Origin: Bacteroidota bacterium
GTDB taxonomy: Bacteria > Bacteroidota > Bacteroidia > B-17B0 > Aurantibacillaceae
Assembly: GCA_021323535.1 (NCBI GenBank)
Contig: JAJONO010000022.1
Location: 1 to 64,000 of the forward strand
Direction of reading: 5' to 3'
DNA: 64,000 bases
Position numbers and translations under genes: made by a program. Within the stretch, counting starts at the first letter, position 1; every line of letters begins with the position of its first letter. Below, piece after piece: positions 1-64,000 of the stretch. The notes beneath the pieces were generated by a model. The model saw only the letters and a program-made list of their open reading frames with translations, searched no databases and had not been told where the DNA came from.

Positions 1-347
1 TTTATCTCCACGCTCACCTTCTCAACATCGCCATTCATGGGAGGAAGAAATTTGGTAACCTTTACATGAAGATTTTTTAGCTGAGGAAAAGTACTACGAA
101 TGTTTTTGAAAATACGCTGGCATACTTCTTCAATGAGTTTGCTCCTTACTGCCATTTCTTTTTTGCTGATCTCGTAAATAGTACAGTAGTCAATGGTTTT
201 GGTAAGATCATCGGTGTTGGCCGCTTCGGTAAAATCGGTGATCATGTAAACATCTACTATGTAGTTGCCGCCAATTTTTCCTTCTTCTTCAAGACAGCCA
301 TGATAGGCGTATAATTTTATTCCTTCAATATTGATGTGATGTGCCAT
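1..347 (-). CDS. folB: Dihydroneopterin aldolase, partial (C-terminus cut by window edge)
   Basis: Dihydroneopterin aldolase splits 7,8-dihydroneopterin into 6-hydroxymethyl-dihydropterin and glycolaldehyde in cytosolic folate synthesis. I translated the minus strand from the ATG at 345-347: 115 complete codons are visible, starting MAHHINIEGIKLYAYHG, and the frame is still open at base 1, so only a few residues are missing from a family of about 120. The YAYHG segment near residue 13, the IDYCTIYE segment near residue 52 and the VKVTKFLPP segment with a lysine near residue 99 match family positions, the last being the expected catalytic lysine. The start lies 5 bases after the stop of the upstream receptor-like gene, so the two are probably cotranscribed. 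Confidence 0.85.
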   Translation of the reverse strand, partial: MAHHINIEGIKLYAYHGCLEEEGKIGGNYIVDVYMITDFTEAANTDDLTKTIDYCTIYEISKKEMAVRSKLIEEVCQRIFKNIRSTFPQLKNLHVKVTKFLPPMNGDVEKVSVEI

Positions 348-352
348 AAGAA

Positions 353-2878
353 TTATTTTCCGAAATCAAGTCCGTCCTGGTTACCCTGGTTATTATCCAG
401 ACTCTTCAATTGTTTTCCACGCTTAAAGATAGAGGCATCCATCTTTCCGAACAGGTATGTTACAGTAAATTTTACAAAACGTGTTTCTCTTCTTCTGCTA
501 AGATCCTGTATGTAATAAGGTGTTTCGTAATGCGCCCCCATTCTTCTTGTGTTAAAGGCATCGCTGAGTGTAACATTAAAGATCCACTTCATGTTTATCA
601 TTTTGTTTAACGATACATCCATCGAATACAGTTCATTACTGGCCCCTAATAATAAAATACGGGGCGATTCGTAATTACCATTCACCTGCAGGGTAAGTTG
701 TTTCGGGAATTTATAAGATAGAGTTGTTTTTGCATTGTAAGCGTAGCCTTCGGCAGTGACTTCAGGTTCGGTTGCAACAATTTTTCCTCTCATGTAAATG
801 TAGAAAGCATTTACGTTAAAAGTTACGTCGAGGTTTTTAAAGAAAGTGTATTTAATAGTGTGCTCCATTCCGTACCGTATCGCGTCCTTACCATTAATAG
901 TCGTGTTTACGAGCACGTTCGGATCATCTACCGAAGGATACGCCACGTCGGTGATCGGTTGTTCTTCATAACGGAAGTATCCTGACCCAAGATAACTCCC
1001 TTTCGAAAATATTCTGTTGTAGTTGAGTTCGCTGATGTTTCTGAACTCAGGTTTTAACTGCGGATTTCCGATCCTGTAATTTTGTTTATCGGCAAACATA
1101 ACCACCGGCATTAACTGGAAGAAATTTGGGCGCTGAAGTTTGCGACTTACATTTAACTGAAATTCATTACTTCCTTTTTTCTTTGATAAATAAATTCCCG
1201 GAAAAACAGATTTAAGAATGTCTTCCGCTGATGAAGGATAGTTGTAAGAGAATGATGTTTTTTTGTCGAGTATGTTTCCTTTGTAATACGATTGTTCAAA
1301 ACGCAATCCTGCCTGGTAAGAAATGTCCCAGAATGTTTTTGCATTGTAGTTCACATATGCTGCGTTGATCATGTCGTCGATGAGGTAGCGGTTGCTCATA
1401 ACACTGTCGCGGGTATAACTATCCTGTGTTGCAAAAGCATTCGACGTTATATTAGTTGCAAGCGACGTTTTATAATAGGATTTTATTCCCGCTTCAAACT
1501 TTCGTGTTTCACTGAGAGGATCAACATAATCTAACTGAAAAGTATACTGACCTGAATAATTCGTTGCTTCATTTTTCTGATAGGAATTAGGAATGTAAAT
1601 AGTATCGGGATCAAGATGAGTGTATGTTGTAAAGAGATAGCCGTTCTTGCCTGTAGCATAGTTAAAACTGGCATCGGCTGTAAGTTCTTTTCCTGCTTTA
1701 GGAAATGTTTTTTTGTAAAGTAACTGAGTATTGTAACTCTGAAAACCTGCCTTTTGTTCGTTGAGCCTGTCACCGTAAATTATTTTCTTCTTGTCCTTGT
1801 CAAGCAACTCATACTTCTGATTATCGTCGGTATCAAAATCTCCGGCCATGATCATTCCGTTTAAAGAAATGGTGTTACGGTTATTGATATTGTAGTCAAT
1901 TCCCAGTCTCCCGAAATGAAACATCATTTTAAAATGTGTGTTGTTCTCCTGGTTAAAATAAGCATAAGGATTTTTAAGGCTGTCTAATTGCGTGCGTCTT
2001 GTATATCCGTCGGTGTTGTTGATGGATTGATTGAAGGAATACATGAGAGATGTGTTCCATCTACCTTGTTTCACATTGAGGTTGGTCATTCCGCCATAGC
2101 GGTCGCCGGTTCCTGCGTACAACATGAGCATTCCGTTATAACCCGGCTTCAGATTCTTCTTAATTACAATGTTCAGAATCCCACCCGTGGCGCTTGCATC
2201 ATATTTTACGGAAGGATTGGTGATCACTTCAATACGGTCGATCTGGTCGGAAGGAATTTGGGAAAGCGTAAGATTGGTAGGGCGGCCATCTACAAAAATA
2301 GTAGGACTCTGATTTCTGAGTTGAGCGTTTCCATCGGCATCTACAGTAACACCGGGAACGTTTTTCAATACATCGGCAGCTGTTCCTCCTCTGGCAGAAA
2401 TGTCTTTATCAACATTGTATGTGCGTTTGTCTATCGACATAACCACCGTGTTTTTTTCGGCAGTGACTTCAACAGCATCAAGAACTTTTTCATCGAGATC
2501 GAGTTTAATATCACCAAGGTCCTGTTCCAATTTATTGGGAAGCTGAATGTATATTTTCTGTTCAAATTTTTTGTAACCGATCTGCGTTACCCTGAAACGG
2601 AAGCCGCCCATGGCAGGTAAATTTTCAACAGCAAATTCTCCGTTCTCTTTGGTAAGCGATCCACCCATGAGACTATCTTTGTTGTACCAAAGCACCACAA
2701 CAGAAGCATACTCTACAGGTTTTTTTGTTTTGGCGTCAATGATCTTTCCGTAAACACGGCCCTTAATGTCTTTCATAGCCTTCATCATATCCGCGCCCCC
2801 TTTACCGGCAGGCGGTCCCTGGGCAAAAAAATGCATGGAGATAATGAGGGAAAGAATGAGGAGGAGATGTTTCGTCAT
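353..2878 (-). CDS. TonB-dependent receptor-like outer-membrane beta-barrel protein
   Basis: 841 residues. An N-terminal signal peptide (MTKHLLLILSLIISMHFFAQ) is followed by a carboxypeptidase-regulatory-like beta-sandwich at about residues 38-125 (GRVYGKIIDAKTKKPVEYAS), a plug-like domain at about 135-245 (VEVTAEKN, GGTAADVLKNVPGV, GGILNIVIKK) and a long C-terminal barrel rich in aromatic strands. This is the arrangement of the Bacteroidota outer_membrane_beta-barrel family (PF14905 type). Such proteins sit in the outer membrane and are related to TonB-dependent importers, but no SusD partner is next to it and no TonB box is evident, so the substrate is unknown. A minus-strand -7 box lies just upstream at 2886-2893. 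Confidence 0.85.
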   Translation of the reverse strand: MTKHLLLILSLIISMHFFAQGPPAGKGGADMMKAMKDIKGRVYGKIIDAKTKKPVEYASVVVLWYNKDSLMGGSLTKENGEFAVENLPAMGGFRFRVTQIGYKKFEQKIYIQLPNKLEQDLGDIKLDLDEKVLDAVEVTAEKNTVVMSIDKRTYNVDKDISARGGTAADVLKNVPGVTVDADGNAQLRNQSPTIFVDGRPTNLTLSQIPSDQIDRIEVITNPSVKYDASATGGILNIVIKKNLKPGYNGMLMLYAGTGDRYGGMTNLNVKQGRWNTSLMYSFNQSINNTDGYTRRTQLDSLKNPYAYFNQENNTHFKMMFHFGRLGIDYNINNRNTISLNGMIMAGDFDTDDNQKYELLDKDKKKIIYGDRLNEQKAGFQSYNTQLLYKKTFPKAGKELTADASFNYATGKNGYLFTTYTHLDPDTIYIPNSYQKNEATNYSGQYTFQLDYVDPLSETRKFEAGIKSYYKTSLATNITSNAFATQDSYTRDSVMSNRYLIDDMINAAYVNYNAKTFWDISYQAGLRFEQSYYKGNILDKKTSFSYNYPSSAEDILKSVFPGIYLSKKKGSNEFQLNVSRKLQRPNFFQLMPVVMFADKQNYRIGNPQLKPEFRNISELNYNRIFSKGSYLGSGYFRYEEQPITDVAYPSVDDPNVLVNTTINGKDAIRYGMEHTIKYTFFKNLDVTFNVNAFYIYMRGKIVATEPEVTAEGYAYNAKTTLSYKFPKQLTLQVNGNYESPRILLLGASNELYSMDVSLNKMINMKWIFNVTLSDAFNTRRMGAHYETPYYIQDLSRRRETRFVKFTVTYLFGKMDASIFKRGKQLKSLDNNQGNQDGLDFGK

Positions 2879-2885
2879 AGCACCG

Positions 2886-2893
2886 CAAAATTA
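2886..2893 (-). promoter_or_regulatory. -7 promoter box (TAATTTTG) of the receptor-like gene
   Basis: The minus strand reads TAATTTTG, an exact match to the Bacteroidota TAnnTTTG -7 element, ending 8 bases before the ATG at 2878. I see no good TTTG -33 element at the usual spacing. The very short leader implied is typical of several genes in this window. Confidence 0.5.
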
Positions 2894-3012
2894 CGTGAAA
2901 ACGGAGGATTAGAATAATTTAATTTATTAGTGGCAATAGAATGTGATAACAGGGCGTTTTATGGGATTTTAACTTTATTTTAAAGAAGCATTTTACGGGA
3001 ACAATATTCTAC

Positions 3013-3020
3013 TATCTTTG
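3013..3020 (+). promoter_or_regulatory. -7 promoter box (TATCTTTG) of gmk
   Basis: TATCTTTG is an exact TAnnTTTG match. Its last base is only 3 bases before the ATG at 3024, so transcription would start at or next to the start codon and the gmk mRNA would be essentially leaderless. No clear -33 TTTG is seen at the usual spacing. Confidence 0.55.
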
Positions 3021-3023
3021 TGC

Positions 3024-3599
3024 ATGCTTAGCGGAAAATTACTGATATTTTCAGCCCCTTCAGGCTCTGGCAAGACCACCATTGTACGTCATTTGCTCAA
3101 AACTTATCCCGATCTTATTGAATTCTCCATTTCAGCAACCAGTCGCCCAAAGCGTGGTGTTGAGGAAAACGGTAAAGATTACTATTACATGACCCAGGAG
3201 GAATTTAAAACCAAAATAGCCAATAAGGAGTTCCTGGAATGGGAAGAGGTTTACGCTGGTACTTATTACGGTACTTTAAGAGCCGAAGTAGAACGTATCT
3301 GGGCCAAAGGTAAAGCGGTAATTTTTGATATTGATGTGGAAGGCGGACTCAACCTTAAATCGCAATTCAAACAGAATTCCCTGGCCATTTTTGTGATGCC
3401 GCCAAGTATAAAAATACTGGAAGAAAGGCTTAAAAGCAGGCAGACCGATAACGCTGAAAGCATTGCAAGACGTATTTCCAAAGCCGAAAATGAATTAAGA
3501 ACCGCGGAACTGTTCGATGTATCCATTCTTAATGAAAAACTCGAAGAAGCCTGCGCTAAAGCCGAACGACTGGCACACGATTTTCTTCAGCAGGATTAA
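3024..3599 (+). CDS. gmk: Guanylate kinase
   Basis: Guanylate kinase phosphorylates GMP (and dGMP) to GDP with ATP in the cytosol. The 191-residue product has the P-loop SAPSGSGKTT at residues 10-19, the GMP-binding region around SATSRPKRGVEENGKDYYYM (near residue 38) and the E-W-E-E-V-Y-A-G-T-Y-Y-G segment near residue 75, and matches the usual length. The frame extends to a TTG at 3018, but the -7 box TATCTTTG covers that codon, so the ATG at 3024 is the better start. A -33/-7 promoter for the next gene begins soon after the stop, so gmk is probably a single-gene unit. Confidence 0.93.
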   Translation: MLSGKLLIFSAPSGSGKTTIVRHLLKTYPDLIEFSISATSRPKRGVEENGKDYYYMTQEEFKTKIANKEFLEWEEVYAGTYYGTLRAEVERIWAKGKAVIFDIDVEGGLNLKSQFKQNSLAIFVMPPSIKILEERLKSRQTDNAESIARRISKAENELRTAELFDVSILNEKLEEACAKAERLAHDFLQQD

Positions 3600-3625
3600 T
3601 CTTTTTAATCGAAAAATATTAAGTT

Positions 3626-3659
3626 TTTGTTAAGAATTATAGCTATTATACTATTTTTG
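3626..3659 (+). promoter_or_regulatory. -33/-7 promoter of the DUF1571/LysM gene
   Basis: TTTG at 3626-3629 and TATTTTTG at 3652-3659 with a 22-base spacer form a close match to the Bacteroidota sigma-ABfr promoter (TTTG, about 19-23 bases, TAnnTTTG). The ATG at 3675 lies 15 bases downstream. This shows that the longer in-frame extension back to 3627 is not coding. Confidence 0.7.
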
Positions 3660-3674
3660 CGTCACGATTTAAAC

Positions 3675-4523
3675 ATGTTTAAAAAACTCCCGTTCATAGT
3701 TCTTTTTGTTTTCCTTTCAGGCTTCGCTTTTTCGCAAACAAAAGTAGCTCCAACCTGTAAGGAGATCATGACTAAATGTATAAAATCCATTAAAGAAGTT
3801 AAGGGATTAAAATACCATCTTAAAATTACCGAACGCGGTAAAAAAGGATTTAATTTTTACGAAAGCGCCGTTAAGTTCAACAGGAACCCACGTTTGATTT
3901 ACCTGTACATTAAAGGCATTGAAGTACTTTGGCTGCAGGGGAAAAATAAAGGACGCGCGTTGGTAAAACCAAATTCGTTTCCTTATTTCAATTTAAATCT
4001 TGATCCTATGGGCGATCTCATGCGCCAGGATCAGCATCATACACTTAACGAAATGGGCTACGATTATTTCGGAAGTATTATTGAGTATAGCATGACCAAA
4101 ATTGACAGTAAGTTCGATGAGTATTTTAAGCTGGAAGGTGAAGAAAGAATCAATAACAGGCCCTGCTACAAGGTTTCCATCAATAATAAAGATTTCAGTT
4201 ATACAGATTATACAGTTCAGGAAGGTGAAAGTATTACGAGTATTGCAAGAAAATTTTATGTGAGTGAATACATGATCCTTGAAAAAAATAAGAAGTTCAA
4301 TGATTATTTCGATATTCTTAAAAAGGGACAAGTGATTAAAATACCAACCTGGTATTGTAAAACAGTAACATTATATATCGATCAGTTATATCATCTTCCT
4401 ATAAGCATCAAAATTCAGGATGATAAAGGTTTGTTCGAAGAATACAACTATCACTACCTGCAGGTGAACCCTAAGTTTGAAGAGGGGGAATTCAGTAAAG
4501 ATTATAAGGATTATAAGTTCTAA
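3675..4523 (+). CDS. Secreted DUF1571 protein with an internal LysM domain
   Basis: 282 residues with a signal peptide (MFKKLPFIVLFVFLSGFAFS, then Q). Residues about 28-175 and 226-275 resemble DUF1571, a LolA/LppX-like fold family of secreted proteins. Between them, at about 179-225, sits a LysM-like module (YTVQEGESITSIARKFYVSE ... LKKGQVIKIP). LysM modules bind peptidoglycan or chitin-like glycans, so an envelope location is likely. The start is set by the promoter at 3626-3659, which lies inside the longer open frame. The stop is followed by a repeat pair at 4558-4667. Function unknown; the domain call is fairly firm, the role is not. Confidence 0.72.
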   Translation: MFKKLPFIVLFVFLSGFAFSQTKVAPTCKEIMTKCIKSIKEVKGLKYHLKITERGKKGFNFYESAVKFNRNPRLIYLYIKGIEVLWLQGKNKGRALVKPNSFPYFNLNLDPMGDLMRQDQHHTLNEMGYDYFGSIIEYSMTKIDSKFDEYFKLEGEERINNRPCYKVSINNKDFSYTDYTVQEGESITSIARKFYVSEYMILEKNKKFNDYFDILKKGQVIKIPTWYCKTVTLYIDQLYHLPISIKIQDDKGLFEEYNYHYLQVNPKFEEGEFSKDYKDYKF

Positions 4524-4557
4524 GACCCACTCTCCCCACTTACTTACAATACAAACT

Positions 4558-4667
4558 GTCATCCCTGAGGCGAGCTTGTCCTGAGCGAAGTCGAAGGAAG
4601 GGATCTGGGCTTTTACGGTGACATTAGAGGAGATCCTTCCTTCGTCAGGATTACATCGCGGACAAGC
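4558..4667. repeat. Inverted pair of REP-like units (CCTGAGCGAAGTCGAAGG type)
   Basis: The left unit contains CCTGAGCGAAGTCGAAGGA and continues as CGAAGGAAGGGATCT (4592-4606). The right unit AGATCCTTCCTTCG (4631-4644) is its reverse complement apart from one extra G. An outer pair GCTTGTCC (4574-4581) and GGACAAGC (4660-4667) nests around it. A second copy of the CCTGAGCG-AGTCGAAGG phrase is at 54366-54383. It lies between convergent genes and may also terminate transcription. Confidence 0.7.
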
Positions 4668-4675
4668 AGCATTGA

Positions 4676-5089
4676 CTATTTAAACTCCGATTCCTTCATC
4701 GAGATAATATCAAACGTGCTATCAGCCTTTGGAACAAGTAACAGGTAATAACTATCATTTCGTTTAGTGACTTTAAGAATATTATTTTTTATTTCATAAG
4801 AATAATCATGATCAGTGAAGCGTTCGCCCGAAGGATGAAACACGCCACTGGTGTCGGTGTAGGATTGTGTAATGAAGGAAGAGTATTTCATTTTCCCACC
4901 CGGATAAAAAACAGCGCTCCATTCAAATTTCGAGATGCTGTCGTTAGAGAGGGTGGCCTTATGCTCCTGTTCCCAGAATTGGCCATGAACAAACCAATGC
5001 TTAGTAAGGAGTTGCTGCGACAGGTCGGAAGATGGTTCTGAACAGCCGGCGAAAAGCAATGAAGCAATTATGGGGAACAGGAACCGCAT
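4676..5089 (-). CDS. Small lipoprotein, unknown function
   Basis: About 137 residues beginning MRFLFPIIASLLFAGCSEPS, a lipoprotein signal with lipobox LFAGC, so probably membrane anchored. The open frame extends 20 codons further upstream (to 5149), but that part has no signal-like character, so the ATG at 5089 is preferred. The mature part (LTKHWFVHGQFWEQEHKATL, later FYPGGKMKYSSF and NNILKVTKRNDSYYLLL) alternates short beta-like stretches, as in lipocalin-like small lipoproteins of Bacteroidota, but I cannot assign a family. Convergent with the DUF1571/LysM gene. Confidence 0.6.
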   Translation of the reverse strand: MRFLFPIIASLLFAGCSEPSSDLSQQLLTKHWFVHGQFWEQEHKATLSNDSISKFEWSAVFYPGGKMKYSSFITQSYTDTSGVFHPSGERFTDHDYSYEIKNNILKVTKRNDSYYLLLVPKADSTFDIISMKESEFK

Positions 5090-5183
5090 AAAATAAAGAT
5101 ACAATAATTTTTGACTTAATGAAAATGATCGTGGGAAGGATTGAGGCAAGTGATGGGACGAGATAGTGAAAAGCCGGATAATG

Positions 5184-5236
5184 TTAAATTATAAATGAAT
5201 GCAGTGGTTTCATTCAACATTCATAATTTAAAATTT
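5184..5236. repeat. AT-rich intergenic inverted repeat
   Basis: TTAAATTATAAATGAATG on the left is mirrored by CATTCA, ATTCATAATTTAA on the right. The right arm shares the phrase ATTATAAATTTTAAA and CATTCA with the repeat at 25461-25520. It runs over the stop codon of the VOC gene and probably acts as its terminator. Confidence 0.5.
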
Positions 5237-5584
5237 ATCGTTTTTATAAATTTCAATCTTCCTTCCATCAGGATCTTTGACAATTGTCATAAAACCAAAT
5301 TCTGTTTGAACAGGCTCAGAAACAAATTCTGTGTTTCGTATTTTTAATTCCGAAATGATTTCATCGAAGTGGTCGAGTTCGAAACCGAGACGAAGATGTT
5401 CGTCGGCTACCGTTTGTGATTTTGCGAGAGGATAAATTTCAATAACAGTATCATTTAATATGGCTGAATAATGATAAGGCGAATTACCATGTTTGTGATA
5501 CTCGAAACTTAATCCGAATAAAGAATAAAATTCAGATAACTGTTGAATGTTAGTGCTTCGTATAACGATGAGTTTTAATTTCAT
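5228..5584 (-). CDS. VOC (glyoxalase/bleomycin-resistance fold) family protein
   Basis: 118 residues with the paired beta-alpha-beta-beta-beta pattern of the vicinal oxygen chelate superfamily: LKLIVIRSTNIQQLSEFYSL at the start, LGFELDHFDEIISEL in the middle and the C-terminal GFMTIVKDPDGRKIEIY, where the last E occupies the usual metal-ligand position. The first-strand histidine typical of glyoxalase I is an R-S-T in this protein, so the metal site may be altered and substrate cannot be predicted. The ATG overlaps the stop of the upstream gene by ATGA, so the two are cotranslated. Confidence 0.78.
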   Translation of the reverse strand: MKLKLIVIRSTNIQQLSEFYSLFGLSFEYHKHGNSPYHYSAILNDTVIEIYPLAKSQTVADEHLRLGFELDHFDEIISELKIRNTEFVSEPVQTEFGFMTIVKDPDGRKIEIYKNDKF

Positions 5585-6168
5585 TTCAGATATTCCTTTA
5601 CTTTTTCTTCTAAAATCTCCGGGTGTCGGATCTTATTATACAATGCTGGATTCCGCGACATGATTACTATTTCCAGGCACTCTTTATCAGACAATTCTTC
5701 TACTGTTTTGTTATAATAAATCTTTGATGCTTCATCAAGTCCTATCGCCATGTTTGTATAATCCATCATATTAAGATGCGCATATATACATTGTTTATTG
5801 GAGAGTCTGTTGTCAATCTGATTAATGACTGAAATTGCCTGAAGCCCGCGAAGAATTGAATTTTTCTCCATAATATGAATGTGCGCTGCCAGCTCTTTTT
5901 GCGGATAATGTTTTTCGCAAGTAAAATAATACCATATTGGATCGGGCCAGGCATTGACTTCAAGCGAACCAGGATAAACTTTTTCATAAGCCGAGATTAA
6001 ATTAGAGGGAATGCTGTCTTCATCTGTTTTATTGCAATTAACAAGATGACTAATGTATACCTGAATGTCATCATCCTTAGAGCACAAATAGATAAAAATG
6101 TCGAAAGCAATGTAGGATAAAATGAAAATAAGGATAAAGATCCGGATTATTTTTTTTACTGTTTTCAC
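5581..6168 (-). CDS. Membrane-anchored protein resembling the C-terminal part of GT51 transglycosylases
   Basis: 195 residues with one N-terminal membrane segment (about residues 7-28). Residues about 125-190 (AIGLDEASKIYYNKTVEELS, then DKECLEIVIMSRNPALYNKI and RHPE) look like the region of monofunctional peptidoglycan transglycosylases that reads roughly G-I-x-A-A-x-x-Y-F-G-K followed by L-P-x-P-x-x-Y-x-P. The catalytic glutamate motif (ED near the start of the GT51 domain) and the GGSTITQQ motif are not visible, so I infer a degenerate, probably non-catalytic relative. Its stop overlaps the start of the VOC gene. Confidence 0.5.
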   Translation of the reverse strand: MKTVKKIIRIFILIFILSYIAFDIFIYLCSKDDDIQVYISHLVNCNKTDEDSIPSNLISAYEKVYPGSLEVNAWPDPIWYYFTCEKHYPQKELAAHIHIMEKNSILRGLQAISVINQIDNRLSNKQCIYAHLNMMDYTNMAIGLDEASKIYYNKTVEELSDKECLEIVIMSRNPALYNKIRHPEILEEKVKEYLK

Positions 6169-6248
6169 ACTTAAAAGTATGTTTATTTAACCACATCGTA
6201 AGATGATTAGAGTTTTTTAACGGTAAACCAGTAAAGAAAAGGAACAGG

Positions 6249-6917
6249 TCAGGCTTTCCTGTTTTTTAATATGATCATCGCCCCCTTATAAATGAACATC
6301 AATGAAATAAGCATGATGATGTGTGAGATATCTTTATAATTGAAATACTCATGAGCAGATAATTTAATGGAATGCACAACAATACTCAGAAACGAAATCA
6401 AAATTCCTCCGGCTATATAGCCGCTTCCGGCCCGGCCTTTGCGATGCGTGATGATGTGAACAATAAGCGAGTAAGTGAGTACTATTCCCGCATGGATTTT
6501 AATAAGCAGGAAATTTCCCTGTATGAAGGTGAGAACAAGAAGAATCGCTATCCAGGCAATTACACCATAACTTACCATTTTATTAGGTTCTTTCCTTCCT
6601 AAAGAAAAATAAGTATTAGCGGCTTTAAAGCAAAAATAAATAGCTATAAGAGAAACCGCGTTCATAACAAAAACAGTGGTTCTGAAGAATGTTTCTCCCA
6701 GCTGAAAATGCGCGCCGTGAGCCATTGAGCCAATAAGACTGCTTAAGCCTATCATTAAAAAGAAAAAGCTCCATTGCGTTGCCAGGGGTGTTTTCTGACG
6801 TAGTATTTTCAGGAATGCCCAGGCGCAGAATGTTCCAATGAACATGTTTGTGAGAATGGTCATTGGTTCAAAAATAATGGCTCCCCAAAGAATGATATAC
6901 GTGTAGTCGAAGTTCAC
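6249..6917 (-). CDS. Seven-helix membrane protein, possibly CREST/DUF6962-like
   Basis: 222 residues with about seven hydrophobic helices. Histidines sit in two membrane-facing clusters: MAHGAHF near residue 66 and HSIKLSAHEYFNYKDISHI near residue 182. This arrangement recalls the CREST superfamily of membrane hydrolases (alkaline ceramidase, PAQR), where histidines and an aspartate bind zinc. That is an inference from pattern only; I see no family signature strong enough to name a substrate. A minus-strand -7 box (TAGATTTG) lies at 6929-6936, giving a short leader. Confidence 0.55.
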   Translation of the reverse strand: MNFDYTYIILWGAIIFEPMTILTNMFIGTFCAWAFLKILRQKTPLATQWSFFFLMIGLSSLIGSMAHGAHFQLGETFFRTTVFVMNAVSLIAIYFCFKAANTYFSLGRKEPNKMVSYGVIAWIAILLVLTFIQGNFLLIKIHAGIVLTYSLIVHIITHRKGRAGSGYIAGGILISFLSIVVHSIKLSAHEYFNYKDISHIIMLISLMFIYKGAMIILKNRKA

Positions 6918-6928
6918 AGATAAGGGCT

Positions 6929-6936
6929 CAAATCTA
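6929..6936 (-). promoter_or_regulatory. -7 promoter box (TAGATTTG)
   Basis: The minus strand reads TAGATTTG, an exact TAnnTTTG match, 11 bases before the ATG at 6917. It would drive the seven-helix membrane protein gene. Confidence 0.5.
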
Positions 6937-6957
6937 CGCTAATTTTCGGGAAATTTT

Positions 6958-9117
6958 CTACTCTTTCTCGTCGGTTTCGTCCTTTTTAAAGATACCGGTA
7001 AGTTTTTCGGTAACATGTTTTATTTTTTCGATACGCTGCTCAATAACGGTGGTGGTCATATCACTGATACGGCCATCGTGTAAAGTTTTACTGATCTCCG
7101 GATAGAATACCGAGAAGCTTGTGAATTCATTGTTCTTGTTAAGGGTTTTAGCCATATCATCCACATGAAAATCGTAGCTTACAGTTTGTTTCCTTGCACT
7201 TAATAAAATGAAAAGATCGTTTTCTTTCGGAGTTTGTACAGGCGAAAAATGTTCGAAATTTTTCTCTTCTACATAATTATAAAAAGCCCTTTTCTTATCG
7301 TTGATCACAATACAGAAATCGTTGAGGGTATCCGCTGTTCCATGAATGTACACATCGTGACCGATCTGTTTAAGAAGAATATTTATTTTGGCGCAGATCC
7401 TGAAAAAACCGTTTTCGAGTTCGGCATTGGGAGAAAGAACAACAACAACCCTGTGAAATGAATTAATGGGTTGAAGTATTTTTGAAATGATAACGCACTG
7501 TTTTGTCTTGCTGAGAAGATTATCGGCAATGGTCCCGAAGATAATGTTGGAAGTTCCCTGTTGCGCCTTATAACTGATTAAAATATCGGTGATGTTGTAG
7601 GCTTTGGCTGTACGCGCAATTCCATCCACAATGCTAAGATCCACTTTTTTTAAGATCTCCACTTTTTTATCTCCACTCGCAATCTGTTCTGCTGCGCCTT
7701 CAATTACTTTTCTGACAACGTTTATTTTTTCATCGGCGTCAACATCATCTTCAACAATCGATAAAGGATAAATAGGTTCGGTAGATTTATCATCCTTGAT
7801 CAGAAGCGCGAAGTCGATTAATCGCTGAATGTTCTCAGGATTACTTACAGGAATTAAAATGCGTTCGTTCTTGTCGGCTCCTTTTCTTATGACTTCTTTT
7901 TCCTGAACCGCAATTTTACGCGCCGCTCTTTCGCTAACGAATGAACTCACGAGGCAGGAAATAAGAATGAGGATTATTGTTCCGTTGATCACATTCTGAT
8001 CGAACAAACCAATATCAAATCCTACTTTAATTACAGCGAGAGTTGCAGCGGCATGCGATACGCTTAACCCGAAAATAATGTTACGCTCCCATTTGTTGTA
8101 TTTGTAGATGAGGGCAGTGAGATATGCGGCCAGGTATTTTGTAACAATACCTACAACACTTAAAACACCCGCAAATACAAGAGCGTTCCCTCCTTTGAAA
8201 AACAATCTCAGATCAACAAGCATGCCCGCGCTGATGAGAAAGAATGGAATAAATAATGTATTACCAATAAACACAATGCGGTTCATGAGAATGCTGTTGT
8301 TGGGAATAACTTTATTCAATCCTAATCCTGCAAGAAACGCTCCGATGATAGGTTCAACTCCGGCGAGTTCACTCAGAAATCCTGAAATGAAGACCACTGC
8401 TAAAACGTAAATGTATTGTGAGCTGGCTTGTGATTCAATGTTCCTGAAAAACCAGCGGCTTATTTTTGGTAAGAGATAAAGCGTGGCAAAAAGTAATAAC
8501 GATAAAGAGATAATGACGCGCATCCAGAAGATGCCGTTGATTTCGCCGGTAACAACATTTGTGATAACACCAAGGAGAATAAGAACGGCAGAATCGGTAA
8601 TAATGGTTCCGCCAAAAGTAATTTGTACGGCGCGATTCTTTACAATTCCCATATTACTCACGATGGGGTAACTTAGCAATGTATGCGTGCTGAACATACT
8701 TGCCAATAATACAGAGGACCACAACGAAAAATGAAATACATAAATGCAAACAAAATAACCGATGGTTATAGGCACAAGAAACGTAAGCGCTCCAAAGACG
8801 ATGCTTTTGTTACGGTTGTGCCGGAACTCATGCATGTCTATTTCAAGACCCGCAAGGAACATGATGTAAAGCAGGCCGGTTTTGGAAAGTAATTCAAAAC
8901 TATTGGTGGATTCAATGATGTGGAGCGAGTTTGGACCAATGATAATTCCCGCAAGAATAAGCCCAATGATTCCTGGGATCCGGAATCTCCTGAATAAAAG
9001 CGGCGAAAATAAAATGATAAGAAGTGTAACTGCCAGAATCAACACCGGGTTTTTTACCGGGAGATAATTATTTAGAAAATCCTGTAGCCTTGAAAAATAG
9101 TTGTAAACTACATCCAT
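6958..9117 (-). CDS. CPA2-family cation/proton antiporter with a C-terminal cytosolic domain
   Basis: About 719 residues. Roughly twelve membrane helices fill the first 400 residues, with family landmarks RFRIPGIIGLILAGIIIGP, TGLLYIMFLAGLEIDM and EPIIGAFLAGLGLNKV, typical of the KefB/NapA-like CPA2 group that exchanges Na+ or K+ for protons. The C-terminal 300 residues (from about 430: ERILIPVSNPENIQRLIDFA) resemble tandem universal-stress-protein domains, a common regulatory tail in Bacteroidota. The open frame extends to 9171, but the ATG at 9117 lies 4 bases after the stop of the preceding gene and starts a better N-terminus (MDVVYNYFSRLQ). Confidence 0.85.
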   Translation of the reverse strand: MDVVYNYFSRLQDFLNNYLPVKNPVLILAVTLLIILFSPLLFRRFRIPGIIGLILAGIIIGPNSLHIIESTNSFELLSKTGLLYIMFLAGLEIDMHEFRHNRNKSIVFGALTFLVPITIGYFVCIYVFHFSLWSSVLLASMFSTHTLLSYPIVSNMGIVKNRAVQITFGGTIITDSAVLILLGVITNVVTGEINGIFWMRVIISLSLLLFATLYLLPKISRWFFRNIESQASSQYIYVLAVVFISGFLSELAGVEPIIGAFLAGLGLNKVIPNNSILMNRIVFIGNTLFIPFFLISAGMLVDLRLFFKGGNALVFAGVLSVVGIVTKYLAAYLTALIYKYNKWERNIIFGLSVSHAAATLAVIKVGFDIGLFDQNVINGTIILILISCLVSSFVSERAARKIAVQEKEVIRKGADKNERILIPVSNPENIQRLIDFALLIKDDKSTEPIYPLSIVEDDVDADEKINVVRKVIEGAAEQIASGDKKVEILKKVDLSIVDGIARTAKAYNITDILISYKAQQGTSNIIFGTIADNLLSKTKQCVIISKILQPINSFHRVVVVLSPNAELENGFFRICAKINILLKQIGHDVYIHGTADTLNDFCIVINDKKRAFYNYVEEKNFEHFSPVQTPKENDLFILLSARKQTVSYDFHVDDMAKTLNKNNEFTSFSVFYPEISKTLHDGRISDMTTTVIEQRIEKIKHVTEKLTGIFKKDETDEKE

Positions 9118-9121
9118 AAAA

Positions 9122-9814
9122 TTAATTTTCCGGATCGTCAGTATCCAGCACATATCTGCTGCGTGTACCACTGAAAATCTTATAAATGGAAGGAACCTTT
9201 AGATTATACCTGACTCCGAAAGTAAAACAAACATCCATAATGTTAAGATTTTTTCCTTCCGAAAATCCTATACGCATTTTGTAGTCGAGGAAAAAACTTA
9301 CTGGCTTAATAAAATATTCATAACCGGTTCCTACGTTTAGTCCAACCCAATTGGTGCTTATAACAGCGTTCCTTGGATGTTTCTCCGAAAGGTTAAGAAA
9401 ATCGTTTCTGCCTGTAAAATATCCGCTGAACATGTTATAGCTCAGCCCTGCAATGGGATAAAAATAGGCATGTGTTTTTTTAAACCGTGCAATCACATGA
9501 ATGTTCGCTTCAATGGTATTGGCCTTAATGTCATACCATGTTGGCGCAATGTTAATTGTTTTGTAATGTGTATACTCCAGGCTGAGCCTTGCTATTTTTT
9601 TACCTCCATAAACAGCGGCAAAAGTATAACCTGTTGCGTCGTTGTTTTCTTTTACGTTGCGATTAAGATAAAGCACGCTCCTGGTAAGTCCGGCGCTTAT
9701 TCCGAAATTGGTTGTTTTTGGATACGCTTTTTTTACTGGTTTAATGACACGGGTTTGTGAGGGGGACAAAACAGACAATAATAAAAACGCGATGATGTAG
9801 AAAAGCGATTTCAT
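9122..9814 (-). CDS. Outer-membrane beta-barrel-like protein
   Basis: About 230 residues starting MKSLFYIIAFLLLSVLSPSQ, a signal peptide cleaved before Q-T-R. The rest is made of alternating strands with aromatic belts (YTFAAVYGGKKIARLSLEYT, FYPIAGLSYNMFSGY, GLNVGTGYEYFIKPVSFFLD, FTFGVRYNL), as in small outer-membrane barrels. An upstream in-frame ATG at 9868 exists but adds a charged, non-signal segment. The stop is 4 bases before the antiporter start, so the two probably form an operon driven by the -7 box at 9880-9887. Function unknown. Confidence 0.68.
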   Translation of the reverse strand: MKSLFYIIAFLLLSVLSPSQTRVIKPVKKAYPKTTNFGISAGLTRSVLYLNRNVKENNDATGYTFAAVYGGKKIARLSLEYTHYKTINIAPTWYDIKANTIEANIHVIARFKKTHAYFYPIAGLSYNMFSGYFTGRNDFLNLSEKHPRNAVISTNWVGLNVGTGYEYFIKPVSFFLDYKMRIGFSEGKNLNIMDVCFTFGVRYNLKVPSIYKIFSGTRSRYVLDTDDPEN

Positions 9815-9879
9815 TTGGTTGAATTTTAATTGTTTTAATGATCTGCCCACTGGAGATTGGATGAGCATTTCAAGTATTA

Positions 9880-9887
9880 CAAAGGTA
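9880..9887 (-). promoter_or_regulatory. -7 promoter box (TACCTTTG)
   Basis: TACCTTTG on the minus strand matches TAnnTTTG. Transcription would start near 9873 and give a leader of about 60 bases before the ATG at 9814. Confidence 0.4.
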
Positions 9888-9942
9888 GCTTAATTTTTGT
9901 TAAAGCAGAATATTACTTAGAAAGTATGTTTAAATTTAACTG

Positions 9943-10608
9943 ATGAAACAATTCTTAATAATGGCACTTCTGGTTCTTGGAGGGACGAGTTTTTCCCAGA
10001 CGGTAACCTCACAAAACCCTTTAACAAAGCCCGAACATGCCTCCCTGATCCAGTTTTCAGGAGTTGTGCTCGATCAGGACAGCCTTACCCCCATACCCTT
10101 TGTTTCTATCCTTATTAAAGGCACGCAACGTGGCGCTGTTTCAGATTTCTATGGTTTTTTTAGCCTGGTGGTAAACCCCGGCGATGAACTCGAATTTTAT
10201 TCCCTGAGCCATAAGAACCGGACCTATAAAATTGCCGATACACTTAAACAGAAATATTATTACGCTATCCAGGTTCTTACAAAAGATACAGTACAACTCG
10301 ACCAGGTAACAGTTTACCCCTGGCCAACAAAGGAGGAATTTAAACGTGCCTTCATGTCCCTCGATCTTAACGATACTGATATTGACCGTGCAGATAAAAA
10401 CCTGAAGAGTGAAGCAAGGACCTATCTTGAAAGAAACCAGACTGCGAGCGCTTCCGAAAATTATAAATACGCTATGCAGGCTTATTACACCAAGGTTTAT
10501 TCGGTGGGACAATCGCCCAGTATATCTCTCCTGAACCCAATCGCCTGGGCTCAATTCATTGATGCCTGGAGAAAAGGTAAATACAGTAAAAAGAAGAAGG
10601 ATAAATAA
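9943..10608 (+). CDS. Secreted protein with carboxypeptidase-regulatory-like domain
   Basis: 221 residues. Signal peptide MKQFLIMALLVLGGTSFSQ, then a CarboxypepD_reg-like beta-sandwich at about 36-100 (GVVLDQDSLTPIPFVSILIK, GAVSDFYGFFSLVV) of the kind found in front of Bacteroidota outer-membrane receptors, but here without any barrel. The C-terminal half is helical and ends in a lysine-rich tail (KGKYSKKKKDK). Stand-alone proteins like this are common and uncharacterised in the phylum; a periplasmic or outer-membrane-associated location is likely. It is divergent from the barrel/antiporter pair. Confidence 0.72.
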   Translation: MKQFLIMALLVLGGTSFSQTVTSQNPLTKPEHASLIQFSGVVLDQDSLTPIPFVSILIKGTQRGAVSDFYGFFSLVVNPGDELEFYSLSHKNRTYKIADTLKQKYYYAIQVLTKDTVQLDQVTVYPWPTKEEFKRAFMSLDLNDTDIDRADKNLKSEARTYLERNQTASASENYKYAMQAYYTKVYSVGQSPSISLLNPIAWAQFIDAWRKGKYSKKKKDK

Positions 10609-10808
10609 TCCCGGATATTACCACGAAGTTTTTTTATCACTGAGAAGCAGAGAAACAAAGGTGTTTTTGGTTATAGATTGTCAATGACAATCGGATTCAT
10701 GCGAAATACTTTTGCGTTTGGATGATTCGGGCCTAAGTGGAGTTCAACACGTATATGCAGGTATTTTGAAATACAAACGATCCAGGCTTGATTGCACGGG
10801 AAAATTGG

Positions 10809-11099
10809 TTATCCTTTAGAACCGAATTTTTTCTTGCTCTTCCGTAATTGTTTTCTGGCCATACGTTTCTGGCGGCGCATTTCTTTACGGTCGCCTTTGG
10901 CCATTCGCGCGCTGATCTTTTTCTTGCCTTTTTGTTTAAGATAAGGATTATAAGCTTCGCGGTTTGGTTTCCACCAGCGCCACATACGTTTACGCTCCTT
11001 TTTTTGTTTGAACATTTCATTGTTCACCTGCGCGTTTGCGGTTTCGGTAAAACATAACAAGCCAAATAAAAGCAAAAATATTCTGAGGATAGATCTCAT
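10809..11099 (-). CDS. Small secreted, strongly basic protein
   Basis: 96 residues. A signal peptide (MRSILRIFLLLFGLLCFTE ... ANAQ) is followed by a mature part of about 70 residues dominated by K and R (MWRWWKPNREAYNPYLKQKG, MAKGDRKEMRRQKRMARKQL). No known domain. The clean signal peptide and the coding-like N-P-Y-L region argue that it is real. The charge suggests interaction with nucleic acid or anionic envelope polymers, which is inference. Confidence 0.6.
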   Translation of the reverse strand: MRSILRIFLLLFGLLCFTETANAQVNNEMFKQKKERKRMWRWWKPNREAYNPYLKQKGKKKISARMAKGDRKEMRRQKRMARKQLRKSKKKFGSKG

Positions 11100-11177
11100 C
11101 GGTACAAATAACGAAAATTTAGTGCCGGGGTTACGTGTGGTTATTAAGGAATTATTAACGACAATTTCTTTAAAAAC

Positions 11178-11687
11178 CTACTTCGGGGCCTTGTAAAGCG
11201 GAACGGTACTGCAGGGCTCGCCGTACATGATGCTTTTTACAACAGGTTTAAGAAGATTAGTGATATGGATATAAGCGTTGGATGGAACAGGGTCGTCGCC
11301 ACAGCCTTTTATGACAATGCGCGCGTCCTTGTATTTGGAAACATCGAGTGCAGCCAATTTTTCCGCGAATAATAAATTTTCCATATCCTGTAAAGATCCG
11401 AACACTATTTTTTTCGCGTAAGGTTCGAGGGCGAGGGATAGCAGCATATAGGCCCAGGTGGGAACAATAGCGTCGTTACTACAGGTTAAAGCAACAAGTT
11501 TGTCTTTATATACCGACCAGTCGTTGGTTTTGATAAAATCGCGGAGATCTTTTTCTTTCAGAATAAGTTCGTGGAAAAGCAGTGGCTTAATATCGAACAA
11601 AACACGCTCGCCTTCAGTTTTAAATTCGCTGAGGTCAATGGTAATTAAACCGCTGTTTGCTACTTTATTTATGATTTCGTTTTCCAT
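11178..11687 (-). CDS. DUF2480 family protein
   Basis: 169 residues matching the Bacteroidota-specific DUF2480 family in length and wording (LITIDLSEFKTEGERVLFDI, TCSNDAIVPTWAYMLL, VIKGCGDDPVPSNAYIHITN). Two cysteines in C-S-N-D and G-C-G-D-D contexts are notable. It is the last gene of the SUF run, separated from the DUF59 gene only by an inverted repeat, which suggests a role linked to iron-sulfur assembly; that link is inference from position, although this gene is often found there in the phylum. Confidence 0.78.
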   Translation of the reverse strand: MENEIINKVANSGLITIDLSEFKTEGERVLFDIKPLLFHELILKEKDLRDFIKTNDWSVYKDKLVALTCSNDAIVPTWAYMLLSLALEPYAKKIVFGSLQDMENLLFAEKLAALDVSKYKDARIVIKGCGDDPVPSNAYIHITNLLKPVVKSIMYGEPCSTVPLYKAPK

Positions 11688-11701
11688 TCCGTTAATTTTT
11701 C

Positions 11702-11763
11702 AGCCACAGATTACACAGATTTTTGCGGATTTATATCTGTGTTAATCTGCTAAATCTGCGGCT
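11702..11763. repeat. AGCCRCAGATT inverted repeat, copy 1
   Basis: AGCCACAGATTACACAGAT (from 11702) pairs with ATCTGTGTTAATCTG and AATCTGCGGCT (to 11763). The same phrase family recurs at 45722-45791. It sits between two genes of the SUF operon and may act as a terminator, an attenuator or a mobile palindrome. Confidence 0.7.
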
Positions 11764-11777
11764 TTAAATATTTAGAG

Positions 11778-12107
11778 TTACATAAATCCTAATTCGAGTT
11801 GTGCCACTTCACTCATCATTTCTTTTTCCCAGGGCGGCTCGAAAGTTAATTTCAGATCTACAGAATTAATTCCGGGGACTAATTGCAATTTGTTTTTTAT
11901 ATCGGCAGGTAACGATTCTGCAACAGGACAATTAGGAGATGTAAGTGTCATCACCACTTTTAAATCATTGGTTTCATTAAGATCGAGCTCATATATCAAA
12001 CCAAGTTCCCAGATGTCTACCGGAATTTCGGGATCGAAACAGGTCTTGATCTCATCGATCACTCTCTGCATCAATTCAGTGTTCTTTGTTATTATTATTG
12101 CACTCAT
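11778..12107 (-). CDS. DUF59 / SufT-like iron-sulfur assembly protein
   Basis: 109 residues. DUF59 (MIP18/PaaD) signature is clear: VIDEIKTCFDPEIPVDIWELG, then VVMTLTSPNCPVAESLP with the conserved cysteine, and VDLKLTFEPPWEKEMMS. Members such as SufT help mature iron-sulfur proteins. The gene lies downstream of sufE within a minus-strand SUF run, as is usual in Bacteroidota. Confidence 0.85.
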   Translation of the reverse strand: MSAIIITKNTELMQRVIDEIKTCFDPEIPVDIWELGLIYELDLNETNDLKVVMTLTSPNCPVAESLPADIKNKLQLVPGINSVDLKLTFEPPWEKEMMSEVAQLELGFM

Positions 12108-12148
12108 TACGAGAATAGTTTAAAGTTGTTTAAATTGTTTAAAGTGGT

Positions 12149-12544
12149 TTAACAGCCACTTATTTTATACTTATTTCCTGTGATTCCTGAATTTTTTAGA
12201 TGTGTAATCAAATTACTCAGCTTTACAGACACAGTTCTACATTTATTGTAGAACAAATCAAAAGTTACATCATCAATTAAATTCCGATTTTTACACCTAT
12301 GGATCTGAGATCGTAATTCGCCGCAAGATGCTTTTGATATAAATAAAAACTGGATAAATTCTTTATTACCTCCTCTTTCGAACCCTTCAGCAATATTATC
12401 TGCAATTGATCCTACTGACCTAAGCATTTGATCTCTTAAAGAAAAATAGCGTTGTATATTACTTTGTTCTACCAATTCAAAAACTTCCTTATCGAGTTGT
12501 ATTGCGAGTTGCCAGCATTCAAGGCTTTCAAAATTTTTTGCCAT
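12149..12544 (-). CDS. Four-helix-bundle protein (23S rRNA intervening-sequence protein family)
   Basis: 131 residues of the S23/IVP four-helix-bundle family: the opening FESLECWQLAIQLDKEVFEL, then LRDQMLRSVGSIADNIAEGF and FLFISKASCGELRSQIHRC are hallmark segments. These proteins are often encoded within 23S rRNA intervening sequences or scattered singly in Bacteroidota; they have a pentameric fold and no settled function. Its place between sufE and the DUF59 gene, with AT-rich flanks on both sides, looks like an insertion into the SUF operon. Confidence 0.85.
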   Translation of the reverse strand: MAKNFESLECWQLAIQLDKEVFELVEQSNIQRYFSLRDQMLRSVGSIADNIAEGFERGGNKEFIQFLFISKASCGELRSQIHRCKNRNLIDDVTFDLFYNKCRTVSVKLSNLITHLKNSGITGNKYKISGC

Positions 12545-12600
12545 TTTTAGTAGCTAAAATACTGCTCGCTTTTAAACCATTTTTATCTATTTAACCAATT

Positions 12601-13017
12601 TTAAACTAACTTAACTGCATCCATCTTCATCCTGTTTATCATGCTCACTAATCCATTCGCTCGGGTAGGGGAGAGATGCTCTTTTAATCCTATTTTATCT
12701 ATAAATTCTAATTTTGCTTCTATAATTTCTTTTGCGGTGTGATCGCTCAACACCCTTATCATTAAAGCTACCATCCCTTTTGTGATGATGGCGTCGCTAT
12801 CTGCAGTAAAAATAATTTTATCACCTTGTTTTTCCGAGTGAAGCCATACCCGGCTCTGGCAACCCTGGATAATATTTTCGTCTGTTTTATATTCTTCTTT
12901 AATTTTCGGCAATGATTTTCCAAGATCGATTAAGTGCTCGTATTTTCCTTCCCAGTCGTCGCCAAACAGTTCAAATTCTTCAGTTATTTCGTTTTCTATG
13001 CCCAAGATCTCAGTCAT
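12601..13017 (-). CDS. sufE: Cysteine desulfuration protein SufE
   Basis: SufE takes persulfide sulfur from SufS and passes it to the SufBCD scaffold. The 138-residue product has the acceptor cysteine at residue 53 in QGCQSRVWLHSE, followed by the usual IIFTADSDAIITKGMVALMI segment. It follows sufS by 32 bases in the same direction. Confidence 0.92.
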   Translation of the reverse strand: MTEILGIENEITEEFELFGDDWEGKYEHLIDLGKSLPKIKEEYKTDENIIQGCQSRVWLHSEKQGDKIIFTADSDAIITKGMVALMIRVLSDHTAKEIIEAKLEFIDKIGLKEHLSPTRANGLVSMINRMKMDAVKLV

Positions 13018-13049
13018 TTATCCTTTGTCATTAGTCGTAAGTCCAGTGA

Positions 13050-14291
13050 CTATTTTAACATCGTAATTACTTTCTTTAATTTCTCAATAAAAAAATCAAT
13101 CTCACTTTTTGTATTATAAATCCCGAAAGAAATTCTCACTGTTCCCGGAACACATAATAAATTCATTAAAGGTTGGGTGCAATGGTGGCCGGTTCTTACA
13201 GCAATGCCATATTTATCCAACAAAGTTCCCACATCAAAAGGATGGGTGTCTTTTACATTGAAAGAAATTACCGCCGCTTTCTCTTTGCTCTTTCCATACA
13301 CGATCACCTCAGGAATTTCGGCAAGTTTGTCCTGTGCATAATTCACCAGTTCCGTTTCATATTGATGAATTTTTTCTATTCCGAATCTGTTCAGGTAATT
13401 AATTGCCGTGGCAAATCCGATGACACCTTCAATGTTTGGAGTTCCGGGTTCAAAGCGTAAAGCGCCTTCGGCATATTCTGTTTTTTCGAAAGTCACCGTT
13501 TTAATAGTTCCACCACCGGGTTTAGTTGTTGGCAATTGTTTGAGCCATTTATCGCTCATATATAAAATGCCTGTTCCGGTTGGACCGTAAATTTTATGGG
13601 CACTGCAGACGAAAAAATCGACATCGAGTTTTTCAAGATCCACTTTCATGTGTGGCGCCGATTGTGCCCCATCAATAACCACAATCAGATTGTGTTTTTT
13701 TGCAAGCGTTTTTATTTTATCGAGATCTGTTATCAACCCAAGGGTATTAGAAACGTGGGCAACGGAGATCAGTTTTGTTTTTGGTGTAATTAAATTTTCA
13801 AGAGCTGAATAATCGAGCGAATGATCATCTTTTAAAGGAATCACTTTCAGTTTTCCGCTATTTCTTTCTGCCCATAATTGCCAGGTAAGAATATTGGAAT
13901 GATGTTCGTAAGAAGATAAAATAATTTCATCTCCCGGCCTTAAAACAGATTGTGTTAATCCGTTCGATAAAATGTTGAGAGAATCGGTTGTGCCAGCTGT
14001 AAAAATGATCTGCTGATCGTTCTTAATATTAAAATGTGACGCGATGGTTTTTCTCGCTGTTTCAAACGCCTCTGTAGCTTCGCGGCTAAGGGTGTGAACA
14101 CCGCGGTGAATATTTGAATTCGTATTTGAATAATAATGGCTGATAGCGTCAACGACCTGTTTAGGTTTTTGAGTAGTGGCACCATTATCAAAATACACAA
14201 GAGGATAATTGTTGATCCTACGGCTTAAGATCGGAAAATCGGCCCTGATAGATTCAATATCCAAAATATGTGTTTCTTCTTTCAATAACAT
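13050..14291 (-). CDS. sufS: Cysteine desulfurase SufS
   Basis: 413 residues of the class V aminotransferase fold. SufS converts L-cysteine to alanine and forms an enzyme persulfide. The PLP lysine is K233 in CSAHKIYGPTGTGILY and the persulfide cysteine is C371 in RTGHHCTQPLM, the group II desulfurase context. The N-terminal DFPILSRRINNYPLVYFDNG is typical. Start ATG lies 3 bases after the sufD stop, showing tight operon coupling. Confidence 0.95.
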   Translation of the reverse strand: MLLKEETHILDIESIRADFPILSRRINNYPLVYFDNGATTQKPKQVVDAISHYYSNTNSNIHRGVHTLSREATEAFETARKTIASHFNIKNDQQIIFTAGTTDSLNILSNGLTQSVLRPGDEIILSSYEHHSNILTWQLWAERNSGKLKVIPLKDDHSLDYSALENLITPKTKLISVAHVSNTLGLITDLDKIKTLAKKHNLIVVIDGAQSAPHMKVDLEKLDVDFFVCSAHKIYGPTGTGILYMSDKWLKQLPTTKPGGGTIKTVTFEKTEYAEGALRFEPGTPNIEGVIGFATAINYLNRFGIEKIHQYETELVNYAQDKLAEIPEVIVYGKSKEKAAVISFNVKDTHPFDVGTLLDKYGIAVRTGHHCTQPLMNLLCVPGTVRISFGIYNTKSEIDFFIEKLKKVITMLK

Positions 14292-14294
14292 CTG

Positions 14295-15563
14295 TTAAAA
14301 TCCCAATCGTTTCTCCACGTATTCTTTTACACTGTCCACTTCGAGTTTATTGATTACTTCACCGGCAAAAGCATTCAACAGAATGCGATTCGCACTCTCC
14401 TTGCTGATACCCCTTGCATTTAGATAAAACATGGCCGATTCGTCAATTTTTCCAGTGGATGTTCCATGTGAACACTTCACATCATCGGCATAAATTTCGA
14501 GCTGGGGTTTTGTGTTAATGGTACCATCATCGCTTAACAGAATATTTTTACTGCTCTGGTAGGCATTGGTTTTCTGAGCGTCTTTTCTGACGAAAATTTT
14601 GCCGTTGAACACGCCAGTACTTTTATCATTGATAACACCTTTGTACAATTCGTTACTTTCGCAATTTGGCACCTGGTGATCCATCAAAGTATGGTTATCC
14701 ACCAACTGAGTATTGCCAGTCATAAATAAACCGTTGAGGTGGGCCTCTGAGTTTTCTCCCGCAAGAACCACGTTATGATTGTTTCTCACCAATTGTCCGC
14801 TAAGCGTAATGGTTGTGTTATCATACTTCGCATAACGCTCAACTTTTACCTGGTTGGTGTTCACTGAAAATCCGTTTTCCTTTTCATCCTGAATAGAGTA
14901 GGACGTTAGCTTTGCATTTTCCTTTACAATTTTCTCGCTTAAAAAATTGGTAAATGTTTTTCCTGTTCCAAAAGCGATTTGATGCTCAATAATGGTAGCT
15001 TCTGAATTTGCTTCCAACTCAATTATGTTTCTTGGATTAACCAATGCTTCTCCTTCGCAGGAAGAAATATAGATAACGTGTAAGGGAATCTGGAGTTGCG
15101 CGTTCTTTTCGATCTTTAAATGAAATCCTTGTCCGCTGAACGCGCTGTTCAACGCGATAAACGCGTCGCTTTCGGCATCTGCAATGGAAGCAATTTGTTT
15201 TTTGCCTTCTGCATCAAGATTGTTGAGGGAATTAATATGTAATCCTTTCAGTACAATTTTATCGCTGAGTTCGGCTGAATAATTTCCATTTACCACAACC
15301 AGTGTTACAGTATCTTCGAGTTTAAATTCATTTACAGAAGAAATGGTTTTTAATTCCTGCTTAATGTTTTTGAATTCTTTTTTCAGGATTGCATCAACGT
15401 TACAGTATTTATAATCTTCGTGTTTGTTAGTTGGAATCCCTTTATTCTCAAGATACAACATGGCATTAGTAAGAACGTTATCGGGAATAAAACCAACTTT
15501 ACCAGCCTTAGGACTGATAGCGTCAATGATTTGTTGTGCAGTATTCGTCTTCTCCGCAATCAT
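14295..15563 (-). CDS. sufD: Fe-S cluster assembly protein SufD
   Basis: 422 residues, the usual length for SufD, part of the SufBC2D scaffold. A right-handed beta-helix core is followed by the conserved C-terminal segment CSHGTSTGKIDESAMFYLNA and the ARGISKESANRILLNAFAGE stretch shared with SufB. Starts 2 bases after the sufC stop. Confidence 0.93.
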   Translation of the reverse strand: MIAEKTNTAQQIIDAISPKAGKVGFIPDNVLTNAMLYLENKGIPTNKHEDYKYCNVDAILKKEFKNIKQELKTISSVNEFKLEDTVTLVVVNGNYSAELSDKIVLKGLHINSLNNLDAEGKKQIASIADAESDAFIALNSAFSGQGFHLKIEKNAQLQIPLHVIYISSCEGEALVNPRNIIELEANSEATIIEHQIAFGTGKTFTNFLSEKIVKENAKLTSYSIQDEKENGFSVNTNQVKVERYAKYDNTTITLSGQLVRNNHNVVLAGENSEAHLNGLFMTGNTQLVDNHTLMDHQVPNCESNELYKGVINDKSTGVFNGKIFVRKDAQKTNAYQSSKNILLSDDGTINTKPQLEIYADDVKCSHGTSTGKIDESAMFYLNARGISKESANRILLNAFAGEVINKLEVDSVKEYVEKRLGF

Positions 15564-15565
15564 AA

Positions 15566-16321
15566 TTAAATTGTTTCAAATTGTTTCTTTACCTCGTCGT
15601 AGCCTTTTGCTTCGAGTTCGAGGGCTAACTCTTTTCCGCCGCTCTTTACAATTTTTCCGTTATAAAGAATATGAACGAAATCAGGAACGATATGATCCAG
15701 TAAGCGTTGATAGTGAGTAATGACGATATAAGCGTTCTCTTTTGTTTTCAAAGTATTTACACCATTGGCAACAACGCGTAAGGCATCTATATCAAGACCT
15801 GAATCTGTTTCGTCGAGAATGGCCAGTTTTGGTTCAAGCATGGCCATTTGAAAAATTTCATTTCTTTTTTTCTCGCCACCACTGAATCCTTCATTTACAC
15901 TACGATTGGCAAGCTTACCATCGAGTTCTACCAGCTTTTGTTTTTCTTTTACAAGAGCAAGAAAATCTTTTGCTTCGACAGGACCTTTACCTTCGTAGGC
16001 ACGTTTTTCGTTGAGCGCTGTTTTTAAAAAGTTAATATTGCTAACCCCCGGAATTTCTACCGGATATTGAAATGCAAGAAATAATCCTTCTTTGGCGCGA
16101 ACATCAGGATCCATATCCAAAAGATCTTTACCATTAAATGTTACTTCACCTTCTGTTACTTCATAATCTTCTTTTCCTGCAAGTACGCTCGACAGGGTTG
16201 ATTTTCCTGAGCCGTTAGGACCCATAATCGCATGAATTTCTCCTGCTTTTACCTCGAGATTAATTCCTTTGAGAATTTCTTTTCCGTCAACCGACGCATG
16301 TAGATTTTTAATTGATATCAT
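15566..16321 (-). CDS. sufC: Fe-S cluster assembly ATPase SufC
   Basis: 251-residue ABC-type ATPase of the SUF scaffold. Walker A GPNGSGKST at residues 34-42, signature FSGGEKKRNEI near 150, Walker B KLAILDETDSGLD near 172, and the switch histidine in YIVITHYQRLL. It is separated from sufB by a glycosyltransferase gene, which breaks the normal sufB-sufC adjacency. Confidence 0.95.
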   Translation of the reverse strand: MISIKNLHASVDGKEILKGINLEVKAGEIHAIMGPNGSGKSTLSSVLAGKEDYEVTEGEVTFNGKDLLDMDPDVRAKEGLFLAFQYPVEIPGVSNINFLKTALNEKRAYEGKGPVEAKDFLALVKEKQKLVELDGKLANRSVNEGFSGGEKKRNEIFQMAMLEPKLAILDETDSGLDIDALRVVANGVNTLKTKENAYIVITHYQRLLDHIVPDFVHILYNGKIVKSGGKELALELEAKGYDEVKKQFETI

Positions 16322-16327
16322 TTGTTT

Positions 16328-17788
16328 TTAAGAAATTTTTGGTTGTTTTATTTTGTAAATAGTAGCGTGTTTATAGTTTTCAAGTACTTCAGTTTCATAA
16401 TGGGACTGAACATACTTTTTAATTGAATCGTTCCCGGTCAGCAATACAGTTTCTTTGTCCAGCTTATCAACCGAAGCAATCGTAATTTGTTTATCTTTCT
16501 CTTTCAGGCTGTATTTGTAGAACAAAAGTGGGCCAATGAAATATTCGTTCACCACGGATAGTTTGTCGTATTTGAGGTTATCACGATTCTTATGAAGATA
16601 ATCGGCTACTACCTCTGCGCGTCCGAGTCCATCATTCGCGATATCGTTATTAAAAGATCTTTTACAGGCGAAATACACCGGGAAAATAAAAACGCATGAA
16701 AGCGTTAGAGCCACCATATTTTTAAGAGAAAGGGAATCTAACACCAGGGTAATAAGCTTCCATAAAAAATAAGCGCTTACGACAGATAACATCGGGAAAA
16801 CGGGCATATCGTACCAGAAACATTTACTTTTTGAAAATGAAAGTAATAAAAGAATAAACAGTGCTGAGAAAAAATTAAGAAGGATAAAATCTTTCAGTTT
16901 TTTATTTTCCTCCTTTAATGCAAAGATGAGCGCCGGTAAAACACAAACAATAAATAATGGGAACCTGTCCAGGAAAAGATTATTAAAATAAAAATCAAAA
17001 GGTTTATCATGGTCAACATTTGTGATACTTGAAGTTCTATTAATGTCACGAAGAAAATTATCTGAAATATAACCAGGTAATTGTTTTTCCCTTGAATATA
17101 AAAAGAGACCAAGAGCAGTTCCGAAAACAAGCAGCGATAACCAGAATAAAGATTCTTTAAAAATATTTTTCCTTTTTAAAAAAAGAAAGGTTGCCATAAC
17201 CGGTAAAATAAAGAGTGCGGCAAATGATTTTACAAAAAAGGCGATCATCAGGAATAACAGGCACAAAATAAGATTACGCGAATTGCCGGATGAAACATAG
17301 TTATAAAAATAAAATAGCAAGCCTGTTACTCCCAGCGTTAAGGTTGAATCCATGTCGCCTGTTCGTGCCGAGTGGAACGTAACAAAACCTTTTGCAGTAA
17401 TGAGTATTAAAACTGTTGTAACAGCAAGAATAAGAGAAAAATGTTTCTTTATAAAAGCAAAACAAATTAAGGCGGTTAAAGCGCCTGAAATAGCGGCTGG
17501 CAATCTTACACTGAATTCGTTGAATCCAAATAGGTTTACACTGATCATCTGGAACCAATAAAATAGTGGAGGTTTCCCGGCGAAATTATCTATTTGTCCG
17601 TTTGAATACGGAGTTAAAAGACTATTTCGTTCCATCATTTCATATGTATTTACTGCGTACACTGATTCGTCCCAGGCCCTGATATGAAAACTTGAAAGTC
17701 TGTGAAAAAAAATGAAATAGAACAATACAGCCAGTAACAGGTACAGGGCATAAGTTGTTCTTTTATCGATATTCGAGCCGATGGTCAT
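16328..17788 (-). CDS. GT39/ArnT-like membrane glycosyltransferase inserted in the SUF operon
   Basis: 486 residues with about ten to twelve membrane helices. The GT39/ArnT family landmarks are present near the N-terminus: the acidic loop residues in RAWDESVYAVNTYEMMERN, the GKPPLFYWFQM segment and NEFSVRLPAAISG. Such enzymes use polyprenyl-phosphate sugars to modify lipid A, proteins or polysaccharides on the periplasmic side. Its ATG overlaps the sufB stop (TAATG) and its stop is 6 bases before sufC, so it is cotranscribed with SUF genes. No SUF-related role is known to me; I read it as a passenger. Confidence 0.85.
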   Translation of the reverse strand: MTIGSNIDKRTTYALYLLLAVLFYFIFFHRLSSFHIRAWDESVYAVNTYEMMERNSLLTPYSNGQIDNFAGKPPLFYWFQMISVNLFGFNEFSVRLPAAISGALTALICFAFIKKHFSLILAVTTVLILITAKGFVTFHSARTGDMDSTLTLGVTGLLFYFYNYVSSGNSRNLILCLLFLMIAFFVKSFAALFILPVMATFLFLKRKNIFKESLFWLSLLVFGTALGLFLYSREKQLPGYISDNFLRDINRTSSITNVDHDKPFDFYFNNLFLDRFPLFIVCVLPALIFALKEENKKLKDFILLNFFSALFILLLLSFSKSKCFWYDMPVFPMLSVVSAYFLWKLITLVLDSLSLKNMVALTLSCVFIFPVYFACKRSFNNDIANDGLGRAEVVADYLHKNRDNLKYDKLSVVNEYFIGPLLFYKYSLKEKDKQITIASVDKLDKETVLLTGNDSIKKYVQSHYETEVLENYKHATIYKIKQPKIS

Positions 17789-19242
17789 TATCCTACACTT
17801 CCTTCTAAGCTGATCGCTAATAATTTCTGCGCTTCTACGGCAAATTCCATTGGTAGTTTATTCAGTACTTCTTTGCAATAACCATTCACGATCAATCCAA
17901 CTGCTTTTTCGGCATCTAATCCACGTTGTTTACAATAGAATAACTGATCTTCTCCTATTTTACTGGTTGTAGCTTCGTGTTCAACAACTGCGCTTTTATC
18001 TTTAATTTCTATGTAAGGAAAAGTATGCGCGCCGCAAGTGTCGCCCATTAATAAACTGTCGCATTGTGAGAAGTTACGGGCATTGGTGGCTCCTTTTCTT
18101 ATCTGAACCAATCCACGGTAACTGTTATTGCTTACGCCTGCCGAAATTCCTTTGGAGATAATTGTAGAGCGTGTGTTTTTACCAATGTGGATCATCTTTG
18201 TTCCTGTATCCGCTTCCTGTTTATTATTGGTAACAGCTACCGAATAAAATTCGCCGATACTGTTGTTCCCTTTTAAAATCACCGAAGGATATTTCCAGGT
18301 AATGGCTGATCCGGTTTCTACCTGCGTCCACGAAATTTTTGAATTGTCTTCGAGACAAATTCCACGTTTTGTTACAAAATTGTAAATACCGCCTTTTCCA
18401 TCTTTATCACCGGGATACCAGTTTTGTACGGTGCTGTATTTTACTTCGGCATCTTTGTGGGCGATAATTTCTACCACAGCGGCGTGTAACTGATTCTCAT
18501 CGCGTTGAGGAGCGGTACAGCCTTCGAGGTAAGAAACATAAGATCCTTCATCGGCTACGATTAGTGTTCTTTCAAACTGACCGGTACCACTGGCGTTTAT
18601 TCGGAAATAAGTGGAAAGTTCCATCGGACAACGAACGCCTTTTGGAATGTAACAGAATGAACCATCGCTGAAAACGGCGCTGTTCAATGCTGCATAATAG
18701 TTGTCGGTATGAGGCACCACCATGCCCATATATTTTTTAATAAGATCGGGATGTTCCTGAACGGCTTCGCTGAACGAACAGAAAATAATTCCTTTTTCTG
18801 CAAGTGTTTCGCGAAATGTTGTTTTTACTGAAACACTGTCGAACACCGCGTCAACTGCAATATTAGAACTTACTCCACTTAAACGTTTTTGTTCCTCGAG
18901 AGAAATACCGAGTTTTTCGAATGTTTTTAAAAGTTCGGGATCAACTTCATCCAGACTTTTTATTTCAGGTTTTTTCTTTGGGGCAGAATAATAAGATATG
19001 GCCTGAAAATCTATTTTCGGGTAAGGAAGATGCGCCCAATGATCAGGGGCCTTCATGGTTTGCCACACTTTGAATGATTTCAACCTGAATTCAAGCAGCC
19101 ACTCTGGTTCGTTTTTCTTTTTACTGAGTGCGTGAATCACATTTTCATTAAGACCGGGAGCAAAAGTCTCGGTTTCAATGTCGGTAGTAAATCCCCATTT
19201 ATATTCGCTTTGGATATGTTGTTCTAAAATCTCGTTACTCAT
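17788..19242 (-). CDS. sufB: Fe-S cluster assembly protein SufB
   Basis: 484 residues, normal SufB length. Family landmarks include [59 protein letters not shown] with the conserved cysteine, and the C-terminal [20 protein letters not shown] and [20 protein letters not shown]. SufB is the site of nascent cluster assembly in SufBC2D. Downstream of sufA across a phrase-type inverted repeat. Confidence 0.95.
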
Positions 19243-19248
19243 TATATC

Positions 19249-19319
19249 AAGTCAAAAATTTTTAAGTCAGAATTCAAAAAAAGAGTCGGTTTTTGACTTT
19301 TGAATTGAATTCTTTTGAA
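19249..19319. repeat. AAGTCAAAATTC-type inverted repeat between sufB and sufA
   Basis: AAGTCAAAAA (19249-19258) mirrors TTTTTGACTT (19290-19299), and AAGTCAGAATTCAAAA (19264-19279) mirrors parts of the following TTTTGAATTGAATTC run. The same phrase builds the perfect repeat at 36330-36372. Its place inside an operon means it cannot be a full terminator. Confidence 0.55.
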
Positions 19320-19646
19320 TTAGACAGAAAAGGATTCGCCGCAGCCGCAAGTGCGTGAAGCGTTAGGATTGTTGAATACAAAACCTTTTCCGTTTAGTCC
19401 GCCGGTATATTCGAGTTCGGTACCTACGAGATAAAGAAAACTTTTACGGTCTACTACAATCTTAATTCCTTTATCTTCGAACTGCTGATCGCCTTCTTTC
19501 ATTACATTGTCAAACTCAAGTTTGTATGAAAGTCCGCTACAGCCGCCTCCTTCTACACCAACACGGATAAAAGCCCCTTCAGGCGTTCCATCGGCTTTCA
19601 TTAATTCGATGGCATGATTCTTGGCATTTTCACTTACAGTTATCAT
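19320..19646 (-). CDS. A-type iron-sulfur carrier (SufA/IscA/ErpA)
   Basis: 108 residues of the HesB family. The three cluster-binding cysteines are in GGGCSGLSYKLEF near residue 36 and RTCGCGESF near the C-terminus. A-type carriers deliver clusters to apoproteins. It heads the SUF run, directly after the promoter at 19710-19741. The exact name among sufA/iscA/erpA cannot be set from sequence alone; position favours sufA. Confidence 0.9.
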   Translation of the reverse strand: MITVSENAKNHAIELMKADGTPEGAFIRVGVEGGGCSGLSYKLEFDNVMKEGDQQFEDKGIKIVVDRKSFLYLVGTELEYTGGLNGKGFVFNNPNASRTCGCGESFSV

Positions 19647-19709
19647 AACTTATTGATATTAAATTATTTATACTCTTTATTCTTAATTAGATTAATTCTA
19701 ATTTCTATA

Positions 19710-19741
19710 CAAAAATACCATTTTTATGGTAGTTTTTCAAA
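19710..19741 (-). promoter_or_regulatory. -33/-7 promoter of the SUF operon
   Basis: On the minus strand TTTG (19741-19738), a 20-base spacer and TATTTTTG (19717-19710) form a textbook Bacteroidota promoter. Transcription would start near 19703, giving a leader of about 57 bases. I see no obvious IscR/Fur-like operator. Confidence 0.7.
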
Positions 19742-19908
19742 TAATTGGGAATAAAAAATGCAAAATGGTACGGGAATTGGTTTCCAGTACAAAAAGTACA
19801 GGTTTTGACATCAAAAACCTTGTCTTCATTATTAACAAGGCAATGATTATAAAACTTTGACAAAGCAAAAAGCCGCCCCTTTTTTTTAGATAATTTCATT
19901 TTTTAAAG

Positions 19909-20727
19909 TTGAAGAAAACTGCATTTATATTTTTGTTCCTGTTGACCTCTTTGCTGAGCTCGGCGCAGGCCGCCGATACCCTCTACATCAATTACAATGT
20001 AATGGCGCCCTTTTCGAACGTTGTGGATAACAAACCCGTTGGGATTGAAATTGATATTATTAACGAATATGCCATGTGGCTGAAAGTGAATAAAAAGATG
20101 GATATTACAGTGAAATACAACTCGTTCAGCGATTTCGATCTGTTTTATTCCATCACCAGAAAAGCTTCCAAAAACACAATAGGGCTCGGGGCCATAACCA
20201 TTACTCCCGAGAAGGCAAAAGAAGTCGATTTTTCCGCTGCCTATCTGAAGAATGTAGCCTTTTGTATTACGAATGGAAACGCCCCCGATATCAAAACAAA
20301 AACTTCTGGCGATATTATCAAAGGCCTTGGAAGTATGACCGCGCTTACAATTCCTGGAACAAATCTAAGCAAGTATGTCAATGAACTTAAAAAGACTTAT
20401 GTAAAGGATCTGAAAATAAACAATCAAACCAGCCAGGTAAAAATGCTTGATGAGATCGCGAAAAATGTTCTCAATTTCGCGTATGTTGACGCTATTGAAT
20501 TCTGGTTTTACCTCAAAAGCAATCCACAGAAATTTCTCAAAATGCAGAAAGTTCTCAATCAGTCCAAGGAAGAACTGGCATTCATCATGCCAAAAGGTAG
20601 TCAGCACAAAGCTCTCTTTAACGAGTTTTTTTCGGGCCCTACAGGTTTTAAAACTACCCGTAATTACCGGGCCATTCTTGAAAAATACGTGGGTTCATAC
20701 ATGACCCAGAATATGGCGATAAATTAA
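19909..20727 (+). CDS. Periplasmic substrate-binding protein, SBP_bac_3 family
   Basis: 272 residues starting at TTG (no suitable ATG nearby). Signal peptide KKTAFIFLFLLTSLLSSAQA. The mature protein follows the type 3 amino-acid-binding fold: LYINYNVMAPFSN, PVGIEIDIINEYAMWL, GLGAITITPEKAKEVDFSAA, MTALTIPGTNLSKYVNEL and LAFIMPKGSQHKALFNEFF. No ABC permease or ATPase genes are adjacent, so it may work with a distant transporter or as a sensor. Divergent from the SUF promoter. Confidence 0.82.
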   Translation: MKKTAFIFLFLLTSLLSSAQAADTLYINYNVMAPFSNVVDNKPVGIEIDIINEYAMWLKVNKKMDITVKYNSFSDFDLFYSITRKASKNTIGLGAITITPEKAKEVDFSAAYLKNVAFCITNGNAPDIKTKTSGDIIKGLGSMTALTIPGTNLSKYVNELKKTYVKDLKINNQTSQVKMLDEIAKNVLNFAYVDAIEFWFYLKSNPQKFLKMQKVLNQSKEELAFIMPKGSQHKALFNEFFSGPTGFKTTRNYRAILEKYVGSYMTQNMAIN

Positions 20728-20740
20728 TATCTTCGCCACT

Positions 20741-21331
20741 ATGCACAAGATCACCGAAATCAGGGAAACTTACAAGGCGCAACGCAAAGAAAAAGTTGAT
20801 GGTGTTGATACCATGGTAGAGAAAGAACTTGTAAGATTCAAGCCCGTTAATTATGTAAGTGGCTGGGCCAGGTTCGGGCATTTTCTTCTTGATAAAATCT
20901 TTGTCACAATTTTTGGATTAATGATCGGACTGGTGATAGGTTTTGTTGTTGTGATTCTTGGAGGTACAGTTTCTCTTGACCCTGACACGGTAAGGATTTA
21001 TGATTCTTTGTTGAATTGGTTTTTAATCCGCCCGTTATTTTATTTTATCTTTGAAGCTACAATGCAGGCCACGCCTGCAAAAGCCATATTGAAAAGGGTA
21101 GTGGTGGATGAATACGGAAACAAACCAACAGTTAAACAGATATTTATCCGGTCCATTTCACGCGCTGTTCCTTTCGAAGGCTTCTCCTGCCTCAGCGAAA
21201 CAGGTTGGCACGATGACTGGAGCAAAACATTTGTGATAAGAAAAAAAGATCTTGAAGAATTAAGACTGATACAAAAAATACAGAATATACAAGAGCAGGA
21301 AATAACACCTGAAGCAGAACAAAGACAATGA
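20741..21331 (+). CDS. RDD family membrane protein
   Basis: 196 residues. The RDD domain follows a 40-residue charged N-terminus: FGHFLLDKIFVTIFGLMIG, a second helix, then FYFIFEATMQATPAKAILKR and VVDEYGNKPTVKQIFIRSIS, the conserved helix and arginine region. RDD proteins are three-helix membrane proteins, some linked to Na+ or proton transport. Starts 13 bases after the binding-protein stop and overlaps the next gene by ATGA, so the three genes form one unit. Confidence 0.85.
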   Translation: MHKITEIRETYKAQRKEKVDGVDTMVEKELVRFKPVNYVSGWARFGHFLLDKIFVTIFGLMIGLVIGFVVVILGGTVSLDPDTVRIYDSLLNWFLIRPLFYFIFEATMQATPAKAILKRVVVDEYGNKPTVKQIFIRSISRAVPFEGFSCLSETGWHDDWSKTFVIRKKDLEELRLIQKIQNIQEQEITPEAEQRQ

Positions 21332-21903
21332 TAGCAATAGATAAAACAATAGTGAGTGAAGATCTGCTCGATAAAAGATTTGTTTGCGATTTAAATGCCT
21401 GTAAAGGTGCCTGCTGTGTTGCGGGCGACAGTGGAGCGCCGCTGGATAAGGAAGAACTTCCAGTACTGGAATCTGTTCTTGAAAAAGTAAAACCTTACAT
21501 GGTGAAGAAAGGTATTATAGCCATTGAAAAACATGGCGCTTACGAAATAGATAGTGATGGTGATTATACAACAACGCTTGTAAGTGAAGGCGCCGAATGC
21601 GCGTTTGTTTATTTTGATGAAACCAAAACTGCAAAATGCGCCATTGAAAAAGCATACAAAGAAGGAAAGATCGACTGGCAAAAACCAATCAGCTGTCATT
21701 TATATCCCGTTCGCATTACACCCTATAAAAATTACGACGCAGTTAATTATCATAAGTGGGACGTTTGTAAACCTGCCTGCGATTGCGGAAAAAAACTTGA
21801 CATTCCTGTCTATAAATTTCTGAAAGAACCACTCATTCGCAAATACGGTAAGGAATGGTTCAAACAACTTGAAAAAAGCGCGGCGCTTTACCTCAAAAAA
21901 TAA
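21328..21903 (+). CDS. DUF3109 family cysteine-rich protein
   Basis: 191 residues with the DUF3109 cysteine pattern: CDLNACKGACCVAGDSGAPL near residue 21, then C-A-F, C-A-I, SCHLYPVRI and CKPACDCGKK. The family resembles YkgJ-type proteins with a conserved cysteine cluster that probably binds Fe or Zn. Function unknown. Translationally coupled to the RDD gene. Confidence 0.85.
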   Translation: MIAIDKTIVSEDLLDKRFVCDLNACKGACCVAGDSGAPLDKEELPVLESVLEKVKPYMVKKGIIAIEKHGAYEIDSDGDYTTTLVSEGAECAFVYFDETKTAKCAIEKAYKEGKIDWQKPISCHLYPVRITPYKNYDAVNYHKWDVCKPACDCGKKLDIPVYKFLKEPLIRKYGKEWFKQLEKSAALYLKK

Positions 21904-21911
21904 GTTTAAAA

Positions 21912-22841
21912 ATGAAAGTTTTAATTACAGGTTCTAACGGCTTACTCGGACAAAAACTCGTATATAAATTACGAAACAACGACAAAATAAAACTCATAGC
22001 TACGGCGCGTGGAGAGAACCGCCTGGTACAAAGAGATGGTTATATTTACGAATCGCTTGATATTACCAATAAGCAAAACGTTGAAGAGGTTTTTAAAAAG
22101 TATTTACCCGATGCGGTGATCAACACAGCTGCAATGACCAACGTTGACGCCTGCGAAACTGAAAAAGAAAATTGCTGGGCCATGAATGTTACCGCGGTGG
22201 AACACCAGGTAAACACTCTGACACAGTTAAAAAAAGAAAACGCAGGATATAATCCGCATTTTATTCATTTAAGCACCGATTTTATTTTTGATGGAACTCA
22301 TGGTCCGCTCGACGAAAATGAGAAACCGAATCCTTTAAGCTATTACGCAGAAAGTAAACTTGCTGCCGAAAAAGTTGTTCAGGCTTCGTCACTCGACTGG
22401 GCTATCGCAAGAACGGTTCTTGTTTACGGAATTGTAGACAATATGAGCCGCAGTAATATTGTACTCTGGGTAAAATCAAACCTTGAACAGGGAAAGAAAA
22501 TAAATGTAGTAGACGATCAGTTTCGTACTCCTACGCTAGCAGAAGATCTGGCAGATGGCTGTATTTTAATTGTGCAGAAAAAAGCTAAAGGCATTTACAA
22601 TATTTCAGGAAAAGATTTTTACAGCATTCTTGAACTTGCTCAGAAAGTAGCGGATTACTACGGACTTGATAAATCGCTTATCAATCCAAGTAAGAGCTCC
22701 GACATTAAGCAGCCCGCCAAACGTCCGCCAATAACAGGTTTTATCATCGACAAAGCCAGGAAAGATCTTGGATACAATCCTCACAGTTTCGAAGAAGGAA
22801 TTAGGATCCTTGAAGATCAGATTTCAGAAATGAACAAATAG
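21912..22841 (+). CDS. RmlD-like NAD(P)-dependent sugar-nucleotide reductase / SDR
   Basis: 309 residues. Rossmann start KVLITGSNGLLGQKLVYKL, the DAVINTAAMTNVDACE segment typical of dTDP-4-dehydrorhamnose reductase relatives, catalytic YYAESKLAAEK (Y-x-x-x-K) near residue 155, and DDQFRTPTLAEDLADG. RmlD makes dTDP-L-rhamnose, but no rmlA/B/C genes are here, so substrate is uncertain. Last gene of its run; a strong terminator follows. Confidence 0.8.
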   Translation: MKVLITGSNGLLGQKLVYKLRNNDKIKLIATARGENRLVQRDGYIYESLDITNKQNVEEVFKKYLPDAVINTAAMTNVDACETEKENCWAMNVTAVEHQVNTLTQLKKENAGYNPHFIHLSTDFIFDGTHGPLDENEKPNPLSYYAESKLAAEKVVQASSLDWAIARTVLVYGIVDNMSRSNIVLWVKSNLEQGKKINVVDDQFRTPTLAEDLADGCILIVQKKAKGIYNISGKDFYSILELAQKVADYYGLDKSLINPSKSSDIKQPAKRPPITGFIIDKARKDLGYNPHSFEEGIRILEDQISEMNK

Positions 22842-22872
22842 AAAAAGGCCGGATATATTACCGGCCTTTTTT
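22842..22872 (+). terminator. Rho-independent terminator after the RmlD-like gene
   Basis: AAAAAGGCCGG, an 8-base loop, CCGGCCTTTTTT: an 11-bp stem with flanking A and T tracts. It is symmetric enough to stop transcription from both convergent genes. Confidence 0.9.
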
Positions 22873-22889
22873 ATCGATTATCTGCTTAA

Positions 22890-23285
22890 TTAACCTTTAG
22901 ATTCCCAAAGATCCCAGCTAAGGTCGAATTTATAAAACATACCGTTTCCGCCTTCCCATGTCCAGTCCGAAGCTTCGGTCCATGTTTTTCCACTGTCACC
23001 ACTCTCAACGACTTTACCATCGTTGATTTTTACCCATTTCCCGTCTTTTGACTGCCACATGTTGTCTTTTGCTTTATCCCATTTTTTTCCGTCGGTAGAC
23101 ATCCAGATGGTTTTATCATTCTTGTTTAGTTTATACCATACTTTGTTATTACCCATCCAGTTTCCTTTCTCTGATTTTTTCCAATCATGATTGGACATGG
23201 TAATACCTGGTTCAACTTTTAACGAAGCTGCTGTAGCGCAAAGACTCAAGGTTACCAGAGCAATTGCAGAAATTAGTTTTTTCAT
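22890..23285 (-). CDS. Small secreted tryptophan-rich repeat protein
   Basis: 131 residues, signal peptide MKKLISAIALVTLSLCATAA. The mature part contains at least five short W-containing units (NHDWKKSEKGNWMGNNKVWY, TIWMSTDGKKWDKAKDNMW, GKTWTEASDWTWEGG), each with a K-W-x-K or W-x-x-D/G feel, like sialidase-type or BNR-like beta units. No catalytic motif. Probably an exported beta-structured protein of unknown function. Confidence 0.65.
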   Translation of the reverse strand: MKKLISAIALVTLSLCATAASLKVEPGITMSNHDWKKSEKGNWMGNNKVWYKLNKNDKTIWMSTDGKKWDKAKDNMWQSKDGKWVKINDGKVVESGDSGKTWTEASDWTWEGGNGMFYKFDLSWDLWESKG

Positions 23286-23518
23286 TTTTGTTTTGGATTT
23301 AATTTCTTTACTCTACGAAAAAAACATACCCTGAATGCTATAAACGAAAGGAATTAGCTGCAAGCCGTTCCAGCAGGTCTTTATTCCTGTTTCCCCGTAA
23401 ATTTTGGGTTTAACAAAGTTTGGAATCCTTTCTACAATCCAAAGTTGATATCTTACGTTTATAACAAAGAACCTTCTTCCCATATTCTTTAACTTTATTA
23501 GTTCCAGCAACACGGAAA

Positions 23519-25027
23519 TTGGCAAGCGGCATTAAAAAACTGGCAGGACAAACGGTCATCTATGGCCTTGGAACTATTTTGCCCCGGTTTTTAAATTACC
23601 TGCTTACACCTGTTCTCACAATTAAAGCATTCACTCCGGCCGAGTACGGTATCAATAGTGAGATCTACGCATACATTTCTTTTCTCAATGTAATATTTAC
23701 TTATGGGATGGAGACAACTTTCTTTAATTTCAATTCAAAGCTTGACAATAAAAAGGAAGTATTTAATACTGCGCTTACATCTCTCCTGTTATCTTCCATT
23801 GTTTTTTCGCTTCTTCTGATTGCATTCTCTTCGTCCATTGCAGGCGCGTTATCTACACCGAATGCTGTTTACAGCACACAATTCATTATCTGGAGCGTGC
23901 TGATCATCGCGACTGACGCAATCATGACCATCCCATTCGCCAATATGCGGGCCGAAAACAAAGCATTGCAGTTTTCACTTCTGAAATTAAGCAACGTGAT
24001 TATCAACTTTGGTCTTACAATTTTTTATGTGAAGGTTTGTCGCAATGCCTATCTCAATAACGAAGACAATTTTTTTGCTTCATTTTATAATCCGGAAATC
24101 GGGATTGGATATACTTTTCTTGCCAACCTGATCGCGAATGTTTTCACACTTGTTTTTTTAAGCAGACAATTTCTCGCTCTCAGCTTTAAATTCAACATGG
24201 AACTTTTGAAGGAAATGCTGAGTTACGCCTGGCCATTGATTATTCTTGGCCTTGCAGGGATGGTGAATGAGACACTGGACAGGATTATACTTAAAAAATT
24301 AATGACAGATAAATCAGCCGCTCAGAATGCGCAAGGGATTTACGGCGCATGTTACAAAATCGCGATCCTGATGACCATTTTCATCCAGGCTTTTCGTTAT
24401 GCTGCCGAGCCTTTTTTCTTTGGGAAAGCGAAAGAAAAAGATTCTCAAAAATCCTATGCAGTCATTATGAAGTACTTCGTTATTTTTTGTCTCTTTCTCT
24501 TTCTCGGAACCGCAATGAACCTCGACTGGATTCAATATTTCATTGGCGTGGAATTCAGAAAAGGAATCTCAGTTGTACCTATACTTCTGTTAGCGAATTT
24601 ATGCCTTGGGGTAGTGTACAATCTTTCTATCTGGTATAAATTGAGCGGACAAACAAAATACGGCGCTGTGATTGCGATTGTTGGCGCCGTTATTACAATT
24701 ACGATCAACGTTATTTTTGTTCCTGAATACTCTTATGTGGCCTGCGCCTGGGCCACGCTGGCGGCTTATGCAAGCATGATGATATTATCTTATATTCTTG
24801 GACAGAAATATTTTCCGATCAGATATAATCTGAGGGCCATGTTTGTTTATACATTTCTTTCGCTTGGATTGTATTTTGTTTCTTTCATTTATGGCGGAAT
24901 GGAAAATACGTTCGTAAAGGTTATTCTGAATAATTTGTTGGTAATACTGTTTGCATGGCTGGTTTATAAGCTGGAGATTTCAAATCTGAAAAAACTCCGC
25001 GCCAATGTCAGCAAAACTAACAGTTAA
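23519..25027 (+). CDS. Polysaccharide flippase (Wzx/MVF-like)
   Basis: 502 residues with about fourteen membrane helices, starting at TTG. The opening [20 protein letters not shown] and the [20 protein letters not shown] segment are typical of the Polysacc_synt family (MOP superfamily), which flips lipid-linked sugar repeat units across the inner membrane. No glycan cluster surrounds it. Its 3' end overlaps dut by 23 bases. Confidence 0.85.
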
Positions 25028-25451
25028 AGTCATTAACCAATCCAAACATGCCTTACCGGAATATGCAACCGCATTAGCAGCGGGATTAGATCTTAAAGCA
25101 AATATTTCGGAGCCAATTATTTTAAAGTCCTTACAGCGACAATTAATCCCAACCGGATTATTTATAGAATTACCTGAAAGTTATGAAGCGCAGATCCGTC
25201 CCCGTAGTGGATTGGCATTCAAAAACGGTATCACGGTGTTAAACTCACCTGGAACCATTGACGCGGATTATCGTGGCGAAGTAAAAGTTCTTTTGGTGAA
25301 TTTATCGAACGAAGATTTTACCATTAACGACGGCGAACGAATTGCACAGATGGTTGTAGCAAAACACGAACAAATCTCCTGGCAGCAGGTTGATTCATTG
25401 GAGGAATCGGCAAGAGGAGAGGGGGGATTTGGGAGCACTGGTAAGAAATGA
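25005..25451 (+). CDS. dut: Deoxyuridine 5'-triphosphate nucleotidohydrolase (dUTPase)
   Basis: 148 residues, trimeric dUTPase length. All five motifs are visible: [13 protein letters not shown] (1), [11 protein letters not shown] (2), [19 protein letters not shown] (3, with the catalytic Asp and the uracil-binding Tyr), GERIAQMVV (4) and [11 protein letters not shown] (5). It hydrolyses dUTP to dUMP, keeping uracil out of DNA. The ATG lies inside the flippase gene. Confidence 0.95.
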
Positions 25452-25460
25452 TAAATGTTG

Positions 25461-25520
25461 AATTATAAATTTTAAATGGTGCGAATCTCATTTAACATTC
25501 ACCATTTATAATTTAAAATT
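25461..25520. repeat. AT-rich inverted repeat between convergent dut and TPR gene
   Basis: AATTATAAATTTTAAATGGTG (25461-25481) faces CACCATTTATAATTTAAAATT (25500-25520), about 21 bases per arm with paired A/T swaps. It shares phrases with the repeat at 5184-5236. Position between two convergent genes fits a bidirectional terminator. Confidence 0.6.
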
Positions 25521-26202
25521 ACTTACAAAAGTTGTCCTTTACTTCTTCCGCAATCTGGGAACCTGCTTTAATGGCGTTATTAATAACTTCACAGGATTTG
25601 GTATTACTTTTTAATCCCTGGTAAATATATGCGAGGCCCAGGTAAGCATCGTAATTTTTAGGATCGAGATTAATGGTGTTTTCATAATCTTTTATGGCGG
25701 CAGGATAATTTCCAAGAAATTCGTACCAGTAACCTCTCGAGTAATAGGCCAGCGAGTATATAGGTTTGAGGGCGATACAGGCTGTAAGATCTTCAATGGC
25801 CTTATCATACTCTTCCATAAGCCCGAAGGCAAGTGCGCGGTTGTACAAAGCTTTAATATGTTTTGAGTTTTTAGCAAGTACCGAGCTGAACTCATTCACA
25901 CTCTTTCCGTAATTTTTTCCTGATAAATAAATTAGTCCGTTCACAAAATGCGCCTCGTAAAAATCCGGGTAGGTTTTCAGAAGGTCCTTTGTGATCAGTT
26001 TCGCTTCGGCAATATTATTTTGTTTAAGACAAATTAGGGCTCGGTAATACATGACACTGTCTTTACAATATTTACATGTGGTACAGGAATCGAGAATGGC
26101 CATGTTCTTTGGCGAAAGATCGTTTCTTACGCGCTGAAATACAGATTGAGCACCTGCCGAAAAGCAAACAAGCAACAAAAGATATATGGTAATCTTTTTC
26201 AT
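25519..26202 (-). CDS. Secreted tetratricopeptide-repeat protein
   Basis: 227 residues. Signal peptide MKKITIYLLLLVCFSAGAQ, a C-x-x-C pair (SCTTCKYCKD) and then about four TPR units, the clearest being ALYNRALAFGLMEEYDKAIE, AYYSRGYWYEFLGNYPAAIK and AYLGLAYIYQGLKSN. TPR proteins mediate protein contacts. It starts 3 bases after the stop of a PorP/SprF-like gene, which suggests a link to T9SS or gliding-related envelope machinery. Confidence 0.8.
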   Translation of the reverse strand: MKKITIYLLLLVCFSAGAQSVFQRVRNDLSPKNMAILDSCTTCKYCKDSVMYYRALICLKQNNIAEAKLITKDLLKTYPDFYEAHFVNGLIYLSGKNYGKSVNEFSSVLAKNSKHIKALYNRALAFGLMEEYDKAIEDLTACIALKPIYSLAYYSRGYWYEFLGNYPAAIKDYENTINLDPKNYDAYLGLAYIYQGLKSNTKSCEVINNAIKAGSQIAEEVKDNFCK

Positions 26203-26205
26203 TTT

Positions 26206-27165
26206 CTAAAAATCAAGCGCGGGACATTTTGCAACGGACCTGCCTCTAACATGTTTTTCTCCCAAACCCATTGGCGCTACCCCAACCATAATTTCGTAAC
26301 TGTTTCTTCCCGCAAAACCAATCTGGTTAATGCTGTAGGAATACGAAGTTCCTACAGAAAGGTTTTCCAATATTCTGAATTGAAAAATGGCACTGAGGAA
26401 ACTTGCATTACGCATGGCAGCTCCAAAACCAAAACGGTTGGCGTAATAAAACATCAATGTAGTATTTATGCTTGGAACACTTAAAATGGCCATGTTCACA
26501 CCAATAGAAGGCATCATGATCATGTAATCGTTAATTGAAAACACTCGTCCGTACGCAGCGAAAATAGTTGGATTTAGTCGCGTTGGTCCGCCGAGCCCTC
26601 TCCCTTTGAAATCTTCCTGTTTATTTATACTCACTTGTCTTGCCGATATATCAAAGAAGAATCTTTTGTTGGATAATCTCATACCAGGAATAAGATCGGG
26701 GTAAACAAGGGTTTTAAATACATCCGATCTCGCGATTGGGTCGTTAGGGTCGATAGCATACTGGCTGAGAAAAAACATTCTGGCTCCTGCGTAAATTCCA
26801 AATGAAGCAACAAGGTTTTTTCTTAGGAGCATGTGAATGGTGTAACTTCCGTATACGCCGTTGTTAGACATAACACCGCTCTGATCACGCTCCACAAGAA
26901 AACCTATATTCTGCCAGTAACTATAGCTGCGAGGCGGACGGATGGTGTAAGAGCCGCTGACGAACGTTGCTTTGGGCGCCTTATCAAAATCTACCCATTG
27001 ACGATTGGCTCCGAAGATGTAATTAATTTTTTGATTGATGTTAGTTCCTGACGCGGCGGGATTGATCACCGATTTTCCGAAAACATACTGGACGTAATTC
27101 GTAGTCTGCTGCGATTTAAGAATGAAGCAAAGACAAACGATCAAATATGTAATTAATTTTTTCAA
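26206..27165 (-). CDS. PorP/SprF family type IX secretion-associated outer-membrane protein
   Basis: About 319 residues of the PorP/SprF family: YVFGKSVINPAASGTNINQK, FGANRQWVDFDKAPKATFVS, SYSYWQNIGFLVERDQSGVM and YGSYTIHMLLRKNLVASFGI are family-like blocks, with strands to the C-terminus. These outer-membrane proteins support T9SS function and surface adhesin attachment. An ATG frame opens at 27192, but a TTG at 27165 lies 2 bases after the upstream stop and directly begins a clean signal peptide (KKLITYLIVCLCFILKSQQ), so I prefer it. Confidence 0.85.
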   Translation of the reverse strand: MKKLITYLIVCLCFILKSQQTTNYVQYVFGKSVINPAASGTNINQKINYIFGANRQWVDFDKAPKATFVSGSYTIRPPRSYSYWQNIGFLVERDQSGVMSNNGVYGSYTIHMLLRKNLVASFGIYAGARMFFLSQYAIDPNDPIARSDVFKTLVYPDLIPGMRLSNKRFFFDISARQVSINKQEDFKGRGLGGPTRLNPTIFAAYGRVFSINDYMIMMPSIGVNMAILSVPSINTTLMFYYANRFGFGAAMRNASFLSAIFQFRILENLSVGTSYSYSINQIGFAGRNSYEIMVGVAPMGLGEKHVRGRSVAKCPALDF

Positions 27166-27167
27166 TT

Positions 27168-27872
27168 CTATTGCAGTGATATAATGGCCCACATTCTTCC
27201 GGTAATACCCTTATCTCTTCTATAACTGAAGAAATCATTTTCAAAAGTACAGCGGTTCATTGTCCAGATATTTTCTGAAGGAACATTATTTTTTTCAAGC
27301 ACGAAACGGTTGCAGGCCACCAAATCAACATGGCGGTCTTTCCAGCACGAAGATGGAAATCCGTTTTGTTCAAATTGCTCGATCACTTCGTTTCCAACTT
27401 CAAAATTTTTCTGACAGATGCCTTGTCCGATCGCCACCTGAATATTTCTGGCAACAGCGCCAAGCTCTACCATTTTATCAAGCGTTGTTTCAGCTATCTT
27501 ACCAACGGTTCCTCTCCAACCAGCGTGCGCGGCGCCAATCACTTTATTTACTTCATCGTAAAATAAAACAGGATAACAATCCGCGATGCTTACAGCAAGC
27601 ACAAGTTTTTTTTCTTTACTCACGAGCGCATCGCCTTCCTGTTTTCCGGGAGCGGCAATGTTCACTTTATTTCCATGAACCTGTTTCAGGTTGCATAAGT
27701 TTGAAATAGATAAACCTAACTGGTTTAAAGAGAGTTCTCTGTTTCTTAAAATATTTTCTTCTTTATCTTCCGAACCTCCGAGATTAAGTGAATCGAAAGG
27801 CGTTTTCGAAACTCCTCCTTCTCTTGTGGAAAAACCATGAACACATTTTATATTTGGGGCGGTGAGCCACAT
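27168..27872 (-). CDS. pgeF: Peptidoglycan editing factor PgeF (YfiH, laccase-domain)
   Basis: 234 residues of the multicopper-oxidase-like DUF152 family. The metal site residues are visible: NLCNLKQVHGNKV (H), SIADCYPVLFYDEV (C) and AAHAGWRGTVGKI (H). PgeF removes misincorporated L-serine-containing muramyl peptides or acts on purine nucleosides in related proteins. ATG overlaps the pyk stop (TAATG). Confidence 0.88.
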   Translation of the reverse strand: MWLTAPNIKCVHGFSTREGGVSKTPFDSLNLGGSEDKEENILRNRELSLNQLGLSISNLCNLKQVHGNKVNIAAPGKQEGDALVSKEKKLVLAVSIADCYPVLFYDEVNKVIGAAHAGWRGTVGKIAETTLDKMVELGAVARNIQVAIGQGICQKNFEVGNEVIEQFEQNGFPSSCWKDRHVDLVACNRFVLEKNNVPSENIWTMNRCTFENDFFSYRRDKGITGRMWAIISLQ

Positions 27873-29299
27873 TAGTTAATATAACTCAGCTTCATCATGT
27901 TTGTTCTTCCTTTTTCTTTCATAGGCATGCTGGCGATGTTGATTACGAGATCATCATCTTTTACGAACCCACGTTTCTTAATAAACGCTTTTAAATCGTT
28001 GATGGTTTCATCGGTGCTTTCATATTTGTTGTAATAGAAACCCCGAATGCCCCATACAAGACTTAAAGTTGTAAGCAAAGATTGGTTATCGGTAAAAATA
28101 AACATGTGTGCCTTTGGGCGGTGACTAGACAATTTAAAAGCAGTGTAACCACTATTGGTCATACTGATGATGGCTTGAGCTCCGGCATGATGCGCCAATG
28201 AACAGGCGTTATAACAAATACTATCGGTGATATAAGTAATCGTTTTAATAGACGGTGTATGTTCTTTGTAATAAATTGTATCGAGTTCTTCTACCTGGGT
28301 AATGATCCTTCTCATCATTTCAATAACCTTTACAGGATATTTTCCTACCGATGTTTCAGCGCTGAGCATTACTGCGTCGGCACCGTCCATTACCGCGTTG
28401 GCCACGTCGTTTACTTCAGCGCGTGTTGGTGTGTAAGAAGTGATCATGCTTTCCATCATCTGGGTAGCAATGATAACAGGCTTACCAATCTCTACACATT
28501 TATGCACGATCATTTTCTGTAAAAGGGGAACCTGTTCCATTGGAAGTTCAACTCCAAGATCACCACGCGCTACCATAATGCCATCAGTTACATCAATGAT
28601 ATTATCAATTTCTTTAATGGCTTCCGGTTTTTCGATCTTAGCTATAACTTTTGCACGTTTATTACGGTGACGGATAATTTCTTTCAATTCAACAATGTCG
28701 GTCACGCTTCTCACGAATGATAATCCTATCCAGTCGAAATCGTGTTCTAAAGCAAAGTCCAGATCACGGATATCCTTTACGGTTAAGCATGGCAATGAAA
28801 TTTTTGTATTCGGAAGATTGACACCCTTTTTAGAAGATAAGGTTCCTCCGATTACGATGGCGCATTTTACTTCGTCTTTATTATTTGTATCAGTTACTCT
28901 TAAATGAAGTTTTCCATCGTCGATCAAAACAACTTCGCCAACTTTAACGTCTTGTGGAAACTGAGGATACGTAATATAGACCCGGTTTTCGTCGCCTTCA
29001 CATTCTTTGGTGGTGATAATAATCTCATGTCCCTGTACCAATGTAACGTTATTATTCTTTACAATTCCAATACGTAGTTTTGGTCCCTGCAAATCGGCCA
29101 GTATACCAACGTGGCGATTGAGTTTCTTATTCAGTTCATGGATGTTGTTTACCGTGTGTTTTACAGCTTCATAATCTCCGTGAGAAAAATTAATACGACA
29201 TATATCGAGCCCCTCGTTGAACATGCCTTCCAGCACCGAAATATCGGCAGTAGCAGGACCCATGGTGGCAACGATCTTTGTTCTGTTAAAATGATTCAT
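27872..29299 (-). CDS. pyk: Pyruvate kinase
   Basis: 475 residues, complete. Pyruvate kinase transfers phosphate from phosphoenolpyruvate to ADP in glycolysis. Landmarks: FNRTKIVATMGPAT at the start, the catalytic lysine in AKIEKPEAIKEIDNIIDVTD, the DGIMVARGDLGVELPMEQVP block and MLSAETSVGKYPVKVIEMM. First gene of a tight run with pgeF and the PorP/SprF and TPR genes. Confidence 0.95.
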   Translation of the reverse strand: MNHFNRTKIVATMGPATADISVLEGMFNEGLDICRINFSHGDYEAVKHTVNNIHELNKKLNRHVGILADLQGPKLRIGIVKNNNVTLVQGHEIIITTKECEGDENRVYITYPQFPQDVKVGEVVLIDDGKLHLRVTDTNNKDEVKCAIVIGGTLSSKKGVNLPNTKISLPCLTVKDIRDLDFALEHDFDWIGLSFVRSVTDIVELKEIIRHRNKRAKVIAKIEKPEAIKEIDNIIDVTDGIMVARGDLGVELPMEQVPLLQKMIVHKCVEIGKPVIIATQMMESMITSYTPTRAEVNDVANAVMDGADAVMLSAETSVGKYPVKVIEMMRRIITQVEELDTIYYKEHTPSIKTITYITDSICYNACSLAHHAGAQAIISMTNSGYTAFKLSSHRPKAHMFIFTDNQSLLTTLSLVWGIRGFYYNKYESTDETINDLKAFIKKRGFVKDDDLVINIASMPMKEKGRTNMMKLSYIN

Positions 29300-29390
29300 A
29301 GTTCAATGTATTTTTAAAGACATCTAAGTTAAAAAAAGGATTGGACTAAGTGAATTATAGGAAGTTTATTTTTTGCCTATGTAAATACTA

Positions 29391-29582
29391 TGGTTTAACC
29401 ACATAGACACATAGCTTTTAAAGAAAAGTTGAAATGTTGTAGGAGTTATCCATAGTAAATGCCTTTCGGCACTTCAATAGTGTTAATTCAGGCTATGAAA
29501 ATATCCGAAGGATATTTTACTCTGGGTAACTCCTGCAATTATGGATTGATCATTAGATTCTATGTGTCTATGTGGTTAAAAG
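29391..29582. repeat. Long-range inverted repeat with ACCACATAGACACATAG arms
   Basis: TTTAACCACATAGACACATAG (about 29393-29413) is mirrored by CTATGTGTCTATGTGGTTAAA (about 29561-29581). Nested inside are AGGAGTTATCC and GGGTAACTCCT, plus GCCTTTCGGCAC-like and ATATCCGAAGGATAT small palindromes. No gene is visible in the 290-base gap (29300-29589), so this structured element is its main content. Confidence 0.65.
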
Positions 29583-29589
29583 ACCACCA

Positions 29590-30138
29590 TCACATACCTG
29601 GAGGTAGCGGCCCACCATTGTTTACAGGAGTATTCTGGATTGGTGTACCCGATAAAAAAGCTTTCTTTTTATTGATGCGATCCACGCTGGCCATAGCAAT
29701 GTCGAGGGTTTTATTGTCGAAGGTGCTGGTGACCACTTTTTTGTAGTAATCAATGGCTTTATCAAGTTCTCCCTGGGCTTCAAACATAATGGCCCATTCG
29801 TTGTAAATGGTAGATTTGTTCATGCCTGGCACATTTTCTGCTTTGGTAAGAAGTTCGGTTAAAACATCAAATTTCTTTAATGTAGAAAGAAGGATAGAGT
29901 AGTTATAGTAAATGGCGCAATAATCAGGGGCAGTCTGATATGCAATTTTATAATGTTCTTCAGCCTTTGTATAATCCTTGATCTTTGTTTCGTAAATAAA
30001 TCCAAGATGGTTATGGGCTTTTCCGAATAAAGGATCGTCGAGAATAATATCGTTTAAGATATGAATAGCTTCATTGATCTTATTGTCTTTAATTTTCTGA
30101 TCGGCGTCGCTAAGAAGTTGTTCGTTACGTAAGCTCAT
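29590..30138 (-). CDS. Tetratricopeptide-repeat protein
   Basis: 182 residues, no signal peptide. Three to four TPR-like units: KINEAIHILNDIILDDPLFG, AHNHLGFIYETKIKDYTKAE, YYNYSILLSTLKKFDVLTEL and IYNEWAIMFEAQGELDKAID. The C-terminus is proline and glycine rich (PVNNGGPLPPGM). Cytosolic scaffold or chaperone-like role is inference. Confidence 0.75.
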   Translation of the reverse strand: MSLRNEQLLSDADQKIKDNKINEAIHILNDIILDDPLFGKAHNHLGFIYETKIKDYTKAEEHYKIAYQTAPDYCAIYYNYSILLSTLKKFDVLTELLTKAENVPGMNKSTIYNEWAIMFEAQGELDKAIDYYKKVVTSTFDNKTLDIAMASVDRINKKKAFLSGTPIQNTPVNNGGPLPPGM

Positions 30139-30295
30139 GGCAAATAATTTAGAAGTTTAAATGTAGGAAATATTTGGATTGAGGAACGTTAAATTTACCC
30201 TCAGGTTTATATTTCAACCCCTTGCGCCTACGCTATAGCTTCAGCGGTACGCGGGCAGGGTTGTGATAATTTTAGAATTAAAAGTCTATTCGCAT

Positions 30296-30540
30296 TTGAC
30301 CCCTCTGGAGTCGCGATGATTAGTCTATGTATCTGACTTAATATGGGGTAAGGTAATACAATATAAATTCTGCAAATTTATTTCCGGACATTAATTAATA
30401 TATTTAAACCTAAATAGTCAGTGAATACTATTTACCTATAAAAATACTAGTAATATTGCAGCTTTGCGACTCCAGAGGAGTCGAATATGATTAGCAAAAA
30501 AAATATTTTTTTGCGTAACAACCGTGAAGGAGTTGAATCC
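30296..30540. repeat. Cluster of hairpin repeats (GACTCC-GGAGTC followed by GATTAG)
   Basis: The 423-base gap 30139-30561 has no gene I can support. It holds GACTCCAGAGGAGTCGAATA then TGATTAG at 30469-30494, a related GACCCCTCTGGAGTCGCGAT then GATTAG at 30298-30322, and CAACCGTGAAGGAGTTGAAT at 30519-30538. Each is a short palindrome followed by a GAAT- or GAT-type tail, a style of dispersed repeat common in Bacteroidota. Confidence 0.65.
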
Positions 30541-30561
30541 AAAACGGGAATTATTCGGGAT

Positions 30562-31044
30562 TTATTTATTAAGATAAGCGCAGCCTTTATATAACGCATT
30601 ATTGTATTTAATAGTAATAGACCTGTCGCGTTTTTCACCGCTTCCACCTTCGGTACATTCTTTATTTTCTATTGTAATTCCAATAGCAATGTTGACTTTA
30701 TCAGATTTTTCCACAATGGCTGATTTGTATATTTTTTCTGTTGCTATAGATGCAAAATCATGATCGAGATGAACGCTATCCTCACCATTGTTTAAGAGTA
30801 AACGTAAGTGGCCTTTTGTAAATTCAGCATACCACCCCGGCTCCGTTCCTCTTGCAATAAGAATTGGTTTTTCGACTGCAATAATTTTCGCGCTTTCAGA
30901 TATTTCTTTCTTTGCAGAGTCTTCTGTTTCTTCCAACGAAGTCAATATTTCTATTTTACTTGTTGGAACGTTATCTTCTTCTTTTATTTCATTACATGAA
31001 GTAACAGCGAAAATACTTGCCGCTATAAAGAATTTTAATTTCAT
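30562..31044 (-). CDS. Lipoprotein with COG3650-like domain
   Basis: 160 residues. Lipoprotein signal MKLKFFIAASIFAVTSCNEI (lipobox VTSC). Residues about 60-158 resemble the COG3650 domain: LIARGTEPGWYAEFTKGHL carries the G-T-E-P-G-W motif, and the C-terminal half ends with YNNALYKGCAYLN, where a cysteine usually pairs with one earlier (here NKECTEGG). Envelope location; function unknown. Start overlaps the transketolase subunit stop by ATGA. Confidence 0.7.
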   Translation of the reverse strand: MKLKFFIAASIFAVTSCNEIKEEDNVPTSKIEILTSLEETEDSAKKEISESAKIIAVEKPILIARGTEPGWYAEFTKGHLRLLLNNGEDSVHLDHDFASIATEKIYKSAIVEKSDKVNIAIGITIENKECTEGGSGEKRDRSITIKYNNALYKGCAYLNK

Positions 31045-31997
31045 TTTTTTCTCGCTATTACTTTTTCTACAGCAGTTACAATGTTAGAAGTATCGAGTCC
31101 GTATTTAACCATTAGCTGGTCTGGCGTACCGCTTTCTCCAAAACTGTCGTTCACTGCAACAAATTCCTGTGGCATTGGTAATTTTCGGCTTAATAATTGC
31201 GCTACGCTGTCACCCAATCCTCCATGCATCTGATGTTCTTCTGCAGTGACAACGCATTTTGTTTTGGTTATAGATTTTAAAATGGCTTCTTCATCAAGCG
31301 GTTTGATCGTGTGGATGTTAATTATCTCCGCGCTGATTCCTTTCTCCGCTAATTTTTCTCCTGCTTCAATGGCTTTCCACACTAAATGCCCGGTAGCAAC
31401 AATTGTTACATCTGTTCCTTCGTTTAGCATTACCGCTTTTCCGATTTCAAAATTCTGATCGGCCGGTGTAAAGTTGGGAACAGTTGGACGACCGAAACGT
31501 AAATAAACCGGACCATGATGTTTTGCAATAGCGATAGTAGCTGCTTTTGTCTGGTTATAATCACAAGGATTAATAACTACCATTCCCGGTAGCATTTTCA
31601 TGAGGCCAATATCTTCAAGGATCTGGTGTGTCGCGCCATCTTCTCCTAAAGTTAATCCGGCGTGTGAAGCGCAGATCTTTACATTCTTGTGAGAATAAGC
31701 AATGCTCTGACGGATCTGATCGTATACACGGCCAGTACTGAAATTAGCGAATGTTCCTGTGAAAGGAATTTTTCCGCCGATGGTTAAACCTGCGGCAATG
31801 CCTATCATGTTAGCCTCGGCAATTCCAATCTGGAAAAAACGCTCAGGGTGAGCTTTCTGAAAAGCGTCCATTTTTAATGAGCCTGTTAAGTCGGCGCAAA
31901 GTGCAACTACGTCAGGATTAGATTTTCCAAGTTCTGATAGTCCTGCTCCGAAACCGGAACGTGTATCTTTTTTTTCAGTGTAAGTATATTTTTTCAT
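31041..31997 (-). CDS. Transketolase, C-terminal subunit
   Basis: 318 residues covering the Pyr and C-terminal domains of transketolase. Landmarks: FFQIGIAEANMIGIAAGLTI, the G-R-V-Y-D-Q-I-R-Q segment, ICASHAGLTLGEDGATHQIL and VTAEEHQMHGGLGDSVAQLL. With the N-terminal subunit at 33450-34298 it forms a split transketolase that moves two-carbon units between ketose and aldose phosphates. Unusually, a 470-residue von Willebrand A gene lies between the two halves. Confidence 0.92.
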   Translation of the reverse strand: MKKYTYTEKKDTRSGFGAGLSELGKSNPDVVALCADLTGSLKMDAFQKAHPERFFQIGIAEANMIGIAAGLTIGGKIPFTGTFANFSTGRVYDQIRQSIAYSHKNVKICASHAGLTLGEDGATHQILEDIGLMKMLPGMVVINPCDYNQTKAATIAIAKHHGPVYLRFGRPTVPNFTPADQNFEIGKAVMLNEGTDVTIVATGHLVWKAIEAGEKLAEKGISAEIINIHTIKPLDEEAILKSITKTKCVVTAEEHQMHGGLGDSVAQLLSRKLPMPQEFVAVNDSFGESGTPDQLMVKYGLDTSNIVTAVEKVIARKK

Positions 31998-32002
31998 TCG
32001 TC

Positions 32003-33415
32003 TTAAAACAATTTTACGGTTTGAGGCAGTCCCGATTTTACTTCAAAATTACGCTCGATGCTTTTTACCGTTTCTTTAGTGAATTGGTAACGGAACATTA
32101 CTTTGTATCTGCCGGGCTGTAAATATATAATTTCGTTTTGTAAAGTGGGACTTAAGTTACAAACCCATGTTACTGTTTTTCCATCATCCACATAAATACT
32201 TCCAAAGCCGGTGTTCTGTCTCTGAAAAAGAACACTACCGCTGGTAGGTATTTTAATGGTGTTGGTGCTGCTTTGTTTTATCTCTACATCTTTCAGATTG
32301 ATGCGTGGCAGAGTAAGAACTTCAAGGTCATATTTTCCCACAATGTATTTTTCGGTTTTTCCAAAATCGTGAACATTAAGGGTTTTCATATCCGTTCCTT
32401 TTCTTATAATGGTGGTAGGAAAATATTTACTGATCGGCCCTTCCAGTTCCAGTTTCAGATAACCCTGTGGCGCATCGAGTGGAATAACATTGTGTTTTCC
32501 TTTTACGATAGTAATGTTTTTTTTCTCCTGGTGCGGAATAGTATGAACTGTGAGATCGTATTTTAATTCGGGGTCAAGAACCAATGTATCAGGATTGCCA
32601 CGGTGGTTAATGGTGTGCAGATAATTGTATTTTACTTTGCTGGTTCCTGCTTCGTAAAAGGTCATGTCCACATCTGTTTCCGTTGGTTTTTTTGTAATAT
32701 CAAGAAGGTCAACTTCAACAGTGGTTTGCGATAATGCTTCGGTAATCACGAGTTTCAAAACATCTTTAAAATTAGCTTCATTACTTACGTCATAATATTT
32801 TCCCATACAGCCGAACACATCGGCGAATTTCACATCGAGGCCAACACCAATTACAAAAGGGCGAAGAAAAATTCCTTTTTTCTGTAACTCAATACTTACC
32901 TGGCAAGGATTTCCGCCGCATTCTTCAATACCATCGGTTATTAAAATCACAATGTTCCGGCAATTTCCTTTTGGGGTAAAATCGGCAGTACACTCTCCCA
33001 GCGAATACGCGATTGGAGTGGTTCCCAGGGGTTCCAGCTTCATGATGCGTTGTTTGATCTTTAGATAATTTGTTTTGGCGTCGGCGAAAGGCACTTCCAG
33101 TTTACTATCCTTACAATTTCTTTCAGGTTTAAAAAAAGTAGTATGTCCGTAACATCTCAAAGCCAATTCGAGATCAGGAATATTTTTGAGGCTGTCGAGA
33201 AATTCGCCCATCACTTTTTTGGCAACTTCAATTTTAATGTTGCTGTTCCAGGGAGCATACATGCTGTAGGAATCATCAAAAATGAAAAGGATGCGGTTGG
33301 TGACTTGAGATCTTAGAGAAAAGGAAATAAAAAAGAAAATAAGCAGAAGAGTGTTTAGTTTTGAGTGTTTAGTTTTTAATATGGCATTTCTAAACATTGG
33401 TATTTTACTAAACAT
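32003..33415 (-). CDS. Secreted von Willebrand factor A-domain protein
   Basis: Up to 470 residues. The signal-like segment NTLLLIFFFISFSLRSQ is preceded by a region coding KTKHSKLNT from an intergenic-type repeat phrase, so the start (33415, or the second ATG at 33397) is uncertain. A vWA domain follows at about 42-240 with the MIDAS motif ILFIFDDSYSMYAPW (D-D-S-Y-S), a threonine in PLGTTPIAYSL and IVILITDGIEECGGNPC. The C-terminal half looks like beta-sandwich repeats. Probably binds a protein ligand via a metal ion in the periplasm or at the surface. Confidence 0.82.
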   Translation of the reverse strand: MFSKIPMFRNAILKTKHSKLNTLLLIFFFISFSLRSQVTNRILFIFDDSYSMYAPWNSNIKIEVAKKVMGEFLDSLKNIPDLELALRCYGHTTFFKPERNCKDSKLEVPFADAKTNYLKIKQRIMKLEPLGTTPIAYSLGECTADFTPKGNCRNIVILITDGIEECGGNPCQVSIELQKKGIFLRPFVIGVGLDVKFADVFGCMGKYYDVSNEANFKDVLKLVITEALSQTTVEVDLLDITKKPTETDVDMTFYEAGTSKVKYNYLHTINHRGNPDTLVLDPELKYDLTVHTIPHQEKKNITIVKGKHNVIPLDAPQGYLKLELEGPISKYFPTTIIRKGTDMKTLNVHDFGKTEKYIVGKYDLEVLTLPRINLKDVEIKQSSTNTIKIPTSGSVLFQRQNTGFGSIYVDDGKTVTWVCNLSPTLQNEIIYLQPGRYKVMFRYQFTKETVKSIERNFEVKSGLPQTVKLF

Positions 33416-33449
33416 TAAAAACTAATAACTAAACACTGAATTTATAATT

Positions 33450-34298
33450 CTAATAGTCTCCTTCGGTTACAAGTAATTGGTCGAGGGCCAGTTGGAGTTG
33501 CTCATCGTTTGGAGCTGAACCGTGCCATTTGTGGGTGCCCATCATGTAATCAACGCCCATACCCATATCGGTTTTCATAAGGATCATGATCGGTTTTCCT
33601 TTACCTACAAAGGTTTTGGCGTGTTTTAAAGATTCGATCACTTTTTCAAGATCATTACCATAGTTGTTTTCGAGAACGTGCCATCCGAAAGCTTCGAATT
33701 TTGCTTTTAAACTTCCAAGCGGAAGAACATGTTCAACGTCACCGTCAATTTGCCTTCCGTTATAATCTACACTGGCGATGAGATTGTCAACCTTATTTCC
33801 GGCTGCATACATGGCCGCTTCCCAGATCTGACCTTCCTGTAATTCGCCATCCCCATGAAGAGAATAAACAATATGTGGATCTTTATTCAGTTTTTTTGCA
33901 AGGGCGGCACCAACGGCAACGCTCATGCCTTGTCCGAGTGAACCACTGGCCACACGAACTCCAGGCAATCCTTCATGCGTAGTAGGATGTCCCTGTAATC
34001 TTGAATTTAATTTCCGGAATGTTTTTAACTCATCAACCGGAAAATACCCCGCTCGGGCCAGGATACTGTAAAACACCGGGCTGATGTGGCCGTTGCTCAG
34101 AAAGAAAAGATCTTCATTTTTACCATCCATTGTAAAATTGGCAGGATCGTGTTTCATGATCACTTTGTAAAGCGCCACAAAATACTCCACGCAGCCTAGT
34201 GAGCCGCCCGGGTGACCCGAATTTACAGCATGAACCATTCTTACAATATCCCTTCGAACAAGGGTACAAAGGTTTTTGAGAGCTTCAGTGTTTTGCAT
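33450..34298 (-). CDS. Transketolase, N-terminal (TPP-binding) subunit
   Basis: 282 residues. Landmarks: DIVRMVHAVNSGHPGGSLGC, NLFFLSNGHISP-type segment (here EDLFFLSNGHISPVFYS), ASGSLGQGMSVAVGAALAKK and the thiamine diphosphate motif HGDGELQEGQIWEAAMYA ending near VDYNGRQIDG. First gene of the run; a -7 box TAATTTTG lies at 34315-34322. Confidence 0.93.
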   Translation of the reverse strand: MQNTEALKNLCTLVRRDIVRMVHAVNSGHPGGSLGCVEYFVALYKVIMKHDPANFTMDGKNEDLFFLSNGHISPVFYSILARAGYFPVDELKTFRKLNSRLQGHPTTHEGLPGVRVASGSLGQGMSVAVGAALAKKLNKDPHIVYSLHGDGELQEGQIWEAAMYAAGNKVDNLIASVDYNGRQIDGDVEHVLPLGSLKAKFEAFGWHVLENNYGNDLEKVIESLKHAKTFVGKGKPIMILMKTDMGMGVDYMMGTHKWHGSAPNDEQLQLALDQLLVTEGDY

Positions 34299-34314
34299 AG
34301 TCGTTAGTGAGGCA

Positions 34315-34322
34315 CAAAATTA
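34315..34322 (-). promoter_or_regulatory. -7 promoter box (TAATTTTG) of the transketolase run
   Basis: TAATTTTG on the minus strand matches TAnnTTTG, 16 bases before the ATG at 34298. No clear -33 TTTG at standard spacing. Confidence 0.5.
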
Positions 34323-34426
34323 CCGTTAAATATCGGGCCGGAAATACTTTGTTAAAAAACAATGAAGTATGTTAAAAACTCAGTAAATACAGAGGGTTTA
34401 AAGTCAAAGGATAAATGAAGTATTGG

Positions 34427-34434
34427 TATATTTG
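34427..34434 (+). promoter_or_regulatory. -7 promoter box (TATATTTG) that fixes the start of the lipoprotein gene
   Basis: TATATTTG is an exact TAnnTTTG match lying inside an in-frame extension that opens at 34415. Transcription would start around 34440, so translation must begin at the ATG at 34451. Confidence 0.65.
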
Positions 34435-34450
34435 TAGCCTGAAAATTATA

Positions 34451-35197
34451 ATGAAAAGAGCTGCAATAGTTTTATTAGCCCTGGTGATTGGTTTTTCGTG
34501 TAAAAAGAACGAAAAGAGTGAAAGTGAAAACCCTGCTCCGGTTACTCCGGCGAATGGGACGCTTAACTTTACAATAACCAGTTATGATTCACTTGGCCAG
34601 GCAGAAGCTAAAACACCAAACACAAGTATTTCGCTTGCAGGTACAGCATATTCAGCTGCATGCGATTCTAATGGTAAAGCCTCTTTTTCACTGCCTTCAG
34701 GAAATTATGCTCCTAATGTTATAAGGGCCAAACATGAAGGCGCTCCATTTAACGTTTCGGTTTCGTCAGGTGGCACCACCAACGCTACTTCTTTTGTAGC
34801 CAGAAATTCTCCGTTTACTTTGCAATTTGCCGGCGGTGGCGCTAATTCTACCGGTAATGTGAGTGTTTCCATGAATGTGAACCCAGCCATTCCTGCCGGA
34901 AAATCGGTGAAGGTGGCGGTGCTTTGCAGTTCTCAGCCCGGGCTCAGTGTAAGCTCTTATTCGGTTATCAATGAGATATATCTCACGCAAAATTCAAATT
35001 CAAATTATAATGTGTGCACCGGAGCTATTCAATCTGCTGTAAACCAGATTCCGAATGGCGGTGATATTTATCTGCTGGCAGTGCCCGTTACTTATGGAAA
35101 TTATTATAGCAATATTCTCGGAAAAAATATTTTAATTGGAGATAATCTCCCTTTATCTGTCCCAACTGCAACTATCAAATTAACTAAAAACTGGTAA
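34451..35197 (+). CDS. Lipoprotein with a beta-sandwich-like domain
   Basis: 248 residues from MKRAAIVLLALVIGFSCKKN (lipobox GFSC). After a charged linker the protein has an N-terminal carboxypeptidase-like sandwich (TLNFTITSYDSLGQAEAKTP, SLAGTAYSACDS-type turn, KASFSLPSGNY) and a second S/N-rich domain with VSMNVNPAIPAGKSVKVAVL. Codons are rich in Ser, Asn and Gly as expected for a surface lipoprotein. Function unknown. The start is set by the promoter box at 34427-34434. Confidence 0.72.
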   Translation: MKRAAIVLLALVIGFSCKKNEKSESENPAPVTPANGTLNFTITSYDSLGQAEAKTPNTSISLAGTAYSAACDSNGKASFSLPSGNYAPNVIRAKHEGAPFNVSVSSGGTTNATSFVARNSPFTLQFAGGGANSTGNVSVSMNVNPAIPAGKSVKVAVLCSSQPGLSVSSYSVINEIYLTQNSNSNYNVCTGAIQSAVNQIPNGGDIYLLAVPVTYGNYYSNILGKNILIGDNLPLSVPTATIKLTKNW

Positions 35198-35206
35198 TAA
35201 AAATTT

Positions 35207-36307
35207 ATGGCACTCAAATGCGGAATTGTTGGTTTACCCAACGTAGGAAAATCAACTCTATTCAACTGCTTAAGTAATGCAAAGGCCCAGGCGGCTAACT
35301 TCCCTTTTTGTACAATCGATCCAAACGTTGGAACAATTACTGTTCCTGATGAACGACTAAACAAACTGTCGGAGCTTGTAAAGCCTCAAAACATCGTTCC
35401 CACAACTGTTGAGATTGTTGATATCGCGGGCCTCGTAAAAGGCGCCAGCAAAGGAGAAGGTTTAGGAAATAAATTCCTCGGAAATATCCGCGAGTGTAAT
35501 GCTATTCTGCATGTGTTGCGTTGTTTCGATGATCCGAATGTGGTGCATGTTGACGGAAATGTAAACCCTGTTCGTGATAAAGAAATCATTGATACTGAAT
35601 TACAATTAAAAGACCTGGAAAGTGTTGATCAGAAAATTAAAAAATTTGAGAAGCTTGCAAAAACAGGAACCGATAAAGAAGCAGTGAGAACATATAATGC
35701 GCTTATGAAAGTGAAAACTGTTCTTGAAGCCGGACAATCTGCCCGTGCAGCTAATCTTGAAGACAATGAAATGCCTTATGTGGCCGATCTGCATTTACTC
35801 ACGATCAAACCTGTACTTTATGTTTGTAATGTGGATGAAGCTTCTGCAAAAACAGGAAACGCTCACGTAGAAGCAGTTCGTGAAGCTGTAAAAAATGAAA
35901 GCGCCGAGATCCTTGTCATTACCGCGCAAATGGAAAGCGAAATTGCTTCCCTCGAAACATACGAAGAGAAACAAATGTTCCTGGGAGAAATGGGATTGGA
36001 AGAACCCGGTGTAAATAAACTGATTAAGTCAGCCTACAAATTATTACAACTTCAGACATATTTCACTGCCGGTGTAAAAGAAGTCCGTGCATGGACCATC
36101 ACCAAAGGCATGAAAGCTCCTGAGGCGGCCGGAGTGATCCACACAGATTTTGAAAAAGGATTTATCAAAGCGGAAGTGATCGGTTATAATGATTTTATAA
36201 CACTTGGTTCAGAAGCAGCTTGCCGCGACGTTGGTAAATTAAAAATAGAAGGAAAAGAATACGTTGTAAATGATGGCGACGTAATGCACTTCAGGTTCAA
36301 CGTTTAA
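35207..36307 (+). CDS. ychF: Ribosome-associated P-loop ATPase YchF/OLA1
   Basis: 366 residues, the usual length. G1 GLPNVGKSTLFNCLSNAKAQ, G3 VDIAGLVKGASKGEGLGNKF, and the C-terminal TGS-like domain (YFTAGVKEVRAWTITKGMKA, PEAAGVIHTDFEKGFIKAEV). YchF is an Obg-related protein that prefers ATP over GTP and binds ribosomes; it is linked to stress responses. Starts 9 bases after the lipoprotein gene. Confidence 0.96.
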   Translation: MALKCGIVGLPNVGKSTLFNCLSNAKAQAANFPFCTIDPNVGTITVPDERLNKLSELVKPQNIVPTTVEIVDIAGLVKGASKGEGLGNKFLGNIRECNAILHVLRCFDDPNVVHVDGNVNPVRDKEIIDTELQLKDLESVDQKIKKFEKLAKTGTDKEAVRTYNALMKVKTVLEAGQSARAANLEDNEMPYVADLHLLTIKPVLYVCNVDEASAKTGNAHVEAVREAVKNESAEILVITAQMESEIASLETYEEKQMFLGEMGLEEPGVNKLIKSAYKLLQLQTYFTAGVKEVRAWTITKGMKAPEAAGVIHTDFEKGFIKAEVIGYNDFITLGSEAACRDVGKLKIEGKEYVVNDGDVMHFRFNV

Positions 36308-36329
36308 TTATAAATAATTCAAAAAATTT

Positions 36330-36372
36330 AAGTCAAAATTCAAAAGTGAAGCTCTCTTTTGAATTTTGACTT
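36330..36372. repeat. Perfect 17-bp inverted repeat (AAGTCAAAATTCAAAAG)
   Basis: AAGTCAAAATTCAAAAG (36330-36346), loop TGAAGCTCT, CTTTTGAATTTTGACTT (36356-36372). The arms match exactly. It reuses the phrase seen at 19249-19319. It lies after ychF and could be a terminator, but there is no T tract beyond the arm. Confidence 0.8.
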
Positions 36373-36392
36373 CTGACTTTAAACTTTGTTGT

Positions 36393-37169
36393 ATGAACAA
36401 CCACGAAATAGATTACAAATTATCCGGTGAAGAAATGCAATGCGTTGAAGTGGAGCTCGATCCAAATGAAGCCGTAATTGCCGAACCCGGAAGTTTTATG
36501 ATGATGACCGACGGCATTCAAATGGAAACGCTGTTCGGCGACGGAAATGAAAAAGGATTCATGGGTAAATTATTTTCGGCAGGAAAAAGATTACTGACCG
36601 GCGAAAATTTATTCATGACTGTTTACACGAATATTTCTTCACAGAAACGACAGGTGTCTTTCGCTGCGCCTTATGCAGGGAAGATCATTCCGTTAAATTT
36701 AATGAACCTTGGTGGAAAAGTGATCTGCCAGAAAGATAGTTTTCTCGCTGCTGCAAAGGGTGTAGCTGTTGGAATAGAGTTTCAGAAAAAATTAGGGACG
36801 GGACTTTTCGGAGGTGAAGGTTTCATTATGCAGAAACTCGAAGGCGACGGAATGGCCTTTGTTCATAGTGGTGGTCACGTTATTGAAAAAGATCTTCAGG
36901 CGGGCGATATGTTAAAGATTGATACGGGTTGTATCGTTGCTTTTACAAGCTCGGTTAATTACGATATTCAGTTTGTTGGTGGCGTAAAAAATACACTTTT
37001 CGGAGGAGAAGGAATGTTTTACGCTGTTTTACGCGGCCCGGGAAAAGTGTGGATTCAGACTTTACCGATCAGCCGCTTGGCAGGAAAGATCCTTTCTTAC
37101 GGACGAGGTGGTAGAAAAGAAGAAGGAAGTATCTTAGGAGGACTTGGAAACCTTTTAGATGGAGATTAA
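36393..37169 (+). CDS. AIM24 / TIGR00266 family protein
   Basis: 258 residues from the ATG at 36393; a TTG-led extension to 36366 overlaps the inverted repeat and is unlikely to be coding. Family wording is clear: AVIAEPGSFMMMTDGIQMET, FMTVYTNISSQKRQVSFAAP, QKDSFLAAAKGVAVGIEFQK, LFGGEGFIMQKLEGDG and AFVHSGGHVIEKDL. The tandem beta-sandwich fold is shared with mitochondrial AIM24; bacterial function is unknown. Confidence 0.88.
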   Translation: MNNHEIDYKLSGEEMQCVEVELDPNEAVIAEPGSFMMMTDGIQMETLFGDGNEKGFMGKLFSAGKRLLTGENLFMTVYTNISSQKRQVSFAAPYAGKIIPLNLMNLGGKVICQKDSFLAAAKGVAVGIEFQKKLGTGLFGGEGFIMQKLEGDGMAFVHSGGHVIEKDLQAGDMLKIDTGCIVAFTSSVNYDIQFVGGVKNTLFGGEGMFYAVLRGPGKVWIQTLPISRLAGKILSYGRGGRKEEGSILGGLGNLLDGD

Positions 37170-37179
37170 ATTAATTTTG

Positions 37180-37274
37180 AGTTTTTAGTGTTTAGTTCTT
37201 AATATTAACGCTTAAAAATCAATCTTAAAATCAGCATTCTTAAATTAAACACTAATAACTAAGCACTAAAAACT
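37180..37274. repeat. GTTTTTAGTGTTTAGTT-type inverted repeat before parE
   Basis: AGTTTTTAGTGTTTAGTT (37180-37197) faces AACTAAGCACTAAAAACT (37257-37274) with one mismatch. The same phrase in a related arrangement is at about 33364-33437, around the start of the vWA gene. Confidence 0.65.
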
Positions 37275-37284
37275 ATTTTATAGG

Positions 37285-39144
37285 ATGGCAAAATCAAATT
37301 ATACAGAAGATAATATACGGTCATTAGACTGGAAAGAACATATTCGTACCCGCCCCGGAATGTACATCGGTAAACTGGGCGATGGTAGCGCGTTCGACGA
37401 TGGTATCTACGTGCTCCTTAAAGAGGTAATGGATAACTCTATCGATGAGTTTATGATGGGAGAAGGAAACAGAATTGATATTACTGTGAAAGACGGCGTG
37501 GTTTCTATCCGCGATTACGGACGTGGAATTCCCCTTGGAAAAGTGGTGGAGGTTGTTTCTAAAATGAACACAGGTGGTAAGTACGACAGCGAAGCTTTCA
37601 AGAAATCAATCGGGTTGAATGGTGTGGGAACTAAAGCCGTAAATGCGTTATCTATCAATTTTAAAGTAACAGCTTACCGCGATAAGCAATCCAAAACCGC
37701 TGAATTCAGCAAAGGCGAATTAGTTAAAGAATCGCGCTTAACAGCGGCTCCGGGCGAAAAAAACGGAACGTACGTAGAGTTCAGACCAGATGATTCTATT
37801 TTCAAAAAATACCATTTTGTGCACGAGTACATCGACAGAATGGTATGGAACTACGCATTTCTCAATACAGGGTTAACGCTTACATTGAATGGGGTTGAAT
37901 ACAAATCGGATAACGGGTTAAAGGATCTACTCGAAAAAAATATCACAGGCGAAATTTTATACCCTATCGCTCATTTAAGAGGCGAAGATATTGAATTGGC
38001 CCTGACACACAGTAACGAACATTTCAGCGAAGAATATTACAGTTATGTAAACGGGCAGTATACAACCCAGGGTGGAACACATCTTGCGGCCTTCCGGGAA
38101 GCTGTTGTTAAAACAGTTCGTGAATTTTTCAAAAAAGATTTTGAGCCTACGGATGTACGTAAATCAATCGTAGCTGCAATTGCAGTAAAAGTTCAGGAGC
38201 CGGTGTTTGAGTCGCAGACAAAAACAAAATTAGGTTCTAATGAGGTGGCGCCGGGCGGACAAAGCATCCGTAGTTTCATTGGTGATTTCATCAAACAGCA
38301 ACTTGACAATTATCTCCATAAAAATCCCGAAACCGCGAAAGCGATCGAAGCAAAAATTCTAGCGAACGAAAGAGAACGTAAAGAGTTATCGGGGATCCAG
38401 AAATTAGCCAGGGAGCGCGCTAAAAAAGCATCGCTTCACAATAAAAAATTACGCGATTGCCGTGTCCACTTAGACGACATTAAAGATCAGAAGAGATTAG
38501 ATACTACCTTATTTATTTGTGAGGGAGATTCGGCAAGCGGATCCATTACCAAAACACGTGATGTGAACACGCAGGCGGTATTCAGTCTAAAAGGAAAACC
38601 TCTAAACTGTTTCGGACTAGGAAAAAAGGTGGTGTACGAGAATGAAGAATTCAATCTTTTGCAATCTGCTTTAAATATTGAAGAAGGATTAGATGATCTG
38701 CGTTATAATAATATAGTTATTGCAACCGACGCCGATGTGGATGGAATGCACATACGTTTATTATTATTGACCTTCTTCCTTCAGTTTTTCCCTGATCTTG
38801 TGAAGAACAATCACGTAAAAATATTGCAAACACCGCTCTTCAGGGTACGTAATAAAAAAGAAACCGCTTATTGTTATAGCGATGAAGAAAGAAAAGCAGC
38901 CATTGCGAAGCTGGGCCCAAAACCTGAAATTACACGTTTTAAAGGTTTAGGTGAGATCAGTCCCGACGAATTCAAGCATTTTATAGGAAAAGATATCCGT
39001 TTAGAGCCGGTTTTAATAGACCAGAAGGCTAGTATTCAGGAACTTCTGAATTATTACATGGGTAAAAACACCCAGGAGCGCCAGGAATTCATTATAGAGA
39101 ATTTAAGGGTGGAAAAAGACGTTGAAGAAGAGATAATGAAATAG
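37285..39144 (+). CDS. parE: DNA topoisomerase IV subunit B
   Basis: 619 residues of type IIA topoisomerase ATPase subunit. GHKL ATPase motifs: [47 protein letters not shown] and the QTKTKLGS region; TOPRIM motifs [18 protein letters not shown] and [18 protein letters not shown]-terminal [16 protein letters not shown]. With parC 3.9 kb downstream it decatenates chromosomes. parE rather than gyrB is inferred from length and linkage to a parC-like gene. Confidence 0.92.
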
Positions 39145-39232
39145 TTTGTTAAATCATTTTAACATTTAAAATGATCTAAAACATTAAAGATAGGCTGTTT
39201 TTGTTAAAGCGAGTTAATTTCAAAAAAACTAA

Positions 39233-39240
39233 TATCTTTG
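39233..39240 (+). promoter_or_regulatory. -7 promoter box (TATCTTTG)
   Basis: TATCTTTG matches TAnnTTTG and would start transcription near 39247, giving a leader of about 42 bases before the ATG at 39289. A TTTG at 39200 is too far for ideal spacing. Confidence 0.55.
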
Positions 39241-39288
39241 GCACAATACATGAAACTGTAACCACAGAGAAATAAAAACATACATCAA

Positions 39289-39867
39289 ATGAAAACAACA
39301 AAACTACTTTTAATCCCGGCTTTAGCGATGTTAACCATAGCAGGCTGTAAAAGCAAAAAAGGCACCCCAATCCAGAAGGAAACCGGTGCCGTTGAGATCA
39401 CTTTACCTTTCAGTGAAAAACAGTACCAAAGCGATGCTGAGCACTTCAGATCAAAACAGGTTGGTAAATCTCCTGATGTAGCAACTGCTAAGAAGATTGC
39501 GTACCAGAATGCTCGTGCTGAAATGGCCGGAAACATTAATGCAACTGTAAAACGTGTAACCGATCAGTACACTAACCAGCGTACGGTTGGAAATACTCAG
39601 GAATTTGAAAATAAATTCGAAGAGTTATCACGTGAGGTAGTAAACCTTGAAATGTCTAATGTAAAAGAAATCGGCTCTAAAACTTTTAAAGAAGCTGATG
39701 GCGCTTATACATATTGGGTAGCTCTCGAGGCTAACAAAAAAGAGATCTTCGATAAAATCGACGCTAAGATTTCTAATGACGCCAAATTAAAACTGGACTA
39801 CGACAAACAAAAATTCCAACAGATCTTCGATGCTGAGATGAAAAAATTAGCTGACGAAGGAAAATAA
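39289..39867 (+). CDS. LPP20-like lipoprotein
   Basis: 192 residues. Lipoprotein signal MKTTKLLLIPALAMLTIAGC (lipobox IAGC). The mature part is LPP20-like: SDAEHFRSKQVGKSPDVATA, KKIAYQNARAEMAGNINATV, then a YTYWVALEANKKEIFDKI block. LPP20 proteins are outer-membrane-associated lipoproteins. First of three lipoprotein genes between parE and parC; a terminator follows at 39881-39914. Confidence 0.78.
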   Translation: MKTTKLLLIPALAMLTIAGCKSKKGTPIQKETGAVEITLPFSEKQYQSDAEHFRSKQVGKSPDVATAKKIAYQNARAEMAGNINATVKRVTDQYTNQRTVGNTQEFENKFEELSREVVNLEMSNVKEIGSKTFKEADGAYTYWVALEANKKEIFDKIDAKISNDAKLKLDYDKQKFQQIFDAEMKKLADEGK

Positions 39868-39880
39868 TCTGACCTTAATA

Positions 39881-39914
39881 AAAGAGCATCTTACAAGCTA
39901 AGATGCTCTTTTTT
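39881..39914 (+). terminator. Rho-independent terminator after the first LPP20-like gene
   Basis: AAAGAGCATCT, 9-base loop, AGATGCTCTTTTTTTT. The 11-bp stem and long T tract are typical. The next gene begins only 15 bases later, so some read-through or a hidden promoter is needed for it. Confidence 0.85.
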
Positions 39915-39928
39915 TAACCAACCATTTT

Positions 39929-41281
39929 TTGAAAAAACATCTACAAATATTTGCCTTATTTGCTCTCATCCTGTTGACTTCCTGTTCTGGTACAAAAAAG
40001 TACTTTAAAGCAGCGGAGCGCCTGGAGAAGCAAGGCCTCGTAAACGAAGCGGCCGAGTATTATCTCGAATCGCTGCAACGCAAGCCCACCAATGTTCAGG
40101 CCCGTATTAAATTAAAAGAAGTTGGCCAGAAATTCGCTTCCAACTTATCGGCCGAATTTTTCAGGAACTATAACACCCAGCAATTAGAAGCATCATTAGA
40201 ATCTTTCGAACGCTTAAAAGAATTTACAGGAAAAACTTCCGCGCTCAGTGTTAATCTCGATTACCCTAAAGGTTATGAAGAAGATTATCAGAAAGCAGTG
40301 GAATCTTACTGCTCAAAAAATTACAACCAGGCTTATGCTTTGGTTAACCAGAAAAAATACAACGACGCGTTGAACTACATTAAGAATGTAAAAAAATACA
40401 ACCCTACTTATAAAACCACACAACAACTCGAAATTGTTTCGGTGTGCGAACCTTTATACCAGAACGCGGTTACCTGCATTGAAAACAAAAACTATTCAGG
40501 CGCGTTAAACCTGCTCACCAACATTAAATCAAAGACCGAGCAGTACAAAGACATGCAGGACCTGCTTCAATTAGCAAGCGCGCAACAAACAAAAAGCTTT
40601 ATTTTATTTGAGCCAAAAAGTAAGGGCGACAGAACAGAACAGGAAATTGAAGATCAGTTGTTCAGTGACTTTAATCAGGCTGCGACACAAAAATTTCCTT
40701 ATGCTAAGATCATCAACAACACACCATTTAAATTTATGCCCGATGTGTCTGTTGGTGGCGCTGATCTTGATCTTATCCAGGCCGTTCGCAAAGCTACCGG
40801 TGCCGATTTCTTTTATCTGTATGATGTTTCTGCCAAAAAAGAATTTAATTCTGGCCCTCAAAAATCGAACCAGACTGCTTATCTTAAACAAACCACCACT
40901 TCCGGAACTGTTGTTACTGTTTCTTATAACCAGGTTGGTTACAGTAACGTAAAATCATCACGATCGTTTTCGTACCAGTACAAATACAAGCTCATTAACG
41001 CGTTTTCCAACCAGATCATTTCTTCGCAAACACAAAATGTAGTTGCGCAGGATGGAGTAGAGTACAATGAATTTTCACAACGTTTTAATCAAAATAATCT
41101 GAATAATCTTTTTCCTTATAACCCTGCTGCTACGGCTCCGGTGGCGCAATATAACCCTGGTGGCTGGCGAAAATTGTTCAGTGCGAACACAAACCTTAAA
41201 AGTTTTGATCAGCTGAAAAGTGAGGCATTAAATCAAACTGTTAATTTATTTACCGGTTCGGTATCAAATCATATCAAATAA
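39929..41281 (+). CDS. Lipoprotein with N-terminal TPR and C-terminal CsgG/LpoB-like region
   Basis: 450 residues, TTG start, signal KKHLQIFALFALILLTSCSG (lipobox LTSC). N-terminal half has TPR-like helices (AAERLEKQGLVNEAAEYYLE, AYALVNQKKYNDALNYIKNV, TCIENKNYSGALNLLTNIKS). The C-terminal half (from about 215) recalls the CsgG/LpoB fold: FSDFNQAATQKFPYAKIINN, IQAVRKATGADFFYLYDVSA, YQYKYKLINAFSNQIISSQT. Followed after 3 bases by another LPP20-like gene. Likely an outer-membrane lipoprotein assembly factor; inference only. Confidence 0.7.
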   Translation: MKKHLQIFALFALILLTSCSGTKKYFKAAERLEKQGLVNEAAEYYLESLQRKPTNVQARIKLKEVGQKFASNLSAEFFRNYNTQQLEASLESFERLKEFTGKTSALSVNLDYPKGYEEDYQKAVESYCSKNYNQAYALVNQKKYNDALNYIKNVKKYNPTYKTTQQLEIVSVCEPLYQNAVTCIENKNYSGALNLLTNIKSKTEQYKDMQDLLQLASAQQTKSFILFEPKSKGDRTEQEIEDQLFSDFNQAATQKFPYAKIINNTPFKFMPDVSVGGADLDLIQAVRKATGADFFYLYDVSAKKEFNSGPQKSNQTAYLKQTTTSGTVVTVSYNQVGYSNVKSSRSFSYQYKYKLINAFSNQIISSQTQNVVAQDGVEYNEFSQRFNQNNLNNLFPYNPAATAPVAQYNPGGWRKLFSANTNLKSFDQLKSEALNQTVNLFTGSVSNHIK

Positions 41282-41284
41282 AAA

Positions 41285-42736
41285 TTGAAGAAACTTCTTT
41301 ACATAATTATTCCTGTTATAGTTCTTGTCTCTTGTAAATCGAAGGAGCAAATGGCAGCAGTTCCGGTGAGCACAGCGCCAAAAGCTCCATTGTGGGTGAG
41401 CGCACGCCCTAATAACGGATTTAAATTTGTAGGGATAGGATTTGCTGATAAATCGAAAACTTCATCTTATCAGATGGAAGCTAAGAAAAATGCCTTGTAC
41501 GATCTGGCTTCTGAAATTAAAGTGGATATTTCTTCCAACTCGGTTTTATACACGGTTCAGAACAACAATCAGTTCAATGAGAATTTTAATTCACTCATTA
41601 AATTATCCAATAGTGATAATATTGAAGGTTACCAGTTAATTGATTCTTACGAAAACGATAAACAATATTGGGTGTATTACCAGTTGGATAAACAGGAATA
41701 CGCGAATTTAAAGGCGCAGAAAAAACAGCAGACCGTTACAAAAGCTTCAAATCTGATAGCATCGAGTTTTATTGATGAAACCAACCAGGATTTTTCTTCA
41801 TGCCTTAAAAAACGCATCCAGGCTTTCGGAGTTCTGACACCTTATCTGAGCGAAGAAATTAATTTCGATGGCGCTCTTACCAAAGGAATTAAAAACGTAT
41901 TTGATCTTACCAACCTTATTCAGCAACAGCTTCAGTCTATTTTAGTGGGTGTGGTTACTCCAACAGCAGTTGGGGGCACAAGAGCCGTTGCGCAACAACA
42001 GGTTCCACAGTTAAAACCTTATCAGTTGGTTTACTCCCCATTGGTTTACAAACTTGAGTTAAAGAGTAAATCGCCTTTGCAAAATTTTCCTTTTCTTGTA
42101 ACAAGCGATGAAGAAAAAATTAAAGTATCAGATAAAGCGGCAACTAATGTTCTTGGCGAAATACAGGTAAAAGTAAATTCGGTGGAACCATTAAATCAAA
42201 TAGTAGCCTTTTCTTTAAATCCTGATATCAGCGGTTTAATGGGAAGCGATTCTGTTGGTCGCGCCGGTATTTCTGTCCTTAAGCAATTCATTCAAACTCC
42301 ATCTTTAAAAGTTCAGGCGCAGGTTAGTCCGGTTAATATTTTTGTAACAAGCGCCGAGAAAAATTTCGGAAAACCTACCGGAACAAACATCATTGAAAGT
42401 TTTTTGCAACAACGTTTTAACGGACAGGAAGTAATGATCACCACCAATGCCGAAACAGCGGATTTTTTGATTGAAGCTTCGGCCGATACCCAGGAAGACG
42501 TGAGTAGTGATGTGCTTTCCAATAATTACAGTATTAAACTGGCAGCTCTTAACATTAATCTTCAGTTAAAGAACAGGGCCTCAGGTGAAACACTTTATAA
42601 AACTCAGATCTCTGATGTTTACGGTTATGCCAATAACCTCGAAAAAGCCGGCCTGAACGCCTATTCCAGCGATAAACTCAACGCCAAACTGGGCGAGGCC
42701 GTTTTCTTTTTGAAAAGGAAGGTCTTAGTTTACTAA
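41285..42736 (+). CDS. Large LPP20-family lipoprotein
   Basis: 483 residues, TTG start, signal KKLLYIIIPVIVLVSCKSKE (lipobox LVSC). LPP20-like domain at about 30-150: PLWVSARPNNGFKFVGIGFA, MEAKKNALYDLASEIKVDIS, YQLIDSYENDKQYWVYYQLD. The C-terminal 120 residues (QEVMITTNAETADFLIEASA, IKLAALNINLQLKNRASGET, LYKTQISDVYGYANNLEKAG) resemble a second, vestigial domain also seen in other LPP20 relatives. Operon partner of the TPR/CsgG-like lipoprotein. Confidence 0.75.
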   Translation: MKKLLYIIIPVIVLVSCKSKEQMAAVPVSTAPKAPLWVSARPNNGFKFVGIGFADKSKTSSYQMEAKKNALYDLASEIKVDISSNSVLYTVQNNNQFNENFNSLIKLSNSDNIEGYQLIDSYENDKQYWVYYQLDKQEYANLKAQKKQQTVTKASNLIASSFIDETNQDFSSCLKKRIQAFGVLTPYLSEEINFDGALTKGIKNVFDLTNLIQQQLQSILVGVVTPTAVGGTRAVAQQQVPQLKPYQLVYSPLVYKLELKSKSPLQNFPFLVTSDEEKIKVSDKAATNVLGEIQVKVNSVEPLNQIVAFSLNPDISGLMGSDSVGRAGISVLKQFIQTPSLKVQAQVSPVNIFVTSAEKNFGKPTGTNIIESFLQQRFNGQEVMITTNAETADFLIEASADTQEDVSSDVLSNNYSIKLAALNINLQLKNRASGETLYKTQISDVYGYANNLEKAGLNAYSSDKLNAKLGEAVFFLKRKVLVY

Positions 42737-43039
42737 ACCTACCCCTTCGTATATCTACGGCCATTGCAAAGAAACGCTATGTAACTTGCCAAAGAAAAGT
42801 TCCTTTGTCTCCTTTTTGCATACAGAAAAATTGAACTATGCGTCCTATGTGGTTATTTGGAAGCCCATTTTCGCCATTCCCGTCCGCATTTTCAGCTTCC
42901 AGGAATTACCTGTGGTACGAAGCTTTTGTTATAAAAATTCAGTAATTCACAGGTTTTTTGGGGATAAACTGACTTTTAACTTCTGGCAAAATACAGGCGA
43001 AGTACTATATTTGCACTTTAATTTTCCCTAAAACTAAAA
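42737..43039. other. 303-base gap before parC, no supported gene
   Basis: An 81-codon open stretch at 42786-43031 on the plus strand has no protein character (rich in F, S, V and Y without pattern) and includes the parC promoter, so I do not call it. The only clear feature is the TATATTTG box at 43006-43013. Confidence 0.6.
43006..43013 (+). promoter_or_regulatory. -7 promoter box (TATATTTG) of parC
   Basis: TATATTTG matches TAnnTTTG; start near 43019, leader about 20 bases to the ATG at 43040. It lies at the end of the only other open stretch here, arguing against that stretch being a gene. Confidence 0.65.
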
Positions 43040-45709
43040 ATGGACGACAACAATATATTTGACGGGTTTGATAGTGAGAGTCACCATGATATCGACAATA
43101 TTACGCATGTCAGCGGGATGTTTAAGACATGGTTCATTGATTATGCATCTTATGTAATTCTTGAACGCGCTGTTCCTGCCATTGAAGATGGTTTAAAGCC
43201 GGTTCAACGACGTATCCTGCACAGTATGTGGGAGTTAGAGGACGGGCGTTATAACAAAGTGGCCAATCTTATTGGTAACACTATGAAGTACCACCCTCAT
43301 GGCGACGCTAGTATTGGCGACGCCCTTGTGACCATAGGACAGAAAGACCTTCTCATTGACTGCCAGGGGAACTGGGGTAACATTTTAACCGGCGACAGTG
43401 CTGCTGCTCCACGTTACATTGAGGCCCGCCTTTCTAAATTAGGTCTCGAAATTCTATTTAACCCTAAAACAACAAACTGGGGAGTAAGTTATGATGGCCG
43501 TAACAAAGAGCCTATCAATCTTCCTGTAAAATTTCCTTTGCTTCTTGCACAAGGTGTAGAAGGGATCGCGGTAGGTTTAGCGTGTAAAATCCTTCCACAC
43601 AACTTTAATGAATTAATAGATGCTTCTATCCAGATATTAAAAGGAAAGAAAGCATTTATCTATCCTGACTTTCAAACCGGGGGTATTGCAGATTGCAGCG
43701 AATACAAAGACGGTTTGCGCGGAGGAAAAATTAAAGTACGCGCGCGTATAAAGGAACTAAATCCGAAGACACTTGTCATTACTGAAATTCCTTTTGGTAC
43801 AACCACAAGCTCGCTCATTGATAGCATTCTTGCGGCAAATGATAAAGGAAAGATCAAGGTAAAAAAAGTAGAAGATAATACCGCCGAAAACGTTGAGATT
43901 CTTATTCACTTACAGCCTGGTATCAGTCCTGATAAAACCATTGACGCGCTTTACGCTTTCACAAATTGTGAAATGAGTATTTCTCCGAACGCCTGTATCA
44001 TTGAAAACGACAGGCCCCGCTTCATTGGTGTAAGCGAAATATTAAAGACCTCTACTCAAAAGACTGTTGGATTATTAAAGCTGGAGCTTGAGATAGAGAA
44101 AAGAGAGCTCGAAGAAAAATGGCATTTTGCTTCGCTTGAAAAGATCTTCATTAAAGAAGAAATGTATATTGATTTCAAGAAATACTCTAACAAGGAAACC
44201 TTATACACATACTTATACGATAGTTTCAAACCTCATAAGAGAAAATTACTGAGGGACATTAACGATGACGATCTTCATAAGTTAACACAGATTCCAATGA
44301 TCCGTATCACTCGCTTCGATAGCATCAAAGCAGATGATCATATGAAGGATCTTGAAGCGAAAATAGCTGAGGTTAAAAACCATCTTGAGCACTTAACGGA
44401 TTATGCTATTGAGTATTTCAAAAATCTGAAAAAGAAATACGGAGAAGGACGTGAACGTAAAACCGAAACCAAACAACTTGAAACCATTGTTGCCACGCAG
44501 GTAGTTATGGCCAACGAAAAACTGTACGTGAATAAAGCAGAAGGTTTTGTTGGAACAAGTCTGAAAAAGGATGAGTTTGTTACAGATTGCAGCGACCTTG
44601 ACGATATCATTGCCTTTACCAAAGAAGGTAAAATGAAAGTGTTTAAAGTGGCAGATAAAGTGTTTGTTGGGAAAGATATTATTCATATTGCAATTTTCAA
44701 GAAGAACGACGAGAGAACGACCTACAACATGATCTACACGGATGGTCCGAAAGGAATTACATTCATGAAGCGTTTTAATGTAACCGGGGTTACTCGTGAG
44801 AAAGAGTATGATCTTACCAAAGGAACACCAAATTCAAAAGTTCATTGGTTTTCCGCTAATCCAAACGGAGAAAGCGAAAAAGTGATCGTGCATTTAAGAG
44901 CGGTGCCAGGTTTAAGAAAGCTTGAGATCCCTGTTGATTTTTCAGAAATGGAAATAAAGGCCCGTGGATCGGTTGGAAACATCGTGACAAAATATTCTCT
45001 GAAGCCAACGCATTCAGTTACCCTTAAAGAAAAAGGAGCATCAACCCTGGAAGGAGAAGATTACTGGTTTGATGAAACGGTGCACCGTTTAAATAAGGAA
45101 GAGCGTGGAACCTATCTCGGCCAGTTCAGCGGCGAAGATAAGATCATGACCATTACCTCGAAAGGTCACTATAAGCTTTATACGTTTGATGTTCTCAATC
45201 ATTTTGATGAAGATATCATTCTGATTGAAAAATATTATCCGAACCTCACACTAACTTGTATTTACTTCGACGGGCAAAGCAAATCGTATTTTACGAAACG
45301 TTTTGAACCGGAGATGACCACCACGAAAACATTGCTGGTAACTGATCACGAACAATCACGCATTGAACTGATCACGGCGCAGATAAATCCGATTGTGGAA
45401 GTTAAATTCTCGAAAGAAAAAGGTGTCGAAATTCCTGAAGAAACCATTAACATGGTTGAGTTTAGTCCGGTGGTGAACATGAAAGCCAAAGGAAAAAAAC
45501 TAAGCTCTTATAAGGTAAAAGAAATTAACCTTAAGGAACCTGAAGAAATTAAAGCCGCTCGTAAGTTTCTGAAAAACGCGAAGAATGGCGACGATGAAAA
45601 ATCAGGCCTTTCGCCTGTAGAACTTCACAGAAGAGCTATGGAAAAATTGAAGAGAAGCGGAGGAAAAGATTTATTTGACGACGACGGACAGATTACTTTC
45701 GATTTCTGA
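43040..45709 (+). CDS. parC: DNA topoisomerase IV subunit A
   Basis: 889 residues. The catalytic tyrosine is Y126 in DSAAAPRYIEARLSK; the N-terminal YASYVILERAVPAIEDGLKP and YHPHGDASIGDALV segments are family landmarks. The C-terminal part (KEGKMKVFKVADKVFVGKDI, GKIKVKKVEDN earlier, MTITSKGHYKLYTFDV) forms a degenerate beta-pinwheel. Without a GyrA-box it fits topoisomerase IV rather than gyrase. Works with ParE to unlink daughter chromosomes. Confidence 0.93.
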   Translation: MDDNNIFDGFDSESHHDIDNITHVSGMFKTWFIDYASYVILERAVPAIEDGLKPVQRRILHSMWELEDGRYNKVANLIGNTMKYHPHGDASIGDALVTIGQKDLLIDCQGNWGNILTGDSAAAPRYIEARLSKLGLEILFNPKTTNWGVSYDGRNKEPINLPVKFPLLLAQGVEGIAVGLACKILPHNFNELIDASIQILKGKKAFIYPDFQTGGIADCSEYKDGLRGGKIKVRARIKELNPKTLVITEIPFGTTTSSLIDSILAANDKGKIKVKKVEDNTAENVEILIHLQPGISPDKTIDALYAFTNCEMSISPNACIIENDRPRFIGVSEILKTSTQKTVGLLKLELEIEKRELEEKWHFASLEKIFIKEEMYIDFKKYSNKETLYTYLYDSFKPHKRKLLRDINDDDLHKLTQIPMIRITRFDSIKADDHMKDLEAKIAEVKNHLEHLTDYAIEYFKNLKKKYGEGRERKTETKQLETIVATQVVMANEKLYVNKAEGFVGTSLKKDEFVTDCSDLDDIIAFTKEGKMKVFKVADKVFVGKDIIHIAIFKKNDERTTYNMIYTDGPKGITFMKRFNVTGVTREKEYDLTKGTPNSKVHWFSANPNGESEKVIVHLRAVPGLRKLEIPVDFSEMEIKARGSVGNIVTKYSLKPTHSVTLKEKGASTLEGEDYWFDETVHRLNKEERGTYLGQFSGEDKIMTITSKGHYKLYTFDVLNHFDEDIILIEKYYPNLTLTCIYFDGQSKSYFTKRFEPEMTTTKTLLVTDHEQSRIELITAQINPIVEVKFSKEKGVEIPEETINMVEFSPVVNMKAKGKKLSSYKVKEINLKEPEEIKAARKFLKNAKNGDDEKSGLSPVELHRRAMEKLKRSGGKDLFDDDGQITFDF

Positions 45710-45721
45710 TCGCTGATATTT

Positions 45722-45791
45722 AAAGCCGCAGATTTCGCGGATTATCGCAGATGGAAAATAATCTGTGGAAATCTGTGAAATCTGCGGCTTT
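45722..45791. repeat. AGCCRCAGATT inverted repeat, copy 2
   Basis: AAAGCCGCAGATTTCGCGGA on the left mirrors AATCTGTGAAATCTGCGGCTTT on the right, with internal CGCAGAT and ATCTGTGG arms. Same phrase family as 11702-11763. It follows parC and could terminate it. Confidence 0.72.
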
Positions 45792-45870
45792 TGTTTTACG
45801 TAATTTATCTGCTGACCCTGTGTTATAAGTCTGAATGTATGTCACGAAAAATTCCTACTTTTAGTAGATT

Positions 45871-47016
45871 ATGAGTCACCACGTTTTATTTATATCGAGC
45901 TGGTATCCCAATCCTCATAATAAAACACATGGCATTTTTGTAAAACGTTGCGCCGAAGCGGCCGCTCTTACGAATAAAGTTTCTGTCATTCATGTGTATG
46001 GTCACGAATCTTTTCCGGATGAAATTAAGATAGAAAGCAGAACAGAGAATAATGTTTTTGAGGTGTATGTCTTTTTTAAAAAGAAGAATATAAACCCGTT
46101 CTCAAAATTCTCGAATTATAAAAACTATTATTTAAAAGGATTAAACTATCTCCTGGAGAATAATGGAAAGCCGGATGTTCTCCAGGTAAACATTCTTTTC
46201 CCGGCAGGAATCGCGGCACTCGAAATTCAGAAAAAGTTAAACATTCCAATGATCGTTTCAGAGCATTGGACAGGTTATCATCCTGAAGACGGAAGTTATA
46301 AAGGATTCATAAAAAAATATTTTTCAAAGAAAACTGTTCAGAAAGCTTCTAAGATTGTTACAGTAACAAAGAATTTACAGAACGCAATGATCTCGCATGG
46401 ATTGAACGGCAATTATTCTGTTGTTCCGAATGTAGTGAATACAGAAGTGTTTACCTGCAGCCCAGAGCTAAAACAAAAGTTCAGATTTCTTCACGTTTCT
46501 TCTCTCGACCCGAGACAAAAAAACACGGGAGGAATTATTTCTGCCTTCAGAAAAATAAACCAACAGCATCCTGAAACTGAATTGATCATTATTGGCAATG
46601 GAGAGAACAAAAAGGATCTGGAAAATAAATCCGGAAAATTATTGAACCGTTCTATTATTTTTTCCGGACAAAAATTTGACAAAGACCTGGCTTCAGAATT
46701 CAACGAAGCCAATTGTTTTGTTCTGTTCAGTAATTATGAAAATTTACCGGTGGTAATTCTTGAAGCATTGTGTTGCGGAACACCTGTTATTTCAAGTGAT
46801 GTGGGAGGAATAAGGGAATTTTTAAAGCCGGAGCAGGGTCTTCTGGTAAAAGCAGGAGATGAAAACGAATTAGTATCTTCGATGAAAAAAATAATGGGCG
46901 CTTCTCTGAATTATGATCGCAAAGCAATCAGCATTTATGGAAAAGAAAGTTTCTCGCTGCGGCAAACAGGGCAGATGTATTCAGAGATTTACGAAGAAGT
47001 ATTAAGAAAACACTAA
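45871..47016 (+). CDS. GT4-family glycosyltransferase
   Basis: 381 residues of GT-B fold. N-terminal HHVLFISSWYPNPHNKTHGI, nucleotide-sugar domain landmarks FLHVSSLDPRQKNTGGIISA and LVSSMKK region, and the E-x7-E motif with VVILEALCCGTPVISSDVGG. Transfers a sugar from a nucleotide donor, probably for an exopolysaccharide or lipid glycan. Overlaps the methyltransferase start by one base (TAATG). Confidence 0.87.
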   Translation: MSHHVLFISSWYPNPHNKTHGIFVKRCAEAAALTNKVSVIHVYGHESFPDEIKIESRTENNVFEVYVFFKKKNINPFSKFSNYKNYYLKGLNYLLENNGKPDVLQVNILFPAGIAALEIQKKLNIPMIVSEHWTGYHPEDGSYKGFIKKYFSKKTVQKASKIVTVTKNLQNAMISHGLNGNYSVVPNVVNTEVFTCSPELKQKFRFLHVSSLDPRQKNTGGIISAFRKINQQHPETELIIIGNGENKKDLENKSGKLLNRSIIFSGQKFDKDLASEFNEANCFVLFSNYENLPVVILEALCCGTPVISSDVGGIREFLKPEQGLLVKAGDENELVSSMKKIMGASLNYDRKAISIYGKESFSLRQTGQMYSEIYEEVLRKH

Positions 47017-47819
47017 TGAGCAAAATTGGCAAAGCGATAAAAGCATTCGCACTGATCATGAAGCAACCTTCGTTGTTAAATCTTGTTCTTGATTTTGAAG
47101 AGAATTATAAAAAGGAAGTCGTTGCGAAATACAATCTTGATAAAGGGTTAAAACGCATTCCTTTCGGCGAATTTTTAAAAGAAACCGATATCATTGAGCC
47201 ATTTACTTTTTTAGAGGGTGGAAGTCTGCCAACGGATTATCTTCTTCTTGCCGCTATGAGTAAGAAACTGAACAAACCGGCTTGTTTTGAGATTGGTACC
47301 TGGCGTGGAGAAAGCGCGTTAAACATGGCGCGGTATGCATCACACGTTCATACATTGAATCTGAGCAAAGAAGAGATAAGGCAAATGGGTTTTGATTCTT
47401 CTTATGCCGATTTACAGGGGATCTTGTGTAAAGATCATCCGGCCATTACGCAACTTTGGGGTAACTCATATACATTTGATTTTGCACCGTATAAAAAGAA
47501 GAATGATCTCGTGTTTGTCGATGGGGATCATCATTATAAAAGCGTGGTGAATGATACAAAAATCGCTTTTGACCTTATAAAAGATGACAAGAGTGTGATC
47601 GTATGGCACGATTACGGTAACGGTACCGAAACTGTAAGATGGGAAGTGCTTCTTGGAATACTTGACGGGGCGCCTGAAGAAAAAAGGAAACATCTCTATG
47701 CTGTGAATAATACTTTATGCGCAGTATATTATCCGTACCCTGTAGAAAGCTTTACGGCTATTTATCCCCAGAGCCCTACCGAAATCTACAGCGTAGCTAT
47801 TAGCCGAGCCGGAAAATAA
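47016..47819 (+). CDS. Class I SAM-dependent methyltransferase
   Basis: 267 residues. The SAM-binding segment is CFEIGTWRGESALNMARYAS near residue 90, and the second acidic motif is LVFVDGDHHYKSVVNDTKIA near residue 167, with IVWHDYGNGTETVRWEVLLG downstream, as in the Methyltransf_24 group that often modifies glycans. Translationally coupled to the glycosyltransferase, so sugar methylation is plausible. Confidence 0.8.
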   Translation: MSKIGKAIKAFALIMKQPSLLNLVLDFEENYKKEVVAKYNLDKGLKRIPFGEFLKETDIIEPFTFLEGGSLPTDYLLLAAMSKKLNKPACFEIGTWRGESALNMARYASHVHTLNLSKEEIRQMGFDSSYADLQGILCKDHPAITQLWGNSYTFDFAPYKKKNDLVFVDGDHHYKSVVNDTKIAFDLIKDDKSVIVWHDYGNGTETVRWEVLLGILDGAPEEKRKHLYAVNNTLCAVYYPYPVESFTAIYPQSPTEIYSVAISRAGK

Positions 47820-47821
47820 AC

Positions 47822-47829
47822 TATATTTG
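47822..47829 (+). promoter_or_regulatory. -7 promoter box (TATATTTG) that fixes the start of the DUF3857 gene
   Basis: TATATTTG matches TAnnTTTG and overlaps the first codons of a longer open frame at 47827. It supports the ATG at 47848 as the start, with a leader of about 13 bases. Confidence 0.65.
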
Positions 47830-47847
47830 TACAAGTCTGTCCCCCAC

Positions 47848-49755
47848 ATGAGAACCAAAACCTGCCTGGCCATTTTTTTAGGCCTGTTTTTATCTATCAC
47901 GCTTTTATCTCAAACAAAGCTGAATGAGGCTAAGGCCGCTATTGCTTCAAAATTTCCTGATGAAAGCTATTACGCTTTAAAAGAAACCGAAACGTATTCA
48001 TTCGCTGTTAATAAAAGTGGTAAACTCGAAGTTTTTGAAAACTTCCGCTCCACGCTCTTTACCAATGAACACAGTTACGCTAAATACAATACAGTGTTTT
48101 ACGATGATTATTCAAAAGTCTCCAATGTAAAGTATGCCGAGAATAATTATGTGAACAAGGATCTGCAGGTTATTTACACCAACTATGAAAAAGAAGAAAT
48201 TTTTCATGACGACCTGAAATTATGTGCTTATAAAATGGACATGGAAAAAGGTAAAGTGTATGATACATATTATACGAAGACGTACCTGAACCCACGTTTT
48301 TTCACAAAAGTGTTTTTCCATTCCGATTATCCTATCGCCGAAAAAGTAATAAAGTTCGATGTTCCTAACTGGTTAACTATCGAGATCAAAGAAATTAACT
48401 TTGAAGGTTACAGGGTAGTAAAAACAGAAACTATAAGCGCTTCAAAAAAATCAAAAGAGATAACCTACACGATCAACGATGCAATAAGTATTCCTAATGA
48501 ACCTCATGCGCCGGGTATTTCCAAATACATGCCGCATTTGTTAGTATTTATTAAATCGTTCGCTAAAGATAAATTCTCTGAAAGTTTTTTTACCGGCCAT
48601 AAAGACGTTTATAACTGGAACAAAAAACTGGCCAGCGAAGTCGAGAATAAATCGAGTGATGTTGTCACTGTTCTTCATGATATTATCAGGAACGAAACCG
48701 ACAGTCTCAAACAAATTGAAAAAGTATTCTATTGGGTTCAGGACAATATAAGATACATAGCGTTTGAGGATGGCATCATGGGATACAAACCTGCAAATGC
48801 AGGTAAAGTGTGCAATCTTCTTTATGGGGATTGTAAGGGAATGGCTAATCTTACCAAAACTTTTCTTACAACTCTGGGTTTTGATGCGAGGTTAACCTGG
48901 ATAGGAACAAACAGCATTCCTTACAATAACGATTTGCCAACGCTCGCTGTATACAACCATATGATCTGCGCGGTTTTCTTCAGAGGAAAAATATACTTTC
49001 TGGATGGCACCGAGGATTATATTGCAATTGGCGATTACGCTGAAAGAATACAATCCCGTCCGTGTATGATAGAGAACGGTGATAATTATATTATTGAAAA
49101 AATTCCTGGCTTTAGTTACGAACGCAATCTTCAACAGGAAACCTACACCTTGTCTATTGAAGGTGACAGACTCAAAGGATCAAGTGAGAACGAATTTAAA
49201 GGTGAAACCAAGACAACGTTTTTAAGAGGATACAACCAGACAAAAACCATTAACAAAGAAAACGCGCTTACCAAATACCTTGCTTCCGATAACCGTGATC
49301 TGAGTATTAAAAACATTAAAACATCTGATCTGAACGAGCGCGCTTTACCATTAAAAATTAATTTTGATTTTGAAATTTCCAACTCGGTGTTAAAAGCATC
49401 GAATAATGATCTTGTTGTATTGCTTAATAAAGACAAATATCTGAAAGGACTTTATTTTGATTCTACGAGGGTTTGCGATTACGAATTCAACAGCAAGTAT
49501 TATATCACAACCTCGGCTTATCTTAATTTGCCGGCTAATTACAAAGCAAAAAGTTTACCTGCTCCTGTATCTATTGACAATGATATGTTTTCTTTTAAAC
49601 TGAATTACGAAACCCGTGATGGAAAAGTGGTACTTAATAAAGTTATTAAAGTGAAAAAAGGAATCCTTACAAAACCTGATTTTTCAGTCTGGAACACTTC
49701 CATAAAAGAAGTCATCAATTTTTATAATTCACCGGTCATCCTCTCAAAAATATAA
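47848..49755 (+). CDS. DUF3857 / transglutaminase-like secreted protein
   Basis: 635 residues from MRTKTCLAIFLGLFLSITLL (signal, cleaved near LSQ). DUF3857-like beta domain at about 35-240, then a transglutaminase core at about 290-400 with the catalytic triad in place: NLLYGDCKGMANLTKTFL (C), AVYNHMICAVFFRGK (H) and YFLDGTEDYIAIGD (D). Such proteins are periplasmic in Bacteroidota and of unknown substrate. Directly followed by a related protein without the triad. Confidence 0.82.
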   Translation: MRTKTCLAIFLGLFLSITLLSQTKLNEAKAAIASKFPDESYYALKETETYSFAVNKSGKLEVFENFRSTLFTNEHSYAKYNTVFYDDYSKVSNVKYAENNYVNKDLQVIYTNYEKEEIFHDDLKLCAYKMDMEKGKVYDTYYTKTYLNPRFFTKVFFHSDYPIAEKVIKFDVPNWLTIEIKEINFEGYRVVKTETISASKKSKEITYTINDAISIPNEPHAPGISKYMPHLLVFIKSFAKDKFSESFFTGHKDVYNWNKKLASEVENKSSDVVTVLHDIIRNETDSLKQIEKVFYWVQDNIRYIAFEDGIMGYKPANAGKVCNLLYGDCKGMANLTKTFLTTLGFDARLTWIGTNSIPYNNDLPTLAVYNHMICAVFFRGKIYFLDGTEDYIAIGDYAERIQSRPCMIENGDNYIIEKIPGFSYERNLQQETYTLSIEGDRLKGSSENEFKGETKTTFLRGYNQTKTINKENALTKYLASDNRDLSIKNIKTSDLNERALPLKINFDFEISNSVLKASNNDLVVLLNKDKYLKGLYFDSTRVCDYEFNSKYYITTSAYLNLPANYKAKSLPAPVSIDNDMFSFKLNYETRDGKVVLNKVIKVKKGILTKPDFSVWNTSIKEVINFYNSPVILSKI

Positions 49756-51902
49756 TGAAAGCGCTTAATTTAATATTCCTCTTTGTTTTTATGGCGGTTC
49801 ATTCGTTTGCGGCTGTACCTGATACTTCCAATATTCCATCTAAATGGAAAAATGAATCGGTCATTATACTCAGACAACGTTTTAATGTTTCGGAAGACGG
49901 GCGCGATGAATATAAAGAAAACATTTATTGTGCCTATTACATTAAGGATAAATACGGTTTAAGCAAATTATCGACCTTAAGTATTCCTAATGAAATTGAA
50001 GCAGGTACCGAAGTTGTAATTGGAAAAATCTATAAAAAGGATAACAGCGTTGTAAACATTACAGGAAAATATCTCACTGCGATAAACACCAAGATTGGAA
50101 AAGGGAATAAAAAAGACGGTGAGGGCTCGGCGGTTAATTACGAAACTTCACAGAAGCTTGCTATTCCTTCCCTTGAAGTAGGAGATATTCTCGAAATTGA
50201 ATACACTGCCAAACGTAAAACATTTCCCACTATTATTTCCCTTACTCCGAGATATCCTGCCATATCTTTTGAAGTAAGTGTTAAAATAAACGATTTCAGC
50301 TATAGCAGTTATTACTATTCAGGATATCAGACCAGGTTGTATAAGAAGGCGGTTAATTTTGATGAATCCAATATGTCTTCTTCAGACAGGTCTGTTGAGG
50401 TAAAAAGAGATACGGTTGATAAAGTGCGTGAGGAGATTCTTACCGATGATAATAAAACATATCCGTATCTGCTTCTTGCTAAAACATACGGCACTTCAAC
50501 TTATGAATCAAAAACTTTCGAAAGCTTCAGAGATGATGACCTCGAGCAAAAACAGTTGGCTGTTGTAAGAGACATATATGAGAAAGGCGATCTTGAACAA
50601 AAGGATCTTGCCCGAAATATTCGTAACATGTTGAGACAAAAGTATGGAAGGTTTTATGATACCACAACTTTTCTTAACGACTTGTTTTATTATTACAGGG
50701 AAACGGCGGCCATGGGAGCTTTGATGTATAACGATGGAAACAAAGGTTACAACGACCTCTTTTTCGTAAATGTTATTTCAAGGGTTTTGTTTGACTTCAG
50801 AATTCCGAATTATATTTTCCTTACGCAACCCGATTATTTTGGCGAACCGGTTAATCAAGCGGCCCTCGTAAAACCTCACTACGGTATTTATGTACCGGCT
50901 AAGAATTTTTACATGTTCAATCCTATGCTTTTCACACAGCCAAACCAAATTCCGTCTTATTACGAGGGTCAGAAACATGTACGGTTTAAAGCGAATAAAC
51001 ATTACAAACCTTACCGCTATTTTAGTAGTTTCTGGATACTTCCTCCTGTAGGTTTGATTACTCTGCCACTCACGTTACCACCTTTTATAGTGAACGCTAC
51101 CCTGGCAAAAAAACACCGGAAATTTGGGTTTACAACAGCGCATTTTCCGCAATCAGATCCGGAAGATAACATGGTGGAACTTACTATCGGCATTAATGAT
51201 TTTAATCAAAAAACACAAACCTGTAATTTTACTGTCAAATCGAGTTACTACGGCAAACACAAAAACCGTTTCTCGAAAAATCTTTGTTCAAAAACACTGA
51301 TATATGAAAATACTATTAGTACGTATCGCAAAAAGAAGGTGTATATTGACCCCGCGCAAAACACAAAAGAGCTAAACGATAAATATCTGAAGAGTTTTCT
51401 TCTTAACGATCTTGAAAACGACGGTTACGATGTGGATAAACTTAAGGATTACAAACTTGTGGAGAGCAATTTTTTTGATCCTTATAAGCCAATAACCACA
51501 CAATGTACATTCGAAGCAAAGAATGTGTTTTTCGCTTATGATAATTACATCATTCTTAATGTAGGTACGCTTCTTGGAAATCAACTTGTGAATACTTCGC
51601 GAGACACAGTACGTTACAATGATTACTCTATCCCGTACAAAAAAATATATACGTTTAAAATAAACATTGAGGTGCCGGCTGGTTATACTGTGGAAAATCT
51701 TAGTTCGTTGAACCAGAAATTTTCTTCCAACGCCGGAAGCTTTATGAGCCAGGCTGCATTGAAAGGAAATACAATTGAGATAACGACACAAAAAACCTAT
51801 AACTTCCAGTCTTACGAAAAAACTTTATCCAAAGAAGTTAACGGATTTTTAGATCAGGCCAACGAATTCTCAATGAAGAAACTGTTGCTGAGAAAAATTT
51901 AG
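49755..51902 (+). CDS. Secreted DUF3857-like protein lacking a transglutaminase triad
   Basis: 715 residues. Signal MKALNLIFLFVFMAVHSFAA. The N-terminal 250 residues (KYGLSKLSTLSIPNEIEAGT, LAIPSLEVGDILEIEYTAKR) match the DUF3857 beta domain. The following region occupies the place of the transglutaminase core (NDLFFVNVISRVLFDFRIPN, KPHYGIYVPAKNFYMFNPML), but no C-H-D triad is visible. Overlaps the upstream stop (TAATG). I infer a paired, non-catalytic partner. Confidence 0.68.
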   Translation: MKALNLIFLFVFMAVHSFAAVPDTSNIPSKWKNESVIILRQRFNVSEDGRDEYKENIYCAYYIKDKYGLSKLSTLSIPNEIEAGTEVVIGKIYKKDNSVVNITGKYLTAINTKIGKGNKKDGEGSAVNYETSQKLAIPSLEVGDILEIEYTAKRKTFPTIISLTPRYPAISFEVSVKINDFSYSSYYYSGYQTRLYKKAVNFDESNMSSSDRSVEVKRDTVDKVREEILTDDNKTYPYLLLAKTYGTSTYESKTFESFRDDDLEQKQLAVVRDIYEKGDLEQKDLARNIRNMLRQKYGRFYDTTTFLNDLFYYYRETAAMGALMYNDGNKGYNDLFFVNVISRVLFDFRIPNYIFLTQPDYFGEPVNQAALVKPHYGIYVPAKNFYMFNPMLFTQPNQIPSYYEGQKHVRFKANKHYKPYRYFSSFWILPPVGLITLPLTLPPFIVNATLAKKHRKFGFTTAHFPQSDPEDNMVELTIGINDFNQKTQTCNFTVKSSYYGKHKNRFSKNLCSKTLIYENTISTYRKKKVYIDPAQNTKELNDKYLKSFLLNDLENDGYDVDKLKDYKLVESNFFDPYKPITTQCTFEAKNVFFAYDNYIILNVGTLLGNQLVNTSRDTVRYNDYSIPYKKIYTFKINIEVPAGYTVENLSSLNQKFSSNAGSFMSQAALKGNTIEITTQKTYNFQSYEKTLSKEVNGFLDQANEFSMKKLLLRKI

Positions 51903-52032
51903 ACGTCGCAGGACGTGTCGGATTTTAACACGAATTTGTATTTAAAAAAATCTGCGGTAAGCATTGCGAGCCTTTGCGAAATCTCTGCGCAGCTTGGCGA
52001 GAAATTATCATAAATGTTATAAATCTCTGCAC

Positions 52033-53112
52033 TCAACAAGAAGCAAGGTACACGGCTCCCCCAACACTATCGCTCTTGGCTCCTGTAACAGATTTTAGCG
52101 TATTGATTTTATTATTGAGCCTGAGATATCCAAGGAACGCGAAGATCAATGCTTCTTTAAATTGAATAGTATTATCATCAGGAATAATGACTTCGCCTTT
52201 GAAATGATGCTTTAATCTATCAATGAGAAATGAATTATATGCTCCGCCTCCACTAACAAGAGCTGTTGCAATCTTATTGTCATTCAGCTCGCGTGCAACG
52301 GTTTTAGCAATGTATTCACAAGCGCTGGCCATAATATCTTCCACCTGAATTTCATATTTAGTTAGCAAGGGAAGAAGGTTTTTTTCGAAACCCTCGCGGG
52401 CAAGCGACCTTTTGTTTTGAACCAGGTATGATTCAAATAGTTCTTTCAGAAGTACTTCGTTTATTCTTCCCGTGATAGCAATCCTGCCACCGTCATCATA
52501 GGGTTTACCAAGTTTCTCAGCAAGGTAATTGAGTAACATGTTGGCGTAACAGATGTCGTAAGCAATACGTTCTCCTCCCAGATCATAAGAAATGTTGGCT
52601 ATTCCGCCGATATTGAGACATGATTCATATTGAGAAAACAAGAACTTATCTCCCACAGGAACAAGGGGGGCACCTTGTCCGCCATTGGCTACGTCCAGGC
52701 TACGAAAGTCACACACTGTAGTAATTCCTGTTTCTGCAGCTATTACCGCGCCATTGCCAAACTGGGCAGTAAATGGCGTATTGGCCGGCGACGGTTGATG
52801 AAAAACAGTGTGACCGTGCGAAGCTATAGCATCCGGGTGTTCCGAGCCTTTTAAAAAAGCATTGATCTCATCGGCAATGTAACTGCCATAACTGTTGCTT
52901 ATTGCAAGATAATGGTCAAGCTTCATGGTAGATGCGCGTCCAAGAAAATCTTTCCATAACATCGGATAGTTAATGGTTTTCGCTTTCAGAACGCAGTAGC
53001 GCCAGGAGTTTCCAGTGGGTTCAAACTCACATAAAGCCAGATCGAGTCCGTCCAGCGAAGTGCCGCTCATAACCCCTAAAACCCGCATTTTACCTGTATT
53101 TTCCATGCCCAA
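52033..53112 (-). CDS. anmK: Anhydro-N-acetylmuramic acid kinase
   Basis: 359 residues. AnmK phosphorylates and opens 1,6-anhydro-MurNAc during peptidoglycan recycling. Landmarks: RVLGVMSGTSLDGLDLALCE, ASHGHTVFHQPS, CDFRSLDVANGGQGAPLVP and LNIGGIANISY. It is flanked by divergent acyl-CoA dehydrogenase; no other recycling genes are adjacent. Confidence 0.93.
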   Translation of the reverse strand: MGMENTGKMRVLGVMSGTSLDGLDLALCEFEPTGNSWRYCVLKAKTINYPMLWKDFLGRASTMKLDHYLAISNSYGSYIADEINAFLKGSEHPDAIASHGHTVFHQPSPANTPFTAQFGNGAVIAAETGITTVCDFRSLDVANGGQGAPLVPVGDKFLFSQYESCLNIGGIANISYDLGGERIAYDICYANMLLNYLAEKLGKPYDDGGRIAITGRINEVLLKELFESYLVQNKRSLAREGFEKNLLPLLTKYEIQVEDIMASACEYIAKTVARELNDNKIATALVSGGGAYNSFLIDRLKHHFKGEVIIPDDNTIQFKEALIFAFLGYLRLNNKINTLKSVTGAKSDSVGGAVYLASC

Positions 53113-53130
53113 AAAAAGTCATATTTTTAA

Positions 53131-53161
53131 TTGCATCGGTAGCCCTAACCGCTTATATTTG
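53131..53161 (+). promoter_or_regulatory. -33/-7 promoter of the acyl-CoA dehydrogenase gene
   Basis: TTG at 53131-53133, a 20-base spacer and TATATTTG at 53154-53161. The ATG at 53204 is 42 bases downstream. Confidence 0.65.
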
Positions 53162-53203
53162 CAAGGTTACAAAAAATAGTATAAACCATAAAAAATTAAT
53201 ACC

Positions 53204-54346
53204 ATGCACTTTGAGTTATCTGAAGAACACTTAATGATCCAGAAAGCGGCGCGTGAATTCGCACAGAACGAATTAAAACCCGGCGTTATTGAGCGCGATG
53301 AGCACCAGAAATTCCCAACCGAACAGGTGAAAAAAATGGGAGAGCTTGGCTTTCTAGGTATGATGGTGGATCCTAAGTACGGTGGAGGCGGAATGGACGC
53401 TATTTCGTATGTTCTCGCTATGGAAGAGATCAGTAAAGTAGATGCCAGCTGCAGCGTTGTAATGAGTGTGAATAACTCACTCGTTTGCTGGGGACTTGAA
53501 CAATTCGGAAGCGAAGAGCAGAAACAAAAATATTTAGTGCCTCTTGCAAAAGGGGAGAAGATTGGCGCATTCTGCTTAAGCGAACCTGAAGCAGGTTCAG
53601 ACGCTACTTCACAAAGAACAACTGCTATTGACATGGGCGATCATTACCTCGTTAATGGAACAAAAAACTGGATCACGAACGGTAACAGCGCTTCTACTTA
53701 CCTTGTAATGGCTCAGACAAATGTTGAGGCCGGTCACCGTGGTATCAATTGTCTTATTTTAGAAAAAGGAATGGAAGGTTTCGTAGTGGGACCAAAAGAA
53801 AATAAAATGGGCATTCGTGCCAGCGACACTCACTCATTAATGTTTACCAATGTAAAAGTTCCTAAAGCGAACCGTATCGGTGAAGATGGATTCGGATTTA
53901 AATTCGCTATGAAAACATTAAGCGGCGGACGTATTGGTATTGCTTCTCAGGCTTTGGGAATTGCAAGCGGCGCTTACGAACTCGCGTTACAGTATTCAAA
54001 AGAACGTAAAGCATTCGGAAAAGAGATCAGCAAACACCAGGCTATCCAATTCAAGTTAGCTGATATGGCTACAAAAATTGAAGCAGCTCGTTTATTGATC
54101 TATCGCGCGGCGTGGTTAAAAGATAATCACTTACCTATGGACAAAGAAAGCGCCATGGCAAAAGTATTCGCGAGCGAAACTGCAATGTGGGTTTCTACTG
54201 AAGCGGTACAGGTTCACGGAGGTTACGGTTACGTAAAAGAATACCATGTAGAGCGTTTAATGCGCGATGCAAAAATCACGCAGATCTACGAAGGAACTTC
54301 AGAAGTACAACGTATTGTTATTTCAAGACAGGTACTTGCATCCTAA
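53204..54346 (+). CDS. Acyl-CoA dehydrogenase
   Basis: 380 residues, typical length. FAD-dependent alpha,beta-dehydrogenation of acyl-CoA in beta-oxidation or amino-acid breakdown. Landmarks: IGAFCLSEPEAGSDATSQRT, NWITNGNSASTYLVMAQTN, AFGKEISKHQAIQFKLADMA, and IYEGTSEVQRIVISRQVL, whose glutamate is at the catalytic position of short/medium-chain members. Chain-length specificity cannot be assigned. Confidence 0.92.
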   Translation: MHFELSEEHLMIQKAAREFAQNELKPGVIERDEHQKFPTEQVKKMGELGFLGMMVDPKYGGGGMDAISYVLAMEEISKVDASCSVVMSVNNSLVCWGLEQFGSEEQKQKYLVPLAKGEKIGAFCLSEPEAGSDATSQRTTAIDMGDHYLVNGTKNWITNGNSASTYLVMAQTNVEAGHRGINCLILEKGMEGFVVGPKENKMGIRASDTHSLMFTNVKVPKANRIGEDGFGFKFAMKTLSGGRIGIASQALGIASGAYELALQYSKERKAFGKEISKHQAIQFKLADMATKIEAARLLIYRAAWLKDNHLPMDKESAMAKVFASETAMWVSTEAVQVHGGYGYVKEYHVERLMRDAKITQIYEGTSEVQRIVISRQVLAS

Positions 54347-54365
54347 CTCTCGTTCACACTGTCAC

Positions 54366-54386
54366 CCTGAGCGTAGTCGAAGGGCC
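54366..54386. repeat. CCTGAGCG-AGTCGAAGG repeat, single copy
   Basis: CCTGAGCGTAGTCGAAGGGC shares its core with the repeat pair at 4558-4667. It stands alone between the acyl-CoA dehydrogenase stop and its terminator. Confidence 0.6.
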
Positions 54387-54411
54387 AGAACAGAACACAG
54401 CATAAAATATG

Positions 54412-54438
54412 AAAATCCGCTTACAAGGCGGATTTTTT
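54412..54438 (+). terminator. Rho-independent terminator
   Basis: AAAATCCGC, 7-base loop, GCGGATTTTTT. Ends transcription of the acyl-CoA dehydrogenase gene; the next gene has its own -7 box right after. Confidence 0.85.
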
Positions 54439-54445
54439 ATTTCGT

Positions 54446-54453
54446 TATATTTG
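54446..54453 (+). promoter_or_regulatory. -7 promoter box (TATATTTG)
   Basis: TATATTTG matches TAnnTTTG, embedded in the palindrome CGTTATATTTGATATAACG. ATG of the next gene is at 54473. Confidence 0.6.
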
Positions 54454-54472
54454 ATATAACGTTTACCTCACC

Positions 54473-55159
54473 ATGAAACAGTTCGTATATATACTTATCT
54501 TTTTTTCATTCCTCCTTTTTTTTCAATGCAACAATAGTAAGATTGAGGAAATGCAGCCAGAGCCGGTAAAAACTGAAAAGGTTGATATTAATAACATGCT
54601 ATACATTCTTCCAACGTTGGAAAACGCGTTGCCTGAATTTGAGAATAAAGTGGATACTAATAATCTTTATTTTCATGAAGATGATTGGAGGCAAGTGGAG
54701 TTTCTTCCAAAGGATCAGAAAAACATGATTGAGGCGGAATTTGAAAAGATAAAAGACATTTACGAGAATCATACGGAAAAGAGAGATTCTGCTTTTCTTG
54801 GATTTAAAAAGTTAAGTGTGCGCGAATTGATAACAAGCCCGGTTTTAATTGATAAAACGGCCTTGAAGATTCTTTCAGGAAATAATCGTTTTAACGGTGT
54901 TGCGCTTTCCAATAATCAGGGCCAGGTTAAAAATGGATTTTCTTTTGCTTCCGAAGGAATTGATTATTACGGACAATTTGATGGGAATGATAAAGTAAAA
55001 TGGTTTTGTATTTATAATGTGGACGAGGATATAAAAAGAACAACTACAAAAAAACTGGCCGCGTTTTTAAAGAAAGAAAAACTTTACCTTATAGATTGGG
55101 TCCAAATGAGAGTGTTTGACGAAACAAATGTGGAAAAAGCCTTTCAGGGTGAAGAATAA
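54473..55159 (+). CDS. Lipoprotein of unknown function
   Basis: 228 residues. Signal MKQFVYILIFFSFLLFFQCN with a lipobox-like LFFQC. The mature protein is acidic in its first half (EEMQPEPVKTEKVDINNMLY) and contains a mixed alpha/beta C-terminal half (GVALSNNQGQVKNGFSFASE, YYGQFDGNDKVKWFCIYNVD). No known domain recognised. First of six small genes of uncertain function on the plus strand. Confidence 0.55.
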   Translation: MKQFVYILIFFSFLLFFQCNNSKIEEMQPEPVKTEKVDINNMLYILPTLENALPEFENKVDTNNLYFHEDDWRQVEFLPKDQKNMIEAEFEKIKDIYENHTEKRDSAFLGFKKLSVRELITSPVLIDKTALKILSGNNRFNGVALSNNQGQVKNGFSFASEGIDYYGQFDGNDKVKWFCIYNVDEDIKRTTTKKLAAFLKKEKLYLIDWVQMRVFDETNVEKAFQGEE

Positions 55160-55167
55160 AACAAGCG

Positions 55168-56451
55168 ATGAAATTCTTAGCTGATTTATTACCCGATAAT
55201 GGAGATAAAAAGAAATTTCCTCCTGAAACCGAAGATGGTTCTGTTGAAATAGTTGGTAATAAAATTATTTCAACGGGAAAACATGGAATCTATAATTGTG
55301 AAGTAAATATCGACGGGCTACAGTATGCTTACATAACAATCAATACCAATAAGCAAGCGTTTCTTTTTTTATTTGATCATCACCAGAATTCACTTTCTGT
55401 AAATTATAGAGGTTTTGGAAAAGTATATGAAACCCTTTCTCAGAAATTCAATTTTGATAACACAATCTTCTTTGATAATGTAAATAAAAGCCATCCGCTT
55501 AAAAAGAAGATCTGGCAAAGAAAGCACAGGAAAAGTTATGAGATACTGGAAGAAAGTAATCTTGAATACGCTGAGGGTTTTGAAATTCAATCCCCGGAAA
55601 AAGAATTTGTTTCCTGGGAAACAACTTACGATGAATTTGAAAAAAATGAGAATGTATTTTTCCGGACTTCAGTTTATGGTCAGAAAATGCTGTGCTTTAA
55701 ATATCCTGTAAAGATTGGAAATATTTTATTGAGAAACTTTGAGGCTTATTTCGATAATCCGAGAAAAGATGTTCCTGTGCTTCACTTTCATGTGGAGTGC
55801 TACGATGAGGCGAGTACAGACAGAAGTTATAAAGATTTAAAAAAGATCCTGGTTGCAGATATCGGAATTTCAAAGGACAGATACAATAACTACGAAAGAG
55901 AGGATCAGAAGAATCTGAATTTTAATATGGATGGAATGAATTTGTCAATTTGTTACACATATGATAGCGCATGGCAATTTGACGGAGGCTATACATCGTT
56001 TACTATACATAATAATCGCGAATATTCTTCTTTACTAATGGATGAATATGAAAATGAAATAGTAGTAAGTGACTTTATGCTGCTTGAAGGAAATGTTTCC
56101 ATGTCGGGAGATTATAAAAGAAATAAAAAAGTAAAACGGAGGCCACCCTTTCTTAGCGGGCAATTTAAAGATAAGGCAATGATCTGGAGTGATGATAAAA
56201 ACAATAAGATCGGATTTGCAGATAAAAACTATTCGCAGGTATTTGATAAGAATGAAATAAAATCATTTTCTGTTCAGAATATTTTGCCGGCGAAAGGCGG
56301 CGGAGGAGCCTATCTTGAAATTGTAATGGAAGGAAAAAATAATTATGTCATTTTTAATGAAAACTGCCACTTCTTCGATAAATATGTAAATACGATAAGA
56401 TCAATAACGGAAAAGGACCTTACGTTCGCTCCTGAATACCACGATTGCTAG
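55168..56451 (+). CDS. Unknown protein with a possible C-terminal PH-like domain
   Basis: 427 residues, no signal peptide. The middle part is mixed with aromatic and charged stretches (YRGFGKVYETLSQKFNFDNT). The C-terminal 110 residues (FKDKAMIWSDDKNNKIGFAD, EIKSFSVQNILPAKGGGGAY, LEIVMEGKNNYVIFNENCHF, FFDKYVNTIRSI) look like a bacterial PH-like beta sandwich with a final helix. Function unknown. Close spacing to its neighbours suggests cotranscription. Confidence 0.5.
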   Translation: MKFLADLLPDNGDKKKFPPETEDGSVEIVGNKIISTGKHGIYNCEVNIDGLQYAYITINTNKQAFLFLFDHHQNSLSVNYRGFGKVYETLSQKFNFDNTIFFDNVNKSHPLKKKIWQRKHRKSYEILEESNLEYAEGFEIQSPEKEFVSWETTYDEFEKNENVFFRTSVYGQKMLCFKYPVKIGNILLRNFEAYFDNPRKDVPVLHFHVECYDEASTDRSYKDLKKILVADIGISKDRYNNYEREDQKNLNFNMDGMNLSICYTYDSAWQFDGGYTSFTIHNNREYSSLLMDEYENEIVVSDFMLLEGNVSMSGDYKRNKKVKRRPPFLSGQFKDKAMIWSDDKNNKIGFADKNYSQVFDKNEIKSFSVQNILPAKGGGGAYLEIVMEGKNNYVIFNENCHFFDKYVNTIRSITEKDLTFAPEYHDC

Positions 56452-56453
56452 AA

Positions 56454-57053
56454 ATGAAAATCAAAGTCACGATATTCTTTATTATTTTTACTTCTTTTGT
56501 TTTTTCGCAAACAAAAACGGTGACAATAAGTGGCTTTTCTCTTACCGTGAAAGAAGTCTTCCTGCCAAATGACAGTGGCGATCCAATAAAAAAACTACAG
56601 TTCTTAAAAGACAAAACGAAACTTCATACACATACAATTTCCGAAAGTATGGGCGATTGTAATAGTATATCCATTGAACTTGGAGATTATGAAATTTCTG
56701 ATTCAACAATTACATTTTATTCCTATTGGGCGCATGCAGGCGATGCCCCTGCTTCTCCTTACGGGATAAGAAAACAAGTTTATATATTGACTCCTGAAGG
56801 AAAATTAAAGCAGGTGAAATCAGGAATCTATATTGAAGAAGCTGTGAATAAAATTCCTCATGAGCTTGAAAAAGCAGAACTGAAACAATATGTAAAAGAC
56901 GTTGAAAAGAAATACAATGCGAAATTTGTTTACGGTAAAGACAAAGAGAATTTATTTAAAGAGGTAAAAGAAAAACTGAAGGAACCAATTCAGAAAGAAA
57001 CAAAACACTGGAAGTCGGTTTACAAAGATAAATTGGGAGGATATAAAATTTAG
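56454..57053 (+). CDS. Small secreted protein of unknown function
   Basis: 199 residues from the ATG at 56454 (MKIKVTIFFIIFTSFVFSQ, signal peptide); a TTG at 56445 in the same frame lies over the previous stop and is less likely. Mature part is beta-rich then helical (ELEKAELKQYVKDVEKKYNA). No family recognised. Confidence 0.55.
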   Translation: MKIKVTIFFIIFTSFVFSQTKTVTISGFSLTVKEVFLPNDSGDPIKKLQFLKDKTKLHTHTISESMGDCNSISIELGDYEISDSTITFYSYWAHAGDAPASPYGIRKQVYILTPEGKLKQVKSGIYIEEAVNKIPHELEKAELKQYVKDVEKKYNAKFVYGKDKENLFKEVKEKLKEPIQKETKHWKSVYKDKLGGYKI

Positions 57054-57057
57054 CAAG

Positions 57058-57618
57058 ATGCATTATCATATCGTAGATAATTTTCTTTCCGCTGAAAAAT
57101 GCAAGGAGCTAATTGAGCTTTCTGAAAAGATGGGTTATGAAGAAGCCGATATTTCATATACCTCCGGAGCGCAGATGAATAAACAGTACAGAGATAATCA
57201 GCGCTGTTTGTATACCGATGAAAATCTACGGAAAGAACTTGAAAAACTGATCATGCCTTATGTGCCCTTAAGTCTGCAGATAAAAAAAGGTGGCGATGAG
57301 CAATCTGCTTTGTTTCTGAAACTCTCTGGTAAATTCAGATTTTATAAATATTTATCCGGACAAAAATTCAAAAAGCACCGCGATGGCACATTAGAAGAAG
57401 AAGGAGGCGTATCAAGAATTACAGTTTTAATTTACCTGAACACAGCTGAAAAAGGTGGTGAAACTGTTTTGTGCGACCGCTCACTGGAAGGCGATGTGGT
57501 GGTTCCTGCAGAGACAGGGAAAATGTTATGGTTCGATCATAAGTTGTTACATTCGGGAGAAGAGTTACTGTCTGGAGTAAAGTATATTTTAAGAACAGAT
57601 TTTATTTATAATTTGTAA
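57058..57618 (+). CDS. 2-oxoglutarate/Fe(II)-dependent oxygenase (prolyl 4-hydroxylase-like)
   Basis: 186 residues. The HxD...H iron triad appears as KKHRDGTLEEEGGVSRITVL near residue 103 and FDHKLLHSGEELLSGVKYIL near residue 163, with the 2OG-binding arginine in YILRTDF. Prolyl hydroxylase-type fold; substrate unknown. Starts 4 bases after the preceding stop. Confidence 0.82.
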   Translation: MHYHIVDNFLSAEKCKELIELSEKMGYEEADISYTSGAQMNKQYRDNQRCLYTDENLRKELEKLIMPYVPLSLQIKKGGDEQSALFLKLSGKFRFYKYLSGQKFKKHRDGTLEEEGGVSRITVLIYLNTAEKGGETVLCDRSLEGDVVVPAETGKMLWFDHKLLHSGEELLSGVKYILRTDFIYNL

Positions 57619-57621
57619 TCC

Positions 57622-58449
57622 GTGTTCGGACAAATCATAGAATATTATAAAAAGCATCCTCACTTTTCAGCCGAAGTTGAAAATAATATTGTCGCTATTG
57701 CCAGGTATTACGTTTCCATCAGTGAACAAACGCGTTCCGTTCTTTCACGAATTAAAGATAAGTACCAATATTCCAAACGTAATAATTTTGTTCTTGATCT
57801 GCATTTAGATACGCACCTTGAATTCTGGAGAGGAAGCGGGGATTTTAATATCGCGGTTTTTCTTGCCGACAATACAGGGACTTACGACAGGGACCCAGAG
57901 TTTGGGTGCTTTATTGAGGAGACAACTTATTCGGGACATGTTGAAATTGAGAATTATGATGAGCTGACATTATATTATATGATTTATGAAAATTTGTTTC
58001 ATGCATGGCTCGCTTTTCTGTGGCAAGAAGTTGGCGGTAATGAAACGGGAATGGTTGTGAAAATTCTTGAAAGCAACAGCGCCGCTTGTTTCTGTTTGAA
58101 TGACTTCGCCTGGGATGATTTGTCAGATTATCTTTATTTCAGAGATACAGTAAGTGAAACTCCAAAGTATTTCAACAGAGATTTAAGTTTCGAAGAGATT
58201 TATTCAAGAGCGGATCTCAGATATAGTTATTCCAAAATACCTGTGCGCGAAAGAATATATTCAGGACACAATCTGAAGATTAAAGTTTCTCTTTTACCAA
58301 CGCAGATAAAAATCGAAAACCTATCGTTTAATAAGATCCTTTCAATTGAAGTACTAAATGGATCTGATAAGCAGAATCAGCAGAAGTATATTAAAAAAAT
58401 GAATACCTACTTAAAGGGCGAGTGGAACGATGTAACTTTTTCCATTTAA
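57622..58449 (+). CDS. Unknown protein, GTG start
   Basis: 275 residues starting GTG, 3 bases after the oxygenase stop, so the two are coupled. It is rich in aromatic and acidic residues (NFVLDLHLDTHLEFWRGSGD, YMIYENLFHAWLAFLWQEVG). I do not recognise a family. Confidence 0.5.
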   Translation: MFGQIIEYYKKHPHFSAEVENNIVAIARYYVSISEQTRSVLSRIKDKYQYSKRNNFVLDLHLDTHLEFWRGSGDFNIAVFLADNTGTYDRDPEFGCFIEETTYSGHVEIENYDELTLYYMIYENLFHAWLAFLWQEVGGNETGMVVKILESNSAACFCLNDFAWDDLSDYLYFRDTVSETPKYFNRDLSFEEIYSRADLRYSYSKIPVRERIYSGHNLKIKVSLLPTQIKIENLSFNKILSIEVLNGSDKQNQQKYIKKMNTYLKGEWNDVTFSI

Positions 58450-58461
58450 AAAATTATAAGA

Positions 58462-59178
58462 ATGAAAATCCCAACTATACACGGCATCATTGAAAGAAGA
58501 ATCCTCGTTAACTTTACTGCTGATCCGGAACACGTAAAAAAAATAATCCCTTCACCATTCCGGCCAAAAGTCTACAATGGAAAAGCCATAGTTGGAATTT
58601 GCCTGATCAGGTTAAAAAATATAAAGCCAAAAGGTTTGCCTGATATTGCTGGTGTATCTTCGGAAAACGGCGCCCACCGCATTGCCGTGGAGTGGGATGA
58701 ACACGGTGAAACCAAAGAAGGTGTTTTTATCCCACGTAGAGATACATCACTTATTTTGAACGCGATTGTTGGCGGAAGGATTTTTCCAGGAGAACACCAT
58801 CTCGCAAAGTTTAACGTAAAAGAAGAAAACGGTTCCTATCATGTTGAATTCACGAGCTCGGATAATACATATATCTGTATCGATGCCAAAGAAACAACTG
58901 AATTTAATTCCAATTCTATTTTTAAAACACTCGATTGCGTTTCTTGTTTTTTTGAGAACGGCTCTGTTGGTTACTCTCCAAATAAAAATAAATTCGAAGG
59001 ACTAAGACTTCAAACGTATAAATGGGAAGTAAAGCCTTTACACGTTACGAATGTGAAATCCAGTTTCTTCGAAAATGAAAGTATATTTCCAAAAGGTTCT
59101 GTTAAATTCGATAACGCATTGCTCATGACAAACATTGAACATGAGTGGCACAGTGTGGAGAATAATTTTGTGAAATGA
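58462..59178 (+). CDS. DUF2071 family protein
   Basis: 238 residues. DUF2071-like wording: ERRILVNFTADPEHVKKIIP near the start (R-x-L-x-N-F), GKAIVGICLIRLKNIKPKGL, then RDTSLILNAIVGGRIFPGEH and the KWEVKPLHVTNVKSSFFEN C-terminal block. Function of the family is unknown; some members resemble acetoacetate decarboxylase folds. Last gene of the poorly known run. Confidence 0.78.
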   Translation: MKIPTIHGIIERRILVNFTADPEHVKKIIPSPFRPKVYNGKAIVGICLIRLKNIKPKGLPDIAGVSSENGAHRIAVEWDEHGETKEGVFIPRRDTSLILNAIVGGRIFPGEHHLAKFNVKEENGSYHVEFTSSDNTYICIDAKETTEFNSNSIFKTLDCVSCFFENGSVGYSPNKNKFEGLRLQTYKWEVKPLHVTNVKSSFFENESIFPKGSVKFDNALLMTNIEHEWHSVENNFVK

Positions 59179-59224
59179 GCGTGTAAAATGCCCCGATATT
59201 TACACTATACTTAACAAACTACCC

Positions 59225-62200
59225 ATGAAAAAGATTCTGTTAGCCTGCTTATTAGCAGGCGTATTTTCACTTAATAGCCAGACACACAATTGCGGCGAAG
59301 ACAATATTGTCAATATCCAAAAAGCAAACCTGCACAACTACGACTTAATCTTCAGAAATATATTCAGAATCACTTTAAAGGAAATACTGCGGGTAAATCC
59401 ATGTCGGCATCAACGCCAACATCTTATATTATTCCTGTAGTGTTTCATGTTGTTCATTCAAACGGGCACGTATATGGAGTAGGTTCCAATATTTCTTACG
59501 CGCAGATCCAGTCGCAGTTGAATGCTTTAAATGCGGCCTTCGCGAAAAATTATCCGTCTTATAATGGTCAAACACATCCATCGTATGCCCAGAACACAAC
59601 TATTCAGTTCTGTCTCGCAAAAGTGGCGCAACCTTCTTCGGTGTCCTTTTATAATGGTCCGGGCGGAACAGAATTTGGTGTCATGCGTTATCCTGATAAT
59701 ACTTTAACAAGTCATCAGATGAGCAACGCAGGGGCTTCAGCTTTATTAGGATTAACGCACCCATCAGCGGCACACTTTCCATTCGCTAATTATTTAAATA
59801 TATGGGTAGTGTCAACTATTGCAAGTGGCGGTGCGGGAACAATAATGGGATATGCTCCCAAGCCAATTATGAATTCTTATCCGCTGGATGGTGTTGTTAT
59901 GCGTTCAGATATCATTGGCGATAACACAACCGGGAACGCGTTTAATCTTGGCTATGGTTTAACACAAGGAAAAGTTCTGGTTCATGAAGTTGGCCACTAT
60001 TTAAATCTTTATCATATTTTCCAGAATGGATGCGCGGGAGCTAATGCTGCCGGATCAGCAACAGACGCCTGTGATCTTAATGGCGATTTTATCTGCGACA
60101 TTGAACCAGTAACGACGCAAAACTATAATTGTAGTCAGCCTATCCCGAATACCTGTTCGGCAAATTATGCAACAGGAACAACCAATATGGACATGATAGA
60201 AAGTTATATGAGTTATGCAGACGATAATTGCATGAGCACATTTACTTCGGATCAGACCATAAGAATGAAAGCAACATTGAATACGTTAAGGAGTAATCTG
60301 TGGGCAACAACAAATCTGGCCGCAACAGGGATCATTGGTACGGGAGGTTGTCTGAGTCCGTTCTTAATGAGCAACATTTTAGTCAGTACAAATAATATCT
60401 GTTCTGGTACAGCAATAACATTGTGGAATCCTCAATTGGGAAATACGGCAACTTCTTACACATGGAGTTTAGCTGGAGGAACACCTTCTTCTTCAAATGC
60501 AAATAGTGTGAGTGTAACTTATACAGCACCTGGATTATACTGGGCCAAATTAAAAGTATCCGATGGAACAATAGTACTTAAGGATAGTGTTCTTATGAAA
60601 GTGGCAAACTGCGCGCTGGACTCAACACGAATGAACCGTGCCAACTGGTATTTCAGCGATTACTCCGGAATTAATTTTAATACAATTCCTGCAACCGCAA
60701 TCACTAATCCGAATATGTATAAGGGATATGAAGGTACTGTGAGTATGAGCGACAATAAAGGAAACCTTCTGTTCTATACAAATTGTATCAATTTCTGGAA
60801 CAAGAATCATCAGCAGGTAAACACAACCACTCCTTTTCTTAATTTGCTTCCCGGAAATAACGGATCGTCCACGCCAGGTGTAATCGCGATTCCATGGCCC
60901 ATGGATACATCAAAATTTATTTTAATTTCGTCACCGCATACAGGGAATATTTACGATTCTATTTATTATGCAGTGTATAATGTAACCACAAACACATTAG
61001 GACCTAAAAAAGGATTTATCCATCCAACACTTCCAACTTCTTTTTCGGAACCACTTACGGTTGTTCCTCATTGTAACGGTCGTGATTATTGGGTGATCTG
61101 CAGACCGTATTACAACATTGCAAATTCAAACAGAGCGTATTCTATTTTAATAACGCCTGCAGGTCCGGGTCAGATTGACAAGGTAGTTGTTTCGCAGGGT
61201 ATCACTCCTGGTACAAGTGGTCAGTTTAAAACAAACCGTAAAGGCGACAGAATGATCCAGGCCGACTATACTTCCGGAACGCTGGCTAAATTATATAAGT
61301 TCAGCAAAACAACAGGTGTTATGAGTAATGAAGTAACCGTGAACGGAGGCTCAGGAGTTAGTAACGGCGCTGTATTTAGTCCGAATGATTCTTTCGCTGT
61401 TGTTTTAAGAACGGCAATAGATCCCGTACAGATATTTCATTTGAATGTATTTACGTTGGCTACACAAACTCTCACTGTGCCTACAGGAAACATTTCGCAC
61501 ATGATGGAGCTTGGACCTGATAACAACATTTACATGACCAACTCAGATTATAACGGAGTATCAATGGCTAAAATTATAAATTCGGGAAGTTGGAATAATA
61601 TCGCGTATGTTCCTAACGGTATTACATTCACCTGGCCGGCAAAACCATTTCATGGAGTTTGTAATTTTATGGATGCAGATAAAGGACCAGAGATTGCTAA
61701 TGATTATTTATTATCAGCAGTAAACTGTAACACATACAAATTTACGGTAGACAGTTGCTGGCAGGTGTATACTGCTAACTGGAGCTTTGGCGATGGTACA
61801 ACCGGAACAGGATTAACTGTTAATCATACGTATACAGCAGGAGGTGCATATTCGGCAACGCTTGTTCTAAGTGTAGGAAATTATTCATTGTCACCTGTAA
61901 TAAAAAACTTCACTATTCTTTCTAATACAACAACTATTGTTGGCCCTTCGGTAATGTGTATCGGTAGCACATTCTTAAACAACTATGGAGTAACAACACT
62001 TTCCGGCGCATCTTATAGCTGGACGGCAACTAACGCGACTATCAGCGGAATGAATACGACTCCGAATATTAATCTTGGTTCATCAACCGCAGGAACAGCG
62101 ACTCTTTCTGTGCAGATCGTAAACGGAGGATGTACAACCAACGCGGTAAAAACAATTACGGTTGATCCCTTACCGAATGTAACTCTTGTTCCTCCTACAA

Positions 62201-62658
62201 AAGCAATTTGTTTTGGAGACAGTCTCACTTTAGTGGCAAATCCTCCAGGCGGTACGCTTAGTGGAAACGGTGTTATTGGAAATATGTTCTGGTCATCTAT
62301 TTCAGGAACCGGAGTATTTCCTGTAAATTATTTTTATACGAACACCAACGGATGTTCTAATTCGGCGGCAATAAGTGTTACAGTTACGCAATGTACGGGA
62401 ATAGAAGAACTGAATGCAAAAGCGGTGAGTGCTATTGTAGCGCCTAATCCTACAAAAGATATATTCAATATCAGTTCCGACAGAAGTATTCGTAGTGTTA
62501 GTGTAGTGAATGTTTTAGGACAGAATATCTTAATGGAAGAATGTAACAATTGCAGCAATGTGATTATTAATCTTGCAGGTTACGAGGATGGAATTTACTT
62601 CGTGAAAATTATTACAGATGCAGGTATGGTTACGAAGAAAGTGATCAAAAAAGAATAA
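59225..62658 (+). CDS. Secreted pappalysin-type (M43) metalloprotease with PKD and T9SS sorting domains, frameshifted
   Basis: About 1140 residues over two frames. The signal peptide MKKILLACLLAGVFSLNSQT starts at 59225, but the protease body is in another frame: the shift falls in or near the AAAAA run at 59319-59323, where one missing A would join them into ...NIQKSKPAQLRLNLQKYIQN. The body has the zinc site HEVGHYLNLYH, the Met-turn region ESYMSYADDNCMST, a PKD-like domain near WSFGDGTTGTGLTVNHTYTA and a C-terminal T9SS type A sorting domain (VAPNPTKDIFNI ... GYEDGIYFVKII). It is probably exported to the cell surface by T9SS. Whether the shift is real, programmed or a sequencing error is open. 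Confidence 0.85.
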
Positions 62659-62660
62659 TC

Positions 62661-62717
62661 ATCCTGCTGCGCCGTCGGCAAGCCTTTGGCGGCCGATGGA
62701 GCCAACGCGAAGGAACT
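62661..62717. repeat. GC-rich REP-like segment downstream of the protease gene
   Basis: TGCTGCGCCGTCGGCAAGCC followed by TTTGGCGGCCGATGG is far more GC-rich than its surroundings and can form a stem around GGC and GCC blocks. It resembles dispersed palindromic repeats, but I see no second copy in this window. Confidence 0.3.
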
Positions 62718-62737
62718 TCACAAAATGTAATTAATTG

Positions 62738-62772
62738 AAAAAAAATCAGTCTGTTTAAGATTGATTTTTTTT
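62738..62772 (+). terminator. Rho-independent terminator after the M43 protease gene
   Basis: AATCAGTCT (62744-62752) pairs with AGATTGATT (62758-62766) with one G-T pair and a GTTTA loop, flanked by an A run and a long T run. Confidence 0.8.
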
Positions 62773-62854
62773 ATTTCACTCTTTCAGAAAAACGATTCAC
62801 TCACTTTTTTTTATTTTTCACTCGTTTGCATAAAACTATTTGTGGAAATATATT

Positions 62855-62862
62855 TATATTTG
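62855..62862 (+). promoter_or_regulatory. -7 promoter box (TATATTTG) ahead of the leader ORF and tRNA array
   Basis: TATATTTG is an exact TAnnTTTG match. Transcription would start near 62868, just before the leader ORF. TTTG elements at 62825 and 62839 are present but at non-ideal spacing (26 and 12 bases). Confidence 0.6.
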
Positions 62863-62876
62863 CATCATAATATTAA

Positions 62877-62996
62877 ATGAATAAAAAATTAAATATGCAA
62901 AGTAAGTGTAACATAGCGGGGATCGCAGGCGTGGAGCGCAATACAGGCAGTATCAGAGACTGGCTGATGAGGCTTTCTGTTTTTAATATTAGTTGA
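62877..62996 (+). CDS. 39-codon leader ORF
   Basis: ATG at 62877 and TGA at 62994-62996 encode MNKKLNMQSKCNIAGIAGVE followed by RNTGSIRDWLMRLSVFNIS. It starts about 9 bases from the predicted transcript start. Its last third covers the sequence GAGGCTTTCT (62969-62978), the left arm of a possible antiterminator, so it fits a leader-peptide attenuator. The peptide is not rich in a single amino acid; it has one Trp, three Arg, three Leu... and five Asn. Whether it is translated is inference. Confidence 0.45.
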   Translation: MNKKLNMQSKCNIAGIAGVERNTGSIRDWLMRLSVFNIS

Positions 62997-63061
62997 ATAA
63001 AAAGATTTAATTAGTAAATATAAAAAGGAGAAAGCCTCGACAAACCGTCGGGGCTTTTTTT
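62969..63061 (+). promoter_or_regulatory. Attenuator-like antiterminator/terminator switch
   Basis: Terminator: AAAGCCTCGAC (63031-63041), loop AAACC, GTCGGGGCTTT (63047-63057), followed by more T. Antiterminator: GAGGCTTTCT (62969-62978) is perfectly complementary to AGAAAGCCTC (63029-63038), which overlaps the left arm of the terminator, so the two structures exclude each other. A ribosome finishing the leader ORF would cover the left antiterminator arm and favour termination. The next features downstream are the hairpins and tRNA-like genes, with no protein gene before the window end. Confidence 0.65.
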
Positions 63062-63159
63062 ATTGCAGGTATCAGATGCAATAAGTACCCAAAGTAAAGT
63101 AGACAAAAGCTACTTCTGAAAAAAATAAATTTTCAGTTGCTTGGAATAGTCTTGCCTGT

Positions 63160-63195
63160 CCTGAAGCGAAGTTGCAAAGTAACTTCTACTTCAGG
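63160..63195. repeat. Bulged hairpin H1
   Basis: Outer stem CCTGAAG/CTTCAGG (63160-63166 with 63189-63195), bulged T at 63187, inner stem GAAGTT/AACTTC and a 7-base loop. The pair next to the bulge is C opposite A here, a mismatch compared with other copies. Confidence 0.75.
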
Positions 63196-63215
63196 GCCGA
63201 TAAAAAAATTAATCC

Positions 63216-63247
63216 TGAAGTGTAATTCTGTAAGAATTTCTGCTTCA
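63216..63247. repeat. Bulged hairpin H2
   Basis: TGAAG/CTTCA, T-G wobble next to the bulged T (63241), G-C, one T-T mismatch, then AATTCT/AGAATT closing a 3-base loop GTA. Confidence 0.8.
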
Positions 63248-63261
63248 CGGAAAAATATTAA

Positions 63262-63301
63262 TCATGAAGCGAAATTTTTGAAAAAAATTTCTGCTTTATG
63301 A
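63262..63301. repeat. Bulged hairpin H3, ends at the class II tRNA
   Basis: TCATGAAGC/GCTTTATGA with one G-T pair, bulged T at 63292, inner stem GAAATTTTT/AAAAATTTC. The last paired base is 63301, and the tRNA-like gene starts at 63302. Confidence 0.8.
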
Positions 63302-63384
63302 GCTGGTTTCGCATAGCGGTCGATTGCGCCTGCCTTGTAAGCAGGAGACGAAAGTCCACGGGAGTTCAAATCTCTCAACCAGCT
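63302..63384 (+). tRNA. tRNA-like gene, anticodon TGT (Thr), class II with long variable arm
   Basis: Acceptor GCTGGTT/AACCAGC is perfect. T8 and C9 precede a short D-stem (GCA/TGC) with a GG-containing loop. Anticodon stem CCTGC/GCAGG holds loop CTTGTAA, anticodon TGT at 63336-63338. T-arm GGGAG-TTCAAAT-CTCTC, discriminator T at 63384. The region between anticodon and T-stems is 14 bases and forms GAC-GAAA-GTC, a class II variable arm. Normal bacterial tRNA-Thr is class I; only Ser, Leu, Tyr and Sec tRNAs normally carry such an arm. CCA is not encoded. Confidence 0.75.
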
Positions 63385-63385
63385 C

Positions 63386-63462
63386 TGCGTAGTGAAGGAG
63401 TGGTCGTCCTTACTGGCCTCATAAGCCAGGTATCATGAGTTCGAATCTCATCTACGCTACCA
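63386..63462 (+). tRNA. tRNA-Met(CAT), initiator-like, with encoded CCA
   Basis: Acceptor GCGTAG/CTACGC pairs after a 1:72 T-T mismatch; D-stem AAGG/CCTT gives A11:T24; anticodon stem CTGGC/GCCAG with loop CTCATAA, anticodon CAT at 63420-63422; T-arm ATGAG-TTCGAAT-CTCAT; discriminator A followed by CCA. The unpaired 1:72 and purine 11:pyrimidine 24 are bacterial initiator features, but the anticodon stem has G29, G30, C31 rather than three G:C pairs, so initiator identity is not certain. It could also be tRNA-Ile2 (CAT read after lysidine). Confidence 0.85.
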
Positions 63463-63497
63463 TGAAGCAGAAATCAACATTTCGCTTCATGGTAGCG
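63455..63497. repeat. Bulged hairpin H4 (inverted orientation), runs into the tRNA-Met 3' end
   Basis: CGCTACCATGAAGC pairs with GCTTCATGGTAGCG (14 bp), bulged A at 63469, then GAAAT/ATTTC and loop CAAC. The left arm includes the last acceptor bases plus ACCA of the CAT tRNA (63455-63462). The bulge is on the left arm, so this copy is the reverse complement of the others. Confidence 0.85.
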
Positions 63498-63513
63498 AGG
63501 ACCAAACGTTGTT

Positions 63514-63553
63514 CGTGGTGAAGCGAACGACGAAGGAGTTCTGCTTCACCACG
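63514..63553. repeat. Bulged hairpin H5, overlaps the start of the GAT tRNA-like gene
   Basis: CGTGGTGAAGC/GCTTCACCACG (11 bp), bulged T at 63542, inner GAAC/GTTC and a 9-base loop. Its last two bases are the first two bases of the tRNA-like gene at 63552. Confidence 0.8.
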
Positions 63554-63628
63554 GTAAGTAACCCCTCTGCCTGATACGCAGAATAAAGGTAACGGTTGAA
63601 AATACATGTTCGAATCATGTCTTACCGA
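63552..63628 (+). tRNA. tRNA-like gene, anticodon GAT (Ile), no D-arm
   Basis: Acceptor CGGTAAG/CTTACCG is perfect (63552-63558 with 63621-63627), discriminator A. Anticodon stem TCTGC/GCAGA with loop CTGATAC, anticodon GAT at 63573-63575. T-arm ACATG-TTCGAAT-CATGT is perfect. Only 7 bases (TAACCCC) separate the acceptor and anticodon stems, so no D-arm can form, while 21 bases lie between anticodon and T-stems. AACC (63560-63563) could pair with GGTT (63594-63597), making a different core helix. D-armless tRNAs are known from animal mitochondria; this may be functional, or a decayed gene. Confidence 0.6.
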
Positions 63629-63631
63629 CTT

Positions 63632-63671
63632 GCAGTGAAGTGAAATTGCGTAGCGATTTCTACTTGACTGC
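63632..63671. repeat. Bulged hairpin H6
   Basis: GCAGTGAAGT pairs with ACTTGACTGC (one G-G mismatch), bulged T at 63661, inner GAAAT/ATTTC and an inner TGC/GCG mini-stem. Begins 3 bases after the GAT tRNA-like gene. The pair next to the bulge is T-A here, C-G in H3-H5. Confidence 0.8.
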
Positions 63672-63682
63672 TCAAAAAAAAC

Positions 63683-63715
63683 TGAAGTGTAATCCTGAAA
63701 AGGATTTCTACTTCA
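63683..63715. repeat. Bulged hairpin H7
   Basis: TGAAGT/ACTTCA, bulged T at 63709, G-C, T-T mismatch, AATCCT/AGGATT, loop GAAA. Closest to H2 in form, with a different inner stem that keeps pairing. Confidence 0.8.
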
Positions 63716-63761
63716 TGGAAAAAGAAAGCACAACTCCAAACTGATTGCTTCATCATTCAAA

Positions 63762-63795
63762 GGTGAAACGAAAGGCAAAGGAGTTCTGCTTTACC
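63762..63795. repeat. Bulged hairpin H8, one base before the GTT tRNA-like gene
   Basis: GGTGAAAC pairs with GCTTTACC (one G-T pair, one A-C mismatch), bulged T at 63787, then GAA/TTC and a loop. Shares GGAGTTCTGCTT with H5. The weakest copy. Confidence 0.65.
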
Positions 63796-63796
63796 G

Positions 63797-63869
63797 GGAC
63801 GAGAAGCTCATGTGGATGAGCGACTGATTGTTAATCAGAGGGTAGCAGGTTCGAATCCTGCATTGTCCG
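63797..63869 (+). tRNA. tRNA-Asn-like gene, anticodon GTT
   Basis: Acceptor GGACGAG/ATTGTCC pairs except G7:A66 and one G-U; D-stem GCTC/GAGC with a GG loop; anticodon arm ACTGA-TTGTTAA-TCAGA with an A27:A43 mismatch, anticodon GTT at 63830-63832; variable GGGTA; T-arm GCAGG-TTCGAAT-CCTGC; discriminator G. The anticodon region is normal for bacterial tRNA-Asn. Odd points are A at position 8 (almost always T) and the two stem mismatches. CCA is not encoded. Confidence 0.8.
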
Positions 63870-64000
63870 CCTAAGTTCGCCATAGCAAACTCCGACGGAT
63901 GCAATCCGCAAGAAGAGTGTAAGCGACCTTCGAAAGCGAATTACGTTCAGAATATTTTTTAAATGTTCTGTGAAATAGAAACTGGGAAAAGAAATTTCCC
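63870..64000. other. Structured tail of the tRNA array, cut by window end
   Basis: No gene is visible. AAGTTCGC (63873-63880) can pair with GCGACCTT (63923-63930) around a CGGAT-GCA-ATCCG hairpin; CAGAATATTT/AAATGTTCTG (63948-63970) forms a 10-bp hairpin with one G-T pair; GGGAAA/TTTCCC closes at base 64000. These do not follow the H1-H8 design, and the array may continue beyond the window. Confidence 0.5.

Follow-up and report, generated by a model that had tools for sequence, protein, structure and literature searches.

Hairpins between the tRNA genes of a Bacteroidota array as probable copies of a mobile palindromic element

The locus considered here raises the question of why hairpins of one design should stand between the genes of a bacterial tRNA array. 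The window, i.e. the whole 64-kb stretch of DNA that was analysed, comprises bases 1-64000 of contig C66 in the 5.3-Mb genome of an uncultured member of the Bacteroidota, and across positions 63160-63869 it contains three short hairpins, tRNA-Thr, tRNA-Met, two hairpins, an Ile-like gene, three hairpins and tRNA-Asn. This order and the coordinates of its elements, as given by an earlier sequence-only reading, proved correct when annotated with ARAGORN, Rfam and R1, a covariance model of the hairpins. That reading had offered two explanations, namely a punctuation system for the processing of a polycistronic tRNA transcript and a family of palindromes targeting tRNA ends. The hairpins are probably reduced, mostly decayed copies of a mobile palindromic element of the Bacteroidia that settles behind tRNA 3' ends, is spread by a GIY-YIG nuclease and has filled a compact tRNA array. 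The sequence family, its abutment on tRNA genes, its orientation, its polymorphism and its linkage to a nuclease gene were each observed.

Layout of the array and its neighbourhood

The three hairpins upstream of the first tRNA are of the short type and lie on the plus strand: H1 (63162..63193; R1 score 42.1 bits), H2 (63216..63247; 44.7 bits) and H3 (63265..63298; 50.4 bits), the last ending 3 nt before tRNA-Thr. The gene for tRNA-Thr (anticodon TGT, with a long variable arm; 63302..63385, plus strand; ARAGORN, Rfam 55.8 bits) is followed by that for tRNA-Met (CAT; 63386..63462, plus strand; ARAGORN, Rfam 52.8 bits), and H4 (63463..63489, minus strand; 35.7 bits on that strand) abuts the 3' end of tRNA-Met with a gap of 0. 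H4 has the orientation of the long type and is shrunken, without a GC terminator stem (0 inner GC pairs); its stem runs into tRNA-Met, because an 8-nt inverted copy of the tRNA-Met 3' end, a run of 8 in the sequence, is present at 63490..63497 (plus strand). Together with the short-type H5 (63519..63548, plus strand; 34.2 bits), which ends 4 nt before the Ile-like gene, H4 makes up one long-short composite pair. The Ile-like gene (GAT; 63553..63630, plus strand) was recognised from its fold, which has an acceptor stem, a long GAT anticodon arm and a T arm without a D arm, and it was called by neither ARAGORN nor Rfam. Four tRNA-like genes had been claimed here, and Thr, Met and Asn were upheld by both programs; Ile was not upheld as a full tRNA and stands as a tRNA-like fold lacking the D arm. 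Two further short-type hairpins, H6 (63636..63667; 33.9 bits) and H7 (63683..63715; 46.2 bits), and a decayed one, H8 (63764..63793; 22.3 bits, E 1.6e-4), all on the plus strand, lead to tRNA-Asn (GTT; 63797..63871, plus strand; ARAGORN, Rfam 46.5 bits), which begins 3 nt after the end of H8. The window closes with spacer (63872..64000, plus strand), and the array goes on past it.

The single hairpin design claimed for all eight was recovered in H1-H7 at 33.9-50.4 bits, scores that are in-sample as H1-H7 were used in model building, and in decayed form in H8; no further place in the rest of the window scored above 13.0 bits. The array is not a CRISPR, as had been stated, since loops and inner stems vary among the hairpins and their spacing is irregular. 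Nor is it a row of terminators: a scan of 62700-64000 predicted none on the plus strand and three weak ones on the minus strand against 0.9 expected, two of the three falling in hairpin regions, and the four long-orientation hairpins of the two arrays that were compared, with 0-2 inner GC pairs, do not have the GC stem followed by a T run of an intrinsic terminator.

Beyond the window, contig C66 carries 11 further ARAGORN tRNAs and six further hairpins, and the array ends at base 66622 with a total of 14 ARAGORN tRNAs plus the Ile-like gene. A second half of the array was found on contig C138, where ARAGORN called Gln, two Leu, Ser, Ile, Phe, Arg, Pro and His, and where there are additional Rfam matches, one of which was read as Tyr; by ARAGORN the two halves cover 19 isotypes. 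Across these arrays, hairpins placed in front of a gene leave 3 nt before Thr, 4 before Ile, 3 before Asn, 5 before Cys and 3 before Arg, and those placed behind a gene start 0 nt after Met, 0 after Val and 2 after Phe. In the related locus L037 both halves lie inside 7 kb. In another locus, L010, a tmRNA call coinciding with two ordinary tRNAs was discounted.

The C138 half is adjoined by genes for an RNA ligase (PF09414), a WYL regulator, an S24-like protein and an RNase_T exonuclease; the RNA ligase is not beside the array in the half that lies in the window. This ligase was present in four of 40 same-genus genomes, the genome under study included, and each of the other three has an adjoining tRNA array. 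At the RNA-ligase loci L032 and L033 there are Ro60/TROVE matches plus YrlA-like matches below the gathering score, accompanied in L032 by RtcB and an RF-1-domain protein and in L033 by a Band 7 protein. Neither Ro60/TROVE nor a Y RNA was identified in the two array stretches of the genome under study, and a 747-aa protein beside the C138 array, considered as a Ro60 homologue, was unsupported by Pfam and by direct comparison. Judged from these neighbouring genes, the array in the window looks like half of a reserve tRNA set linked to RNA repair.

The hairpin family and its position behind tRNA genes

The hairpins used to build R1 numbered 22, of which the two arrays supplied 15 and other places in the same genome seven. 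The stem, which has an unpaired T after six pairs, gave a covariation score of 0.331 over these 22 hairpins; slid structures gave 0.036-0.073, and none of 500 shuffles scored as high. Two of five covariation measures were less clear in the shuffle test, the observed number of pairs changed on both sides being reached by 63 of 500 shuffles and the observed number of pair types by 33 of 500. The shared hairpin stem is not the product of chance. No Rfam family matched the hairpins above its gathering score. A covariance search of the genome and of Bacteroidia relatives, of the kind proposed by the sequence-only reading, showed that the same family recurs, often at tRNA 3' ends. The genome itself contains 31 hairpins at E<1e-3, of which 13 are in the C66 array, five in or just past the C138 array and 13 elsewhere. 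In the genus, R1 matches at E<=0.001 were found in at least 18 of 40 genomes, counts that are lower bounds with 150 candidates scored per genome, and a class survey of 295 genomes under stricter filters found R1 matches in seven. R1 may join two related palindrome families, because the hairpin of G029, G039 and others is enclosed by GC-rich flanks that belong to another dispersed repeat.

The usual layout outside the arrays is a tRNA gene, a long hairpin with a terminator-like stem, a short hairpin and, in some copies, a GIY-YIG gene of ~105 aa. The long hairpin of a full copy consists of TRAAGCAG...CGCTTYA enclosing the terminator-like stem, the short hairpin is often present in the opposite R1 orientation, and the two are separated by a few bases that complement the 3' end of the tRNA. 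One full copy, about half a kilobase long with the GIY-YIG gene, which encodes 103 aa, as its single ORF, follows tRNA-Phe on contig C71 of the genome under study. The complementarity was assessed in 22 abutting cases, which remained from 24 hand-chosen rows once two near-duplicates had been removed. Over the ten bases that follow the long hairpin, 118 of 220 positions were complementary to the tRNA end, a count that averaged 88.4 after shuffling and that none of 5000 shuffles reached. Past the first four bases the match was modest, at 47 of 132 positions against an average of 37.3 after shuffling, and 192 of 5000 shuffles did at least as well. The best examples were Leu, Phe on C71, array Met (8 nt) and array Val (7 nt), and specific pairing beyond the last four bases of the tRNA is weaker than these few striking cases had suggested. 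Long hairpins at 16 solitary tRNAs, three of them near-identical, have 4-7 inner GC pairs and T runs of 3-6, against 0-2 inner GC pairs and T runs of 2-5 in the four of five array long-orientation hairpins that were compared (p=0.0016 for inner GC pairs).

All R1 places outside the two arrays amounted to 89 loci, 13 from the genome under study and 76 from 17 other genomes, with two (L083 and L115) lying in relatives' arrays. At 17 of the 89 loci, one of which is L115, the hairpin starts 0-5 nt behind a tRNA 3' end, and the orientation is the same in 17 of 17. Abutment at four of the 13 loci of the genome under study has a chance probability of 2e-13, or 2e-9 if only a tenth of the genome is open to hairpins, and the corresponding values for the genus are ~5e-43 and ~4e-26; these figures are indicative, as they assume 60 tRNAs per 2.5 Mb and independence, and copies within one genome are not independent. 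The seven hairpin places outside the genus, which come from five genomes, are without exception no more than 90 nt from a tRNA 3' end; three directly adjoin it, and a nuclease gene is present at three of the seven. Copies scattered without tRNA association, which the sequence-only reading had named as evidence against its proposal, do occur, in that an ARAGORN tRNA was present anywhere in the fetched stretch at 29 loci and absent at 60 (stretches mostly ~3 kb), but tRNA ends are hugely over-represented among the sites.

Nuclease linkage and alternative explanations

The ORF behind the hairpin pair encodes a protein with a GIY-YIG domain (PF01541, E 6.6e-16 and 1.5e-15) and predicted catalytic residues: Y8, Y19, R29 and E65 are invariant across 17 proteins and, by comparison with I-TevI, are presumably catalytic. 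Within the genus, relatives of this nuclease were present in 21 of 40 genomes, and 30 of the 37 listed places were fetched. Hairpins were found at all six loci of the close subfamily, defined by >=65% identity to L114, a query that had itself been taken from a hairpin locus, and at none of the 24 fetched loci of the distant subfamily at E<=0.05. An ARAGORN tRNA was present in 22 of the 30 nuclease loci (5/6 close, 17/24 distant). A search of 395 Bacteroidia genomes by protein only returned 14 close loci in 13 genomes and 10 genera, two of the 14 also belonging to the genus set, and every one of them had hairpins upstream at E<=0.05 (13 at E<=3.1e-6 and L210 at 0.025); an intact tRNA was present at six. 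That only 13 of the 395 genomes of the class have a close nuclease weighs against the mobile-element reading. Among the 89 hairpin loci only six have the nuclease gene (tblastn E<=1e-3). The nuclease had no match in phage (E<=1e-8) or plasmid (E<=1e-12) collections, and viral contigs gave two distant matches at 35% identity.

As a separate observation, the distant GIY-YIG cousins of the genus have on one side a tRNA copy broken by a palindrome and on the other an intact copy, suggesting that nuclease-linked palindromes aimed at tRNA genes may be general in Bacteroidota.

The hairpin family consists of dispersed, imperfect and bulged palindromes, often in inverted pairs, and in this it resembles REP/BIME. 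Movement of REP-like palindromes by a Y1 (RAYT) transposase, with the GIY-YIG link incidental, would fit this resemblance and the presence of three Y1_Tnp matches in the genome under study, two of them with an internal stop. Such an origin is nonetheless improbable, as the three Y1_Tnp places have no strong R1 hairpin within ~1.5 kb (best 15.0 bits) and the GIY-YIG gene co-occurs with hairpins in 14 of 14 loci that were sought by protein. A RAYT partnership within this genome thus found no support.

Arrays of relatives bear on the punctuation proposal. Counterparts of the C138 half were located through the RNA ligase (L031, L032, L033, L035 and L037), and none of these five arrays contains an R1 hairpin, the weak R1 matches of L032 lying outside its array. 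Counterparts of the half in the window were L037 and four loci, L225-L228 (G003, G010, G021 and G034), found with R2, a model of a conserved non-coding RNA of the array that was built from its own copy, G014 and L037 and that matches six of 40 same-genus genomes. In the fetched stretches of L225-L228 ARAGORN called 9 to 19 tRNAs and R1 matches did not exceed 12.4 bits, and hairpins are thus present in 0 of the 5 counterparts of this half (L037, L225, L226, L227 and L228) that were located without them. Among arrays first met through hairpin matches, that of G014 (L229/L083) has one strong (28.7 bits) and one weak (18.4 bits) hairpin and that of G002 (L115) has three. Many array tRNAs in relatives are separated by spacers of a few bases. 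Because the counterparts of both halves, sought independently of hairpins, have none, the hairpins are not a conserved punctuation device. RNA signals guiding nucleases to cut a polycistronic tRNA transcript would be consistent with the placement of hairpins within 0-5 nt of tRNA 5' and 3' ends at several places, with stems conserved through compensating changes and with the absence of the terminator GC stem from the array copies tested. They are, however, a very improbable explanation given the five hairpin-free counterparts of each half, often with few-base spacers, the orientation of 5 of 18 strong array hairpins opposite to the rest, several array tRNAs with no nearby hairpin, and a hairpin family that is also widespread outside arrays, with many copies far from tRNAs; processing punctuation, as first put forward, is not supported.

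An orthologous site could be compared at tRNA-Phe, whose neighbour coaX (matched in 35 of 40 genomes) was used to fetch 30 loci. tRNA-Phe was present in 27 of these, and the hairpin pair stands behind it in three (G000, G002 and G034), i.e. the element is present or absent at one orthologous site, as in homing elements; at the other 24 R1 found no hairpin, and inspection by eye showed an ordinary stem followed by a T run. The nuclease gene accompanies the pair in G000, a match in G034 covers residues 1-57 of 106 only, and none was found by tblastn at the G002 copy. In G002 a near-identical composite follows tRNA-Met, -Phe and -Arg, and the nuclease genes of the Met and Arg copies are 99% identical to each other. 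Remains of tRNA genes in front of the element exceeded shuffles in L205, L211, L212, L080 and L074, as well as in L209, where the contig extends just 13 nt further, and did not do so in L130, L207, L215, L216, L127 and L076. In L080, L205 and L212 only a 3' piece of the tRNA is kept, starting near the T arm. A host feature, in which bidirectional tRNA-gene terminators carrying an outer palindrome were spread by gene conversion, is no more credible than punctuation, since the GC stem and T run of long hairpins directly behind tRNAs and their abutment in one orientation are set against the 24 of 27 coaX-side tRNA-Phe genes with an ordinary stem instead, the near-identical composites at three tRNAs of one genome, the missing GC stem in short hairpins and array copies, and the tight linkage to a nuclease gene.

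Proposed origin of the array hairpins and known systems

The proposal that palindromes target tRNA ends is supported by the one-orientation abutment at 17 of 89 loci, the presence or absence of the pair at tRNA-Phe and the linkage to the GIY-YIG gene. A likely explanation for the spread of the mobile element is homing, in which tRNA genes would be cut by the nuclease, probably close to the T arm, and then repaired with a filled copy as template, which would bring in the hairpins and sometimes the nuclease gene too. The tRNA 3' pieces that start near the T arm would fit a cut there, and template switching during repair is one possible source of the bases complementary to the tRNA. The long hairpin would become the terminator of the tRNA, and by this replacement the tRNA would stay usable. 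Within the compact array, copies would have entered the spacers, and insertion just behind each tRNA would leave the old spacer of a few bases before the next tRNA, giving rise to both spacing regularities and to the punctuated look. The array copies would also have lost the GC-rich terminator stem, as a polycistronic transcript would require. Against this reading, the stem is strongly conserved, which could reflect a function in the host, and the array hairpins may have a later role at the RNA level.

The chances are about even that these copies represent a new class of mobile element, in which a GIY-YIG homing endonuclease and a bulged two-hairpin palindrome would home to the 3' ends of many tRNA genes, bringing a replacement terminator and a stem extendable by the complement of the tRNA 3' end, with the terminator stem lost in polycistronic arrays. 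If true, this would bring together three subjects that are commonly considered separately, namely REP-like palindromes, homing endonucleases of the free-standing kind and tRNA genes as safe sites of insertion, and would provide a testable, transposase-free source for bacterial palindromic repeats. It would further imply that an element can sit behind an essential gene by supplying its own terminator, and that a regular layout of hairpins between tRNAs can come from invasion and need not be a processing code.

A literature search, with most subscription journals outside its scope, returned nothing recognised as this hairpin/GIY-YIG element among the best matches listed and no paper pairing REP palindromes with GIY-YIG. 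REP/BIME sequences with RAYT transposases are short bulged palindromes, paired in opposite orientation and present in many copies, and the hairpins described here are alike in all these respects. Unlike REP/RAYT systems, their partner is a GIY-YIG nuclease, they strongly prefer tRNA 3' ends, and the Y1_Tnp places are without a strong copy. Integrative elements that attach at tRNA 3' ends leave the tRNA functional, and the element described here likewise targets the tRNA 3' end with the tRNA remaining usable; however, the C71 copy, palindromic and only about half a kilobase in length with one GIY-YIG ORF, is inserted behind the tRNA end.

Dense sets of tRNA genes like the present one are also known from tRNA arrays and RNA-repair loci (for phages, PMC7824862), and the arrays of relatives, with RNA ligase, RtcB, Ro60/TROVE and Y RNA-like matches nearby, resemble RNA-repair loci. 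The present array differs from known ones in that at least 19 isotypes are spread over two contigs and that it has been invaded by hairpins. SegB of T-even phages is a free-standing GIY-YIG homing endonuclease that is reported to cut inside phage tRNA genes (PMC2988022, PMC13096335). Its motif is given there as RAWTSGAAC (PMC13096335), which can be read as the reverse complement of the T-loop sequence GTTCGAATC. SegB is phage-borne, whereas the nuclease genes described here lie on bacterial contigs, and the available portions of those accounts mention no paired palindrome behind each tRNA such as the present element has. With a GIY-YIG gene beside tRNA genes in both cases, SegB is the nearest experimental parallel to the element described here.

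Split tRNA copies at distant GIY-YIG genes

At six loci of the distant GIY-YIG subfamily (L136, L138, L140, L143, L148 and L153, the last on contig C36 of the source genome), the gene is flanked by a broken 5' tRNA copy and, downstream, by a second copy of that tRNA, which is intact. In five of these six loci, the tRNA copy is broken near the D loop, after nucleotide 14-18, by a GC-rich palindrome; unlike the other five, L148 has its break after nucleotide 35.

Additional repeat families

Related hairpins were also observed in two same-genus genomes, G029 (L084-L099) and G039 (L024 and L103-L111), where they are nested in a many-copy, dispersed, GC-flanked repeat with the layout ..GGGCGYGMCCCC, then hairpin, then GGGG... 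In the second half of the source genome's own array, on contig C138, the spacers at L010:4872-4929 and 6161-6218 are filled by other long palindromes (AGAGTGAGTGT..), and more than one repeat family may therefore have entered this array.

Unusual tRNAs and tRNA-like structures

The tRNA-Thr at window positions 63302-63385 has a long variable arm, which is unusual for this tRNA. Similar structures in two genomes, L010:9034-9270 and L083:2456-2660, consist of a long inserted stretch enclosed by tRNA-like ends (D arm, T arm and acceptor); Rfam returned only a weak tmRNA match, in L010.

A Y RNA-like RNA and other features in or beside the arrays

A conserved Y RNA-like RNA, closed by the stem ATGAAAGACAG/CTGTCTTTCAT, lies inside the source genome's array just beyond the window end (C66:64041-64168, i.e. 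L009:4041-4168). This copy had no match in Rfam, and L083 and L037 contain a core resembling its own. The covariance model R2, built from these three copies, matched in 6 of 40 same-genus genomes, the source genome among them; in the other five, all fetched, the matches are positioned between or beside array tRNAs. Adjoining the C138 array, a 747-aa protein (L010:9744-11987) gave a weak RING-like match under the Pfam cut-off and may include a TerD-like region; compared with the Ro60 of L032, it showed no resemblance. Within a relative's tRNA array (L228:3436-3522, genome G021) lies a Flavo-1 RNA (RF01705), which at 60.6 bits exceeds the gathering score of that family.
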